Part shown: positions 1 through 64,000 of the stretch, in pieces
How the letters are laid out: each line of letters begins with the position of its first letter
Position numbering within the stretch: position 1 is the stretch's first letter
Assembly (NCBI GenBank): GCA_010909725.1
Contig: JAACMV010000020.1
Coordinates: 930,001-994,000, forward strand
Direction: 5' to 3'
From: Picochlorum sp. 'celeri'
Lineage: Eukaryota > Chlorophyta > Trebouxiophyceae
Length of the DNA stretch: 64,000 nucleotides
The notes under the pieces: model-generated
Told to the model about the DNA's origin: nothing
The model's input: only the letters and a program-made list of their open reading frames with translations
Database searches by the model: none
Position numbers and translations under genes: made by a program

Positions 1-1
1 T

Positions 2-613
2 GATATACCTGGGTCCAAGGTCGTGGACCATCGGGACACATCAGATGGAGTTGGAGCCTGTCCTTGGGATGCTTGCATGGATACCGCCGGGGGATCAGAA
101 CAGCAGGTCGACCTCTTGGTCGGCTCTCAAGATTGCGGCTTGAATTTTCTGGACACGGAGCTCGCCCCCTCAGGATCAGATGGCGTTCCTATACCATTCT
201 TAAATAGTGGTTCTTCCCAACGGATGGAATCCGAGAGAATGAGGTATGTGCCTGTGAATGATTCTGCATTACACCCGACAGGCCAATCAGTGGTCCCAGG
301 CGGAGGGGCATCGTCTCACAGGAGGAGTACAAGGGGCCGTCCCGGAGTTCAATACGAATCAATGATTGATCCAAATCTGTCCGAGGAGGAGAAGAAGAAG
401 ACGAGAAGATTGTTATCAAACAGAGCATCAGCCAAACGAGCAAGGGAACGCAAGGCACAACTGATCCAGGAGATGAGCGAGCAGTTGAAGATTCACAGCG
501 AGCGAGTCCACCAGCTTGAGACGATGATGAGAGATTTGGAATTAGAGAATAAAAAGTTACGACAGACGGTGGCATCCTTGCAACAACAGATACTCGCCAG
601 GGATGGAGCATGA
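2..613 (+). CDS. bZIP transcription factor, 5' end outside the window
   Basis: The reading frame is already open at the window edge, with no convincing ATG, so the N-terminus or earlier exons lie upstream. The C-terminal part holds a bZIP domain: an acidic and lysine-rich lead-in, a basic region containing NRASAKRARERK (about codons 131-142 counted from base 23), then heptad-spaced hydrophobic residues (L, V, L, M, L, L, L) forming a zipper up to the stop. The Asn and Arg of the basic region are those that contact DNA in bZIP factors, so nuclear sequence-specific DNA binding as a dimer is expected. The upstream 120 residues are low in recognisable features. The target genes and bZIP subgroup cannot be told from sequence. 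Confidence 0.8.
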   Translation, partial: DIPGSKVVDHRDTSDGVGACPWDACMDTAGGSEQQVDLLVGSQDCGLNFLDTELAPSGSDGVPIPFLNSGSSQRMESERMRYVPVNDSALHPTGQSVVPGGGASSHRRSTRGRPGVQYESMIDPNLSEEEKKKTRRLLSNRASAKRARERKAQLIQEMSEQLKIHSERVHQLETMMRDLELENKKLRQTVASLQQQILARDGA

Positions 614-1165
614 GAGACATTTTGGTCCTCGTCTCAAAGGATGATAATCCATATGGATGATCCATGGATGATGAGTTGATCTCCAGACCATGACCATCTT
701 ACATTCTACTGTTCATACCAGTCATATATGTGTCTATTCAAGTATCCTTGCGAATTTTTTTCCTTACTACTACTATAGCGTGTAATGTCCATACTTGTCT
801 CAGCAGTGCTACTATGCCATCAGCATTGGCATGAAATCCCATCAGAATACATGCATGCAGCACCTTCGACACATTGTCGATAAAAATTATTTACAAATCG
901 AATTATTTTCACCATTGATTGATATACAATAAATGGAGTGGCGACATTATTCTTGTTGGCTGTCACCCAACCATGGGTGTAACACCGTTAACAGCAACAG
1001 GAGCCATCATTGATTTCAGAACTCTCAATTTATTACAATAAAATCAAATTAGCCTAGGACAGGGTTCATCTGTGCGGGAGTAGAGTTTTCGCAGAGAGTC
1101 GTGGTTGCGTTGCATTCTTCGACTGAGTGCGCGTTGCGATTGTCTTGGATATTGTCGGAAAAATT
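614..1165. other. intergenic, bZIP 3' flank and promoter side of the next gene
   Basis: About 550 bp without a supported gene. It is more AT-rich than the flanking coding DNA, with several short A/T runs before 1050. A minus-strand open frame at 1049-1612 runs antisense to the next gene's first exon and is judged a shadow. I see no RNA gene or repeat here. Confidence 0.5.
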
Positions 1166-4100
1166 ATGTCGGAGAAAGGTGCAGCAGGATCGCATGTGCA
1201 GTCGAGGAGAGAAGGTGCGGAGAATTTCCGACATCAGATGATTGAGCAAATTATCAAATCTCCTGGGAATGAAATCACATTTCTTCCGACTGGGCTTGGT
1301 CAAATGAAAGTGGTTGATGCGGTGATTGATACCATGCTCTCGAGGTTTCCTGAGAAGCATGTTGTGGTGTGTGTGCTGAGACCTGCTCAAGTGCTGTCTG
1401 GAGCTCAAAGGCTGAGGAGATCGTTGAAGGGCCGTGTGCCTGTGGGAGCGTACGTTGTGGGATTGTATGTCTCGTGCATATGTGCGTATTACTATAGAGT
1501 GGTGGTATTTTTTGTGCAGGTACTGCGGGGGAGACTTTCTGTACGATTTCCCCAAGGAGTTTGAGCAGAATCGAGTCCTCGTTTTCACAGCGGGATTGCT
1601 GATGAGGCTCACAAAGCTGGGGGTGTACCGTTTGGATCAAAGTTCATTACTGGTTCTACATGATGCTTTCCATGCAGTTCGAAATCACCCGATGAATACC
1701 CTTGTCAGAGAGTACTACTGGAAACTTGCTGCCACAGAGGATTCTTCAGAGGAGGTTGTCAGGCCAAAGTTACTGGGAACAATGCTTCCACAGACCCATA
1801 CACTGAAACGGCCTTTCGATAAATTGAGGCAGGTTATTCGAAGATTATCGCATAGTGCTCAGGCTGGGATTTGCTTACCAACAGGGCATGCACTTGAATC
1901 CCTTGCACAAAAAATTCACAGTTCCCGGCTAGCATTTCATGCTTATACTCCCTGCCAAGACGAATCTCTCCTGATTGGGTCGATTCAGAAACACTTACTT
2001 CATGTGTGGGATGTTTTGCACGCGCACAGTCAGAATCATTTCGGCAGGCTAATTCATTTCCCTACAGTGAATGAAAGTGTGCAAGATGGAGAGAAGGAAG
2101 CGAGGGAGGATTTATACGTGAACCCAGTCCATCATGACTGGGAGCAGATCATGCTTATGGTAGATCATTCGATTGCTTTCACGGCAAATTTGCCAAAGTC
2201 TGGTGCTGCGCACTGCAGGAGTGATGCAGCACTCTTGGTGATGGAGCATGTGAGATCATGCATCAAAGCCCTTGTTGTATGCATGGGCGAAACAATGAAA
2301 TCAGCAATTGATATATTCGTGTCCAGTATTGAAGAATTTAGAGAGAAATTAGGTGATTTATATGACTCGAAAGATGAGGATAGCCTGGAGACCAGAGTTG
2401 CCAAGGATGCTATTGCAGCACTGGAATCCTCTCCCTTGGCTCAGTCTTTGGGTGTGGAACTATGCGAGGAACTAAAAGTCATTCTCTATGACAAATTTAA
2501 GGATTCTCTGAATAGGTCATCAAGGATGGACATGTGCGCATCATTATTGAAAGACTTGGGTTGCCCAGACTTGGATAGGCCCGTGTATGTAGTTGTGCAG
2601 GATGGAGCCTCTGCTCGTTCTTTGATTGAATTTTTGAGCACACATTTTCCAAAAGATAATCTCGTACAAGTTGAGAATGTGCTGGAACCGGTGCCAGCTG
2701 AACTCCAGATGATGTATTTCATCACTGAAGAATATGTTGAGTTGAGTGATAGACTGAATGAGATTAAACAGTCGAATGGCCACATTCTTTGGTATAGTCC
2801 AGCTAGTGTGATGCATGCAGCTGGATTTGATTATGACTCTACAGCATTGAATGTCCTTCGTGACATTTGTGGTACGGGGTCACCACAGCATACAGAGCAG
2901 AAAGAAGAAACTGCTGGTCCATGCTGTCATATTATTGCAACAAGAGAGCAATCCCTTGCGTGGATTGAAATTTCTAAAGCAGATCAAATGCTTCTTGCAG
3001 CAGCAGAATTTGTACACTGTGGGGATGCTTCACTGGAAGAAAGCTTGGCACAACTTACTGTGCATGGAAAGTCAGCATTTTTCCATGATATGAGTCACCT
3101 GCAGTCGCTATCACTTGCTGTTCCGCCACCTTCGACGATTCTGCACACCCTGTGTTTGGGATTATCTGGATATCATCCAAAATTTAACCTGTATCAAGTA
3201 CAAGTGGAAGACCCCCATTCAGGTAATGGACTGTGGCAGGCAACAGCCATTCTCCCAGAGGCATTGATCATGACTGCTGAAGACTTGGGCCACGTACATA
3301 GCCGAAAACGAGGCTCCGAACAGGTATTTTCTTCTTCTTTGATACCTCGTGTATTTTACTTGTTCTATATCGCTTTTTATTGATGCAGAATCCATTTGTT
3401 GGGCAGTTGGCTGCCTCATCTTCTGAGGCCAGGGATGCAGCTGCTGAGGCAGCACTGGTTTCCCTTGCGAATTCAGGCACAATATCGGCATATTGGCAGA
3501 CTAAATTGTTAGTGGAATCTATTATGAAGCGCCAGGAGCCATGGGAGACTGCGGGCCAAGGGTATGTGCGCCCAGGAGAGTTGATGGGGCAGGTTACTTC
3601 ACCTTCCAACATTCCTCAATCTCCCTTCACAGGAGCGACAAATACACAGGATGTACGCCCTTCTGATACTGAGAGACGTATCTGTTCAATATGTGGTATC
3701 GTGACAACATCAGAAGCCCACCTGAAAGAGCATGAGAAAGGCAGGCGCCATTTGAAGAATTTGGAAAGGCTACAACGTCAGCAAGAAGCTGCTACAGTGC
3801 CCAGAGATTCGAGCGTGACACGCGAGAACGCCTCCAGTAGTTCTCAAGAGAATCTAGGTGGAATCGAATCGAACCATAGCCTCTCCAACACGATCGAGCA
3901 GCTCCCTTCGACCCTGTCAGATGCACTCATAAGGAGATCATCGTCACAATTCAGTAGGCAGAACTCGAACGTGTACGAAGGATTTCCTTGTGTTAGAGTT
4001 GGAGATTGTTCTTTACCTAGTTCCATGGATTTGCGTGCATTTTTGGATGAAATGCAACTTGGGGAAGATGCAAAGTCCGAACCCAGCCCGAGGCCTCGCA

Positions 4101-4630
4101 TCAAAACGCAGCCTAGTCCTCGCGATCCGAATACGAGAAGAAGTCCACGACAGGGGTTCTCAAATCAAAGCACTCCCAGTCACGGTTCAAGAAGAAATAC
4201 CCCGAGACAGCTACATATGGGGGGCAATAATAATGCAGAGAAAGGCTTGACCCAAAGCCATGCCTTGCAACAATCTGTTCAAGATCTGTACAAGTCTGGG
4301 TATAATCAGCAATATACCAGCTTGCACCCTATGGATCAAGCAATGTATAATGGAGGGTTCTTGTATCCATACAGTCCTGTCCACTATGTGCCCGTCATGC
4401 AGCATGCTCAAATGATGCCAACACAGTTTGTGAACCCAGTTGCAAGCCCAGGCCATGTCCCCCATCATATGATGCCGGGCTACATGGGCATGGATATGAT
4501 GAGTGGACAGGGTGAGATCCAGGGACCGGAGGTACAGCGGTCACCAAGAATGGAGCATTGGAAGCATCCTCGTGCTGTTGACAAAGCAAAGGGTCCCAGG
4601 ATAGAGCAGGAGGAGAGCATTCCAGAGTGA
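1166..4630 (+). CDS. Dicer-like pseudo-helicase with DUF283-like domain and JAZ-type zinc finger
   Basis: Three exons: 1166-1464, 1520-3323 and 3389-4630 (introns of 55 and 65 nt), giving about 1,114 residues. The order of segments follows the Dicer/RIG-I helicase module. A RecA1-like part (about 15-190) has PTGLGQM (41-47) where Walker A GxGKT belongs and HDAF (147-150) where DECH belongs, so the ATP-binding Lys and the DExH acid pair are lost. A helical stretch (about 250-400) sits where Hel2i would be. A RecA2-like part (about 425-560) retains the 'VVVQDGASARSLIEFL'-type strand-helix but has no QxxGRxxR motif VI. Residues about 620-735 resemble the Dicer dimerisation domain (DUF283, dsRBD-like) and span intron 2. 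A C2H2 finger follows (C800, C803, H816, H822; spacing C-x2-C-x12-H-x5-H), like dsRNA-binding JAZ/U1-type fingers. The tail is a Pro/Gln/Met-rich disordered region. No PAZ or RNase III domain is present. Family placement rests on motif order and is inferred; a non-enzymatic RNA-binding role is likely. Confidence 0.65.
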
Positions 4631-4668
4631 CCATCAAAAGGACGCTTGCTCTTCTATGTTGCATATCA

Positions 4669-5637
4669 TTACATAACATTTTGCGAATTTTCCATTGTCT
4701 TTGAAAATTCTGCGTGCGTTTTTGCATACTTTTGGAGGAGATATTCCCCAGACGTGATTGGTGGGTACTTTTGTGCCTCTCCCTCTGGCAAATACCCTGG
4801 CAGAGGTTGAATTTGAGCATCAAATTGTGGCTCAAAAAAGAAGGGGAATGAATATCTTTCCTTCTCATGCCCCGTCATCACCCTGTGAATCGTACTCTTG
4901 TACAACCCGCAGGTCCAATACTCGAGCATGTCCCCAATATTGATCACAAACCCATCTTGCAATGGATCAATTGCCACCCATTCCCCCTTTTGAAAAATTT
5001 GCAGCCCTGGTTGTGGAGCATACAGTATGGTCAAGCATCCATAATCGGTATGTTTCCCAGCGCCATAGATCCCTGCACGCTCATCCGAATCCACAGGTTG
5101 ATACTTCAATGGTCGCAGCGTGATCATGGGCTCTTTGAAGTACGCGTTTAGGTATGACTTGTCAAATCCAAGCGACAAAGACACCAACTCCAACAAGCGA
5201 TACCCAAGTTTTGTCAGCTCATCCATATATCTTTCTACAGCAGAGCGATACCCGGGTACATCTTCCTCGCCAGGCCATTGGTTCTGACCATCGAGGGGAT
5301 TCCCTGGAGAAGACAGCCGAAAGTACAAGCCTTCGCGGGTATCGCCAATCGTCGAGCCTTCTACGTCCAATGTCTCCTCTCCTATCACAGTATACCCACA
5401 ATTGCTTTTATTAACAGATATTTGCATCTTCCTCTCCAGCGGAAGGCTGAAAAACTGCTTTTGCACTGCGACGTGTCTCGAAATGACTTCCTTCGGAACA
5501 GAATGTCCAGTTACAGCAAAGAACCCATGCTTTATGGCTGCGTCCCTTACAATCGCTGCTATTTCCTCATCTGAACTCTTGGTATGACATAAATCTATAA
5601 TAGGGACGTGCGTTTCAATAGATTGAGCCAAGTTCAT
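4669..5637 (-). CDS. 2-oxoglutarate/Fe(II)-dependent oxygenase, isopenicillin-N-synthase-like fold
   Basis: Single-exon gene of 322 residues. The N-terminal DIOX_N-type segment includes 'IIDLC' and 'HGFFAVTGHSVP' (residues 13-48). The catalytic 2OGFeII_Oxy domain has the iron ligands H196-x-D198 (HTDYG) and H251, and the 2-oxoglutarate-binding R261-x-S263 (RYSF). All cofactor residues are therefore present and the enzyme should be active. Members of this soluble family hydroxylate or desaturate small molecules in secondary and hormone metabolism; the substrate cannot be inferred. The stop lies 38 bp from the convergent Dicer-like gene's stop. Confidence 0.88.
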   Translation of the reverse strand: MNLAQSIETHVPIIDLCHTKSSDEEIAAIVRDAAIKHGFFAVTGHSVPKEVISRHVAVQKQFFSLPLERKMQISVNKSNCGYTVIGEETLDVEGSTIGDTREGLYFRLSSPGNPLDGQNQWPGEEDVPGYRSAVERYMDELTKLGYRLLELVSLSLGFDKSYLNAYFKEPMITLRPLKYQPVDSDERAGIYGAGKHTDYGCLTILYAPQPGLQIFQKGEWVAIDPLQDGFVINIGDMLEYWTCGLYKSTIHRVMTGHEKERYSFPFFFEPQFDAQIQPLPGYLPEGEAQKYPPITSGEYLLQKYAKTHAEFSKTMENSQNVM

Positions 5638-5735
5638 TGGGAAACCCTTTCAAACCTCCAGAAGCGCCGTTGCAGTGTATTACACCTCTATCATTGACAT
5701 TCTATGTCGAAAAAGATATTTTATATGCATTTTGT

Positions 5736-7670
5736 TTATAATTCTGTCCAATCCTCGTCATCATCCCCCACATCTGGTGCAGCATGGGTGGTTTCCCTGT
5801 AGACGTGGTCCAAAAGTCCACTCACCCTCTCCAGGTAGTCTACATCCTTTATGGCATCCAATATCATCTCCTCTTTCCTAGATCGATAGTCAGATATGAT
5901 ACGCGGTCCACAAGCAGGGCACAGATCAAATGCTGAACCCACAAAGCATTCCTGTGAGAAGCCAGTCAGTGCTCCTCTAATCATGTGTGGAACCTTGCCA
6001 AGGGGTGAGGATGCATCACTATCCGCATCCTCTGGAGACGTCGATGCCGGTGCATTGTATCCAAGAGGGTGTTGGAGAATGCTTGCTACTAACTCTACTG
6101 CGAGGCTACCGCAAATACCGCTCAACCCAGGTCGGGCAACTGTACATTGTTGATCCATGCTGCGATCCTTGGTCGAGTTTCTTGGAGCAACAATATCATT
6201 GCAAAAATAGCACCCTAATTTCTGCGGTGAATTTGATCCATGTCTCATGACAAGGTAACTATCGAAACCCAATGCAGCAGTTATCGTAATCTTGTTCATA
6301 GCAGTGCCCAAGACTGTCGGTGCCCAACGAGCCTCTCTGGTGTCCAATAATAAAAACACGACATCATGCGCTTCAATCAATGCTGCTAAAGTTTTGCTAT
6401 TTTCTCTCGTTTCCGCTTCAGATGCAACGTGACCAGGCATGGGTATATCCAGCCGTACGCCTGTGGCATGAACACAAGGATGTATATCCCTCACCGCTGC
6501 AGCCGCAGCCTCTGCCTTGCATCTCCCACCATCGAGACAGTCATGATACGTGAAGAGAGACTGTCTCACCGGATTTGAAAATGACACTCGACCATTATCG
6601 ACAAAAGTAATGTGCTGTACACCCCACCCCAAAAGTGTCCTGGCGACCGAGCACCCCAGCGTACCAGCTCCAAGAAGAAGGCACTTCTTTCGTGACAAGG
6701 CCTTTGTGTCCAGGGAAGGCAGTGCCCTCCATTTCATCAATTGTATGTTCAAATCAACAGCAGATACTGCAAGCTGTTTTGGATCAAGAGACTGTCCCAA
6801 GTCGACCACGTGCAATGCCTCCCATGCGTGAACAACCTTGACATCATCCATGCTAGACACAACTGGCAAAAGCACATCACATTTCATGCTCATATCGTAC
6901 TTGATAGATTTCGAATCTGACCTCATACACAGTACTGAAACATTTCTGAGTTTAAATTGGTACGCGATAAGCACGAGCATGTTCCTCAAAGCCCATCCTG
7001 GATACTCTTGTCTCCCACACGAGTCCCAAAAGACCACGTGAACGTGTTCCTCCTGAGAATCCCCCCACCCATTTGATTGCTGCATCTCATCCAACGCGAC
7101 AGACTTCCACCCCGAGTCATTGCGCACTAAAAGATAACATGGAATACCAGACCTGTCCCGAAACATGGACTCGAGAACACTGCATGCCCCAGGATCCAAG
7201 CCAACCAGGGACTGCGATGAGGCAATGCATACACCCTCCCTCGGCTGCAGCACAGGAGATGCAATCCTGTAATAGTACTTGTACGACTTCAGATCACAGT
7301 ACACCAGCAGTATAAAATGACACAGCGAACTCGGTGTACGCAGGCTTTGCCCATCCACAATCGAATCCCACATGCCTTGTGCGATGGGAGCACTGTAGGA
7401 CTTGACGTCCCCCGAACACAGAGACTCCCTGGTATTCAAACACACCACAGTCCCAGGACAGGCACACATGGATGAGGGAACAGCAGAAGAACCAGACCAT
7501 CTGTATCCCTCATGCTGTGCATCCAGGTACATGACGGGGGATTGATATGAATGAAAAGGATTGTAATAGCCAACGATATCGTGAGGCTCGTCGCTCAGGG
7601 CAAGCGTATGAAGTTTGTAGTCTCCCAACTGAGACCAGAATGCAGGCTCAAAAATATACTTCATAAACAT
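5736..7670 (-). CDS. ATG7: ATG7, E1-like ubiquitin-fold activating enzyme of autophagy
   Basis: Single exon, 644 residues, close to the family's usual 620-700. The N-terminal ATG7_N domain (about 1-300) opens with FEPAFWSQLGDYKL, typical of the family. The ThiF/E1 adenylation domain has the nucleotide loop GAGTLG (334-339) followed by 'VDNGRVSFSNPVRQ' (358-370). Cys509 in DQQCTVARPG is the expected thioester cysteine, and a CxxC zinc pair (C487/C490) plus a later CPxC complete the E1 zinc site. The C-terminus ends in an acidic DDDEDWTEL tail. The enzyme activates ATG8 and ATG12 and passes them to ATG3 and ATG10 in the cytosol. Its presence argues against a red alga, a lineage reported to lack the core conjugation genes. 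The promoter is within the 205 bp to the next gene's stop. Confidence 0.95.
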   Translation of the reverse strand: MFMKYIFEPAFWSQLGDYKLHTLALSDEPHDIVGYYNPFHSYQSPVMYLDAQHEGYRWSGSSAVPSSMCACPGTVVCLNTRESLCSGDVKSYSAPIAQGMWDSIVDGQSLRTPSSLCHFILLVYCDLKSYKYYYRIASPVLQPREGVCIASSQSLVGLDPGACSVLESMFRDRSGIPCYLLVRNDSGWKSVALDEMQQSNGWGDSQEEHVHVVFWDSCGRQEYPGWALRNMLVLIAYQFKLRNVSVLCMRSDSKSIKYDMSMKCDVLLPVVSSMDDVKVVHAWEALHVVDLGQSLDPKQLAVSAVDLNIQLMKWRALPSLDTKALSRKKCLLLGAGTLGCSVARTLLGWGVQHITFVDNGRVSFSNPVRQSLFTYHDCLDGGRCKAEAAAAAVRDIHPCVHATGVRLDIPMPGHVASEAETRENSKTLAALIEAHDVVFLLLDTREARWAPTVLGTAMNKITITAALGFDSYLVMRHGSNSPQKLGCYFCNDIVAPRNSTKDRSMDQQCTVARPGLSGICGSLAVELVASILQHPLGYNAPASTSPEDADSDASSPLGKVPHMIRGALTGFSQECFVGSAFDLCPACGPRIISDYRSRKEEMILDAIKDVDYLERVSGLLDHVYRETTHAAPDVGDDDEDWTEL

Positions 7671-7875
7671 ATAGTTGTCATACTACACAGTTATAGTACG
7701 TCACCAAGGTCGCAAAGAAAACCAACCTGCCATTTTTGAAACAACAGTTTCGGTACGGTGTCTTCTGTCTTCGTATCCCCCATTCTAGAATCATTAAAAT
7801 TGACTATAACCCATTCATATCTAATTCATTATGAGTATGGTTTTATCATGAGTAGTCTACTATGGATAAAATTTT

Positions 7876-8940
7876 TCATACGGGACTGGCGCAGGTACAT
7901 GGGTTTCCCCGACACAACAGCATGGTGTTCAACAGCCATGCACAACTTTGAACAATCCACGAACCCAAAGACACCCAACCCATGATTTCGACTGCAATCT
8001 TCCATGAACTAGTGCTGACTGCGGTTGTCTGTGCGCCAGTAAAGATGATTGAGAATGCCAACATCCAGACACACATGCCTAGGAGGCACACAAATCCTGT
8101 GACCCAGAGACCTCGCGGCGCTGGTGAACGGCCTAATGCCAAGATTAGGATCAAAACCATACTTGAAGCTATATTGACAGCCCCGACAGCATATGTATAC
8201 GCACACGCATACGGTTTGGTCAGTGCACATTCTGCATCACGACTGAGGTGGATTGCCACGATGGATATCATGGACACGCTCGCGATAGTCTGGACCATGC
8301 AGCACAACAGGTGTGTATACCATACTGCTGCAGCCACATGTTTGGATAGAATTACTGCATGCGTGGTACTACGACCACGTGGAGAGCTTTGCACAAGCAC
8401 ACCCAGCATACAACACCACATGCAGGAATGCAGAGAGACCTGGATGTTCCTCTTTGCCATGTTGAGTTTTGCATTCCACGCGTAGTCATAGGATATGAGG
8501 AATCGAGCTTCCCACCTCTCGGCCTGTCCTTTATCCTGCACATACCTAATTCGTCTCCACAACAAAAGCCTCTGCTTGCCAACCACCTCATCAAAATACT
8601 CTCGCAACGAACTCCCGTCTTTTCCGTAATCCCGATGTCTGTTCTGTACATTTGTACTCTCTCCAACATAGACTGGAATCTTGGCGTGAGGACATGCCCG
8701 CGCCGACACAGCAAATTCATATACTGCTGCATGGGATTTGGGTGCAGAGCCAGCGTGAACCTTCCACTGCTGCTCCACGCCCCCACCATGATACTCTGGC
8801 ACAATAAACAGCTCCCAATCGCATCCTTTCCAGAATCTCTCGTACATGGTCAGCATCCCTGGCTCTGTAAACCCTTCTCGTGCCACTGGTAGGTCGTCGT
8901 ACAGGCACAGCTGGGTCGCCGCTCCCCCACAGCATGCCAT
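7876..8940 (-). CDS. GIY-YIG domain protein (plant 'effector of transcription'-like) fused to a multi-pass membrane region
   Basis: The ATG at 8940 gives 354 residues; an open frame upstream lacks an earlier ATG. Residues about 70-160 match a GIY-YIG nuclease fold as seen in plant ET proteins: VYEFAV (73-78), VYVGES (90-95), R101/R103 with DYGKDGS, Glu144 in ERWEARFL, and YDYAWNAKLN (151-160) with a conserved Asn. All five conventional active-site positions (Tyr, Tyr, Arg, Glu, Asn) appear filled. From about residue 172 to the end there are four or five hydrophobic helices of 20-25 residues, and the C-terminal Cys/His motif of plant ET proteins is missing. So the putative single-strand-nicking domain would be tethered to a membrane. 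The domain call is by eye; the fusion lies in one uninterrupted frame. Confidence 0.65.
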   Translation of the reverse strand: MACCGGAATQLCLYDDLPVAREGFTEPGMLTMYERFWKGCDWELFIVPEYHGGGVEQQWKVHAGSAPKSHAAVYEFAVSARACPHAKIPVYVGESTNVQNRHRDYGKDGSSLREYFDEVVGKQRLLLWRRIRYVQDKGQAERWEARFLISYDYAWNAKLNMAKRNIQVSLHSCMWCCMLGVLVQSSPRGRSTTHAVILSKHVAAAVWYTHLLCCMVQTIASVSMISIVAIHLSRDAECALTKPYACAYTYAVGAVNIASSMVLILILALGRSPAPRGLWVTGFVCLLGMCVWMLAFSIIFTGAQTTAVSTSSWKIAVEIMGWVSLGSWIVQSCAWLLNTMLLCRGNPCTCASPV

Positions 8941-9191
8941 CTCGGACAAAGTACAACCGATTAGACAATCACAGGCGTGTAATCGATAATAATAAATATA
9001 AATGTCGATTTTATACCTGGTGATGGTGGTATCATAGCTTGATACATCGACACAGATACTGGCTATTCAAAAGTGTCCACTTTTCAAAAACAGGTACAAT
9101 CCTCTTATACTTGCATGGTACCATACATACATGTAATTTTACCAATACACTACTTAAAGAGAGTACCTGTCTCTTCGCTGTGAGGATCATC

Positions 9192-9788
9192 ATGGGGGAG
9201 AAGAAGAAAACACCCCTCATAGTTGTGACTGGCTTTGGCCCATTTGGGTCGGTAACCAAGAATCCCACTCAGGCACTCGTGGAGAAACTATCCCTGGAGG
9301 ATCACAGTGTCTTTACATCAGTCATACCAGTCTCAGCCCAGGATGTAGACGAGTGGTTGAGCCATACTGCATGGGATGATGCTGTATTTCTGCATCTGGG
9401 TGTCTGTGAAACCAGTGATTGCTACAAGATTGAGTCATGCGCATATAACGAAGCTACATTTAGGATTCCAGATGCAAGAGGATATCAACCAGTCCATGAG
9501 CGCATTTCGAACGATGCCCCATTGGGTGCATGTGTGCAGACAACACTTTGTGTGGAGAGACTGATTGAAAGGCTGCAGGATTTTCCTGTGCAGCCATCTA
9601 CAGATCCAGGTAGATATGTGTGCAATTACCTGTACTACAAGTCCCTTTGTTCTGCTGCATTACAGGGTAAAGGAGCAGTATCGGTTTTCGTCCATGTGCC
9701 ACTTGTATTTTCCTTGGAAGATCACTTTTGTTTCCTTCGCTGTCTCATTCGCCAGATACCTCAGTGCATGGCTGTAATTAATTGTTGA
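9192..9788 (+). CDS. pyroglutamyl-peptidase I (cysteine peptidase C15)
   Basis: Single exon of 198 residues. The ATG at 9192 is chosen because VVTGFGPFG, the family's N-terminal signature, then begins at residue 11; an upstream in-frame ATG at 9039 would add 51 unconserved residues. The triad is visible: Glu81 (YKIES), Cys144 (GRYVCNYLYY) and His168 (FVHVP). The enzyme removes N-terminal pyroglutamate from peptides in the cytosol. It heads a tight head-to-tail cluster with DPM2 (49 bp downstream), RNF14 and ATAD3. From base 9667 onward the end of this gene (residues about 160-198, including His168) belongs to the tandemly repeated unit and recurs as fragments at 12513, 15359 and 16449. Confidence 0.9.
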   Translation: MGEKKKTPLIVVTGFGPFGSVTKNPTQALVEKLSLEDHSVFTSVIPVSAQDVDEWLSHTAWDDAVFLHLGVCETSDCYKIESCAYNEATFRIPDARGYQPVHERISNDAPLGACVQTTLCVERLIERLQDFPVQPSTDPGRYVCNYLYYKSLCSAALQGKGAVSVFVHVPLVFSLEDHFCFLRCLIRQIPQCMAVINC

Positions 9789-9837
9789 CTTCAGAGTGAT
9801 ATTTTTTACAAACAAATAATATCTATAGTATGTATGA

Positions 9838-10196
9838 ATGCGTCCCAAAGTCCTGCTTTTTGTCATTTGTTTGGTGTATGTGGCATACTCGATTTGGATT
9901 CTCGGGACGGTGCGTGGGAGTTCTGGGCATTCGTCAATACAGAGAGGGATGTCTTGTATTTTTTAATAGGAAAGACTATACATGAGGGAATCACGGGATG
10001 AACCTGAGTTTGTGTCCAAGTGTATTGCTGAATGCAGCCATTTATAGTTGATACCATAGAGACAGGAAAGTACTGGGCTACAGATACGGTTCCTGATGTA
10101 TTGTATGGGATAGGGATTCCTCTATTGGTTGGGTGGTGTGGTGGGAGTCTTGTTGCCATAGGATTGGGAATTCAGTTGATTCGGTGCTCATTGTAA
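9838..10196 (+). CDS. DPM2: DPM2, dolichol-phosphate mannose synthase regulatory subunit, copy 1
   Basis: Two exons, 9838-9909 and 10038-10196, encode 76 residues (human DPM2 has 84). The intron starts GTGCGT and ends TGAATGCAG, in phase 0. Exon 1 is a hydrophobic helix ending YSIWILGT. Exon 2 starts PFIVDTIETGKYW and then forms a second helix, GIGIPLLVGWCGGSLVAIG. The two-helix hairpin with the W-x-L-(x)2-PFI motif between helices is the DPM2 pattern. DPM2 sits in the ER membrane, holds the catalytic DPM1 subunit with DPM3, and supports dolichol-P-mannose for N-glycans and GPI anchors. The stop is only 10 nt before the RNF14 ATG. This copy has Phe at the second residue of exon 2; the other three copies have Val. 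Confidence 0.8.
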
Positions 10197-10206
10197 CTCC
10201 ACCAGG

Positions 10207-11724
10207 ATGTCGGGTTGGTGGGATCGGCTTGATGAGGTGGAGGCATTGCAATCTATTTATGGAGAGGACAGGTTCAGTTTCCATGTCGATGGTGTGCTGG
10301 GAGAAGAAGAGGTGGAAGCCAGTCTGGTTGAGAGGTTGAGGGGTTTGGAACCAGTGCCGAATGCATGGAGCATCACCTGCCAGATCGATGTAGAGGTGGA
10401 GGTTCCCTGTGGAGGGATAGGAATATCTAGAGGTGATGAGCGTGTGGCTGGCAATGCTGTGGTGGCTACTATTCAGCATCTGCCACCTGTGAGGGTTGAG
10501 GCTAGCATGCAGCCTGGGTACCCTGACCATGGAGGCCCCAGGTTTCGGGTGTCCTCTTGCTGGTTGGGCGATGCGATGACTTCTAGGATTGAAGAGGATC
10601 TGAACGCATGGGAGTTGGATGGATCGCCGATTCTTTTTGCATGCTGTGAGCATGTACGGTGCATGTTGGTCGAATCAGGGAGGGATCTGCAGAGTATTCA
10701 AGTGCCATCTGACGACGTCGTTCGACTTTTATTACAATATACAAGTGCAAGGGAGAATGATTTATTTAATGATGGCATGCACACATGCAGTATTTGTTAT
10801 GAAGAGTTGCCAGGGTCTCGGTGTACAACTCTCCACTGTGGGCATTATTTTTGTACATCATGCCTGCAGTCTCAGCTGCAGGTTAGTATCACAGAGGGAG
10901 ATGTAGAATCAATACGATGCGCTAATGTCGACTGCAGAGACATGCTGGAACCCCATGAAGTTCAAATACTTGTTGATACCGACATGTTTGAGCGTTGGCA
11001 AGATATCACCCTGAACAAGTTTCTGTCTGCCATGCCAGATGCAGCTTACTGTCCTCGATGCTCCTCAGTGTCCATCGAAGACACTGAAGATAATTCAGCG
11101 GATTGTCCTAAATGTTTTTTTGTATTTTGTACACTGTGTGAGGAGGGTCGGCACCCAGGGATAGAGTGTGTTGGTCCTGAAACCAAGTTGGAGATTCTTC
11201 GGAAGAAGGCTGCTGGGGGAGGGAGGTCAGCGGTCGCAGATCTTCGACGGAAAGAGCAAGAGTACCAAAACTTGATTGAAATTCGAAAGACGAGCAAATC
11301 ATGCCCGGCGTGCGGCATGGCGATCCACAAGGTCCAGGGCTGCAACAAGATGATTTGTGCAAACTGTGGATGCTTTTTCTGCTACAAATGTGGCGCAGAC
11401 ATCTCAGACGTGGGATATGACCATTACAAAGATGGCAAGAATTGTGTGCTATTTGACCATCAGGAGATTCTGCGATGGGAAAGGCAATGGGAACTCATGG
11501 GTGGCCAGGAACAGCCTGCAGAGGCTGCACTCCCTCCACCACTACAGCACCATACCAGGACATACTGCCCCAATTGCGGCCAATGCAATTTCCGGATTGC
11601 AGAAAACAATCACATTCATTGCTGGAGTTGTGCGCAGTATTACTGCTCCAGGTGTCGACAAATACTTCCTCGAAGAAGGAGTGGAGCCCATTTTGGCAAG
11701 GGTGGATGTCCCCAGCATGGCTGA
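10207..11724 (+). CDS. RNF14: RNF14-like RWD/RBR E3 ubiquitin ligase, copy 1
   Basis: Single exon, 505 residues. The RWD domain (about 4-155) is followed by RING1 (C194SIC...C243), IBR (about 262-325) and RING2 (C366PAC...C395). Cys379 in the QGCNKMIC context is the expected thioester cysteine of RBR ligases. A further Cys-rich C-terminal segment (about 448-500) is present. This is the RNF14 order; RNF14 ubiquitinates proteins crosslinked to RNA or stalled on ribosomes in animals. The product is identical to copy 2 and differs from copy 4 at five positions (R7Q, N52D, S55G, E78K, H108Q going to copy 4), all within the RWD part. All zinc and catalytic residues are intact. Confidence 0.9.
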   Translation: MSGWWDRLDEVEALQSIYGEDRFSFHVDGVLGEEEVEASLVERLRGLEPVPNAWSITCQIDVEVEVPCGGIGISRGDERVAGNAVVATIQHLPPVRVEASMQPGYPDHGGPRFRVSSCWLGDAMTSRIEEDLNAWELDGSPILFACCEHVRCMLVESGRDLQSIQVPSDDVVRLLLQYTSARENDLFNDGMHTCSICYEELPGSRCTTLHCGHYFCTSCLQSQLQVSITEGDVESIRCANVDCRDMLEPHEVQILVDTDMFERWQDITLNKFLSAMPDAAYCPRCSSVSIEDTEDNSADCPKCFFVFCTLCEEGRHPGIECVGPETKLEILRKKAAGGGRSAVADLRRKEQEYQNLIEIRKTSKSCPACGMAIHKVQGCNKMICANCGCFFCYKCGADISDVGYDHYKDGKNCVLFDHQEILRWERQWELMGGQEQPAEAALPPPLQHHTRTYCPNCGQCNFRIAENNHIHCWSCAQYYCSRCRQILPRRRSGAHFGKGGCPQHG

Positions 11725-11844
11725 TGCGTTGATGTTCTACAATGCTGGCACAGGATTTGACATCGAGCTGATTTCGTCATCGTTATTAATGTAATTTAGA
11801 TGTTAGAGTAGGTCACCCTTTCAATCGTAGAACAGTGTGCCGCC

Positions 11845-12634
11845 ATGTCAAACATCTACAGACTTGGCACTGCTTGTGCTTCTGCCCTGGTGGGGAGTTC
11901 AGGACTTATTGGGGGGTCCAGTAGTCTCATACATTGCGCATCTGACAAGGATAAATATTTTGACCCGGATGCTCTTGAACGTGGAGCAAAGGTATGGCAT
12001 GGGTTATTTTTGTCATGGGCACTGATTTGCTTCAACCAGTGATTCCGAGACACGCCGATGCGTGTGTGATTATGTTTATGGATTCAAATTCTTAGTATAT
12101 TGTAAGGATGGGTTTGTGACGATGACATTGTGGGTGCTTTTGCAGGCTCTGAGGGAAATACAGAACTCTCCTTATGCCAAGCGAGTTTTCGACCAGATCA
12201 AAACGCAGGAGCAGACCAAGCAGCAGGAGCTCAAGGTGAAAGAGGCAGAGTTCAAGGCTGCCACTGAGAAGGCTGCCATAGAGCATGAGAGAATCAAGTG
12301 GGAGGAGCAAAGAAAGGCTATGCAGCAGGATGCACAGACAAAAGCACAGCTGGCACAGTATAATGATGAGTTGGCGAGAAAGAGGGCTGAAGCGGAGCAT
12401 GAGAAGCAAAGACAAAGGAATATGGAAATGGTTCGCTTCCAAGAGGAGAGTGCACGGCGTCAGGAGGAGCAGAAGGCTGCTGTTGCAGCACAGATAGAGG
12501 CAGAGAAAGTAAGTAAAGGAGCAGTATCGGTTTTCGTCCATGTGCCACTTGTATTTTCCTTGGAAGATCACTTTTGTTTCCTTCGCTGTCTCATTCGCCA
12601 GATACCTCAGTGCATGGCTGTAATTAATTGTTGA
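11845..12634 (+). pseudogene. truncated ATAD3 fused in frame to pyroglutamyl-peptidase tail, copy 1
   Basis: Exon 1 (11845-11991) and the start of exon 2 (12146-12506) match the intact ATAD3 at 18626-20552. A 6-bp filler then joins it to the repeated end of the peptidase gene. The frame stays open and uses the peptidase's own frame and stop, predicting a 211-residue chimera: about 170 residues of ATAD3 N-terminal coiled coil plus 39 residues of peptidase C-terminus. The membrane helix and the AAA+ ATPase are missing. The junction also creates a GTAAGT string (12509-12514) that could act as a 5' splice site. It cannot work as ATAD3; whether it is expressed and interferes with the full protein is unknown. 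Confidence 0.85.
12513..12634 (+). pseudogene. pyroglutamyl-peptidase 3' fragment (unit 2)
   Basis: A copy of 9667-9788 lacking the start, Glu81 and Cys144, so it is not functional as a peptidase. It forms the C-terminal part of the ATAD3 chimera that begins at 11845. Confidence 0.9.
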
Positions 12635-12683
12635 CTTCAGAGTGATATTTTTTACAAACAAATAATATCTATAGTATGTATGA

Positions 12684-13042
12684 ATGCGTCCCAAAGTCCT
12701 GCTTTTTGTCATTTGTTTGGTGTATGTGGCATACTCGATTTGGATTCTCGGGACGGTGCGTGGGAGTTCTGGGCATTCGTCAATACAGAGAGGGATGTCT
12801 TGTATTTTTTAATAGGAAAGACTATACATGAGGGAATCACGGGATGAACCTGAGTTGTTGTCCATGTGTATTGCTGAATGCAGCCAGTTATAGTTGATAC
12901 CATAGAGACAGGAAAGTACTGGGCTACAGATACGGTCCCTGATGTATTGTATGGGATAGGGATTCCTCTATTGGTTGGGTGGTGTGGTGGGAGTCTTGTT
13001 GCCATAGGATTGGGAATTCAGTTGATTCGGTGCTCATTGTAA
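12684..13042 (+). CDS. DPM2: DPM2 copy 2
   Basis: Exons 12684-12755 and 12884-13042, 76 residues, same splice sites as copy 1. The first exon 2 residues are PVIVD instead of PFIVD. The frame is intact, and the 49-bp 5' flank plus the peptidase tail are also duplicated. A promoter lying further upstream in the peptidase gene would not have been copied; here the ATAD3 chimera lies upstream instead, so expression of this copy may differ. Confidence 0.78.
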
Positions 13043-13052
13043 CTCCACCAGG

Positions 13053-14570
13053 ATGTCGGGTTGGTGGGATCGGCTTGATGAGGTGGAGGCATTGCAATCT
13101 ATTTATGGAGAGGACAGGTTCAGTTTCCATGTCGATGGTGTGCTGGGAGAAGAAGAGGTGGAAGCCAGTCTGGTTGAGAGGTTGAGGGGTTTGGAACCAG
13201 TGCCGAATGCATGGAGCATCACCTGCCAGATCGATGTAGAGGTGGAGGTTCCCTGTGGAGGGATAGGAATATCTAGAGGTGATGAGCGTGTGGCTGGCAA
13301 TGCTGTGGTGGCTACTATTCAGCATCTGCCACCTGTGAGGGTTGAGGCTAGCATGCAGCCTGGGTACCCTGACCATGGAGGCCCCAGGTTTCGGGTGTCC
13401 TCTTGCTGGTTGGGCGATGCGATGACTTCTAGGATTGAAGAGGATCTGAACGCATGGGAGTTGGATGGATCGCCGATTCTTTTTGCATGCTGTGAGCATG
13501 TACGGTGCATGTTGGTCGAATCAGGGAGGGATCTGCAGAGTATTCAAGTGCCATCTGACGACGTCGTTCGACTTTTATTACAATATACAAGTGCAAGGGA
13601 GAATGATTTATTTAATGATGGCATGCACACATGCAGTATTTGTTATGAAGAGTTGCCAGGGTCTCGGTGTACAACTCTCCACTGTGGGCATTATTTTTGT
13701 ACATCATGCCTGCAGTCTCAGCTGCAGGTTAGTATCACAGAGGGAGATGTAGAATCAATACGATGCGCTAATGTCGACTGCAGAGACATGCTGGAACCCC
13801 ATGAAGTTCAAATACTTGTTGATACCGACATGTTTGAGCGTTGGCAAGATATCACCCTGAACAAGTTTCTGTCTGCCATGCCAGATGCAGCTTACTGTCC
13901 TCGATGCTCCTCAGTGTCCATCGAAGACACTGAAGATAATTCAGCGGATTGTCCTAAATGTTTTTTTGTATTTTGTACACTGTGTGAGGAGGGTCGGCAC
14001 CCAGGGATAGAGTGTGTTGGTCCTGAAACCAAGTTGGAGATTCTTCGGAAGAAGGCTGCTGGGGGAGGGAGGTCAGCGGTCGCAGATCTTCGACGGAAAG
14101 AGCAAGAGTACCAAAACTTGATTGAAATTCGAAAGACGAGCAAATCATGCCCGGCGTGCGGCATGGCGATCCACAAGGTCCAGGGCTGCAACAAGATGAT
14201 TTGTGCAAACTGTGGATGCTTTTTCTGCTACAAATGTGGCGCAGACATCTCAGACGTGGGATATGACCATTACAAAGATGGCAAGAATTGTGTGCTATTT
14301 GACCATCAGGAGATTCTGCGATGGGAAAGGCAATGGGAACTCATGGGTGGCCAGGAACAGCCTGCAGAGGCTGCACTCCCTCCACCACTACAGCACCATA
14401 CCAGGACATACTGCCCCAATTGCGGCCAATGCAATTTCCGGATTGCAGAAAACAATCACATTCATTGCTGGAGTTGTGCGCAGTATTACTGCTCCAGGTG
14501 TCGACAAATACTTCCTCGAAGAAGGAGTGGAGCCCATTTTGGCAAGGGTGGATGTCCCCAGCATGGCTGA
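13053..14570 (+). CDS. RNF14: RNF14-like RBR E3 ligase, copy 2
   Basis: 505 residues, identical to copy 1 (RWD, RING1, IBR, RING2 with Cys379 of the QGC motif). Ten nucleotides separate the DPM2 copy 2 stop from its ATG, and 120 bp separate its stop from the next ATAD3 fragment. It is intact and potentially expressed. Near-identity at the nucleotide level shows the duplication is recent or homogenised. Confidence 0.9.
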   Translation: MSGWWDRLDEVEALQSIYGEDRFSFHVDGVLGEEEVEASLVERLRGLEPVPNAWSITCQIDVEVEVPCGGIGISRGDERVAGNAVVATIQHLPPVRVEASMQPGYPDHGGPRFRVSSCWLGDAMTSRIEEDLNAWELDGSPILFACCEHVRCMLVESGRDLQSIQVPSDDVVRLLLQYTSARENDLFNDGMHTCSICYEELPGSRCTTLHCGHYFCTSCLQSQLQVSITEGDVESIRCANVDCRDMLEPHEVQILVDTDMFERWQDITLNKFLSAMPDAAYCPRCSSVSIEDTEDNSADCPKCFFVFCTLCEEGRHPGIECVGPETKLEILRKKAAGGGRSAVADLRRKEQEYQNLIEIRKTSKSCPACGMAIHKVQGCNKMICANCGCFFCYKCGADISDVGYDHYKDGKNCVLFDHQEILRWERQWELMGGQEQPAEAALPPPLQHHTRTYCPNCGQCNFRIAENNHIHCWSCAQYYCSRCRQILPRRRSGAHFGKGGCPQHG

Positions 14571-14690
14571 TGCGTTGATGTTCTACAATGCTGGCACAGG
14601 ATTTGACATCGAGCTGATTTCGTCATCGTTATTAATGTAATTTAGATGTTAGAGTAGGTCACCCTTTCAATCGTAGAACAGTGTGCCGCC

Positions 14691-15480
14691 ATGTCAAACA
14701 TCTACAGACTTGGCACTGCTTGTGCTTCTGCCCTGGTGGGGAGTTCAGGACTTATTGGGGGGTCCAGTAGTCTCATACATTGCGCATCTGACAAGGATAA
14801 ATATTTTGACCCGGATGCTCTTGAACGTGGAGCAAAGGTATGGCATGGGTTATTTTTGTCATGGGCACTGATTTGCTTCAACCAGTGATTCCGAGACACG
14901 CCGATGCGTGTGTGATTATGTTTATGGATTCAAATTCTTAGTATATTGTAAGGATGGGTTTGTGACGATGACATTGTGGGTGCTTTTGCAGGCTCTGAGG
15001 GAAATACAGAACTCTCCTTATGCCAAGCGAGTTTTCGACCAGATCAAAACGCAGGAGCAGACCAAGCAGCAGGAGCTCAAGGTGAAAGAGGCAGAGTTCA
15101 AGGCTGCCACTGAGAAGGCTGCCATAGAGCATGAGAGAATCAAGTGGGAGGAGCAAAGAAAGGCTATGCAGCAGGATGCACAGACAAAAGCACAGCTGGC
15201 ACAGTATAATGATGAGTTGGCGAGAAAGAGGGCTGAAGCGGAGCATGAGAAGCAAAGACAAAGGAATATGGAAATGGTTCGCTTCCAAGAGGAGAGTGCA
15301 CGGCGTCAGGAGGAGCAGAAGGCTGCTGTTGCAGCACAGATAGAGGCAGAGAAAGTAAGTAAAGGAGCAGTATCGGTTTTCGTCCATGTGCCACTTGTAT
15401 TTTCCTTGGAAGATCACTTTTGTTTCCTTCGCTGTCTCATTCGCCAGATACCTCAGTGCATGGCTGTAATTAATTGTTGA
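14691..15480 (+). pseudogene. truncated ATAD3 fused in frame to pyroglutamyl-peptidase tail, copy 2
   Basis: Exons 14691-14837 and 14992-15352, then the same aagtaa filler and the peptidase tail ending at 15480, give the same 211-residue chimeric frame as at 11845-12634. It lacks the transmembrane helix and ATPase. The identical junction means the second chimera came from amplification of the first, not from an independent break. Confidence 0.85.
15359..15480 (+). pseudogene. pyroglutamyl-peptidase 3' fragment (unit 3)
   Basis: A copy of 9667-9788 that supplies the C-terminus of the second ATAD3 chimera. It has no start codon and lacks the Glu and Cys of the peptidase triad. Confidence 0.9.
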
Positions 15481-15529
15481 CTTCAGAGTGATATTTTTTA
15501 CAAACAAATAATATCTATAGTATGTATGA

Positions 15530-15888
15530 ATGCGTCCCAAAGTCCTGCTTTTTGTCATTTGTTTGGTGTATGTGGCATACTCGATTTGGATTCTCGGGAC
15601 GGTGCGTGGGAGTTCTGGGCATTCGTCAATACAGAGAGGGATGTCTTGTATTTTTTAATAGGAAAGACTATACATGAGGGAATCACGGGATGAACCTGAG
15701 TTGTTGTCCATGTGTATTGCTGAATGCAGCCAGTTATAGTTGATACCATAGAGACAGGAAAGTACTGGGCTACAGATACGGTCCCTGATGTATTGTATGG
15801 GATAGGGATTCCTCTATTGGTTGGGTGGTGTGGTGGGAGTCTTGTTGCCATAGGATTGGGAATTCAGTTGATTCGGTGCTCATTGTAA
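15530..15888 (+). CDS. DPM2: DPM2 copy 3
   Basis: Exons 15530-15601 and 15730-15888, 76 residues, intact and with PVIVD at the start of exon 2. It survives in the truncated unit although the RNF14 copy that follows is broken. The base after the stop is the unit 4 type (taatt rather than taact). Confidence 0.78.
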
Positions 15889-15898
15889 TTCCACCAGG

Positions 15899-16569
15899 AT
15901 GTCGGGTTGGTGGGATCAGCTTGATGAGGTGGAGGCATTGCAATCTATTTATGGAGAGGACAGGTTCAGTTTCCATGTCGATGGTGTGCTGGGAGAAGAA
16001 GAGGTGGAAGCCAGTCTGGTTGAGAGGTTGAGGGGTTTGGAACCAGTGCCGGATGCATGGGCATCACCTGCCAGATCGATGTAGAGGTGGAGGTTCCCTG
16101 TGGAGGGATAGGAATATCTAGAGGTGATAAGCGTGTGGCTGGCAATGCTGTGGTGGCTACTATTCAGCATCTGCCACCTGTGAGGGTTGAGGCTAGCATG
16201 CAGCCTGGGTACCCTGACCAGGGAGGCCCCAGGTTTCGGGTGTCCTCTTGCTGGTTGGGCGATGCGATGACTTCTAGGATTGAAGAGGATCTGAACGCAT
16301 GGGAGTTGGATGGATCGCCGATTCTTTTTGCATGCTGTGAGCATGTACGGTGCATGTTGGTCGAATCAGGGAGGGATCTGCAGAGTATTCAAGTGCCATC
16401 TGACGACGTCGTTCGACTTTTATTACAATATACAAGTGCAAGGGAGAATAAAGGAGCAGTATCGGTTTTCGTCCATGTGCCACTTGTATTTTCCTTGGAA
16501 GATCACTTTTGTTTCCTTCGCTGTCTCATTCGCCAGATACCTCAGTGCATGGCTGTAATTAATTGTTGA
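15899..16569 (+). pseudogene. broken RNF14 copy 3, frameshifted and truncated
   Basis: The ATG at 15899 starts a frame matching RNF14 copy 4. One G is missing from the run at 16059-16061 (copy 4 has four Gs), which shifts the frame to a stop at 16084 after 61 residues. Past the shift the original RNF14 frame stays open from 16057, reaches the junction at 16448 and continues in frame into the peptidase tail, ending at 16569. All RING domains are absent. It cannot act as a ligase. Confidence 0.9.
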
Positions 16570-16618
16570 CTTCAGAGTGATATTTTTTACAAACAAATAA
16601 TATCTATAGTATGTATGA

Positions 16619-16977
16619 ATGCGTCCCAAAGTCCTGCTTTTTGTCATTTGTTTGGTGTATGTGGCATACTCGATTTGGATTCTCGGGACGGTGCGTGGGA
16701 GTTCTGGGCATTCGTCAATACAGAGAGGGATGTCTTGTATTTTTTAATAGGAAAGACTATACATGAGGGAATCACGGGATGAACCTGAGTTGTTGTCCAT
16801 GTGTATTGCTGAATGCAGCCAGTTATAGTTGATACCATAGAGACAGGAAAGTACTGGGCTACAGATACGGTCCCTGATGTATTGTATGGGATAGGGATTC
16901 CTCTATTGGTTGGGTGGTGTGGTGGGAGTCTTGTTGCCATAGGATTGGGAATTCAGTTGATTCGGTGCTCATTGTAA
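16619..16977 (+). CDS. DPM2: DPM2 copy 4
   Basis: Exons 16619-16690 and 16819-16977, 76 residues, intact, with PVIVD. Ten nucleotides separate its stop from the ATG of RNF14 copy 4. Together with the intact RNF14 and ATAD3 downstream it forms the only unit in which all three genes are complete. Confidence 0.78.
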
Positions 16978-16987
16978 TTCCACCAGG

Positions 16988-18505
16988 ATGTCGGGTTGGT
17001 GGGATCAGCTTGATGAGGTGGAGGCATTGCAATCTATTTATGGAGAGGACAGGTTCAGTTTCCATGTCGATGGTGTGCTGGGAGAAGAAGAGGTGGAAGC
17101 CAGTCTGGTTGAGAGGTTGAGGGGTTTGGAACCAGTGCCGGATGCATGGGGCATCACCTGCCAGATCGATGTAGAGGTGGAGGTTCCCTGTGGAGGGATA
17201 GGAATATCTAGAGGTGATAAGCGTGTGGCTGGCAATGCTGTGGTGGCTACTATTCAGCATCTGCCACCTGTGAGGGTTGAGGCTAGCATGCAGCCTGGGT
17301 ACCCTGACCAGGGAGGCCCCAGGTTTCGGGTGTCCTCTTGCTGGTTGGGCGATGCGATGACTTCTAGGATTGAAGAGGATCTGAACGCATGGGAGTTGGA
17401 TGGATCGCCGATTCTTTTTGCATGCTGTGAGCATGTACGGTGCATGTTGGTTGAATCAGGGAGGGATCTGCAGAGTATTCAAGTGCCATCTGACGACGTC
17501 GTTCGACTTTTATTGCAATATACAAGTGCAAGGGAGAATGATTTATTTAATGATGGCATGCACACATGCAGTATTTGTTATGAAGAGTTGCCAGGGTCTC
17601 GGTGTACAACTCTCCACTGTGGGCATTATTTTTGCACATCATGCCTGCAGTCTCAGCTGCAGGTTAGTATCACAGAGGGAGATGTAGAATCAATACGATG
17701 CGCTAATGTCGACTGCAGAGACATGCTGGAACCTCATGAAGTTCAAATACTTGTTGATACCGACATGTTTGAGCGTTGGCAAGATATCACCCTGAACAAG
17801 TTTCTGTCTGCCATGCCAGATGCAGCTTACTGTCCTCGATGCTCCTCAGTGTCCATCGAAGACACTGAAGATAATTCAGCGGATTGTCCTAAATGTTTTT
17901 TTGTATTTTGTACACTGTGTGAGGAGGGTCGGCACCCAGGGATAGAGTGTGTTGGTCCTGAAACCAAGTTGGAGATTCTTCGGAAGAAGGCTGCTGGGGG
18001 AGGGAGGTCAGCGGTCGCAGATCTTCGACGGAAAGAGCAAGAGTACCAAAACTTGATTGAAATTCGAAAGACAAGCAAATCATGCCCGGCGTGCGGCATG
18101 GCGATCCACAAGGTCCAGGGCTGCAACAAGATGATTTGTGCAAACTGTGGATGCTTTTTCTGCTACAAATGTGGCGCAGACATCTCAGACGTGGGATATG
18201 ACCATTACAAAGATGGAAAGAATTGCGTGCTATTTGACCATCAGGAGATTCTGCGATGGGAAAGGCAATGGGAACTCATGGGTGGCCAGGAACAGCCTGC
18301 AGAGGCTGCACTCCCTCCACCACTGCAGCACCATACCAGGACATACTGCCCCAATTGCGGCCAATGCAATTTCCGGATTGCAGAAAACAATCACATTCAT
18401 TGCTGGAGTTGTGCGCAGTATTACTGCTCCAGGTGTCGACAAATACTTCCTCGAAGAAGGAGTGGAGCCCATTTTGGCAAGGGTGGATGTCCCCAGCATG
18501 GCTGA
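16988..18505 (+). CDS. RNF14: RNF14-like RBR E3 ligase, copy 4
   Basis: 505 residues with RWD (about 4-155), RING1 (from C194), IBR and RING2 (C366 to C395, active-site Cys379). Compared with copies 1 and 2 it has Q7, D52, G55, K78 and Q108; every difference falls in the RWD domain and none touches a zinc ligand. A few silent changes are also present (for example near 17453, 17514 and 18072). The stop is 120 bp before the intact ATAD3 start. Confidence 0.9.
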   Translation: MSGWWDQLDEVEALQSIYGEDRFSFHVDGVLGEEEVEASLVERLRGLEPVPDAWGITCQIDVEVEVPCGGIGISRGDKRVAGNAVVATIQHLPPVRVEASMQPGYPDQGGPRFRVSSCWLGDAMTSRIEEDLNAWELDGSPILFACCEHVRCMLVESGRDLQSIQVPSDDVVRLLLQYTSARENDLFNDGMHTCSICYEELPGSRCTTLHCGHYFCTSCLQSQLQVSITEGDVESIRCANVDCRDMLEPHEVQILVDTDMFERWQDITLNKFLSAMPDAAYCPRCSSVSIEDTEDNSADCPKCFFVFCTLCEEGRHPGIECVGPETKLEILRKKAAGGGRSAVADLRRKEQEYQNLIEIRKTSKSCPACGMAIHKVQGCNKMICANCGCFFCYKCGADISDVGYDHYKDGKNCVLFDHQEILRWERQWELMGGQEQPAEAALPPPLQHHTRTYCPNCGQCNFRIAENNHIHCWSCAQYYCSRCRQILPRRRSGAHFGKGGCPQHG

Positions 18506-18625
18506 TGCGTTGATGTTCTACAATGCTGGCACAGAATTTGACATCGAGCTGATTTCGTCATCGTTATTAATGTAATTTAGATGTTAGAGTAGGTCACCCT
18601 TTCAATCGTAGAACAGTGTGCCGCC

Positions 18626-20552
18626 ATGTCAAACATCTACAGACTTGGCACTGCTTGTGCTTCTGCCCTGGTGGGGAGTTCAGGACTTATCGGGGGGTCC
18701 AGTAGTCTCATACATTGCGCATCTGACAAGGATAAATATTTTGACCCGGATGCTCTTGAACGTGGAGCAAAGGTATGGCATGGGTTATTTTTGTCATGGG
18801 CACTGATTTGCTTCAACCAGTGATTCCGAGACACGCCGATGCGTGTGTGATTATGTTTATGGATTCAAATTCTTAGTATATTGTAAGGATGGGTTTGTGA
18901 CGATGACATTGTGGGTGCTTTTGCAGGCTCTGAGGGAAATACAGAACTCTCCTTATGCCAAGCGAGTTTTCGACCAGATCAAAACGCAGGAGCAGACCAA
19001 GCAGCAGGAGCTCAAGGTGAAAGAGGCAGAGTTCAAGGCTGCCACTGAGAAGGCTGCCATAGAGCATGAGAGAATCAAGTGGGAGGAGCAAAGAAAGGCT
19101 ATGCAGCAGGATGCACAGACAAAAGCACAGCTGGCACAGTATAATGATGAGTTGGCGAGAAAGAGGGCTGAAGCGGAGCATGAGAAGCAAAGACAAAGGA
19201 ATATGGAAATGGTTCGCTTCCAAGAGGAGAGTGCACGGCGTCAGGAGGAGCAGAAGGCTGCTGTTGCAGCACAGATAGAGGCAGAGAGGCGTGCTACTGA
19301 GAAGTATAGAGCAGATATGGAGAAGACGGTCCAAAGAGAGAGAGCTTTGGCAGAGGCAGAAGGGAGAGCGAAAGAAAGGAGAGCCAATGAGGACATTTAT
19401 CGGAGAGAGCTGTCCTTGAAGTTGGAGGAAGACAGGAAAAGGGCCATTGAGACAATCAATGCGATATTCACGAACATGGGCGCTGGTGCAAAGGATCTCC
19501 TAACAGATAGCACCAAGTTAGTCTCTCTGGTGGGAGGATTGTCCCTTCTTGCACTGGGGGTATACTCATCTCGGGAAGCAACTCGTGTCGCAGGCAAAGC
19601 CTTTGAGAAATGGTTTGGAACGCCAAAACTAGTCCGGGAAACCTCAAGGAAGCCGTTGATAGGGAAAGGGTCTGTTTCTGTTGGTAAATCTCTGGGAGAA
19701 GTAAAGAAAGATTTCGGTGATATTGTTCTGCAGCCTAAATTGCAGGATCATGTCCGAGCATTGGCAGCTGTCACCTCAAACACAAAAAGACACGGTGCAC
19801 CATTCAGGCACATGTTGTTTTACGGCCCTCCTGGTACAGGAAAGACCATGGCAGCAAAAAGACTGGCGCGAACTTCAGGTTTAGATTACGCTATTCTGAG
19901 TGGAGGCGATGTTGCCCCTTTACAGGGCGGTGCTGTGACTCAATTGCACGAAACATTTGATTGGGCAGAGAAATCAAGAAAAGGCTTGTTGCTGTTCATT
20001 GATGAAGCTGATGCATTTTTGGGAAGGAGAAGTGGGAATATGAGTGAAGGCCTTCGAGGTGCACTCAATGCAATGCTTTTCAGGACAGGAGACCAGTCGA
20101 AGGACTTTTGTGTAGTCCTTGCAACAAATCGACCATCAGACCTCGACCCTGCAGTCATTGATAGAATGGATGAGGCTTTGGAATTTGGTCTTCCTTCTTT
20201 GGAAGAAAGAAAAAAGATCATTGACATATACTTTGACAAGTACATCACACATGCAACTGCAGGACCAGCAGTTTCATTCTCTGAGAGAGTTAAGAATTTC
20301 ATCCTGAGAAGAAAATCAAAGGCAGATGAGATTCGCGTCAACGGTGTAACGGAACAGATGCTGTGGGATGCCGCTGAAAAAACGAGCGGTTTCTCTGGGA
20401 GAGAATTGGCAAAATTCATGGCATCAGTACAAGCTGCAGTGTATGGTTCGCATGAGTCTGTGCTCACCCCATCTATATTTGAGAATGTCTTGGAGATGAA
20501 ACTCAAGGAGCATAAACAGAGGACAATCTTTTCTTCTGGACCGACAGATTGA
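18626..20552 (+). CDS. ATAD3: ATAD3, mitochondrial inner-membrane AAA+ ATPase
   Basis: Exon 1 is 18626-18772 and exon 2 is 18927-20552, 590 residues, as in animal and plant ATAD3 (about 580-660). Exon 1 ends with YFDPDALERGAK, the family's 'FDP..LERAAKA' signature. A long Glu/Lys/Gln coiled coil follows (about 60-225), then a hydrophobic helix (about 247-263, LVSLVGGLSLLALGVYS), then PKLVRETSR and the AAA+ domain. Walker A is GPPGTGKT (349-356) and Walker B is LLLFIDEAD (403-411). ATAD3 oligomers organise nucleoids, cristae and membrane contacts. This is the only complete copy, so the array has amplified DPM2 and RNF14 but not ATAD3. Confidence 0.95.
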
Positions 20553-20726
20553 TCGAGTATGCAATTAGGACAAACCATAAATGTTGATATTTAAATTGAC
20601 AGTATGCATTTAAAGAGAAATCTGTTGACATGCGCACATGGCCTTACTAGGCCCCTACAAAGAAAAATTGTGCTTTATTATTAACCTTAATACCTGCTTG
20701 AAATCGTGTTAATGCTGTGCGTTGCA

Positions 20727-22358
20727 TTATTTCAAAGCCAGACGTTTTCGTCTCTTTTTCATTTGAGCCACAAACAAATCCTTGGGGTATGTTTCTTCAT
20801 CCTTTCTCAAAGTGTGTCCTTGGCACCTCTTTCCCTCAAAATTCCCAATAAAATTCAGATATGGGCCATATGAGCACCCAGGCAATTCAATGGGCTCCCC
20901 ACCTTCCTTTCTTATGTTCCAGAAAGTTGTGTATCCAGCGCTTGGCATTCCCGTGCCACTCTTTCCTCCAGTAGTGAAAGCCCTGGTTCCCTTGCCGAGA
21001 TAGATATCCGTGTACAGTATCATGTACGGTGCTGATCTATGAAGATCCATGTTGATATCCGCTCCCTTGCCATTTCTGAATACAGAAAGCATCGAAGCCC
21101 TTACTGAAAGATCATGCCACCATGTGTCTTGCACATCAAACTCGGATACATAAATGTCACAACTGTCGTGAATTCCAATGGCAATATGACCTTGTTTTCC
21201 TTTAGATTTTTTATTACTCCTATCTTTCGTGACACGGGCCTCCACTTCAGTGACCGATACAAAATTGGAATATCTGACGACAAAATTCAAATCAGCGTTC
21301 ACCACGGCAACATCTCGAATCCAGGAGAACGCTGTCTCTTCAAGCACAATCGCATTATGACCAGCCTCGTTCAGATGCTCTTTGGACCTAATCCAGTGGA
21401 AATCTACCGTGAAGCCTTGAATGCCACAATTCTGGGGAACATCATACTTGTCCACGATATGGATTCTTGGTTTCCAGTTTGTCCTGACATCCACAGGGAG
21501 TTCTCTCTCCAAGACAATCTCGTTGTAACGAACTTCTGATATTTTTGACATGAATCGAACCATGTCTTTATGACCTTGCAGCCTCCACAGGCAGTCTTCG
21601 CCGCAGTCGTGCCTCCTGTTTGGGTTGTAGTACATGTTCCCCAGTAGCGAGCTCTTGACCGGCCCACTTTTTGGGTCGCTCATATACAGCCTGACCCACT
21701 GCCCGATGTAAAATTTTGAAGTGTCTCTGACTTGCAGCGCTCGGTAGCCAGCGTTGGCGTTGCTCACGACGTCTGTAGCATAGGTACTCCCACGGCCACT
21801 CCTGATCCTCCGTCCTTTGATTTGAATGAAACCCTTGGATCTGGAATAGGTGTCATCATCTGTGCCGGCTTGGAGGTCATAGTACTTCAAGGAATGTGGA
21901 ATTTTAATGATAGTTTCATTTTTTCCAGCACCCATTAATATGATATTGGATGATCTTATGGTGATTTGGTCCTCCAGCAGTATGGTCCCTGCAGGTAATT
22001 CCACAACCCCACCTCCGGAAAATTCGCAGTTGTCAATTGCATCCTGAATTGCGCGCGAATCATCCGTCACACCATCAATTCTGGCACCAAAATCCCTGAT
22101 GTCAACCCGTTTCGATGGGATGAATGCATAGTCATCCGATCCAGCACCACGCCCTGCGTAACTCCAGTCTAGGCTCATGACCCCAGGAGAGCGTAGATCC
22201 ATGGCTGCTGACAGGTTCACCTGAGCTAGACCTGAATATATAAATAAATTCCATATTTATCAAAACACCACGAATCCGCGACTGCAATCCTCCGTCCGAG
22301 GTGGGCACGTACCTAGAAGAGTCACCAGAAGGGCACAGATGGAACAGTGCTTTCTCAT
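20727..22358 (-). CDS. secreted parallel beta-helix protein (pectate-lyase-3 superfamily), paralogue 1
   Basis: Exon 1 (22313-22358) encodes a signal peptide (MRKHCSICALLVTLLGLAQ). An 81-nt GTACGT...TTCAG intron leads to exon 2 (20727-22231), giving 516 residues. The mature N-terminus has SLDWSYAG and then the family block 'DIRDFGARIDGVTDDSRAIQDAI...GGGVVELPAGT', which opens the right-handed beta-helix in pectate-lyase-3-like proteins. The rest shows repeating strand-turn patterns and a Cys-bearing C-terminal part. Relatives bind or cleave polysaccharides, but no catalytic set can be assigned. It shares the motifs RSAPY-I-DIY-G-GTR and PIELP with the neighbouring paralogue, so the two arose by tandem duplication. 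Confidence 0.8.
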
Positions 22359-22807
22359 CGCAAATTCCTCAATACTTACAGCGAATATCATTCAATCAAT
22401 TTCTTTGCCTACGGCAACAAGCACAATAGTCCAACCAACGCGTGGTTCTAGTAGAACTCGGTAGATCCCCTTTGTGCCAACTCCTCGTGGGCACAACGCC
22501 GAACACTCTGATGAACCAAGACTCAACCTTTATGGACTATTAGTATATCAGTACGAATATAAATGCAATAATTGTAATAAATATCGTGCAAGTAAGAATG
22601 CGCATTGTTGATGGAGGCCGTCTGCCGAATGAATGCATTGTAGCCGAGAACCATCCCCTCCCCGTGAACCGCGTGCACCGGCCGCATGTCATGCGCAGTC
22701 AGCAGCGGTCGCGGGTCGTGGTCGGTTTGGAGCAGACCTGTGGGTACTCGAGTCTGTCCCCTCGGTGGGACAGCTGGCATATCGAAGAAGTCCAGTCTAT
22801 GAATGTC
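22359..22807. other. intergenic between the two beta-helix genes
   Basis: About 450 bp. It should hold the promoter of paralogue 1 and the 3' flank of paralogue 2. Most is AT-rich, but 22620-22790 is clearly GC-richer and open on both strands, so an unrecognised 3' exon of paralogue 2 is possible. No homology recognised. Confidence 0.4.
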
Positions 22808-24566
22808 TTAATATGTTTCAGGATAGTGTACAACAGGATAGGATCCATCACCAGCGGGGAATATTTTCGGAGGTTGATCGGTGTTGCTGGTGGTCTTTGC
22901 CAGTCGAGACTGCAGGGCAGGGATGACTCCTGTTGGAAAGTCATTTCGAGTCTCCACTTTTCTTCGCAACATTGCGCTATATAGATCCTTTGGGTGAACC
23001 TGGCTATCTGTAATGAATTCTACGTGATATCCTGGGCACTCGTTTCCTGTCCATTTTCCAATGTAGTTGACTTGTTTACCCCAAGTGCAGGGACCGGCGA
23101 CTGTGGAAGCAGGCAGCTCAATGGGTTTGTGCTTTTTATTCCTGATATTGTAGTACGTTGTATATTTTGCAACTGGCAGGCCTCGTGATAGAAACCCACC
23201 AGTCCCAAATGTCCTCGTGCCTTCCCCAACATAAATGTCTGAGAAAAGAATGGCATAGGGAGCAGACCTATGCGTGTCTATGCGCAGGTTGTCTCCTCTT
23301 CCTGAATGAAATGCAGACATGAGACAACCCCGTACCGATATATCATGCAACCACTCACCACGGATATCAAATTCTGCAACCTCGACATCCGAGCTGTCGT
23401 AGAGTCCAATGCCAATGTGGCCATCCCATGGCATGCTCTTGGACCTCCTTGATCTTGTGCGACCCACTTTGACAGAATCTAAGGATACCATTTGGGAATT
23501 TTTCACAAGGAATCCTTGATGGGCGTTGATGGTGTGCACATTGTAGACAAATGCATTCACAGCATTTTGAATCAGAATTCCATTGTACCCCTGATCATGA
23601 TGATGCTTCCCAGCAGATGCCCAGGCAAACTCAATCGTCAAGTCTCGTACACCACTCTCTTTTGGCATCGAATCCGGCATCGGAAGAAGCCTCGCTTTCC
23701 ATTTTGGTGATACATCCATTGGAAGGGCACGTTGCAAGACGACCACATTGCCATTCTGGATTTCTAAAATTCTGGAGACCCATTTGACTAAATCTTGTTC
23801 GTTTGATATGTCAGACGCGCATTGGGGCTCGCACTCATCCGCTGTAGTTTTCATTAGACTAATTTTATCAAAATCTGTCCCATAGAGGTGGGATGCCAGG
23901 GATCCTCCAACATCTGATTGCATCAGCCTGACCCATTGCCCTGGGACAAGCCCATCCACAGAATCGAGAATTAGATGCCTTTGTCCAATCTTTGACGGCT
24001 CAACCACCCAACCATGTGGCATTTTACTGGTATCTTTGCTACCGCGATCATGCCCAACAATCTGGATTACGCCATCACGCCACGAGTATGGGCTTTGCAG
24101 AAAGCCTTTTGTAAGATGTCTTTCAACATCAAAATCATCATACGAGGACAGCGGATGCTCGTAATACAGAGTCGTCTTCTCGTTTCCCTCACCTTTGAGA
24201 ACAATGTTGTTCCCTGACAGGACAAGTCTTCCTTTCAGGAGGTACCTTCCAGCTGGAATCAGAATGGTGCCACCTCCATGCTTTGACACTGTGTCTATCG
24301 CAGCCAGGAAAGGCCCCGTGCAGTCGACTATTCCGTCACCGACTGCACCAAAATCTAGAACATTCGCACCAAAAGGTGGCTCAGGATACCCTCGCTCTTT
24401 GCCCGCATATCCACTGTACGACCAGTCCAGCAGCAGGTCCCTATTCCAGGACTCGCCGTGGAGGCCCCATACCTTGGGGCCTTTATTCGATTCTACATGG
24501 GAAACTTTTATTTTTGAGCCATAATGAATTGAATTTACATCGTAACCATGGAAATTCCGATGGATC
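22808..24566 (-). CDS. secreted parallel beta-helix protein, paralogue 2 (5' exon not resolved)
   Basis: The frame is open from about 24580 down to the stop at 22808, but no in-frame ATG precedes the conserved region. A first exon, probably a short signal-peptide exon as in paralogue 1, must lie upstream; a plausible 3' splice site ends at 24567. The sequence includes LLLDWSYSGYAG, then VLDFGAVGDGIVDCTGPFLAAI and GGGTILIPAGRYLL, the beta-helix opening block, and the C-terminal RSAPYAILFSDIYVGEGTR and PIELP motifs shared with paralogue 1. About 586 residues are visible. The substrate is unknown. Confidence 0.75.
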
Positions 24567-25049
24567 CTTGAGGTGATAGATTAACGGTTGATTGACAGTT
24601 GTCAGTCAACTCCCGCGACATACGAAAATGGACGCACCTACTCGAGGTAATACGAGTGAAATTACCAAAATAAATACTAATGTATACATATACATTCCTC
24701 TAGTACCCAAGAAGGGCAAACTCAATAGGTCGAGCTAAGAATGTCTTGGTGGTCGGTCGATCTGTTCCTCCGTGCACAAAGAAATCGCTTCAACGTGGAG
24801 TATCAATGGTGATCACTGCAAATAATATACAATATATTAAAAGATATGCTCTTGTTGGTAGGAATCGATGAGCTTTTCATGGCACCGTTGCGTATGCATA
24901 TGCAAGCGTAGATGGCGCGTCATCTGGGCGAGGTGCGCCCTTGCAGAAGCAACGTCGCGCGGTAACGCGCGTTTCACGAGAAAGTGTGGTCTTCACGCTG
25001 TAGTTACAGTACATTATTCTTATCAGTTTTGCATACATTTCATTTTGTA
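24567..25049. other. intergenic, upstream of beta-helix paralogue 2
   Basis: About 480 bp between the divided 5' end of paralogue 2 and the stop of the next minus-strand gene. It probably contains the missing first exon and promoter of paralogue 2. I could not find a convincing signal-peptide exon. A GC-rich patch at about 24910-24985 contains GCGC-rich short palindromes of no clear meaning. Confidence 0.4.
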
Positions 25050-26660
25050 TTAGTGTGATCCTACAGTCGGAGAAGGGCCATTGGGTTCCTTCGAGTCTGT
25101 CGGTTCTGCAATGTTTGGTACAGCTGCAGGAGTTGGAATCATTCGGTTTCCATGAGAAGTCATGGTGGCCAATGCAGCCGCTTCCATAGGCGCCCCCACA
25201 AGCATATCGGATGTTACTAAGCCAGTGGCAGGTCTAACCCTGGACAAGAGTCCATTAGTGACTATACTTGTCTGCCGCAAAGCATCTCGTTTTGAAAAGG
25301 CACTGTTCACAGTTGAGCTCACTGCTCCAATCCCAGCGATCACAAATGCTCGATAGATTGGGTTTTCACAGATTCTCTTCATAAGATAGACTACCCATGA
25401 AGAGGTTGATGCTAAAACCTCGACGACAGGAGCACCTGATGCAACAGTCTGACTGCTATGGTAGGGTGGCAGTGGAGCCCCGAGAGGAGGCAGCTTCAGT
25501 TGGATGGAATGAGCCTCAGCAGTCAGAGTGTCACGCAACGCATACTCCAAAATATCGTCCCGTTTCATGATCCCAAAAGGACCGCCAGCAACAACATCAA
25601 AAGCAATACCACTGGAGGATTTCATTGTACACCTATACGCACAAGAACCTTCTGGCAAATATGGAGGAGGTATTAATACCTGTGTTTTGTTCAAAAGACT
25701 TGCTGATGATATTTCAGCTGCTACGATTCCCCGTATGCCTTGGCACAGGGACCCCAATCTGGCAGACGACATTATATGAGGCAAACATGCCACAAGGAGT
25801 CGGACCTCGGCACTTGGCGAACACAGTCTCATGTCCCTATACCCTGGATACTCCTTCGCAGGATCCACAAAAGATCCATCCCGTTCACTCAAGTTCTCAC
25901 GGTCCTCCATCCCGGGCAACATTGGCACTTTATCACTGAATAGATGTGGCAAGCTCGGCGGAAGCTCTGGTCCATTAGTTGTCTGTTTTGAGAGACAGAA
26001 TGCACAGCTCAACTCTGAAGCCAGTGCAAACGCATTCGCAGATGTCGTAGACCCAATATCTAGAGCGCCAAAAAAGCCAAACAGAAAGTTGTAGGCATGG
26101 AACACACGAGGTGGTTCTCCACACATCCACGCCACAATGTCTGCTTTCGTCTCCTGTCTCACACGATGCGCTAATTGGTCACAATTGGTAGCATCCAGGT
26201 ATAAGATATCTACGCCGACATCATTCAAAGCCTCGATCAATTGGTCTTGTATCCTCAGGATTGGGGTCGGAATCGAATCAAGAACTTCTGCACCAGCATC
26301 ACATCCCTGTCTCGGCTTGAGCCCAGCGTGAATGATCACACAAGTCGGTCTAAAACTCCTAATGTCTTCTACAATCTCGCTCGCAATCGGGTCCTTCAGA
26401 ACTTTGTGAGCCACCCGGGTATCCACCGGAACATATGGCACAGCCAAAGCCAGCATACGAGGTATCGCCCTCGCTGCCCCACCGCTTCCACCCGGCCCGT
26501 CATACGGCTGTCCAGCACCTCCTTGCTTTGATCTCATATCCTGACCATAGAGTAATATATCCCTCAGGATGCCGTCCCTTTTGCTGAGCATATCAATGAC
26601 ATCTTCCACAGTCTTTCCGTACTGGACACAGAGTATCCGCTTCTCCCCCGTGATAGTCAT
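25050..26660 (-). CDS. possible CHAT/caspase-fold (clan CD) protein of unknown function
   Basis: Single exon, ATG at 26660, 536 residues. No family is certain. In the first 230 residues the pattern resembles CHAT domains: a strand 'CVIIHAG' with His where the catalytic His sits, then 'DILYLDATNCDQLAHRV' with Cys in the place of the catalytic Cys, a short loop, 'ADIVAWMCGEPPRVFHAYNFLFGFFGALD' like the strand, helix and aromatic helix that close CHAT domains, and 'SANAFALA'. The middle (about 270-400) lacks known motifs. A hydrophobic stretch around 'YRAFVIAGIGAVSSTV' may associate with membrane. The C-terminus is Pro/Ser-rich. The CHAT idea is inferred from pattern alone. Confidence 0.55.
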   Translation of the reverse strand: MTITGEKRILCVQYGKTVEDVIDMLSKRDGILRDILLYGQDMRSKQGGAGQPYDGPGGSGGAARAIPRMLALAVPYVPVDTRVAHKVLKDPIASEIVEDIRSFRPTCVIIHAGLKPRQGCDAGAEVLDSIPTPILRIQDQLIEALNDVGVDILYLDATNCDQLAHRVRQETKADIVAWMCGEPPRVFHAYNFLFGFFGALDIGSTTSANAFALASELSCAFCLSKQTTNGPELPPSLPHLFSDKVPMLPGMEDRENLSERDGSFVDPAKEYPGYRDMRLCSPSAEVRLLVACLPHIMSSARLGSLCQGIRGIVAAEISSASLLNKTQVLIPPPYLPEGSCAYRCTMKSSSGIAFDVVAGGPFGIMKRDDILEYALRDTLTAEAHSIQLKLPPLGAPLPPYHSSQTVASGAPVVEVLASTSSWVVYLMKRICENPIYRAFVIAGIGAVSSTVNSAFSKRDALRQTSIVTNGLLSRVRPATGLVTSDMLVGAPMEAAALATMTSHGNRMIPTPAAVPNIAEPTDSKEPNGPSPTVGSH

Positions 26661-27334
26661 TATATGTTTATGAAAAGCTTCCTATGAATTCTATGGCCCC
26701 ACTCGAACGATGCAGTCCTGTAGAGGGTCCTGTAGAGAAACCACGCGGGCGAGGTGATGAGTACAAACTCGCTTCAAAGCACTCTGGATAAGGAAACAAG
26801 ACGGCATATATGCCTGTACTGTACCTATTTTTCAATATTTTTTTACCCGGTGTATCGACGGATACGTGTTCTTGCATCACGCAGAAGGAAACAAGTTTGG
26901 AAAATCCCAAATTTTTCATGAACAAACCCCGGCTCAGTAGAGAGAGGTCATAGGTCGCCCACCCTTCCAGACTGGCATTATCTATGCTCTATGGAGAATG
27001 GTTGAGCGACTTCTTCAAGAGATGAGGCATGCGCATGAGGCCTGTCAGAGATGACAGGACTGTGTGCATGGATGGATTGTCATGCTCATGCATGAATGAG
27101 ATGCAAAGATATACAAACACGTTCGCCTGTGGCACATCCTTGCAGATATGAGACATCCTCTGAGGTATATTGGAGCGTTGTATAGAGTAGTCTCGATGTG
27201 ATTGGTCTCCAGATATACTGGAGGACTCGGGCCACGTGGCCATGGCCTTGGCGGTGAGATGACACCCGAGAATCCAAGCACTTGGATGGCACATCAGCAG
27301 GTGCCGTAATTTCAAAAAGTGTATTCCACTAATA
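26661..27334. other. divergent intergenic region between the CHAT-like gene and EIF2B4
   Basis: About 670 bp serving two divergent genes. A minus-strand open frame (26989-27411, with an internal ATG that would give about 103 residues) crosses EIF2B4 exon 1 antisense. It resembles no family I know and is left unannotated. A short direct repeat, tcctgtagag, occurs twice near 26713-26735. Confidence 0.4.
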
Positions 27335-29321
27335 ATGTCAAAATTGCCGGATTTGTCACGGACATCCACGACCGGCCAGTCGTCGCAAGGCATTGACGCC
27401 CCCACTCGCAAGGTGGTTGGGTTCCATGTCGAAGGTGCAACGCCATCTCCTCAGAATGATGAGCTCATGAAACAAAATATCAAAAGTGGCTCATTGTCGC
27501 CGGTGATCATCCCTCCCTCATTTCAGGTGCGTACGATGTGTGCAGTCACCTACAGCGTGGACACGTACTGCGCGTTGTGATTCATCTTCCATACCATTGA
27601 TTGGATTGAAAAATGTACAGGGACAAAGGACTCCTGAGACGTCGCCCCGTCAGCTTCCGGGGAGCAAGCGGACGAGCATAGACGAGCCTGGACGAGCGGC
27701 CGGGTCGAGGTATTCTCCCACGCACCGGCCACCGAGTGGAAGGAGCAGTTTAGACAATCCAGCGGGCACATCCTCATTTACACGTGGAAAGGATCAGGAG
27801 CCGTTGCCGTTGACTCCCATTGAGTCGAACAGCATTTTGGGGACTGTAGAGCAGCATGATGATGTGTCGGTCACAGTGTTCAAGGAGGAGGACAAGCCTC
27901 TCCAGCAACAGTCGTTGACGAGGAAAGATTCTCTGGCGACACCCTCGACGGCAGACGAAGACAAAGCGGTGAAAGAAGAAGGTAAGACAGAAAAAAAGAC
28001 GAAGGAGCAAGGGCATAGGGATATTCCACCTAAAAAGCAGATGACCAAAGCAGAGAGGAGGGCTCTTCAGGAGGCACAGAGGGCTGCAAAGGCTGCTGCA
28101 AAGGCACAGAACCAGCAGCAACCAGATGGAAAGAAACGACATGTGGATGAAGAACATATTAGTAATAAGAAGGACGTTCAAAAGGATGTCGTGACGAGAA
28201 AGGAGGGTTCCAGCAGGCATCCTGCCAGTGTGCCCCGTCCTGCAGCATTTTTTGATCATTTACCAAAACAACAGTCTATTTCGATGGAAGAACTGGCATC
28301 TTCTGCGTTAGAAAAGTTCATTCCAGTCTCCTGTGTGGCTCTGGGTAAAAAAATGCTGGATGGATCCCTCAGAGGGACAAACAAGAGGAGCCTGGCCCTC
28401 CTGCAGATGATTGATGGAGTGATTTCGTCATTCGAGTTGTCCGAGGGGCAATCTTTCACCAGAGAATTCACTGTGGCAGTGAAGAATATGGTATCATTTT
28501 TAGTTCGATGCCGGCCGCTATCCCCAGCTGTGGGGAACGTGGTCAAGTCGATCAAGGCAGAACTTGGGCATGTAGCAGCGGACACAGAGTTGTCAAATGA
28601 GGAGGCAAAGAATGAACTGAGACGATTTGTGTCGACGTTTGCCCAAGACAAGATAACAATTGCTCAAAAAGCTCTGTCTGGAACGGCGGCAAGTAAAATA
28701 AGCGATGGTGACATAATTCTGACGTATGCGTGCTCATCAACTGTTGAGCAGACCCTGAAAGCTGCTGTGGCAGCGGGTAAAGAGTTTAGCGTGGTCATAG
28801 CAGATGCAGGGCCCTTGTATGAGGGCAAGGAATTACTGACGGAATTATTGCGCGTTGGTATTCCATGCGAGTATTTACTTCTAAACAGCTTGGAAACTGG
28901 TATGAATCAGGCTAACAAAGTGATGCTAGGGGCAGCAGCGGTCATGTCAAATGGTGCAGTCTTGTCAAGAGTCGGGACGGCAGCAGTGGCCATGTCAGCA
29001 TCGCTGGCCAACGTCCCCGTTATCGTCTGTTCGGAAACGTACAAATTCCATGAGAGAGTCCAGTTAGACAGCATCACCAACAATGAATTGGCAAATCCTG
29101 CAGCACTGTTGCAGAAGGCTGGTCCTCTTGCCGAGTCGCTCCAGCAGGAAGACGGACAGTCAAACCTGTCGCTGCTCAACTTGGTGTATGATACAACTCC
29201 CGCGGAATTTGTCACGGTGATAATCACTGAGGTCGGTGCACTGCCACCAACAAGTGTGCCAGTTGTCCTAAGGGAGTACAGATCTGAGAGTGAACTCATG
29301 ATGCAAGCCTCAGCTGCCTGA
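27335..29321 (+). CDS. EIF2B4: eIF2B delta subunit, regulatory subunit of the eIF2 guanine-nucleotide exchange factor
   Basis: Exon 1 (27335-27526) and exon 2 (27621-29321) are joined in phase 0 (intron GTGCGT...TGTACAG, 94 nt), giving 630 residues. The N-terminal third is disordered and ends in the Lys/Ala-rich TKAERRALQEAQRAAKAAAK block characteristic of eIF2B delta. The C-terminal alpha/beta regulatory domain contains 'ADAGPLYEGKELLTELLRVGIPCEYLLLNS' and 'VMLGAAAVMSNGAVLSRVGTAAVAM', the conserved Rossmann-like part of the eIF2B alpha/beta/delta family, and NNELANPAAL near the end. It recycles eIF2-GDP in cytosolic translation initiation and senses eIF2 phosphorylation. Confidence 0.93.
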
Positions 29322-29369
29322 TGGAAAAATCTACTAAAATCATTGTAATCCGTTATTCATATCACTGTC

Positions 29370-29383
29370 AAAAACAGTAAAAA
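29370..29383 (-). terminator. RNA polymerase III T-run terminator of the permuted tRNA gene
   Basis: Read on the minus strand, two TTTTT runs (29383-29379 and 29374-29370) lie 33 nt and more past the end of the tRNA 5' half. Pol III stops at runs of four or more T, so a transcript covering both halves would end here. Confidence 0.6.
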
Positions 29384-29416
29384 TTTTGCTCGCAGAGGAT
29401 GTCATGCCCTCCTAGA

Positions 29417-29520
29417 TACAAGGCTGGTGCTCTAAACCAACTGAGCTATAGAAGCGTATCCCTACGTGAGGGGCATCATGTGTTTGCTTCTACCGTGGTT
29501 CGAACACGGGACCCCCAGCT
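29417..29520 (-). tRNA. circularly permuted tRNA-Thr(UGU) gene
   Basis: On the minus strand the 3' half comes first (29520 to 29485: A38, stem GCTGG, variable GGGTC, T-arm CCGTG-TTCGAAC-CACGG, acceptor TAGAAGC, discriminator A). A 29-nt spacer follows (29484-29456), then the 5' half (29455 to 29417: acceptor GCTTCTA, TA, D-arm GCTC-10 nt-GAGC, A, stem CCAGC, loop CTTGTA). Rejoined between positions 37 and 38 they form a complete 75-nt cloverleaf. All stems are perfectly paired, including 7 bp of acceptor and 5 bp of anticodon stem, and the loop is CTTGTAA with anticodon TGT. The join is at the canonical tRNA intron site. The flanks next to the join can partly pair, as expected for a bulge-helix-bulge cleaved by tRNA splicing endonuclease. 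Known permuted genes mature through a circular intermediate. Confidence 0.93.
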
Positions 29521-29787
29521 GTCTGGCTGGATGCGATGATCCAATCACAAGAGAGAATTTTTTACATTTTATAAATACGTGGATACTGGCGCCGGCCTTC
29601 TCCAGTCCTTTTGGCATCCACCCGCGCTCGCCATCACATCAGTTTCTGTTTCATCCGATGCCTATGATTATTTATCACTGCTCAAAGCCTTGTTCGTGAC
29701 GTTTCAGTCGATTCATGGGCATTTCATTCCTGCTAACAGGAATTTCATTCCTGAGGTACCATCTTCCTGCATTGACAGCGTCTCTGT

Positions 29788-30777
29788 TCAATATATAATC
29801 AAGGGTTTTTCATGAGGTATTCCAAGATAATTTAGTCCGAAACGATGGACGTGTCTCAATTTGTCGATAAAAGCAACAAGCATCTCCTCGACACGTGCAT
29901 CATCTAATTGAATGTCTGGTATTCTCGGCATTTTGATTGGTCTACCGATCACGATCGTAAGTTGATTTCTGTATGGCACAGGGGTTCCATATTGGCCCCA
30001 GGCCAGCATCGGGGCGAAGCCAAGACTCCTGGACAGCCTCGTAAACATGTGTCTGGCAAATGAACGTGTCGGGGGATCATACAGTGGCCTCCAGTATTTG
30101 TAGAGATCACTCTGACCTATCCCAAAACAAGGAACGATAGATGCTCCTTTCTGCATGGCCAAGTGGATAAAACCTCTCCTTCGTTTCAAATACACACATT
30201 CCACACATTGCTCCATGAGCAAACATTCATGAACTCCTCCTGGGCATAAAGCCACGGAGCTGCCTCCGTCCAGCAGACACTCCATGGACGAACGCGACAC
30301 TGGCCTACAACCCAGCCACCAAAACAAATGTCGCAACAGCGGGATGTAGAAAATCCCATCTGAGACAAGAATGGCCGCGCCGTCCAAGTTCTTGGGAATT
30401 TTCATTCCTGCTGGCTTCTCAACGTGACAAAATGTGCACATCCCTTGAGGCAGCACGCCATGAGGCTCATACGCAATCATGTAAGGCCCATCATCACCGA
30501 AACTCCCGCCATCTTCACATAAAACCTTCACTGGCAGGAACTCCTCAAATGCCTTTATGCTGTAGGCCATGAACCAAGAAATCACGAGAGGACACGGTAC
30601 ATCCAAAGGTATGAGTAGGGATACAATAATTATAAAAAGGTTTGGAAACCCCAAGAGTGGGAAAAAAATCGCCAGGACCAATGTCGCCAGCACCCAAACG
30701 ACCACCAGGATCAGCAGTGTGAACCATATTGAGACGGCAGCAATCACCTTGATTTCCCGCAACAAGTCTTGATTCAT
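29788..30777 (-). CDS. DGAT2: DGAT2-type acyl-CoA:acylglycerol acyltransferase
   Basis: The ATG at 30777 gives 329 residues. Two hydrophobic segments near the N-terminus (about 10-40 and 42-75) form the ER-membrane hairpin typical of DGAT2. The catalytic EPHG motif is at 104-107 (YEPHG), followed by the family blocks 'GGSSVALCPGGVHE', 'RRGFIHLAMQKGASIVPCFGIGQSDLYKYW' and GRPI. The length matches DGAT2 (about 310-390). It likely makes triacylglycerol in the ER, though monoacylglycerol or wax acceptors cannot be excluded. Intronless. The permuted tRNA lies downstream of its stop on the same strand. Confidence 0.9.
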   Translation of the reverse strand: MNQDLLREIKVIAAVSIWFTLLILVVVWVLATLVLAIFFPLLGFPNLFIIIVSLLIPLDVPCPLVISWFMAYSIKAFEEFLPVKVLCEDGGSFGDDGPYMIAYEPHGVLPQGMCTFCHVEKPAGMKIPKNLDGAAILVSDGIFYIPLLRHLFWWLGCRPVSRSSMECLLDGGSSVALCPGGVHECLLMEQCVECVYLKRRRGFIHLAMQKGASIVPCFGIGQSDLYKYWRPLYDPPTRSFARHMFTRLSRSLGFAPMLAWGQYGTPVPYRNQLTIVIGRPIKMPRIPDIQLDDARVEEMLVAFIDKLRHVHRFGLNYLGIPHEKPLIIY

Positions 30778-30945
30778 ATCATACCATCGACATAGCACAG
30801 GGGCCTTTCAGAAGAATATCGAAAGTTTTTCATCCTTGAGGATTCTCAAATCACAAGTGCTATTCAGCATTAAATAATCGTGGTGGGAGCAGCACCGCGG
30901 CATTATTATCAAATAAACTATAGTATTTAATTTAATTATAGAAAT

Positions 30946-31575
30946 ATGGATGACGAAGATATAACGTTTGATTTTGAGCAGACGCTGCAAGACCACGCAA
31001 GTGCCCCACAGCATGAGCAGGCTGCTCAGAAAGACGAGGGTGCAGCACCGGCTGTCGCTGTTGGCAAGCCACGCAATTATAGACAGACAGTTTGTACATA
31101 TTGGCTGCGTGGTTTGTGTATGAAGGGCGATACGTGCGGTTTTCTGCACGAGTTCGACCCGAACAAAATGCCTGTGTGTCGAAATTTGCTAAAGTATGGG
31201 ACATGCAAGGAGCCTGACTGCCCGTATAAGCATTCAACGGAAGAGATAAAGGAGTGTAATATGTATAAGCTAGGTTTTTGCATTTATGGGCCGGCGTGCA
31301 GATTTAAGCACACACGCTTGCCTGGGCCTCCTCCTGACCCAGAGTTACTAGAAGCGGCAAAGCCAAAAGAGTACAGAAATATTAATATTGTGGCGAACCA
31401 GGCAAATGAAGGTATTCTTCCAGAAGATAATATGCGGCTGAAGAGGTTGACGGACGCGTCGGGCAATGCATTGGCCTTGCCAGGCGAGGCAGTGCAAGCC
31501 CCTGGTGCTCCTTCATTTGTGGATCCCTCTCTTTTAGCATCCGTGGGACAGAAAGATCTACGATATGGGTTTTAA
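30946..31575 (+). CDS. CPSF4: CPSF30, zinc-finger subunit of the mRNA cleavage and polyadenylation factor
   Basis: 209 residues, intronless. After an acidic N-terminus there are three CCCH fingers in close succession: CTYWLRGLCMKGDTCGFLH, CRNLLKYGTCKEPDCPYKH and CNMYKLGFCIYGPACRFKH, followed by LPGPPP, as in plant and animal CPSF30. Animal and yeast proteins have five fingers, so this is like the three-finger plant form, without a YTH domain. It binds AAUAAA-like signals within CPSF in the nucleus. Its stop codon overlaps the stop of the convergent LPA1-like gene in the palindrome TTAA (31572-31575). Confidence 0.92.
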   Translation: MDDEDITFDFEQTLQDHASAPQHEQAAQKDEGAAPAVAVGKPRNYRQTVCTYWLRGLCMKGDTCGFLHEFDPNKMPVCRNLLKYGTCKEPDCPYKHSTEEIKECNMYKLGFCIYGPACRFKHTRLPGPPPDPELLEAAKPKEYRNINIVANQANEGILPEDNMRLKRLTDASGNALALPGEAVQAPGAPSFVDPSLLASVGQKDLRYGF

Positions 31576-32867
31576 TTTTTTGCCTGATTTGCAATGCCTC
31601 GTCCATCGGTGAGTCGCGTCTGAAGTGAGTCAAGCTCTGGAGTGTCTGCAATGAGTTTGTCGAATGGAGGGGCGCCAATACCACTTGACTTGATCACGCC
31701 ATCCATTTGAACCTGGGCGTATATTTGGGTCATTGCGCCACTATCATCCACACCGAGGCTTCTCACCCAGTTTTTCCATTCATCAATGTCATGTGGAAAC
31801 AGTTTCCACTTGGAACGCTTTGGCTGTTGTTCTGCTTCATTTTTTGCCTGTACTGTAAATCCTTTGGATTGTTTCTGATCGTCTTTCAACTGCTGTAACT
31901 TCTCGTCAATATCCTCGTCATTCAGTATAACAGGGATGACAACGATACCCCGAGTCACAAAAAGACTGGCATATTCCGCAGCTTTTGCCAGGGACTTTCG
32001 CACCTGACCTCTACTTCCTGCGATGATGATGGGCCGGTACACCCCTCTGAACGCTGCGATAGGGACAGTTCGATCCCCATCTTTTGAGACAGAGACTTGC
32101 AGCATCGACAGGTTTTCTTCCTTCTCAGCCATTTTGACGTTCTTTTGTCGAGAATTCAATTCTCTCACAAAGAGGAACCCAAATGCAACTACGCAGGCTA
32201 CGTTGATACCGAACGTTTTAGCCGTTTCTTCGAGCTCATAGACTCCATTGAAAGCTGCTACCAGCCTTGCCGAGCTTACGAGAAAGCCAAGGGAGGCTCC
32301 AGCTGATAGTCCTCCAAACACAAACAGCCTGAAGAGCTGAAAGGGAGAGGATGCTTCAGCTCTCAGCTTTGCATACCCTTCGTTGCCTATTCCACCCGCG
32401 ACTTTTCCTAAAAGATCGTTCCATTCCTTGCGATCTCGTAGTTGAGACAAGTCGTCATCCTTCAGCGCCACTGACAATTTAACATCATAGTCGTTGATTG
32501 CCCTCTGCAACGCCTCTGAGGCATCCTGCCATCGTTTCAGCTTTACATACGCACACGCCGAATTGTATACAGCCGCTCGCATTTCATCCTCGGTAGGATT
32601 CAGCGTCTGAGCCCGTAAAAACTCCTGCAGGGCCTTGTCAGCTTGTCCTTCTCCGAACAGTTCCAGGCCCTTTTCTACCACAAGTTCTGCCTGAGATTTA
32701 GAAGAGGCATTCACATTCTGCCTACTCGCGCATGTCACATAGATACTACTTTCAAATCTGCGTCTATTGAGGGCGCTGTCACCAACTCGTGTCTGCGGAG
32801 AAACCGAGTGTCTAGGTAGCGACGGACAAGGCAGACGATGCCCTCGATGCAGGTTCATTATCAACAT
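31572..32867 (-). CDS. LPA1: LPA1/REP27-like plastid TPR membrane protein for photosystem II assembly
   Basis: Single exon, 431 residues. An Arg/Ser-rich N-terminus suits a plastid transit peptide. A TPR-like region (about 62-155) contains AELVVEKGLELFGEGQADKALQEF and 'AVYNSACAYVKLKRWQDASEALQRAI'. Two membrane segments follow (about 188-212 and 224-243), then a soluble C-terminal domain with HDIDEWKNW. This arrangement matches LOW PSII ACCUMULATION 1 of Arabidopsis and REP27 of Chlamydomonas, thylakoid proteins that help insert or repair D1. The assignment is from architecture and conserved blocks. It shares 3-4 bp with the CPSF30 stop, so both 3' UTRs must overlap the other gene's coding region. 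Confidence 0.78.
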   Translation of the reverse strand: MLIMNLHRGHRLPCPSLPRHSVSPQTRVGDSALNRRRFESSIYVTCASRQNVNASSKSQAELVVEKGLELFGEGQADKALQEFLRAQTLNPTEDEMRAAVYNSACAYVKLKRWQDASEALQRAINDYDVKLSVALKDDDLSQLRDRKEWNDLLGKVAGGIGNEGYAKLRAEASSPFQLFRLFVFGGLSAGASLGFLVSSARLVAAFNGVYELEETAKTFGINVACVVAFGFLFVRELNSRQKNVKMAEKEENLSMLQVSVSKDGDRTVPIAAFRGVYRPIIIAGSRGQVRKSLAKAAEYASLFVTRGIVVIPVILNDEDIDEKLQQLKDDQKQSKGFTVQAKNEAEQQPKRSKWKLFPHDIDEWKNWVRSLGVDDSGAMTQIYAQVQMDGVIKSSGIGAPPFDKLIADTPELDSLQTRLTDGRGIANQAKN

Positions 32868-33160
32868 GCTGGCGATAATTTATACTATATTGTCTAATTT
32901 CAACAGCGAATTGGCCCATGATCGTGTTGAAGACCCGCTGTGTTTCTGTCTGATCTAGATTTGAGGGACACCACATGGCGCCATGCCCGTATGCGTTTGG
33001 ACAGCAGCAGCAGGCCATGTGTTCCCCATATGGGGCATCTCCAGCAAAGATCTATGGAGGTTGACCAAGCCAGATCGCTCATGCCTTTTGTACACTCGCC
33101 AATCTTGGCTCTCCGTAGTTTATTTCGGTGTACAAAGAAATTTTTGATAGTGTCTCAACC

Positions 33161-34782
33161 ATGGTACTGGACCAGGCATTAGAACTCAAAGAGTGGGTCT
33201 CAAAACTCTCTCTTTTGGGGCAGGTAGGACATGTGACACACTGCCATGTAATCTAAAGGATTCATTATAGTATTTTAATGCCTTGTAGAGGGCAAAGGAG
33301 ATGGACGGCGAAGAGAGGGTCTCGATCATGGATATCAGAGACAAGAGTGGGAACCCAGACTATAAGGGCCCCTTGTACCCAACCAGCCCTTGCTCCATTG
33401 AAGCGTATCAGGCGCTGGGTACTGATCCTTTGTTGCTCAAATACCAACCGATGTCATTCTACCTGAAGAAATACAATGGAAGGCCAGATCTGGCTAAAAT
33501 TGAACATGATCATTGCTACAAGAGGAGGCAGGATGCTTTTGCCATGCTAATGGCTGAGAGAGAAAAGATCAAAGAGAGGAAGCAACGAGAAACAGAAACA
33601 AGTATTCGAGCATGCAAGCAAGCATCTGATTTGAACGAAATGATGAAAGGCATGGCGCTGAGGGAACAGCAGAGGCTTGAGCATGCAAAGAGGCAGCAAG
33701 AAAAAGAGATTCAAAGGATACGGAGCATGGAAAAATTACGAAAACAGACTGAGGAGAAGATGGCTTTAAATCAGAGAGCGATTGAGGAGCGTCAAATGTT
33801 AAAAGAGGCCGAGAGAAGAGCCATGGAGAGGAAGAGAATGCAGGAAAAAAGACAAAAGATGCAACAGCACATTCAGGTACGTTGGCAAGACGTTAGATGA
33901 GGAAATATCAAGCAGTCTATTGACGAACTGGTTGCATTTTTACAGAGGGAGAAAGAGAGAGAAAAGGAAAGACAAGATGCTCTACAAAAGAGGAATCAAC
34001 AAGAGGCCATGAAAAAGAAGCGCGAGGAGGAAGAAGAGAGACAGAAAAGACAATCACAGCAACGCCGAGAAGCTGCGCGGCAAGAAAAGATTCATAATGT
34101 CAAACGAAAGGCCGAGTTGTTCAGAAAGAGACAGCTGGAGATGCAGTTAGCAAAGGAGGCTGAACTGAACGAGAGAGAGAAGAGGCTGGAGTCCAACAGG
34201 ATGAAAAAGAAACTCTTGTTGGAAAAGGACAGGAGATGTAGACAGAGGGCCGCGAGGAAGCGCCTAGAAGCGGTAAAACTGAACATGAACCGCTGCAGAT
34301 CTATGAAGGAGAGGCTCTTTCAAGAACGGGAGGAGCGCAGTGCCAAGAGACGAATGGAAAGAGCTAAAGAGCTTGAGGTAGAGTACCGCCAGAGAAAAGT
34401 ACGCGAGCGTGAGAGGCGCCTTGAGAAATTAAAAGAGCAACAGGCTGTGAGACGGCAAGAGGAAGAGAAAAAGAAACTTTTGGATCAAAAACAGGATGAA
34501 AAACGGTCGCAAATGACGAAGAAACTTGAGCTTCATGGTCTTGAGAGAGAACGGTTGGCACTCATGCAAAAGTTGAATATGCAAGACAAGCATTTACGGG
34601 TGGCAGCGGCCAGGAGAAAAGAAGCTTTTGAGAACGAAAAGAAATCTCAAAAGCTGGAGGAAGAGAGTAAAAGGGCCCAGGCGATCGTCGAGAAGAGGCA
34701 GGCACTTCAAAATGCTAGAAGGCTTGCTCATGAGCAAGCCTGCATCCAAAGAGCACGATTGAAGGCAGCCCTCTCGGCATAG
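33161..34782 (+). CDS. long coiled-coil protein, possibly flagella-associated
   Basis: Three exons, 33161-33223, 33289-33876 and 33946-34782, 495 residues. All junctions are phase 0 (introns GTAGGA...TTGTAG and GTACGT...TTACAG). After a short N-terminal domain with 'YQALGTDPLLLKYQPMSFYLKKYNGRPDLAKIEHDHCYKRRQDAF' as its only structured-looking part (residues about 56-105), the rest is an almost continuous Arg/Glu/Lys-rich coiled coil to the stop. This 'G.dp..L...p...F' plus 'KRRQ' arrangement occurs in ciliary coiled-coil proteins, so an axonemal role is a guess. No catalytic motif. Confidence 0.75.
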
Positions 34783-34808
34783 GTTCAAAGGACAGTTCAT
34801 ACCTTACC

Positions 34809-37800
34809 CTAAAATGATTCATAGTCGTTATTTTTTCTACCAGGAAATGCACTATACAACCCCCTTCCTGGAGCTGGCATTGTGTCTGTGAAGTCAGGGG
34901 ATGCAGTGTCAACGTGTTCCATATCTAGCCCTCGATTAGGCAAAAGAGTGTACCGCACGCCTACAAGAGATTGCTTCAGGTTGACCAACCAGTCTTCGAT
35001 CTCTGGGAATTTCTCAAGTATCGCATGTCGCTGGACAAAGGCAGCAGCTCCCGCCCCGACCACTGCAATGGTTACAAGGATGGGCACCACAATCCCAACA
35101 ATGCCCGACTTGTTGTCCTCTTTCTCCCCAGATTCGTCGTCTTTCTTCACATCTGACTTTTTCTTCTCCTGATGGTCTCCTCCTGTCTTGCTATCGCCTC
35201 CATTTTTCCAGCAAACTGACGGACTAGTTGTCGTGCATTCCCAACCATCCATCACTTGGCAGGCATCAGAGCACCCTGTCTTGGGACCGACATTACCGGT
35301 GTCACATTCCTCAAGCCCTTCCAGAACCCCATTACCACAGACTGAGAAATATTCTACGACCTCCCACACCGGAGGTTGAGTAACAATGAGGTCATGGCCA
35401 TGTCCAGTCAAATCTCGCACCAAATAACCAGATCCTTCATCAAAGTTGTAGTATGCAACCAAATCCTTGTCTTTCGGATTGATTGCGTGGGTTTTTCCAG
35501 AATCATGTGGTGTACCCCTCTTACTCAGATGATATCTCATACTGCCTCGAATTTCATCTGCTGTTCTCACCCTTCTCCATATTCTCAGCTCATCAATGAG
35601 ACCAAAAAAGTCTTGAGATCCATATTCTTGTGCTCCTGAGTCAGATATATCACCAACAGCCCCACTGGCACTGTCAAAGCATCCTCCCACACAATCCTGC
35701 TCTCTACCTATGATTAATGAACCTCCAGAGGGTATGGTTCTGCCATTTGCTCGAGTTACTTGCCAAACTTCTCTCCCATTATCGTAGAGACGTGTTTCTC
35801 CTGTTTTGGACTCCCATGTGACTGCAATATGATGCCATTTGCCATCCGTGGTAGATATACCGCTGGTGTGGTCACTGTACACGCCCTCATCTTCCATGAC
35901 TGAAATCACCCAATTGTTGTAGTCTCCGATCATGAGCGAATTGTCGCCTTTTTCGTACCCTCCCACGGCATAGCTGAACGGCACCCCAGTATTACAAGAA
36001 TCTGATGAGAGCATCCAAAATTCTACTGTGAAGGCCTCGTTGGGGAAGTTATCAAAGTTTCTGTTGATGAGAACCTGCTGGTCGCTGAGCCTCATTGCGT
36101 GCCCGGCTTCGCCAGGTGTTGGAGGTGCCAGAGGACTGCCATTTCCATTTGCGAGGGGGGCACTTGAGTACACCCAAAGAGGTGCATCAGACCCAAAATA
36201 CAGATCATTGGAATGCTTGTCCTTGAATGTATCTTCAATATAGCCTGTCAAAGAATCTTTATCGTCATGGAAACTTTGTGGCGAAAATGTGTACTCCTGA
36301 ACCAAGTTGGCCATCTGAGGTCCTAGGTTGCTCTTGAACATGTTATTCTTAACCTCCTGCTCCGTTATCACCTTATCCCATATTCTAACTTGCGCCATAT
36401 CACCACGAAGAGAGTATTGAGGACTGAAGTTGCCTCCGTAGGCTTGCTGGCGGGCCCCAAGCACAAACGACCCTGTGTCTGATCTAGAAGATCCTGCAGT
36501 TCGGAGCAAAAGATGGTCAACAAAAGACAACCGCACAGGATATCAAGTTCCGTTAATGACCTTCGATTTATTGAAGGCATTCGTACCTGCCGCAATAGAA
36601 GAATCGACACCTTCACCCGGAGATTTCTCAATCTCATCCTGACCACTTCTAGAGACCCAAAATGGAGTTGCCTCCTCGCCATCAAAGTACAGGGTCACCT
36701 TTCCTGTGAACCAGTTCCATGTGACTGCCACATGATGCCACTCGCCGTCAACCCATCCAACGTTGAAATCGACCCAATTTTCGTACATGTCGCCCATCCC
36801 ATTCCTGTTAGAATTGATTGACACGGATATAGAACCTGCAGTCTTGATATTCTTGTGGTCCAACTCTTTGGAATTTGCCATCTCCTTTGAATACTTTTGA
36901 ATCAAGATAGCCTCGTCCAAAGATACATAGTCTCCGTATGTTTTACTTTTATCCCCTGCAAATGCTGCATACGATATGAAATCAGCCCACGTATCAGATT
37001 GGTCTTCACCGTAGGCAGGTGTACGGGCCCAAAATTCTATAGAAATGTCTTGCGTCGGCATCCCTCTGAAATTTTGATTCATGGCAAAATTGCTTTTGAA
37101 AGACACGACTCCAGCTCCACTCAAAGCCTGGGAGAATTGTTTCGATTCAATAGTTTGCACGGAGGCTTTTGGCAACGATGCGAGCACCAAATCATTCCCT
37201 CTTCCCGATGAGTCCTTTGCATACCGTGTTGCCTTGCTGGATCCTTGAGACTGTGGATCATTCATCTTCCAGTAGGCAGCAAGGTCTGGATGCTGATCGA
37301 GTCCCTCACTATCTCTCATATGCCTCAAAATATCTTCCTGTGACCGAGCGACCCGCCAGATACGGACTTCGTCCATCTCGCCATTGAACCCCTGGCCCTT
37401 ATCCAGGCAGCCACCATAACAGTCCTGCTCTGCCCCGAGCATCAACGCCCCCCCTTTCTTCAGAGGCGCCGTCTTTCCTGTTCTAGAACTAATGATACGC
37501 ATGCCGTCCACGTAGATTTCTGTCAACCCGTCGTGAGCGGCAGTCCATGTCACTGCAACATGATGCCACTGCCCATTCCGTGACACCAAACTTGGCAGGG
37601 ACGCACTGTGATTATACGCGTAATAACACGACTCTCCCTTAGGGTCAGGAAGCAGATCAATATATTCAAAGTCATGGCACGCGACCAGTCTGTTTTGATT
37701 GTATATGATGAAGTGATTAGCTTCCAGATCCGTTGATCCCTTCTCTGGAAACTCTGGCTTTGCTGCATAACTAAACAGTGCCGTATTGTGGCAACTATCC

Positions 37801-37988
37801 GAGGTCCGAACCCAAGCTTCAAACGTCAACTCGCTCTCTCCAAGGTCCATAAAGTTCTCGATGACCACGCCATTGTCTCGAAACAGCAACGCGTGCCCAG
37901 CACCCCCTGGTTGGGAAAGGTCACTTCGAACCTGACCCAGTGTCCCCAAGAACAAGGCCAAAAGCGATATGAATATCGTGAATCCCAT
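34809..37988 (-). CDS. large multi-LamG (concanavalin A-like) type I membrane protein
   Basis: Exons 36587-37988 and 34809-36493 are joined in phase 1 (92-nt intron, GTACGA...CTGCAG), giving 1,028 residues. The ATG at 37988 starts a clear signal peptide (MGFTIFISLLALFLGTLGQVRS). Three LamG/pentraxin-like jelly-roll domains follow (roughly 25-250, 285-530, 598-843), each with 'WHHVAVTW' or 'WHHIAVTW', a following Tyr/Asp-G loop and a C-terminal 'DE[VL]RIWRVAR'-like strand. Then comes a Cys-rich DUF4215-type repeat (about 853-896), a charged linker, a transmembrane helix (about 931-953) and a 75-residue cytoplasmic tail. LamG domains bind glycans or proteins outside the cell; a surface adhesin or sensor is likely. 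The ligand is unknown. Confidence 0.85.
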
Positions 37989-38257
37989 TTCTATTACAGT
38001 GGTAGTCACATATGCTGTATTATTCGGTCGAGCACGTCAGCTCACAACCAGTGAAATTTGATTGATCCCTCGGCCAACGCCATGAACTAAATTTGCCTTT
38101 CGAAACTCTCAATTCTGTTAATAAACAACCAAATCACTATTAACACTGTATTTGCAATGCCCTCCTACCGCCATTTATGCCGTAGATTTATCGGTCATCG
38201 TTGGTACGACCATTGCCATGGTCCCAACAGTACTACTACGTGATGCATCTACTGCTC

Positions 38258-39466
38258 CTACCAAGACCCACCCCGTTCGAACGTGTAGACATCGGAGGTG
38301 GGCCTACGGCCTTGATCGAGAACCTCTTGGATCTGTCCCAGGTCATCGTCTGTCAGAGCAAATTGGAACAACTTCAGGTGATCATCAATGTGTTCAGTAT
38401 TCCTTGCGCCGACAATGATGCTACCAACTCCATTTTTCTGCAGCACCCAACGAGAGGCCACGTCCGCGATGCTGACCCCACGAACATTGCCGACATTGTG
38501 CAATGTTTGGAGTAGTCTCTGAAACCAGTCCCATCCTCCTCGTTGCCTGATGATGCTGGCATACTTTTGCAACGAGTATGTATTCATTCGCACTCTACAC
38601 ACACAAACAGTAAAATTCAGTACACCACAGATATCTACCAGGGATAACGGCATGATAACGCACTCTTCTGCAGGCTTGCCCAGGTACCTCGAGGACAGAA
38701 ATCCTCCAGCCACAGTTCCATAGGGCAGGATGACAATCCCGTTCGAGGCGCAGAACTCTGTCATTCCATTCTCTGGACGCGTATCCAATAAACTGTATTG
38801 AATCTGGTTGGTCGCCACACGAACACCTGCCTTGACGAGCTCATCCAATCGCTGGACGTCAAAATTGGTGACGCCAACAGTCCTTGTAACCCCTCTCGCT
38901 TCTAATTCCGAAAGCGACAATGCAGCACTGACATACTTCTTCACTCCATAATCTGCCCAGAAAAACTGTACACAGTCGAGGCATTCCACTCCGATATTTT
39001 CCCTGCTTCGATTCAAAGAAGCGGACACAAAGTCCAGGTGTCCAGCCCTTTCCATCGCATCATTAAAGCAGCAGAACTTGGTCAAAACCTGGCAGTGTCT
39101 GCTCTCGGACGGAAACTCTTTCCTGTACGATCCGATAATCTTCTCCGATGGACCATATATATCCGCAGTATCCAAGGTCGTGATCCCATTTTGAACGAAC
39201 GTATGAATATCCTCCACTGCAGCATGCCCAGAAGTTCTGTCGCTCCTCCCTCCCCGATGGCCCCCACCCAGCTGCCAACAACCTTTGATCACTTTCGATA
39301 TCTCCAAATCCTCTGAAATTCGCGTCCTTGGTACCCGCCTCTCCTCCAAGGGGGGAGCAGCCTGAACTGTTGGTGGTCTCGAGTATGACAGCAGGCTCGA
39401 AGTCACTCCAGCCACGACATCTCGCCTGGATGGGACTCCTGATTCTGCTCGTACAACCACCACCAT
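38258..39466 (-). CDS. plastid aldo/keto reductase
   Basis: The ATG at 39466 gives 402 residues in one open frame. The N-terminus carries SRRDVVAGVTSSLLSYSRPPTVQAA, resembling a twin-arginine thylakoid transfer domain. The AKR barrel shows 'TTLDTADIYGPSEKIIG' (active-site Asp and Tyr), a 'VLTKFCC' strand supplying the Lys, 'GVTNFDVQRLDELV', 'NQIQYSLLDTRPE' and the C-terminal NADPH-site 'GSIIVGARNTEHIDDHL'. Around residues 280-300 an insert (AEECVIMPLSLVDICGVL) is unlike relatives, which read straight into 'LNTYSLQKY'. That in-frame piece may be an unrecognised small intron. The carbonyl substrate is not predictable. Confidence 0.85.
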   Translation of the reverse strand: MVVVVRAESGVPSRRDVVAGVTSSLLSYSRPPTVQAAPPLEERRVPRTRISEDLEISKVIKGCWQLGGGHRGGRSDRTSGHAAVEDIHTFVQNGITTLDTADIYGPSEKIIGSYRKEFPSESRHCQVLTKFCCFNDAMERAGHLDFVSASLNRSRENIGVECLDCVQFFWADYGVKKYVSAALSLSELEARGVTRTVGVTNFDVQRLDELVKAGVRVATNQIQYSLLDTRPENGMTEFCASNGIVILPYGTVAGGFLSSRYLGKPAEECVIMPLSLVDICGVLNFTVCVCRVRMNTYSLQKYASIIRQRGGWDWFQRLLQTLHNVGNVRGVSIADVASRWVLQKNGVGSIIVGARNTEHIDDHLKLFQFALTDDDLGQIQEVLDQGRRPTSDVYTFERGGSW

Positions 39467-39717
39467 TTGTTGAAACACCCACTTTCAAAATGTACCAGCA
39501 GAGTACAAACACCTTGATTAATTACATACAGGAGCGCTCTCCATCTGTAATCATGAAGAAGGCGCGGTGTCGTTTTTCGAATTCGCAAGTCCATTGGTCT
39601 TGGGATGAAATCCACAATCATCCCATAACCTGGGGATGGTTTGGTCAAATCCTATTTGTGAAGAACTGTACATTCTTTTCGATAATTGTGCAATAATTTC
39701 CTGTACCAGAGTTTGCC

Positions 39718-40552
39718 ATGGAGTATGTCAGTCCAGAGGGACTGCGGTTGGATGGACGCAGAGATAAGGAATTAAGAAGACTTAACGCTACCATTGGGGT
39801 TCTACAGTCAGCAGATGGGTCTGCGACGTTTGAAATGGGCAACACAAAGGTGCGTATGCATGTAGAGCATGCTCGATGCCGCACGTGTATCACTGTCGGG
39901 TGGAAAGGGGGCATGAGATCTCATTTTTAATACCTTTATGTTTGTATGGTAGGTGATGGCTGCCGTATTTGGCCCCAAGGAGGTGGAGCAACGGTCCCTC
40001 TTGGACGCAGACAAGGCCATAGTTCGCTGCGAGTATTCGATGGCAACATTTAGCACCGGGGAGAGGCGACGAAGGGGGAAGTCAGACAGGAGAGCGACAG
40101 AGATATCGAATGTCATTAAGAACACGCTGGAGCAGACAATCATGTTGGAGTTGATGCCTCGGACGCAGATAGATGTGTATGTACAGGTACTGCAGGCAGA
40201 TGGTGGAACACGGTGTGCGAGTATCAATGCGGCCTTTTTAGCTTTGGCGGATGCTGGAATCCCGATGAGGGATATTGTATGCGCTTGTTCTGGGGGATAT
40301 TTGGATAATACTGTGCTGCTGGACATGAACTATGCTGAGGATTCAGGCGGGGGGCCTGATGTAGTTGTCGGGCTGCATCCATCTCTCGATAGAATGGTGC
40401 TGCTTCAATGTGATAATAGAATATCGATAGAGACATTCCAAGAGGTGGTAGATCTGGTCTCGGAAGGGTGTCGAGCCGTGGCTGCGTTCATGAGGGAAGC
40501 CCTGGTGGAGCACATCAGGCTCATGGCCGCAAGCCAGCAGCCTCGTGGCTGA
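39718..40552 (+). CDS. RRP41: RRP41, core subunit of the RNA exosome
   Basis: Exons 39718-39849 and 39953-40552 (103-nt intron, GTGCGT...GGTAG, phase 0), 243 residues. The start MEYVSPEGLRLDGRRDKELRR is typical of RRP41/EXOSC4, followed by the RNase PH fold: 'SATFEMGNTKVMAAVFGP', 'STGERRRRGKSDRR' (phosphate/RNA-binding Arg cluster), 'QIDVYVQVLQADGGTRCASINAAFLALADAGIPM' and 'LLDMNYAEDSGGGPDVVV'. Plant RRP41 keeps phosphorolytic residues, and the STGER and D-x3-D-type positions appear retained here. It processes and degrades RNA 3' ends in the nucleus and cytosol as part of the nine-subunit ring. Confidence 0.95.
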
Positions 40553-40584
40553 TGGTGCACGTATTGTTTACATCGTTCAACATG

Positions 40585-43245
40585 TTATTCTATTTGTGAC
40601 GTTGATATTGTAGGGGCGTGAGCCTCTTCCAACTTCAATTTCTTTTCGACGAGGTCATACGCCTCGATGACATCCCCTTCTGCCCAGTCCTTGAAGCTCT
40701 CCATGGCAACTCCGCATTCAGTCCCTGAGGCAACTTCTTTCACATCGTCCTTCACTCGACGGAGCGACGACAGATTTCCTTCGTGCACAGTTTTCTTTCC
40801 TCTTTTCACTACGATGAATGCATTCTTTGTAAGCAATCCGTCAGTGACGAGACATCCTGCAGCTTTCCTGCTACCAGATCCAAATACAGCCTTCACCTCT
40901 GCCTCGCCTATCTTCACCTTTTCTTCTACTGATTTCAAGCGCCCTTCCATGGCAGCCCTAACATCATCAACCAAGTCATAGATTACGGAATATGTCCGAA
41001 GAGTAACATTGTTCTTTTTCGCCTCAGATGTCACAGAATCTGAGGGTTGCACATTGAAACCAAGCACCATGCCGCCAGAGGCAACTGCCAAATCAATATC
41101 TGAGGCTGTTATATCTCCTGGAGCGGAGAGCAAATATCTCAACATAACTGTGTCTTGTGGAAGGGCAGCCAATGCAGCCTTGACTGCTTCGCACGATCCT
41201 GATGCATCAGCCTTCAGGATGATGTTCATGCGTTGGAGAACTTGTTCTTCGTTCTCGTCATCCATACTAGCAAGAGACGATAAAGTTACCATATTACCTC
41301 CCCCGGCCATTTCGGACAGCCTCTCCAGCCTTCTTGCGTCCTCGACAGACTCTGCTGCCTGTCGAGCCCTGGTCTCGCTGTCGAATACTTCAAACACGTC
41401 ACCTGCCTGGGGAACAGAATTGAGACCAAGTACCTGGGCAGCCATGGAGGGACCAATTTCTTCTACATCCCCCGCAGACGTTTTCATCGATCTCACCTTA
41501 CCATAGGAACCACCTGCAGCAATGCAGTCCCCTACCTTCAAGTGTCCATTCTGCACTAACAGCGTTGTCATAGGTCCCGACTTGCGATCCAGGCATGCCT
41601 CAAGAACCGTTCCTGTGGCTGACCGCTCGGGATTTGCAACCAGTTCCTCAAGTTCAGCTACGAGCAGGACTGTTTCAAGAAGATCATCCACCCCCATTCC
41701 TTTCTTTGCAGATATGTTCACCATGGGAGTTTTTCCTCCCCATTCCTCTGGAATCAGTTCTACTTCTGTGAGTTCTTGTTTCACTTTCTCAGGGTTGGCT
41801 CCTTCCTTGTCTATCTTGTTTATGGCCACAACAATTGGGACACCTGCAGCTTTGGCGTGACTGATTGCCTCCAGTGTCTGTGGACGGACGCCATCATCAG
41901 CTGCAACAATGATGATGGCAATATCTGTCACCCTCGCACCTCGGGCCCTCATCGCACTAAATGCCTGTACGAGAAAAAGACGATTGAAATTAGGAATGGC
42001 GAAAATAGAGACTCGTGTGTTGACCAAATTTGAAGGCATGCCTCAGAATTAAAAAGCTCGTTTTGTTGTTTCAACAAGACTAATTCAGCGTTGGATTTTG
42101 GTTTCGCATCATTGGCAAGCACTATTTACTGACCAAGTTCACCTTGTGAAAAAACGTACCTCATGCCCTGGTGTGTCCAAAAACGTGACAGCCTTCCTCT
42201 CATCATTGTAGTCCACTTTGCATGTGTAGGCTCCGATCGATTGAGTGATCCCTCCAGCCTCATCCGCTGCGACCTTGGCTTTTCTCACAAAGTCCAAAAG
42301 TGAAGTTTTCCCGTGATCAACATGACCCATTACAGTTACAACGGGCGGCCTTGTCTGCAGGTTGTCGATGTCATCCTCACTAATAAAATCTCTAGACTTT
42401 TTGGCACTGTCTTCCACCTTCTCATCAATATCGAGCACGTCCACCCCGTACTCCTCGCCTACAAGTTTCACAGTATCAGGATCTAATGTAGAATTCACTT
42501 GTACCGCGAGCCCTTTCATGAAGAGCTTCTTGACAATATCCACTGGTGGTACGGCAAGCATCTCTGCCAGTTCTGGCACGGACATGCCATCTGGGCCCAC
42601 CTCGAATATTTCTTCTCGCACTGGAGCAGAGGCCAAGGCCTCCTGCTTTCGCTCTGCCTTTCTGTTTTGTCGGGCTTTACGCCTATTCGCCAGGTTTATC
42701 TTTTGCTGCGCCCTTCTGTTGCCAGGCTGTCCTCTACCTCCTCGACTGGGACCGTCATCATATCCGCCCTTTCCTTTGTTCCCGCCCTTGGCATTATTCC
42801 CATGTGGCCCTCTTCGACTATTTCTTCCACCCTGACTGTTCCCCTCGTTATTCATTGGAACGTCAGGGAAACTGGCTGGCGACGCGGCCTTTCCACCTCC
42901 TGGGCTCTGTCGCTCCCTATTTCCATGATCACCCTTTTTCGTACCACCTCCACGCCGACCGCCTGGGGCAGGCGCCCTAGTCATCCGTGGGGGAGGACGC
43001 TTTGGTCTCTCTAATAGCTCTGGCTCATCGCCTTCTGCTGACGCAGAAGTGGCAAAGATACCGCGAGTGCCCGCCATACTATCCCTCACAAATACTGGGG
43101 CGATACGTGCCTTATTCGCCCACATTTCACCCAAAAGATGATATTTCCTTGTCAAAATGTCTCGTCTTACACCAGAACCTCGAACTTGTCCCGCAGCATG
43201 TCCTGGCTGCACTCCGCCACGTGGTCTGGACAGTCTGCCGCTCAT
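40585..43245 (-). CDS. infB: plastid translation initiation factor IF-2
   Basis: Exons 42160-43245 and 40585-41964 (195-nt intron, GTACGT...GTACAG, phase 0), about 821 residues. A long basic Gly/Arg/Pro-rich N-terminus (about 1-200) acts as transit peptide plus linker. An IF2_N segment contains [20 protein letters not shown]. The G domain has GHVDHGKT (G1), DTPGHE (G3, split by the intron just after the Glu), NKID (G4) and SAK (G5). Domains II, III and IV follow to the C-terminus. The '[11 protein letters not shown]' effector region is of the cyanobacterial/plastid kind, which favours plastid over mitochondrion. It delivers initiator fMet-tRNA to the plastid 30S subunit. Confidence 0.92.
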
Positions 43246-43703
43246 TTTGCCCCCAACGTCCGACTTGTGAATATTCTATATAGCACTTTTGAGATCTCAA
43301 AGTACAACACAAGACGACACCGCGACGATGTTGCTGCAGCGTGCCCAGTTATCGGGGCAGTCAGTCTTTTGTTGGAAGTCTCCCAAAGTCTACAATCAGG
43401 AAAAAACTCTCGCACTTGTCATTCAAGAATTGGACTCTTTTCGCAATGCGACACGCTTCCGCCCCTGTTCCTATCACATGCAGCAATCGCTGCAATCGTA
43501 AGGTGCTTGGGCGACGGTAGATAGATTGACGTCGACAGCCCTTTGAAGACTTTACTAGACCGATCCATATAGCATATGGCCAATCACGGCCCACACCACC
43601 GCTCAGATTTCCGAGGGCCATCCACCTCCACCGGTCGGCAAACATTATACATTAGTTTCACACTGTCAGTACACTCCTTTGTTCCGATTCAGTAGACGTA
43701 TAG
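43246..43703. other. divergent intergenic region between plastid IF-2 and ClpR2
   Basis: About 460 bp holding the promoters of two divergent plastid-protein genes. Short open frames occur on both strands but show no family resemblance and overlap each other. No RNA gene or repeat seen. Confidence 0.5.
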
Positions 43704-44589
43704 ATGATGGCATCCGCTCTTCACTGCGGAGGATATGTGGGGCTCGCAAAGACTCGTACGTCACTCTTGTAGCTACGAGTACCTTTACATACTAATGATA
43801 CTATATTTAACATGATCTGATGCAGGTGGCAAGCCCTCTGGAATGGTAGCCCAGTCAAAGACCCACTCTGAGGGATTCTGGAGGTCAGTTGACAAGTCCT
43901 TGTCTGCAGGTGGGCAGCACCATGCAGCCTGCGTGAGTAATGGTAGTAATATGGTGGCTTATAGGAAAAAAGTTACGAAAATGATGCCGATCGGGGTCCC
44001 CAGGGTCCCTTACCGCACCCCCAAGGAGAGCTCCTGGCAGTGGGTGGACATTTGGAACTGCTTGTATAGGGAACGCATCATTTTCCTCTCCAAGCCTGTC
44101 GACGAAGAGCTTGGAAATCAATTGGTAGCTACAATGTTATATCTTGATTCAGAGAGCCAGAAGCCGCTCAACTTGTACATCAATTGCTCTGGAGGGGAAG
44201 TGGTGCCGTGTCTGGCAATCCATGACACCATGAAGCATATTCGCAGTGATGTCGGCACTGTAGGATTCGGTGGATGCATGGGTATGAGTGGCTTCCTTTT
44301 GGCTGTGGGAGCCAAAGGAAGGCGCAATGTACTGCAGAACACCCACATCATGATTCACCACCCATCAGGTGCTGCACGCGGCCAGGCATCAGATATGAAT
44401 AGAGAGGCCAAGGAGCTCCTCCGCATCAGAGATTACATGGACATGATTTTAGCGAGTGCCACCGGCCAACCATTCGACAAAGTCGCATACGACTTTTCGA
44501 GGAACAAATACTTTGATGCCAAAGAAGCGCTAGATTACGGAGTGATAGATAACATTGTCAAACCTGCAAGAGCTCAGGCCGTGTTGTAA
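43704..44589 (+). CDS. CLPR2: ClpR2-like non-catalytic subunit of the plastid Clp protease
   Basis: Exon 1 (43704-43755) and exon 2 (43826-44589) are joined in phase 1 (GTACGT...GATGCAG, 70 nt), 271 residues. The first 80 residues form a plastid transit peptide. The hallmark 'PRVPYRTPKESSWQWVDIWNCLYRERIIFL' matches ClpR2, which has the same block. The catalytic Ser of ClpP (ASM context) is replaced: GGCMGMSGFLL has Gly at that place, so this is a ClpR, not a peptidase. The segment GAARGQASDMNREAKELLRIRDY carries the insertion seen in ClpR2. It forms part of the mixed ClpP/R ring in the stroma. Confidence 0.9.
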
Positions 44590-45004
44590 AAACAAAATCT
44601 TGTAAAACAAAAATACGAGAAAATAAGGAGAGAATATCTGAATAGTAACCTCGAAGGACCAACGTTGTTTGAATCAATCAGGTTCCGTAGGGCTTGGTCG
44701 GTGTTCTCTCTCCAACGTGGATAAGGGAATCGAGAGATTTTCTCAGCCCAGTTTGTACGTCAGAATACATGTGATTTGCGCGTTTTTGATGGGTATAGGG
44801 AACGGAGTTTGATAGATGTCTCTGTTGGACTTCCCGGTGAGGGAGGTACTTCTTGGATTCATATTGAGTCTGCCTATGCACTTCAAAACCCAGTTTTGAT
44901 ATGTTCTCATGGTATATAAAAATATAACCTTCTCCTATGCTGTGTAGGAATATCACCTGTGTGATCCTGTACACCTCGTGAGTGGGTGAACGAACGAGAG
45001 TGTC
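44590..45004. other. intergenic between ClpR2 and CUL3, with a possible small minus-strand gene
   Basis: About 415 bp. It is not empty: a minus-strand frame is open from 45055 to 44678, described as its own entry. Apart from that, the first 85 bp after ClpR2 are A-rich 3' flank. Confidence 0.4.
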
Positions 45005-45055
45005 ATGTCTGGCCGATTGACCAAGGTTTGTATCTTTCATGATTGGAAAAAGCAT
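44678..45055 (-). CDS. possible small basic protein, antisense to the CUL3 5' end
   Basis: A 125-codon frame begins ATG (MLFPIMKDTNLGQSARHDT) within the CUL3 first intron, crosses CUL3 exon 1 on the other strand and ends TPTKPYGT. The last 80 residues are His/Tyr/Arg/Gln-rich with no low-complexity bias and avoid stop codons over 250 bp in a region with no other gene, which favours coding. A GTGATA...GAAG or similar intron might remove the hydrophobic middle (VIFLHSIGEGYIFIY). I recognise no family. It could equally be chance. Confidence 0.35.
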   Translation of the reverse strand: MLFPIMKDTNLGQSARHDTLVRSPTHEVYRITQVIFLHSIGEGYIFIYHENISKLGFEVHRQTQYESKKYLPHREVQQRHLSNSVPYTHQKRANHMYSDVQTGLRKSLDSLIHVGERTPTKPYGT

Positions 45056-47268
45056 CTTATGTCTCTGACATTCGCGGATATCATGTGCAGTTCAAGATTG
45101 AGCCATTCAGGCACCCTCTCAAGCTCGATCCGGAGTATCCTGAGAAGACGTGGCAGCTCTTAGAGAACGCCATACACGAGATAAACAATGACAATTCTAG
45201 TGGGCTGAGCTTTGAAGAGCTACATCGAAATGCATACAATATGGTGGTGAATAAGTACGGCCCGAGACTGTACAGCGGCCTGCAGAAGACGACCGAGGAG
45301 CACCTCAATACAATAGCAGAAAAGATTGAGCAACTGAATGGCGAGGCGATGCTTAAATCTTTGCAGCATGAGTATGAGAGGCACAAGAAGAGTTTCTCAA
45401 TCATCCGTGAAATCTTCATGCACCTGGACAAGTCAAATGCAAAACAGCGGCAGTTTAAAAGTGTCCATGAGCTTGGGCTGGAAATGTGGAGGACGTGTGT
45501 CATCAATAGACCTCTGATTCTGTCTCGAATGATAGATACAATACTAGCGATGATTGAGAGCGAGAGGAATGGAGAAATATCGGATACCATGCTGACCAGA
45601 TCAGTCATTGTCATGTTGATTGACCTTGGGGCTGAAGTGTATATTAAGGACTTTGAGATGCCATTCCTCGATGCAACAAATAATTACTATGAACGTGAAG
45701 CATCGGAATCGATCGATTCCATGTCTTGCCCGGAGTATTTGTGCCACGCAGAAAGGAGATTGAAAGAAGAGATGGACCGAGTGGTCACATATCTTCATCC
45801 AACGTCAGGGCCAAAGCTATCAAAAGTTGTCGAGGATCGAATTGTAGCGTGCCATTCAGAAACCTTGATAAATAGTCCTACTGGAGCGATAACAATTTTA
45901 GAGCAGAAGGATTACGAGACGCTGAGCCGCATGTACAAGTTGTTCGTTCGCGTCAAATGCCAGAATGTGTTAAAGAATGCAATCGCAGAGTATGTGAGAG
46001 GGTTGGGCACGCAGATTGTGGAGGATGCGCAAAAGACAAGTGATGCAACACTGTTTGTGTCATCACTGCTGGAGCTGAGGAAAGATTGTGATGAGATGTT
46101 GACATTGGGCCTGCATTCAGACAAAAGTTTTGTCAATGCAGTCAATGCTTCTTTTGAGTACTTTGTGAATAAAAACTCGAGATCCCCAGAGTATATCTCA
46201 CTCTTCATGGATGCCAAGCTTCGCAAAGGAACCCGAGGATCCACAGAGGAAGAGACAGAGGAGGCATTGGAAAATGCAATTATTCTCTTTAGATACATTG
46301 CAGAAAAGGATATGTTTGAGAAATACTTCAAGCAACATTTGGCAAAGAGACTCTTGACTGGAAAATCTTCCTCGGATGACGCAGAGAGATCCTTGTTGGG
46401 CAAATTAAAGGTTGAATGTGGATACCAGTTCACAGCCAAGTTGGAAAGCATGTTCAATGATATTAGAACGAGCACAGAGACAATGAGTGAGTTCAAAAAC
46501 TGGATGGAAGAACACGACAGCACACCTCTGGGTGTCGATTTATCGGTTCAAGTCTTGACGACTGGAGCTTGGCCAGCGAACGGACAACAGGGTGCCTGCA
46601 ACTTGCCCAGGGAGCTTGATGCTTGTTGCGAGTTGTTCAAGGAGTACTATGATAGTGCTCATTCTGGTAGAAAACTCAGCTGGCAGACTGCAATGGGGAC
46701 TGCCGAAATAAGAGCAAAGTTTGGTAAGAAGAAGCACGAGATATCATGCAGTACCCATCAGATGGTTGTCCTGATGTTGCTGAATGACTCGGAGAGTCTG
46801 TCATACAAGGACATTCTCGAGTCCACGGGCATCCCAGACCCTGAGCTGACACGAGTCATGCAAAGCATGACATTTGTCAAGGGAAAAAATATCCTCAAGA
46901 AATCTCCAGATAGTAAAGACATACAGCCCAGTGACGTTTTCTCTGTGAATGACAAATTCACTTCAAAGCTGTACAAGATTAAGATTGGAACGAGTACATC
47001 AACGAGAGAAAATGACTCTGAGCGTATTGAAACCAGGGAAAAGGTTGAAGAGGACCGGAAGCCTCAAGTCGAGGCGGCAATCGTCAGGTTGATGAAATCC
47101 AGAAAGGCTCTTCAGCACAATGACGTCATAACAGAGGTCACTCGCCAACTCTCCCACAGGTTCAATCCCTCTCCAGTCCTCATCAAGAGACGTATTGAGA
47201 GCCTGATTGAGCGAGAGTACATTGAAAGAGATGGAAACGATAGGAATCTGTACAGATATATTGCATAG
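45005..47268 (+). CDS. CUL3: CUL3, scaffold of BTB-type cullin-RING ubiquitin ligases
   Basis: Exon 1 is only 21 nt (45005-45025, MSGRLTK). A 65-nt intron (GTTTGT...GTGCAG) leads to exon 2 (45091-47268), giving 732 residues, the same length as plant CUL3. 'FKIEPFRHPLKLDPEYPEKTW' is the CUL3 N-terminal signature for BTB-protein binding. The cullin homology domain follows in the middle ('EKDMFEKYFKQHLAKRLLTGKSSSDDAERSLLGKLKVECG'). The C-terminal winged helix has 'IVRLMKSRKALQHNDVI', whose Lys in MKSRK is the NEDD8 site, and the end is NLYRYIA. RBX1 binds the C-terminal half. Cytosolic and nuclear. Confidence 0.95.
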
Positions 47269-47480
47269 CGCTATTGGTATGTAAACCAGATCTTGGGATC
47301 AATTTCGAAATTGCTACTAGTAGCAGTAGTACTGGAGGGCACATGATCTCGATGCATTTCAGATCAGGTGACGCGGGCATGATGATCTGAAATCTAAACC
47401 CGTACCTCCACTCTACTTTCTAGTATTAAATTTATTCATATTCTTACTTGAGGAATTCGCGCGTGAGGAGAGGCTTCAAT

Positions 47481-48768
47481 ATGACATTTTTGCCTTCGGG
47501 TTTGTACTCGCCAACAGCACTGGCTGCCACGTTCACAGCCAAACAGGAACGGCAATCTGCTGACTCGCAGATCCAAATCGATGCTGGTAAATCAGGACCA
47601 ATGGCATTTGCTCCTACTGAGCAAAAGATCCAGTTATACACAGGGGTACGTGCTGATTCGCGGCTGGTCTATTCTGTCTTCCTCCAATCATGAGATCGGC
47701 TGTAGCCATCGCCTGTAATTTGATATTGAAGAGTCATGTGCTAAATCTAAGAGTAATTGAAGCACTGGCCGAGGGCTTTAGGTCAGCCATTGCTTGTGAT
47801 CTTGCCCACGACTGCTCCGCCTGACACTGCGAGGTTATGTGGGTTGATCGCCGAATATTCAACGGTGTCACGTCATGCTGATGCAGGAATACTACAAAGC
47901 CTGCGTTGTTGGAGGAATTTTGGCATGCGGTTTGACCCATACTGCTGTGACCCCGCTGGATGTGGTCAAGTGCAACATGCAGATTGATCCCAAAAACTTC
48001 CCTGGCATTGGGGCAGGGTTTTCAAGACTGGCTTCCACGCAGGGCTTGGGGGGACTTTTCAAGGGATGGGTGCCGACATTGTTGGGATACTCTGCCCAGG
48101 GGGCTGGTAAGTTTGGCCTCTATGAGTACTTCAAGAAGACATACAGCGATCTGGCTGGAGAGGAGGTGGCAGCGAGGTACCAAAACCTCATCTACCTCGC
48201 AGGTTCTGCATCTGCCGAGTTCTTTGCTGACATTGCTCTCTGTCCATTTGAAGCTGTCAAGGTCAAGGTACAAACCGTGCCAGGATATGCCAAGGGATTC
48301 ACCGACGGTTTCCCCAAGTTTGTGTCCCAGGAAGGTGTTGGAGGTCTGTTCAAGGGATTGACTCCATTGTGGGGACGCCAGATTCCGTACACCATGATGA
48401 AGTTTGGCGCGTTTGAAAATGTTGTACAGGCATTGTACAAATATGTCGTGCCAAAGCCAAAGGCTGAGTGCTCAAAGACAGAGCAACTCGGGGTTTCTTT
48501 TGCTGCCGGTTATATTGCTGGTGTATTCTGTGCTGTTGTCTCGCATCCTGCTGATAATCTTGTTTCCAAACTTAACGCCACCAAGGGTGTGTCTGCTGGA
48601 CAAATCATCAATGAAATGGGATGGTTTGCTCTCTTCACCAGAGGTTTGCCTCTTCGTATTGTGATGATTGGTACTCTCACTGGACTCCAGTGGGGTATCT
48701 ATGACGCCTACAAAGTGTATGTTGGACTCCCAACAACAGGAGCAGCCCCACCTGCAGAAAAGAAGTAA
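47481..48768 (+). CDS. mitochondrial phosphate carrier (SLC25A3 type)
   Basis: Exon 1 (47481-47645) and exon 2 (47887-48768) are joined in phase 0 (241-nt intron, GTACGT...GATGCAG), 348 residues. Exon 1 encodes an N-terminal extension. The three mitochondrial-carrier repeats carry the signatures PLDVVKCNMQ, PFEAVKVKVQ and HPADNLVSKL, and the first helix THTAVTPLDVVKC is that of phosphate carriers. The C-terminal 'PLRIVMIGTLTGLQWGIYDAYKVYVGLP' is also specific to them. It imports phosphate with protons (or in exchange for hydroxide) across the inner membrane for ATP synthesis. The intron might hide a small middle exon, but the join reads well. Confidence 0.92.
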
Positions 48769-49981
<1,213 letters not shown>

Positions 49982-50022
49982 AGTTTATTACAAAGGAATA
50001 TATATACTCATCATTGTTGAAC

Positions 50023-50681
50023 TTACTCATCCTCTTTGAACGGATATTGTTCGGTCCGGGACTCGATCAACACCAGTCGAAGCTCTGTGGATGGATCCCC
50101 CTGCAGTGCATCCTTTGAGCACTCACATTCCACCTGAATATTAATCATGTCCAAAGCGCCTTCGATAACACCACAGATGATATTGTTGTACTGAAGTGAC
50201 TGCAAATCATCGGGAAGCTGCACGAAATCCGTCAATGGATTTCCTTGAATCACAATAGTGCAAGCTGTCCCTTCCGCATTCCAATCAGAGACAGAAGCTG
50301 TTGCATTCAGAAACATTTTCATTCCAACTGTAGCTATCTTATCGGCTGTCTCCTGAAAGTTAGAACACGAAGTCGTCTTCGTCGCGGCCAAGTACTCATC
50401 AATCAGACGAGTCCCAATGTTTCTCCCCCTGCACAGCAAGTACGTGGAGGGTCAAGGTTTACGTGCGATGAACCCCAGGACCATGCATCAATCGTACATT
50501 TTTTTCAACTGTGTGTTAACTTCACCGACATTTTCGTGGTCTGCAACGAGTTGCCTGACGATGCCACCGTACGTGAGAGTCAAGATTTCAGAATTCTGTA
50601 CGCAACCGCATCATTAGATCTGACACGTGGAAATCACACTTACAAAAGTATCAATTTAAAACGGCGTACAATGGACTCCAT
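50023..50681 (-). CDS. TRAPPC3: TRAPPC3/BET3, TRAPP tethering complex subunit
   Basis: Exons 50498-50595 and 50023-50428 are solid: NSEILTLTYGGIVRQL, then after a 69-nt GTACGA...TGTGCAG intron (phase 2) MGRNIGTRLIDEYLA, ending in the TRAPP fold motifs 'IVIQGNPLTDFVQLP' and 'NNIICGVIEGALDMI'. A tiny first exon (50670-50681, MESI) with a GTACGC intron is the best candidate start but is weak. The total of about 171 residues compares with 180 in human TRAPPC3. It forms the TRAPP core with other BET3 and SEDLIN-type subunits and acts as part of the RAB1 exchange factor in ER-Golgi traffic. Confidence 0.85.
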
Positions 50682-50974
50682 ATCTATGCTCTGTAGCTAC
50701 AGGGACAGCTGTCTTACACACGTGTTGTCGTTTCCCTTCCCTAGACTCTCATGAGCAGTTACAATTCATTCAATCTTGCAAAAAAATTCTTTATAGTTAT
50801 TATTTCTACTACACCGATGCGACCATTCGTTGTTGGTATGAGCGTAAGTCAGCTTTTCCATTCATTTATTCATTCAGACATCCATGGCCATCCATGGATG
50901 AAGAATTGTCATCAACCACCTGTGCCTTATGCAGTTAAGCATGTGTACATTCATTGTCCGACAATTCATGCGCT

Positions 50975-52240
50975 TTAATCTTCCGTATCCTGATTAAGTA
51001 GCTGAGATGCTAGACAGCTGGCCACGATGATGCCAGATCCAACCCAACCCATTGGCCCCCATCGCTCGTGCAGAAAGATGAAGGCGAACGCAGCACCAAT
51101 CACCGGCTCCAACGTGTATATGATGGCAGCTTCTACCGAAGACACATCGTTGAGTGCCACCACTTCCATGAGAAGCACGACATCAGTGGTCAGAAACCCT
51201 GTATATAGGACCTCTTTCCAGGGAATGTCCATGGACTCTGTGCTGTTGGCAAGGAGTGTTTCCAGCAGATGAAGTGATTCCCCTGGATGCGTTACAGCTG
51301 CCGCGAGTGTACTGAGTAAAGCTGTCGTTGTCAAAACGACAGACATTAGCGCAAAAGCATTGTCTTTTCCGAGAACCCTTGACCAATGCTCGGTCCGATA
51401 CATTTGAACACCGAAAGCAACAGCACTCAACCCACTCCAAATATCACCCAGGCACGGTGGAGAAGACCCATTCTGTTCAAGCAATGAGACTCCAACGAGG
51501 GCGGCCAAAGATGAGGCCCAAGTAACCGGTCTAACTCCTCTGCCAGACAACCCTGCCAAGAAAGGGACAACGAGCACTGTGAACGTGGACAGGAAGGATG
51601 CCCGGGATGCATCCGTGGTGAGGAGCCCCTCGGACTGAAGCAGATACCCCATGGCGGTGTAAATTCCAACCTCGACTCCTCCTTTAAGTACCGTCTCATT
51701 CCTGACAGCTGACAACAGGCCAGGGGCGAAGACAAGTGACGCCACCAAAAACCGCAGAGAGGCAAACAAATACGGGTCAAAGGTTGCTCCTGCGTCTTTC
51801 ACGACTACCCAGTTTGTTCCACATAAAAGCACTAGCAAATTCAGCATAACAAGACCTCTCACTCGGGAAGACGCAACCCGTTCCCACCATTTGGGCGCCG
51901 CTGTTTGTTGTGCCACTAGAGACTGTTTGGTGTCCTGCAAGACTTTCATATCCTGTGCTGCCGAGTCTATCAGGCCAGAAAATTCCTTTGCTATATCTTT
52001 CACAGTCTCCCGCGCCGATGAAAGGGCGAGCACGGGGGCAAACTGTCGAGCACGTCCTTGGCCGATCGCCAAACGCCGAACGAAGCCATCAGACCCATAC
52101 TGGTGCTTTCCAAGCAATTTTATGTCTCCTCCAACCAAAACAACTCCCTCAGTACCCCCGGGCTTTGAGGGTTTGGTCAGACAACCCAGAGATTGTAGGG
52201 TTGCACGCGGCCTGCAGGCTGCACAGCTGTGCAGCGTCAT
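50975..52240 (-). CDS. plastid-targeted EamA/DMT-superfamily transporter
   Basis: Single exon, 421 residues. The first 115 residues, with many Arg/Ser/Ala and no membrane segment, look like a plastid transit peptide plus a stromal linker. About ten hydrophobic helices follow in two EamA repeats, beginning 'VRGLVMLNLLVLLCGTNWVVVKDA' and closing with 'DVSSVEAAIIYTLEPVIGAAFAFIFLHERWGPMGWVGSGIIV', the typical EamA signature with EP and E near the end. Plant relatives are WAT1-related or plastid metabolite exporters. The substrate is unknown. It is divergent from the next gene with about 230 bp between starts. Confidence 0.85.
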   Translation of the reverse strand: MTLHSCAACRPRATLQSLGCLTKPSKPGGTEGVVLVGGDIKLLGKHQYGSDGFVRRLAIGQGRARQFAPVLALSSARETVKDIAKEFSGLIDSAAQDMKVLQDTKQSLVAQQTAAPKWWERVASSRVRGLVMLNLLVLLCGTNWVVVKDAGATFDPYLFASLRFLVASLVFAPGLLSAVRNETVLKGGVEVGIYTAMGYLLQSEGLLTTDASRASFLSTFTVLVVPFLAGLSGRGVRPVTWASSLAALVGVSLLEQNGSSPPCLGDIWSGLSAVAFGVQMYRTEHWSRVLGKDNAFALMSVVLTTTALLSTLAAAVTHPGESLHLLETLLANSTESMDIPWKEVLYTGFLTTDVVLLMEVVALNDVSSVEAAIIYTLEPVIGAAFAFIFLHERWGPMGWVGSGIIVASCLASQLLNQDTED

Positions 52241-52471
52241 TTCTGCCTATATCTACTCCACGTGAGACGACTTGCTTGTAATATTTTAACACCAGTATGT
52301 AGGAATCGAGGCATCCCTTTGTAACGCATTCCTTGGTATCTCGAGATCTCAAGACGAGATGCATCTCCGTGCCTGCCGCATGCAGTGCATGTAGAGGATC
52401 TCTTCCTGTATCTCTCTCTGGTATTCAGCAAGTGTATTCCGAATTGTTAGTATACATGTACGTACAGTAGT

Positions 52472-53254
52472 ATGTATAGATTGTGTCAAGGTGCTCGATA
52501 TCTGCCATCACCGCCGCATTGCCCTACATCTGTTGGACGCACATTCCGCTTTGCTGCCATGAGTCACTCAGCGCCAACTTCCTCAAGGGAGAACAGCAAT
52601 CCGCCATCGGCATCAGCATCGTGGTATACAGATCTTAAAATCTCCCTGAAAAAGAACGAAAAGTCCAGGGAGTCCAGGTATTTTCAACTTGCGACCGTGG
52701 ACTCGAGTGGTAAACCCTGTAATAGAACAGTCGTGTATAGGGGCTTTTTTCCCCAGGGAGGGGCTGTCAATGACAGTATAATCACATTCGTCACAGATCG
52801 ACGGAGTGATAAAGTTGAACAGGTGGCACATTGCCCATTCGTAGAGATTGCATGGTACTTTCCAGCCACACGAGAGCAGTATCGGTTGAAAGGAGTTATC
52901 CAGGTGGTGGGAGAGGAGAGCGATCCGGACCTCGTGAAAGCGAGAGAAATATCCTGGAAGAATATGAGTGATCCGGGAAGGCAGCAATTTTTGTGGCCCA
53001 CGCCAGGTATCCCAAGGACTGGGCAGGATGAGAGCCAGTACGACACCGAGGACCACCCGCAGAAGGATGCCCCTGTGGCTCCACACTTCTGCCTGTGCTG
53101 TGTGTATGTCACGCACGTGGATCATTTGAACTTGAAAACCAACGAGAGGCGGGTGCATGCTCGCGCTGACGGTCTGGCAAACCCCAGTGACATAATCGAG
53201 AGCAGGCATGGAACAGCAGTGGCCTGGAAGCCTGCTCTCCGAGTAAATCCATAA
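52472..53254 (+). CDS. PNPOx-like FMN-binding protein (Alr4036-type pyridoxamine-phosphate-oxidase fold)
   Basis: Single exon, 260 residues. The N-terminus (about 1-45) with FRFAAM is a possible organelle targeting peptide. The split-barrel flavin domain contains 'SRYFQLATVDSSGKPCNRTVVYRGFF', 'ITFVTDRRSDKVEQVAHCPFVEIAWYF' and 'REQYRLKGVIQVV', then the extended WPTPGIPR loop, and ends with a 'HVDHLNLKTNERRVHA' block. This matches the plant and cyanobacterial Alr4036-type subfamily, separate from true PNP oxidase. Whether it makes pyridoxal phosphate is not certain. The stop is 15 bp from the convergent ferredoxin stop. Confidence 0.85.
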   Translation: MYRLCQGARYLPSPPHCPTSVGRTFRFAAMSHSAPTSSRENSNPPSASASWYTDLKISLKKNEKSRESRYFQLATVDSSGKPCNRTVVYRGFFPQGGAVNDSIITFVTDRRSDKVEQVAHCPFVEIAWYFPATREQYRLKGVIQVVGEESDPDLVKAREISWKNMSDPGRQQFLWPTPGIPRTGQDESQYDTEDHPQKDAPVAPHFCLCCVYVTHVDHLNLKTNERRVHARADGLANPSDIIESRHGTAVAWKPALRVNP

Positions 53255-53269
53255 ATTTACATTCTCTTG

Positions 53270-53716
53270 TCATCCGTTGTATCCCCATATAACATCTACA
53301 AATTCTGACACTTCCAGCCGCTTGTAGTCTGTGCACTTCGGCACTGGTGTGATGCAAGTCCTGACAACAACCCCGACAGAATCCTCCTTGTCATCTGTGC
53401 TGTATTTCTTGACCTCCATCTCGCACATACCGCACTGACCACTTCCACACCCAAGACTCACGCTCACCCCAGCATCTTCGGCAACTTCGCACAACAAAGA
53501 GCCAGGTTTTGCATGTGTCAGAATGTCTGATTCAACAAAGTATATTTCCATCATTGCATCATCTTCGTTTGAGGTTGCCCTGCACCGCCTTGATGGTGTT
53601 TGACCACCTATTCTCTCAGCTGGGACTTTCGCCTGAGAATGTATATCTCTATACCCTACCCATATCTTGCCGCTTCTGAACAGCCCCCTGGGGACCACGC
53701 TGCCTAGTCTGGTCAT
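53270..53716 (-). CDS. plastid 2Fe-2S ferredoxin-like protein
   Basis: The ATG at 53716 gives 148 residues; a longer open frame upstream has no better ATG. The first 50 residues are Arg/Ser-rich and suit a transit peptide. The ferredoxin domain has the cluster ligands C90, C95 and C98 (CGSGQCGMC) and C121 (RTCITP). The spacing C-x4-C-x2-C is standard, while the gap to the last Cys (22 residues) is shorter than in photosynthetic PetF (29). It is thus a ferredoxin-like electron carrier distinct from main PetF. Partner unknown. Confidence 0.85.
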   Translation of the reverse strand: MTRLGSVVPRGLFRSGKIWVGYRDIHSQAKVPAERIGGQTPSRRCRATSNEDDAMMEIYFVESDILTHAKPGSLLCEVAEDAGVSVSLGCGSGQCGMCEMEVKKYSTDDKEDSVGVVVRTCITPVPKCTDYKRLEVSEFVDVIWGYNG

Positions 53717-53979
53717 GGCATCCCCTTTGGCAGGTGCAGGAGAACGCTGCCTATATCTCACACTTTCTCTTGTCAAAATTTTTAAAGAACAACATAATCT
53801 AATCCAATCCAATGCTGACCAATTGTCATGAATGATTTTGGTGGAATCCTCTGCGGCAGACCCATCGATGGACTCGAGTCCAGTTCATTGACGAGTATCC
53901 CCTTGATGGCGACCTGATACGGCAGGCTGGGTATCTATTAATATTTTTTAATCATAAGAATTGAGAATCTGACATCAAG

Positions 53980-54830
53980 ATGAGTGAAGGATCAGGTCCA
54001 CATAGGAGTCGGTACGACACCGTGGATGGTTTTTGAATTTATTTCCTTGCCCTCCTGCTTCGATTGAATCTTTCGATGCTACCATTGTCATTACGTATTT
54101 ATGTAGGAGTAGATCGCCGCGCGAGTCTCCAAAGGCTGAGAGACTGGGGGATACGGAGCTTCGTATTCGAGGACTGACTCGAAATGTTACAGCAGAGCAC
54201 GTCAGAGAAATCATGGGTGCATTTGGCCCTTTGGAGAGAGTTGACTTTGCTGTTGATGACAAGGTTCATCTTCCGCGTGGGTTTGCGGACATTTCCTACA
54301 AGAGTGAGGAGCATGGAAGGTTGGCCAAGGAGTACATGCACGAGGGCCAGATAGATGGTGCTCAAGTCTCTGTGATTTACAGAAGGAATGCGGGACGAGC
54401 CAATACCAAGAAGTTGAGGTCTCGGTCTCCGATGACTAGGCGGAGAAAGAGTCCATCCCCAGTTGGTAGGAGACGGAGAATGAGTCCATCCCCAGTTGGT
54501 AGGAGACGCACAAGTTACAGTCCATCCCCAGTTGGTAGGAGACGGACAAGTTACAGTCCATCCGTATACCGCAGCGATCGGGGACGTAAAAAGAGGTATT
54601 CGACGAGATCACCAGTTTCTAGAGGACGGAGCAGGAGTCCCAGGAGATCACGGTCATATTCTCGCTCTCCATATAGCAGCAGGAGCAGGAGTTACAGTAG
54701 CAGAAGCCCAAGGAGATCAAGGTCGTATTCTCGCTCTCCATACAGTAGCAGAAGTTATAGTAGCTACAGTAGTAGAAGTTACAGCAGCAGGAGTACGAGT
54801 AGGGGGCGAAGTCCGCCAAGGCGGCGATGA
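53980..54830 (+). CDS. RNPS1: RNPS1/SR45-like splicing and exon-junction factor
   Basis: Exon 1 (53980-54011) and exon 2 (54107-54830), with a 95-nt GTACGA...TGTAG intron in phase 2, encode 251 residues. One RRM (about 33-108) starts LRIRGLTRNVTAEHVREIMGAFG and includes 'LPRGFADISYKSEE' and 'GQIDGAQVSV', which match RNPS1 and plant SR45. The C-terminal half is an RS domain with three to four tandem SPSPVGRRR-type repeats (54451-54560) and long SRS/SYS runs. It binds near exon junctions in the nucleus and links splicing to export and NMD. Plant SR45 has an N-terminal RS domain as well, which is nearly absent here. Confidence 0.88.
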
Positions 54831-54842
54831 TTGATGCGTCTC

Positions 54843-55708
54843 TTAAACAAGTTTCTTAAAGAATTTCTTCATGCTGAATATATTTTCTTCCTCAACGCTT
54901 TCACTCTTCTCATCTAGATTGCTCGATCCCTCGAGCACATCGCGCTTCCACATTGTCTTGGGTATGCTCAAGTTCCTCGGCCATACAGCGAGTTCCACTC
55001 TTGATATTTCTGCATGGGCATATCCCAGGGAGGCGTTCATGTCGTTCACTGTATCAACATCGTTCGATCTAAAATGGCCTGAAAGCTCTGGCAAATCGTA
55101 GTTTATACTCCAGTGCACCCTCCCCTCGATACCATCCGTCACCTTGAGTTTCTTCTTGTTCTGATACCTGCCTCCAGTCACATCCCACGCTGTGGCCACC
55201 CGAAATGATACATCCTTTGCTCTTGTGATGGGGTTCACTTCTCCTTGCAGATCGAGTGCAAAGACCCACCAAGTCAACTTTCTAGATCGCAACGAAATAT
55301 TCCCTGTATGGGTGACCCTCACCCGCCTCCACCATTTCTCTGCGCTGGCAGGCTTGACCTGCACAGATAATAGCAACAACGGTCATCAAGGACATTACCA
55401 GCAGCCAATGGGACCCACACACGGACCACAAACGAAAGTACTCTGTCATTCCCTCTAGAGTTGCAACTAAAGTCCACGCCAGTGATCAGCGAACCCTTCC
55501 TGTACAAACAGAACGTAAGCGGTCAGTCTCTGTGTAAGCCCCATACTCTCAGCACACATCTCGCCCACCTGTCCCTCAATTTCAGTGAATACTCAGGTAC
55601 ATAGTCCAGAGTAAAACGCTTCAGCAATTCATCCACAGTGTCGTAACTTTCGGTGTAACTGTATTCGCTCAGATGACCATCGCTGTAGGCGTCAATGTGG
55701 ATGGGCAT
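54843..55708 (-). CDS. unrecognised three-exon protein (244 aa)
   Basis: Exons 55569-55708, 55421-55499 and 54843-55358, with introns of 69 and 62 nt ending TTGTACAG and CTGTGCAG, give 244 residues beginning MPIHIDAYSDGHLSEYSY. The product is rich in alternating polar and hydrophobic strands (VRVTHTGNISLRSRKLTWW, VSFRVATAWDVTGG, GRVHWSINYDLPELSG), with a basic C-terminal FSMKKFFKKLV. This could be an organelle outer-membrane beta-barrel or a soluble beta-sandwich. I do not recognise a family. Intron sizes and phases agree with neighbouring genes, so the model is likely although the second donor (GTGTGG) is weak. It is divergent from the cyclophilin gene. Confidence 0.65.
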
Positions 55709-55922
55709 GGCTATCTTCCTCTTCAAATGAAATGAGTATTTATTCTGATTACGGTTGCCGCAACTTGATCGGATGCATGTTTCAGCCGGTCCATCATGAT
55801 GATCATCATGCCATATGGAATGGCAATGGATCCATTCCTCCGGAGGAATCCACAATTTAAGATACAATTTACGCTTCCGGATGATATCGCAGCCATGGGT
55901 CAGGGTATACTTTTTTTTTGAA

Positions 55923-57002
55923 ATGAAAAAAGATAGACTCCTGAGGCAGGGTAGTCGCACCAGTCCGGCAGTGTTACGTGCCAGTATTATTTTGGCCTTG
56001 GTCGGCTTGGTGTGGACTGGGTACAGGTCCATCGAGCATGTCGCCCCAGGGTTCCTCACGATATTGAGATATCGTTCTTGTGAGCTCGAGGAGCATGCTG
56101 AATACGATGGACAGGTGGTGCGGGACGGTTCCTCTTTCAAAACCAACTCTGCACAGCAGTGCCAAGACGCGTGCAACAAGGAGGAAGCGTGCAATGTATG
56201 GGTATGGTGCGGAGGGGCTACGGCAGATGGATGTGGCTGGGGCAGAGAATATCAAGAGTGCTGGCTGAAACACGCCTCGAGGTTGAATGCTGTCCAACCA
56301 GGTGTTCGGCAGCGCGGAGAACACGTTCCTTGGGTGTCTGGCACCTGTGTTGCTCCAGAACAGAGGGCCGCCGCAGAGAGAGAACGAACTGCAAAGCTTG
56401 ATGCCGAAAAGAAGAGATTGAGCAAATTGAAAAATGACAAGCGGCTCCCTCTCGTGTGGTTCGACATTGAAATCAAGAAGAAAAGGGTAGGACGCATTGA
56501 GATGGTGTTGTTCACTGACGTTAGTCCCAGAAGCGCAGAAAACTTTAGACAGCTCGTTACCGGAGAAGCTGGAGTGGTTCCTAAGGGAAAGGAAGGCGAA
56601 GGCAAGCCTCTCCATTTTCGAGGGGCAAAATTTTATAGGATCATACACAAGTTCATTGACCAGGCCGGCATTGACGTCCCTTCTGTCTATGGTGGGGAAT
56701 TCAAAGACGATGCTGGAGGTCTCAAACTCAAACACGTACATAAGGGACTCCTGTCGATGGCAAATATGGGCCCGAATACGAACACTGCGCACTTTTCCAT
56801 CATGATGGGGCCATCTCCCCACCTTGATGGACATTACACAATATTCGGCCAAGTCGTACAAGGGTTCGATGTTATCGACGCCATTAACAACCTTTCCATC
56901 GGAAAACCTGACAACACAGCTACTGCAGAAGAAGAAGTCGTCATTGTGAACTGTGGCCAGGACAGGCAAGGAACAATCACCGCAGATTTGAATGCTCCTT
57001 GA
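55923..57002 (+). CDS. membrane-anchored PAN/Apple-cyclophilin (peptidyl-prolyl isomerase)
   Basis: The ATG at 55923 (MKKDRLLRQ) is preferred, giving 359 residues; an in-frame ATG at 55815 would add 36 odd residues and cross a T-tract. A signal-anchor helix (about 15-35) is followed by a Cys-rich PAN/Apple-like domain ('CELEEHAEYDGQ...CQDACNKEEACNVWVWC...ECWLKH', about 50-125), a short Lys-rich coil, and a cyclophilin domain (about 175-345). Active-site positions seen are FYRIIHKFIDQ (Arg55, Phe60 and Gln63 equivalents) and AHFSIM. The Trp121 that binds cyclosporin is His in PHLDGHYTIFG, so drug binding should be weak. It probably acts in the ER/Golgi lumen. Confidence 0.85.
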   Translation: MKKDRLLRQGSRTSPAVLRASIILALVGLVWTGYRSIEHVAPGFLTILRYRSCELEEHAEYDGQVVRDGSSFKTNSAQQCQDACNKEEACNVWVWCGGATADGCGWGREYQECWLKHASRLNAVQPGVRQRGEHVPWVSGTCVAPEQRAAAERERTAKLDAEKKRLSKLKNDKRLPLVWFDIEIKKKRVGRIEMVLFTDVSPRSAENFRQLVTGEAGVVPKGKEGEGKPLHFRGAKFYRIIHKFIDQAGIDVPSVYGGEFKDDAGGLKLKHVHKGLLSMANMGPNTNTAHFSIMMGPSPHLDGHYTIFGQVVQGFDVIDAINNLSIGKPDNTATAEEEVVIVNCGQDRQGTITADLNAP

Positions 57003-57099
57003 TTATGGTGCTTGTGAATGTGAGCATCAAACAAAATAAATACAAACGTAAAATTGAAAATGAATTCGATCGTTTTAATCAGCAGCAACATCTATGAGT

Positions 57100-58173
57100 T
57101 TATCCAGAATGCCTGGCGACCCATTTTTCGATCAGTGGATTCACCAGTTCGGGGCTTTCATCCTGGGGACAATGCCCCACTCCAGGGAGCGCCACAAATT
57201 CCTCTACGCACTCATATGTCTCAAAACTTTTGCCCCATTCAATTTTTTCCCATGGATCTGCTTCGCCCCAAAGAATACTGACAGGAACTGGACACTGTTG
57301 AAGCTGCAGCTCTGGCAACGGGCCACTCGAGTATGATATGAAGTCGAGAAAAACATGGACGGCCCCATCCTCCAGGCCAGGCTTCAGGATAAAGTTCACT
57401 AACTCATCTGTAACAGACAATTCATCTCCATAACACTGCCGTAAGACACTTCGAACGCCTTGCTCCGTGGCAATCTGCTTGAAGAAGAGCGGGCCCAGCA
57501 ACGAGGTGCGGAGTGTTTTCTGCAGCAGCTGAATGAACGGCCGGGCCAATACAGCTTGCTTTTCTGAATGCAGCATTCTCAAGCTCACATTAATCACCTG
57601 CACCGATGTCACCTTCTCAGGAGCTTTGATGGCAGTCTCCAGAGCAACAATGCCTCCTACAGAGTTGCTCGTGATGAAGACCTTTTCCTGTCCTCCAATG
57701 ACTTGATCCATAAAATCAATCACCTGATCAGACCAGACGTCAAAATTATATATGCTATTGACCGGAGAATCTCGTGGATCCGGTTTGCTGCTGAATCCAT
57801 ACCCGAGCAAGTCCAGAGTGAAAACTCTGTGTCTCTTGCCAAGTTCGTCAATGTTTCGTCTCCAGTGATCGCAATTTCCCCCGAAGCCGTGCACAGCTAC
57901 AATCGCAGGTCCACTTGTTCCACTTTTCTGGTATCGTATGTCATATTCTCGCCACTTCCACACTCCCTCCGTGACTCCTGGGCGAATTTCTTTCTCTACC
58001 GTTGTTTCTGCCTTGCTCACAGCCTCAGGCGTTGCGGAGCCTCTAACAATGCATTTCACTTTTTTCGATGTAGAGAGTACTTTGCGAGGAAAGCTGCGAC
58101 CCGCCGTTGGGCCAAGGGCGCTGCAAGCTCCAACAGAAGCGCAACCGTGCTTCTTCACCACAAGATCAAACAT
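57100..58173 (-). CDS. plastid alpha/beta hydrolase, pheophytinase-like
   Basis: Single exon, 357 residues. About 60 N-terminal residues are Ser/Lys-rich and suit a transit peptide. The fold shows 'WREYDIRYQKSGTSGPAIVAVHGFGGN' (oxyanion HGFGG), 'RVFTLDLLGYGFSSKP', the nucleophile elbow SNSVGG with Ser171, 'WGEADPWE' (acid) and 'PGVGHCPQDE' (His). Plant pheophytinase and its algal paralogues have GNSLGG and the same 'DLLGYG.S.KP' and 'HCPQDE' blocks. A role in dephytylation of chlorophyll derivatives is plausible but several plastid hydrolases share these motifs. It is 83 bp from the SMC6 stop. Confidence 0.87.
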   Translation of the reverse strand: MFDLVVKKHGCASVGACSALGPTAGRSFPRKVLSTSKKVKCIVRGSATPEAVSKAETTVEKEIRPGVTEGVWKWREYDIRYQKSGTSGPAIVAVHGFGGNCDHWRRNIDELGKRHRVFTLDLLGYGFSSKPDPRDSPVNSIYNFDVWSDQVIDFMDQVIGGQEKVFITSNSVGGIVALETAIKAPEKVTSVQVINVSLRMLHSEKQAVLARPFIQLLQKTLRTSLLGPLFFKQIATEQGVRSVLRQCYGDELSVTDELVNFILKPGLEDGAVHVFLDFISYSSGPLPELQLQQCPVPVSILWGEADPWEKIEWGKSFETYECVEEFVALPGVGHCPQDESPELVNPLIEKWVARHSG

Positions 58174-58256
58174 GCAGGCTTGCTTTCAACAGAACTGCAC
58201 TTCTTTCTCGAAAAGGGCCAATACGTCTGTTACAGAATTGTAATTTAAAGACATCT

Positions 58257-61200
58257 TTAAGCACGAGGGCGCGGTGGCTTCATGGAAACCACTTGGAAGA
58301 ATGAGTCCGGAATCTCCAGCCCCTGCTTCCTAACCTGATCTCTGGCTGCGTACAAAGATGTAATGTCCTGGGGTGTCAGGAAAATAAATTGAAGATTGCT
58401 GTTTTCTTTGGCGAAAGAGAGCAGATTTTCCATCGCAATTCTCCTGTTGACTGAATCCATGAACACATCGAACTCATCCATGGCCCTGAAGGGCATATCA
58501 GTTTCACCACCCAACGCCAGGGCAAATGCCACTGTGGCAAAAGATCTCTCCCCTCCAGAAAGTTGTTTCAAATCCTTGATGACTCCACCAGCTTGGCCCT
58601 TCTCTCCAATTCGAACCCCGATTTCGAGCTTCCTCTCCTTGCGATGCACTCTGATTCTACCAAAGTGGCCCTTCTTGTTCATGTAATACCTGAACTTGCT
58701 GGACACAATCTTCTCCACGTTGTCATCGACTTCCTGAAGTTTCTTTTCCCTTTTTTCGTACGATGCTCTGATATCCTTATACATGTCCAGGATATTTTTC
58801 ATACTGCGGCCATCCTTCTGGAGCTTTTCCTCCGCCTCCAGGAGCTCCCTCTCAACAACATCCAAGCTGCCTCCTGCCTCCTGATGGGCCTCTTCAATAA
58901 TGTTGGTCACTCTTTGAAGTTTCTTCTCCAGCATCGTTCGAGTGAACGATTTTCTTATCTGCTCGTCTGTCAACCCATTAGCTTTGTATTGCTCAGTCAA
59001 GGCTTTCTTCCTTTCCTCGGCATTCTCCCTGCTCCCAGCAATTTCGAGTGCCTCTGGCAAGTATTGGGCGATATTCCCCTCGATATTCTCCAGCTGATCC
59101 TCCCATTCCTTCTTCTTACTTTCCAGAGTTTCTTTGTGCTTTCTGACATTCTCGATATGCTTTTTGAGACTGGATATTTGATTTTTCAGGGCAGAAAACG
59201 AATCGACCAAAGCAGCGTTTGTCTCTGCCAGAGACTTTACCTCGGCTTCTTCTGCTTTAATCTGCTCCTCGATTTCAGCCTTTTTCTTTTGTTGATCAGC
59301 GAGCCTCTCATTGGCATCTTCGATCTTTGCTTCGGCTTGCAGTATATTTCTCTCGGCTGTGGCAATGTCGTTTCTGCATTCTTCAGTTGGGTCATCCACC
59401 AGAGCAGGCTGAGATTGTGGAATCGTCTGCGTATTTTCCAAAATCTCAAAGTTTGACACTGCCTCATCTGCTCGAGTTTTGGCCTGATCCAGTTGTCTAT
59501 CATACTCGGCGCGGTCACCCTCTGCCTGCTGCAACTTTTGTCTCAGTCGAGCCACTTCACCCTCTGCCTGCTGCAAATCATGGTCCAGGCTCCTAATTGA
59601 TGCCTCCGTCTCTTTCACCTTGTCCTCACGAGAAACGCCCAAACGAGGAACCTTGTTCCGAAATTTCTTACTCTGTCCTTCCACTGCCAGCGTGGATCCA
59701 CGGTACGTATACCGCGTGCCATGCGCATCAAACACTTTGTTGACTCTACTGTCTTTTGCCAGCCTGGAGCACACGGTGGCGTCGTCATTTAGCGACAACG
59801 CAGTCTGGTCCACTTTTCCCATATCAATCAGATAGTTCATGACCGGACCCTTGACGTCTTCCTTGCACGTGATGACTCCTAGAGCTGTGGTGCAGTTTGG
59901 CATCTTCTCTGCAGGAATGGAGTACAACCGACGCTTCAGATTTGTGATGGAAATGTTTGGCATGTCAAAGGCCGAAAATCCAGAAGATCTCAGAATGCTG
60001 CGAAGAGCGTGCAAGTCCTTCTCGCTCCCTACCAGAAACGAGTTCAAATACATTCCAATTGCGCATTCAATGGCCCTTGCATACTTTACATCAGTGATCC
60101 CGAGGTATTGACCTATTGGACCAATAGGCTTTTGCGCAAATGAGCCTCTTTTGCATGCTTCTTCGATTTTTCTCATTGCTTGGATGACCTTCTCTCCTCC
60201 AAATTCGTACAAGGAATTTGTGGAAGACTTCTTGAGTGACATGAGCTGTTGCATGCACTCTTTTTTGTTCTTTTCGATTGTTGTTTTCCTCAAGCTCTCG
60301 TTTGTAATCTGCTTGTTGATGACATTGATACTCTCGCTCACATTGGCGATGCATTTGTCCAATTCCCTGACCTTTTCATTGCATGCGCTCCTCTTCTCCT
60401 TTGCCACCCTTAGCTGCTCCAGATGCTCATTCACCAGATCATTTGCACGCTCCTCGTGGTCAGCTTGATCTTTCCTCAAATCCTCCAACGCTTCTTGGGC
60501 ATCCTTCTTGCGGCTCTGCTCTGTGGAAAGTATAGTTTGGTTCCTGTCAATTACTTTCAAGCTATGCTGAAGCGCCTTCACAACCTCCCTCCTCTGAGCT
60601 TTTAATGCATCAATCTTGGCCCTCATGGACTCGGCATTTGCCTCGAAGTTGTTGATGAATTCATTCTGCTTCTTGATGCTCTCTTGCTTTTCTTCCAGAT
60701 CCGTTTGCTTCTCAGCAATTTCCTCTGTTGCCTTGGTCATTTGTGCAATGACATCACCTTCAAGTTTGCCCTTCAGCTCATCGCGCATTCTCTCTTGCTC
60801 GTGCACGATTTCCATGGCGAACACGGTTTCCAAGTCCTGCAACTCCTGATTCAAGTGCTCGAGGCGCTGCAGCTTTTCCTTACGAGACCTCACCTCACCC
60901 ACCTTTGACTTGAGCTTGTCGTATTCATCCCCAATCTGCAACATAGCAATGTCGTCAAAAGATTCCGCAACGCACGGCTGTGAGACCCCCTCAAGGGTTT
61001 CAAACTATCCATATTTGTATACCTACCTTTTCGACATGCTCGGACATTTGAGTCAGGCAGTGCTTTGTCACTGCAATATTCTCAGCAATCGTTCCCAGCT
61101 GGGTTGCATCCATGTACAAATCATACTCTTCATGGTCTGCTTTGGATGTGGTCGACCCCAAAAGCCCTCGAGCAGTATTTTGCGTCATCACAGTCACCGG

Positions 61201-61965
61201 GTTCGATGCGTTCAAGCCAAGCGTGTGCAGAATGTGCTCCAACTCCTCTTTTTTCCTCGAAATTATTCTGTTGTTCGCTGCTCTGAAAACCCATGAGTGC
61301 GTCCTCGTCGTGATACGCCGCTCAATAGTGATAGAATCTCCATACACGTCGTGCCGATACGCTTCATAATCTGCTGTGGGCTTGTTCCAAATAGTAACTT
61401 TGATGAGTGCTTCATCTGCCCCAGTGCGAATCAGCTTTGAGAGGGAAGCATTCTTCCCATGCTTGGTTGCATTCACACCGAGACTGCATTGGAGCGCTTG
61501 AAGCGAAGCAGATTTTCCAGACCCATTCTTTCCGGAAATAAATGTCACGTGGGGGGCAAATTCCATAGTCATGTGCTCGTGACACATAAAGTCAACCACC
61601 TCGATTTTCTTCACATGACCGGGGAGCCCGCGAGTTCTGGTCCCATCATCTTGCCACACGCCATCATCTTGAAATTCTAAGGTCATTGGCTCGGGTGTAT
61701 CTCCGTTCGATCGTGCCTGACCCACTCCCCCGGATGCCATGTTGCTTGAAGAGTTTTCCTTCTTGTCCGTCAGAGTCCGCGGCTTTTTCCCGACGACACG
61801 TGCGTCCACTCTTGACTTCCTCTTGCCATGCACTTTGACGGTTTGATCGCCAGTCTTCTCGCGAAGATTCGGATCCGTGAGGTCGATGACTGTACCGTCC
61901 TCAATGGACGCTTCACCCAACGGAGTCGTAAGCTCTTTCTTCACACCGACAACCTCACCAGCCAT
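58257..61965 (-). CDS. SMC6: SMC6, structural maintenance of chromosomes protein
   Basis: Exon 1 (61027-61965) and exon 2 (58257-60935) are joined in phase 0 (91-nt intron, GTAGGT...GTTGCAG), 1,205 residues. The start at 61965 precedes a disordered, Lys-rich N-terminus of about 110 residues. The ATPase head begins KIEVVDFMCHEHMTMEF, the SMC6 signature, with Walker A GKNGSGKS (145-152) and 'PVTVMTQNTARGLL'. Two long coiled coils flank a hinge (about 480-660). The C-terminal head has LSGGERS (signature) and RAMDEFDVFMD (Walker B). With SMC5 and NSE subunits it acts in DNA repair and replication-stress tolerance. Confidence 0.94.
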
Positions 61966-62408
61966 TGATGCTCCAAAAGACAAACAAACAATAAATTTCT
62001 TTAATGTTTATCCCAGGAAAGCCCAAGAGGACATCGGACAGGCTAGGTACACTGCAAACGTTGTTCGTTCGAGCCGGGGTAATAATTCAAACCGGACAGG
62101 ACCCGAACGTGAAGACTGCGACACCGCTTTGGGACAATCTCCGTTCACAAATGTTTATATTTAGATAGATATTCACGCAGTACAGCCCGTGGACGCTCAT
62201 ACGATGAGAAACCACCGAATTGAATTCCGTTGTTGTTGTTTTTAGAAGAGGGAGATCTCTAGAGATCTGCACGCACGATCCAAAGGTTCTTCCTATCAAG
62301 GTAACGAAGCCACCGGATAGATGTGAGCGAGCACCGGTCACTACCACCGGCGCAAGATGTCACTCTGCGAGCGTCACAAGTGAGCACATTCGCAATTTAT
62401 AACAAACA
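61966..62408. other. divergent intergenic region between SMC6 and the Rieske gene
   Basis: About 440 bp with promoters for two divergent genes. A minus-strand frame at 62087-62347 shows no family resemblance. A short ttcgttcgagccgg string looks superficially like a tRNA T-arm but its flanks do not pair. Nothing else supported. Confidence 0.5.
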
Positions 62409-62873
62409 ATGATCTCTGCTGCTCGTGTGAACAAGGCTGGTTTTGTGTCTGCCCCATCTGCGGGGAACAGATCACTCAGTGCTTCTAGGATCGCTGCGTG
62501 GCAGTCCACTGGTGTGACCAAGCAAGACATCGTATCCGCTGATGGTGGCAGGATGGTCGTCCAAGTCGACAGCCAAAAAGTGCTGCTGACCGTCGTCGAC
62601 GATGCTGTGTACGCCGTCTCCAATAAATGCACCCACCTCAACTTGCCTCTTGTCGGGAAGACCGCCATGATGCAGGGGGAGATTCGGGACGGATGTATCG
62701 TATGCCCGGCCCATGGCACGGCATTTGATGTCAAGGATGGCTCCGTCAAGGGCACCTGGTGCCCAAACTTCCCAGACCTGCCGCTGGTTGGTAAGTTGAA
62801 CAACAGTGAGAAGAGCCTTCCAACATTTGCCAGCAGGCTCGCAGATTCTGGCATTGTCGAAGTTGATGTGTGA
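62409..62873 (+). CDS. plastid Rieske-type [2Fe-2S] protein
   Basis: Single exon, 154 residues. About 33 N-terminal residues form a likely transit peptide. The Rieske domain has C74-x-H76 (CTHLNLPL) and C99-x2-H102 (CPAHG), binding one 2Fe-2S cluster by two Cys and two His. There is no membrane helix and no catalytic mononuclear-iron domain, so this is not the cytochrome b6f subunit and not a complete oxygenase; it is a soluble Rieske ferredoxin-like carrier, as found in chloroplasts of algae and plants. Partner unknown. Confidence 0.88.
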   Translation: MISAARVNKAGFVSAPSAGNRSLSASRIAAWQSTGVTKQDIVSADGGRMVVQVDSQKVLLTVVDDAVYAVSNKCTHLNLPLVGKTAMMQGEIRDGCIVCPAHGTAFDVKDGSVKGTWCPNFPDLPLVGKLNNSEKSLPTFASRLADSGIVEVDV

Positions 62874-62970
62874 TGTCGGTGGGTCCCCTTTGATAAAATA
62901 AAACGATTTTTATCATACGTATGTAATAAGGAAAAACCAAGAAAAGTATCATCCGCATTTTCGTACAGCA

Positions 62971-63321
62971 ATGACATCGACGGTGTCGGACATGTTTTGT
63001 CGACACGGGGCAGCAGGAGGATTGGCTCGAGAGACCGTGCAAAAGAAAAAGGACAAGATGGAACAAGCTAAGAGGCGAGAGCGTGAAATAAAAGAAGCGA
63101 GGAAGATGGAATTGAAGTGGCAGAAAGAAGAGAAGGAGAGGGAACGACGAAACACCTTGGTGACGGTGCGGGAGGAGAGACAGCTCCATCATGATACGAA
63201 GAGGGCGCACAAGGAAAAACGCATCCAAGATCGCCGTGAAGAAAGGAGGAACAACGGAATGACGTGCGAGCACGGCATCTGGAAGTGCAAAATCTGCTTT
63301 CCGAGAGGAGTCCAGGCCTAG
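62971..63321 (+). CDS. small basic protein with C-terminal CxHGxxKCxxC motif
   Basis: A 116-residue frame, ATG at 62971. A short N-terminus (MTSTVSDMFCRHGAAGG) precedes a 75-residue Arg/Glu/Lys coiled coil and then a compact C-terminal motif MTCEHGIWKCKICFP, probably one zinc site (C, H, C, C). The N-terminal part also has FCRHG, an imperfect copy of the same motif. I do not recognise a family; nucleic-acid or protein binding is possible. The coding region sits between two well-supported genes on the same strand and its frame is compact, so it is likely real. Confidence 0.6.
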   Translation: MTSTVSDMFCRHGAAGGLARETVQKKKDKMEQAKRREREIKEARKMELKWQKEEKERERRNTLVTVREERQLHHDTKRAHKEKRIQDRREERRNNGMTCEHGIWKCKICFPRGVQA

Positions 63322-63432
63322 GCGAAGCCTTCTGATTGATCGAGCAGCAAAATAAGAGTTCGAAAACTTTCATGTAGTTTAACGCCATACTCACACTCTG
63401 TATATTATCATATAGACATGTAAACCTCTCTA

Positions 63433-64000
63433 ATGTCTGCGTACGAACCGCAAATCCACCTTCGAGAGAGACCCATTGACAAAGGTCGCCCTGACTCCGT
63501 TGCCATATGTTTCATCGATATTCAGCACTACACATGTAGTAGAAGTAGTGTGTTGTATGCCTCTCAACCAGATGAGAATTTCGAGTACTTTTTTGATCGG
63601 TTGGAGAGGGTGTGTCGGAAGAATTGGCGACTGCTTGTGACGAAAGCCCGTGAGGCTCACATTCATGTTTTCACGTGCGTCATTCAGAGCCTGCGTAAGG
63701 ATGGCAAGGACAGGGGGCTCGACTACCGGCTTTCAGGCTTTCAGGTTCAACCAGGTTCAGTTGATGCCAGGCCCTTCATACCTGAGCTGGCCCCGCGGGA
63801 GAATGAAATCTGCTTGCCAAAAACAAGTGAGTCACGCATGGTTCTCTTTTTGTTATGTATCACTCATTCTTATGCCGTGATTTCTATGTATGTAGGCTCG
63901 AGTGTGTTCAACAGCACAAATTTGAACTACCTGCTTCGGAACTTGGGTGTCGAGCAGCTCATAGTGTGTGGATGCCTGACGGACCAGTGCATCGATCACG
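63433..64000 (+). CDS. isochorismatase-like cysteine hydrolase, 3' end outside the window
   Basis: Exon 1 (63433-63826) and the start of exon 2 (63896-64000, open at the window edge) are joined in phase 1 (69-nt intron GTGAGT...TATGTAG). The visible 166 residues show the family's triad: Asp in 'AICFIDIQ', Lys in CLPKTSSSVF and Cys in 'VCGCLTDQCIDH'. The segment 'FNSTNLNYLLRNLGVEQLIV' is typical of ureidoacrylate- and nicotinamidase-related hydrolases. The intron length is a multiple of three with no stop, so retention would keep the frame. The substrate cannot be told. Confidence 0.85.
   Translation, partial: MSAYEPQIHLRERPIDKGRPDSVAICFIDIQHYTCSRSSVLYASQPDENFEYFFDRLERVCRKNWRLLVTKAREAHIHVFTCVIQSLRKDGKDRGLDYRLSGFQVQPGSVDARPFIPELAPRENEICLPKTSESRMVLFLLCITHSYAVISMYVGSSVFNSTNLNYLLRNLGVEQLIVCGCLTDQCIDH

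Follow-up and report, generated by a model that had tools for sequence, protein, structure and literature searches.

A probable circularly permuted nuclear tRNA-Thr(UGU) gene in the green alga Picochlorum sp. 'celeri', with further permuted tRNA loci in the same genome

The window, i.e., the whole 64,000-nucleotide stretch of contig JAACMV010000020.1 that was analysed, contains an intergenic tRNA gene, flanked by genes of the IF-2B and diacylglycerol acyltransferase families (Table 1). This tRNA gene is read from the minus strand, and its 3' half precedes its 5' half. A protein search with the acyltransferase neighbour returned close metagenome relatives (98% and 86%), and a SNORD36 snoRNA at 42038-42117 of the minus strand (49.6 bits) was the sole Rfam match at gathering score in the window. 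A comparison of 29 nt of the tRNA 3' half with viral contigs gave no match. When the two halves were rejoined at 37/38, one complete 75-nt tRNA-Thr(UGU) was obtained. The acceptor (7/7), T (5/5) and anticodon (5/5) stems were all Watson-Crick, and the D stem was paired 4/4, for a total of 21 pairs out of 21. By eye, U8, G15-C48, G18G19, U33, T54T55C56, A58 and A73 were found in the rejoined sequence, and the T loop is TTCGA. An earlier note, made from the letters of this DNA, had described the same arrangement: the coordinates, the minus strand, the reversed order of the halves and the 29-nt spacer were right as given, its stem counts were confirmed by the pair check, and the G15-C48 pair, the discriminator A and the join at 37/38 were all seen in the rejoined sequence. 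The spacer contains no T run, and its length falls inside the range of 1-74 bp covered by the 34 genes tabulated in a 2014 review (PMC3978253).

Table 1. Features at the permuted tRNA-Thr(UGU) locus, in window coordinates.
Feature	Coordinates	Strand	Basis or remark
IF-2B family gene (PF01008)	27540..29321	+	ends 95 bp before the tRNA 5' half, convergent with the tRNA
Two TTTTT runs, likely Pol III terminator	29383-29379 and 29374-29370	-	sequence
Trailer start, 3' side of the junction	29412..29416	-	pairing analysis; pairs with leader 3/4
5' half of tRNA-Thr(UGU), positions 1-37, 39 nt	29417..29455	-	sequence, covariance model
Anticodon TGT	29420-29418	-	within the 5' half
Spacer between acceptor ends, 29 nt	29456..29484	-	sequence
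3' half of tRNA-Thr(UGU), positions 38-73, 36 nt	29485..29520	-	sequence, covariance model; holds the anticodon stem second strand, variable loop, T arm, acceptor stem second strand and discriminator A
Leader end, relaxed bulge-helix-bulge at 37/38	29521..29530	-	pairing analysis
Leader bulge bases, two	29521-29522	-	
Leader central-helix bases, four	29523-29526	-	three can pair with anticodon-loop bases 32, 33 and 35
Leader outer-helix bases, four	29527-29530	-	three can pair with the trailer
AAAATTC, match to the AATTC-type upstream motif	29555..29561	-	sequence
TATA-like TATTTATAAAA, candidate	29567..29577	-	sequence; starts 57 nt upstream of the 3' half
Diacylglycerol acyltransferase family gene (PF03982)	29788..30798	-	other neighbour

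ARAGORN, applied to the doubled stretch and to the joined halves, returned tRNA-Thr(tgt) in both cases and nothing for the native order. The gene in native order was also missed by Rfam at gathering score. A covariance model of the permuted layout, R2, was built from seven normal tRNAs of the same genome rearranged in silico; the Thr gene was left out, as were three misaligned tRNAs whose variable loop has four bases (both Glu and Asp). R2 matched the Thr locus with 64.5 bits and an E-value of 6.1e-19, R2 E-values being rough by the tool's own warning, and this was the only match at E 10 or better in the 64-kb window. When the Thr gene was placed among eight training rows, its score was 74.9 bits. 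Random sequence from a first-order Markov model with the dinucleotide make-up of the window was scanned for the permuted layout, with spacers of up to 130 allowed, and in 90.6 Mb (one strand) this gave no match with all 21 pairs and two with at least 20. Because there were zero matches in 90.6 Mb, the chance expectation of a 21-pair layout was bounded by the rule of three at about 0.004 per window on both strands, and at about two such layouts over the whole diploid genome.

The genome searched was a phased diploid assembly of 27,412,692 bases in 30 contigs; the published Picochlorum celeri assembly is described as phased diploid, of 27.43 Mbp, with two sets of 15 scaffolds (PMC7225527). The second haplotype of the window was found on contig C5 with 97% identity, where the order of the halves was unchanged and 75 of 75 tRNA bases were identical. 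Seven differences separated the haplotypes within 29330-29650, none of them in tRNA bases and two in the spacer, at its terminal bases (29484 and 29456), one beside each mature end. For the Thr gene alone, the substitution-free halves (0 of 7 nearby differences) count as weak evidence. An assembly artefact or a chance tRNA-like sequence would draw some support from the polishing of the assembly with long reads only (PMC7225527) and from one-base insertions, possible sequencing errors, in an allele of a permuted Arg(TCG) gene described below. Such an explanation is very unlikely, given the identical order on both phased haplotypes, the lack of random matches of this quality in 90.6 Mb and the leave-one-out E-value of 6.1e-19.

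Next, the rest of the genome was searched for a normal copy of tRNA-Thr(UGU), as the earlier note had advised, and none was found by family, DNA or anticodon pattern search, a result that an intron-split copy could escape. The genome search with RF00005 gave 34 matches over both haplotypes, with 63 of 866 candidates scored, and these correspond to 18 distinct loci; together with two intron-containing genes (L107 and L127), at least 20 distinct normal tRNA loci were counted. None of the 18 RF00005 loci was Thr, either by ARAGORN or by our own reading, and some ARAGORN isotypes for intron-containing tRNA genes look wrong. The two intron-containing genes were missed by the RF00005 search, as was the doubtful L131, while all intronless tRNA genes found later by ARAGORN at pattern matches were already among the RF00005 loci, a Cys(aca) call at a permuted Gly gene aside. 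L131 itself (C14:382100-382500) has a T arm and an acceptor and is a possible disrupted tRNA, for which the anticodon loop proposed by ARAGORN is implausible. At the DNA level, the joined Thr sequence matched only the halves of the two alleles. A pattern for the Thr(UGU) 5' half (AGAGC, six bases, YTTGTA) gave 18 matches vs 17 for the reversed control; ten of the 16 non-Thr places were checked with ARAGORN and the pair scan and held no tRNA, and the other six share the matched letters with checked ones.

These searches bear on the possibility that the locus is a dead pseudogene, in which a duplication or an inversion swapped the halves while its function is served by a normal tRNA-Thr(UGU) at another locus. 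The scan of 63 of 866 candidates, which missed two intron-containing tRNAs, leaves some room for it, as an intron-split Thr(UGU) could have escaped. Neither broken stems nor relaxed constraint was found at the Thr gene, where 21 of 21 stem pairs are intact and 0 of 75 tRNA bases differ between haplotypes that are 97% identical around the locus. With the failure of the family, DNA and anticodon pattern searches to reveal a normal copy, and with the possible pairing at the splicing register and the ten other loci of the same layout that are described below, a pseudogene appears improbable.

Genome pattern searches and a pair scan around the matches yielded ten further permuted loci, all with a 37/38 junction: Tyr(GTA), Arg(TCT), two of Arg(TCG), Gly(GCC), Leu(AAG), Leu(CAG), Leu(TAA), Ser(GCT) and Ser(AGA). 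At the level of sequence, the permuted arrangement in the Picochlorum genome is not isolated to the Thr gene. The places examined per pattern were 22/22, 29/29, 12/12, 5/5, 9/30 and 20/88, the last set chosen for a matching outer T-stem pair in one haplotype. The counts of permuted and normal genes are lower bounds, as only the 37/38 junction was sought, and both are incomplete because the searches largely passed over T arms lacking G52 G53 and T loops of the initiator type. At all 11 loci the 3' half came before the 5' half, and spacer length ranged from 13 to 128 nt (130 on one allele). R2 gave 51 matches at E 1 or better over 78 loci, and many of these, with scores of up to 29.5 bits, covered just one half of a normal tRNA, in some cases of a tRNA used for training. 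Tyr scored 64.6, Arg(TCT) 52.2, Gly 44.4, Leu(TAA) 42.2, Leu(AAG) 40.1, Leu(CAG) 39.9 and Ser(GCT) 35.5 bits, so that seven of the ten further loci are each supported by the model and the other three rest on the pair scan. Ser(AGA) (L118) had no R2 match at E 1 or better, and it rests on 21 stem pairs and leader pairing. The two Arg(UCG) loci gave 30.2 bits over about 94 nt (23.1 bits over 87 nt on one allele), and they rest on the pair scan because the R2 match cannot reach the 5' half behind a 128-nt spacer. The 3' half of one Arg(UCG) allele carries a one-base insertion.

Each haplotype carries two copies of the permuted Arg(UCG) gene, which lies in a duplicated segment whose copies are nearly identical (L064, L065, L073 and L074, on contigs C8 and C17). 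The 128-nt spacer of this gene has a predicted fold of -45 kcal/mol with several hairpins, and it is longer than the 74-bp maximum in the 2014 review (PMC3978253). The 42-nt 3' halves of Leu(AAG) and Leu(CAG) (L104 and L106) are identical and part of the spacer is common to both, as if a permuted gene had been duplicated and its anticodon then changed. L088 and L098, called tRNA-Cys(aca) by ARAGORN, are read here as permuted Gly(GCC), with 44 bits in R2. Scan matches at L089 (17 pairs), L094 (18) and L122 (18) were put down to chance. Contig-end stretches (L111, L112, L108, L069 and others) carry tRNA-like pieces, with no complete tRNA in those examined; a Leu/Ser-type box A stretch, TGGCCGAGCGGTTAAGAC, is found among these pieces and a box B stretch, GGTCCGGGGTTCGAGCCCC, elsewhere. 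Moreover, the normal tRNA-Asn and tRNA-Phe genes (L005 and L022) are directly preceded by AGAGGTCCCGGGTTCAAA, which resembles a cut-off 3' tRNA half.

The haplotype comparison was then pooled over the eight permuted loci for which both alleles were available, leaving out Leu(TAA), Ser(GCT) and Ser(AGA), with one allele each. Over 602 positions, the halves carried no substitution and a single one-base indel, whereas 11 substitutions fell within the 480 positions of the spacers (Fisher p 1.2e-4) and 15 within the 801 of the 50-nt flanks (p 2.7e-4). The eight loci are not fully independent, because the Arg(TCG) locus is present in two nearly identical copies.

A bulge-helix-bulge has three-base bulges and is cut between the second and the third base, and in 37/38 introns loop base 32 pairs with the third base before the 3' cut. 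At a 37/38 junction, this sets loop bases 32-35 opposite leader bases -3 to -6. In the Thr gene, three of the four central-helix positions can pair (C32-G, U33-A and G35-C; U34 cannot). Over ten distinct genes, with Arg(TCG) counted once, 32 of 40 central pairs are possible at the endonuclease register vs 11-17 of 40 at nine other offsets, and the base-32 pair is possible in nine of ten genes vs two to five of ten elsewhere. Swapping leaders among genes reached 32 pairs in 16 of 50,000 shuffles. These ten genes are not fully independent, because Leu(AAG) and Leu(CAG) are related. Ser(GCT) had one of four central pairs at the endonuclease register, and all four would pair if it were shifted by one base, as read by eye. 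The earlier note had claimed that the outer flanks are partly complementary, as a bulge-helix-bulge needs; this stood for the Thr gene itself (three of four outer pairs) and did not carry over to the ten genes, where the outer helix h' showed no enrichment (14 of 40 pairs vs 10-17 of 40 at other offsets), and the motif is therefore termed relaxed. The free fold of the Thr precursor was no better than that of shuffled sequences (z 0.42 and -0.13); its minimum-energy structure is not the cloverleaf, and when the acceptor, T and anticodon stems are imposed the energy rises by 3 kcal/mol.

The T runs that had been claimed downstream were found as the two TTTTT runs of Table 1, the first of which begins 34 nt past the Thr 5' half, and at all 11 permuted loci a run of at least four T starts no more than 36 nt after the 5' half. 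Upstream, the TATA-like TATTTATAAAA differs between the haplotypes in its last base only (29567), and AAAATTC is broken on the second haplotype by the difference at 29557. AATTC, often as GGAAATTC, was present at -60 to -15 in eight of ten permuted genes (one allele each) and in ten of 20 normal tRNA genes, against a background of 5.1% of such stretches in the window; the binomial figures of 1.8e-9 (permuted) and 1.3e-8 (normal) are overstated, because the motif was picked after looking. The GGAAATTC-like motif that recurs about 20-60 nt upstream of permuted and normal tRNA genes is a candidate Pol III element.

Separated halves could in principle be made apart and joined by trans-splicing, in a Nanoarchaeum-like manner, with their closeness being incidental. 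The halves of the Thr gene are only 29 nt apart with no T run between them, the leader and trailer carry the pairing at the splice register, and the order with the 3' half first is kept at 11 loci whose spacers measure 13-128 nt (130 on one allele); trans-splicing is thus regarded as highly improbable. Collectively, the leave-one-out score, the haplotype identity, the leader pairing, the T runs and the further permuted loci support the interpretation given in the earlier note, and we consider, with a probability of about 0.9, that positions 29417-29520 of the minus strand are a genuine circularly permuted nuclear tRNA-Thr(UGU) gene of type II (junction 37/38).

For such a gene, Pol III would transcribe the leader, 3' half, spacer, 5' half and trailer, stopping at the T runs. 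The precursor would then fold so that the anticodon stem closes beside the relaxed bulge-helix-bulge of leader and anticodon-loop bases, the tRNA-splicing endonuclease (Sen2/Sen34) would cut after 37 and before 38, and a ligase, probably RtcB, would join 37 to 38 to give a circle, from which the spacer would be excised by RNase P and tRNase Z before CCA is added. The mature tRNA would read ACA, and probably ACG too. A Sen34-like gene and an RtcB gene were both found on C7/C24. Sen2-like frames occur at seven places of the diploid assembly (C9, C10, C12, C16, C21, C25 and C26), of which the C10 copy (L115) was compared; three of these frames lie 1,564 bases from the contig start, apparently inside a repeated segment. 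Intron-containing tRNA genes with an intron at 37/38 share the cut sites and the endonuclease with permuted genes and, unlike them, have their exons in normal order and give a linear product and no circle.

Permuted tRNA genes are a rare but known arrangement, to which the Thr(UGU) gene adds a member. The precedent claimed for Cyanidioschyzon and prasinophytes is listed in the 2014 review by Soma (PMC3978253), and Auxenochlorella UTEX 250-A, for which permuted tRNA genes are briefly reported (PMC12636532), adds a trebouxiophyte. Among the genes described in the review, a close likeness is to the type II genes of Cyanidioschyzon merolae such as Thr(CGT) and Thr(AGT), which also have a 37/38 junction, the 3' half first and a predicted motif of the bulge-helix-bulge type, with spacers of 31 and 24 bp vs 29 here (PMC3978253). 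In that organism, most permuted genes have a TATA-like sequence no more than 50 bp upstream and a downstream T run, whereas the TATA-like sequence lies 47-57 nt upstream here; it is a red alga, its permuted Thr genes have other anticodons than the UGU found here, and its junctions also include 20/21, 50/51 and 59/60, whereas our search covered 37/38 only (PMC3978253).

Among green algae, all but one of the permuted genes of Ostreococcus and Micromonas are type II (Maruyama 2010, via PMC3978253). Leu(TAA), Ser(AGA), Ser(GCT) and Arg(TCT), given in the review as permuted in some green algae, are permuted here and in at least one Ostreococcus or Micromonas species. Those species have three to six permuted genes each vs 11 candidate loci here, and their table in the review holds no Thr, Tyr or Gly, all three of which are permuted in Picochlorum; the review gives permuted Tyr(GTA) in an archaeon only (PMC3978253). 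Permuted Ser genes are described from a second chlorarachniophyte nucleomorph (PMC4494063). In Auxenochlorella, of the same class Trebouxiophyceae, the tRNAscan-SE set was incomplete and permuted genes were then detected (PMC12636532). For Picochlorum itself, we found no report of permuted tRNA genes among the matches listed from the open-licence literature, and the SENEW3 paper, in which tRNAs were called by tRNAscan-SE, contains no word beginning with 'permuted'.

A broader reading, which we put forward as tentative, is that a large part of the nuclear tRNA set is permuted (11 loci from an incomplete search, hence no fewer than the 11 genes of Cyanidioschyzon), that permuted genes may be stable units, able to undergo duplication and a change of anticodon in the permuted state, that the upstream GGAAATTC-like element, common to normal tRNA genes, may drive them, their internal A and B boxes being inverted, and that the hairpin-rich 128-nt Arg(UCG) spacer exceeds that of any of the 34 reviewed genes.

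Picochlorum is a production alga, and its annotated tRNA set is probably incomplete, because ARAGORN and Rfam miss the Thr gene in native order. In a fast-growing, transformable and diploid alga with about 11 permuted loci, deletion or allele replacement could probe why such genes persist. These loci could also show how Pol III starts with inverted internal promoters, and what spacer length the circle route tolerates.
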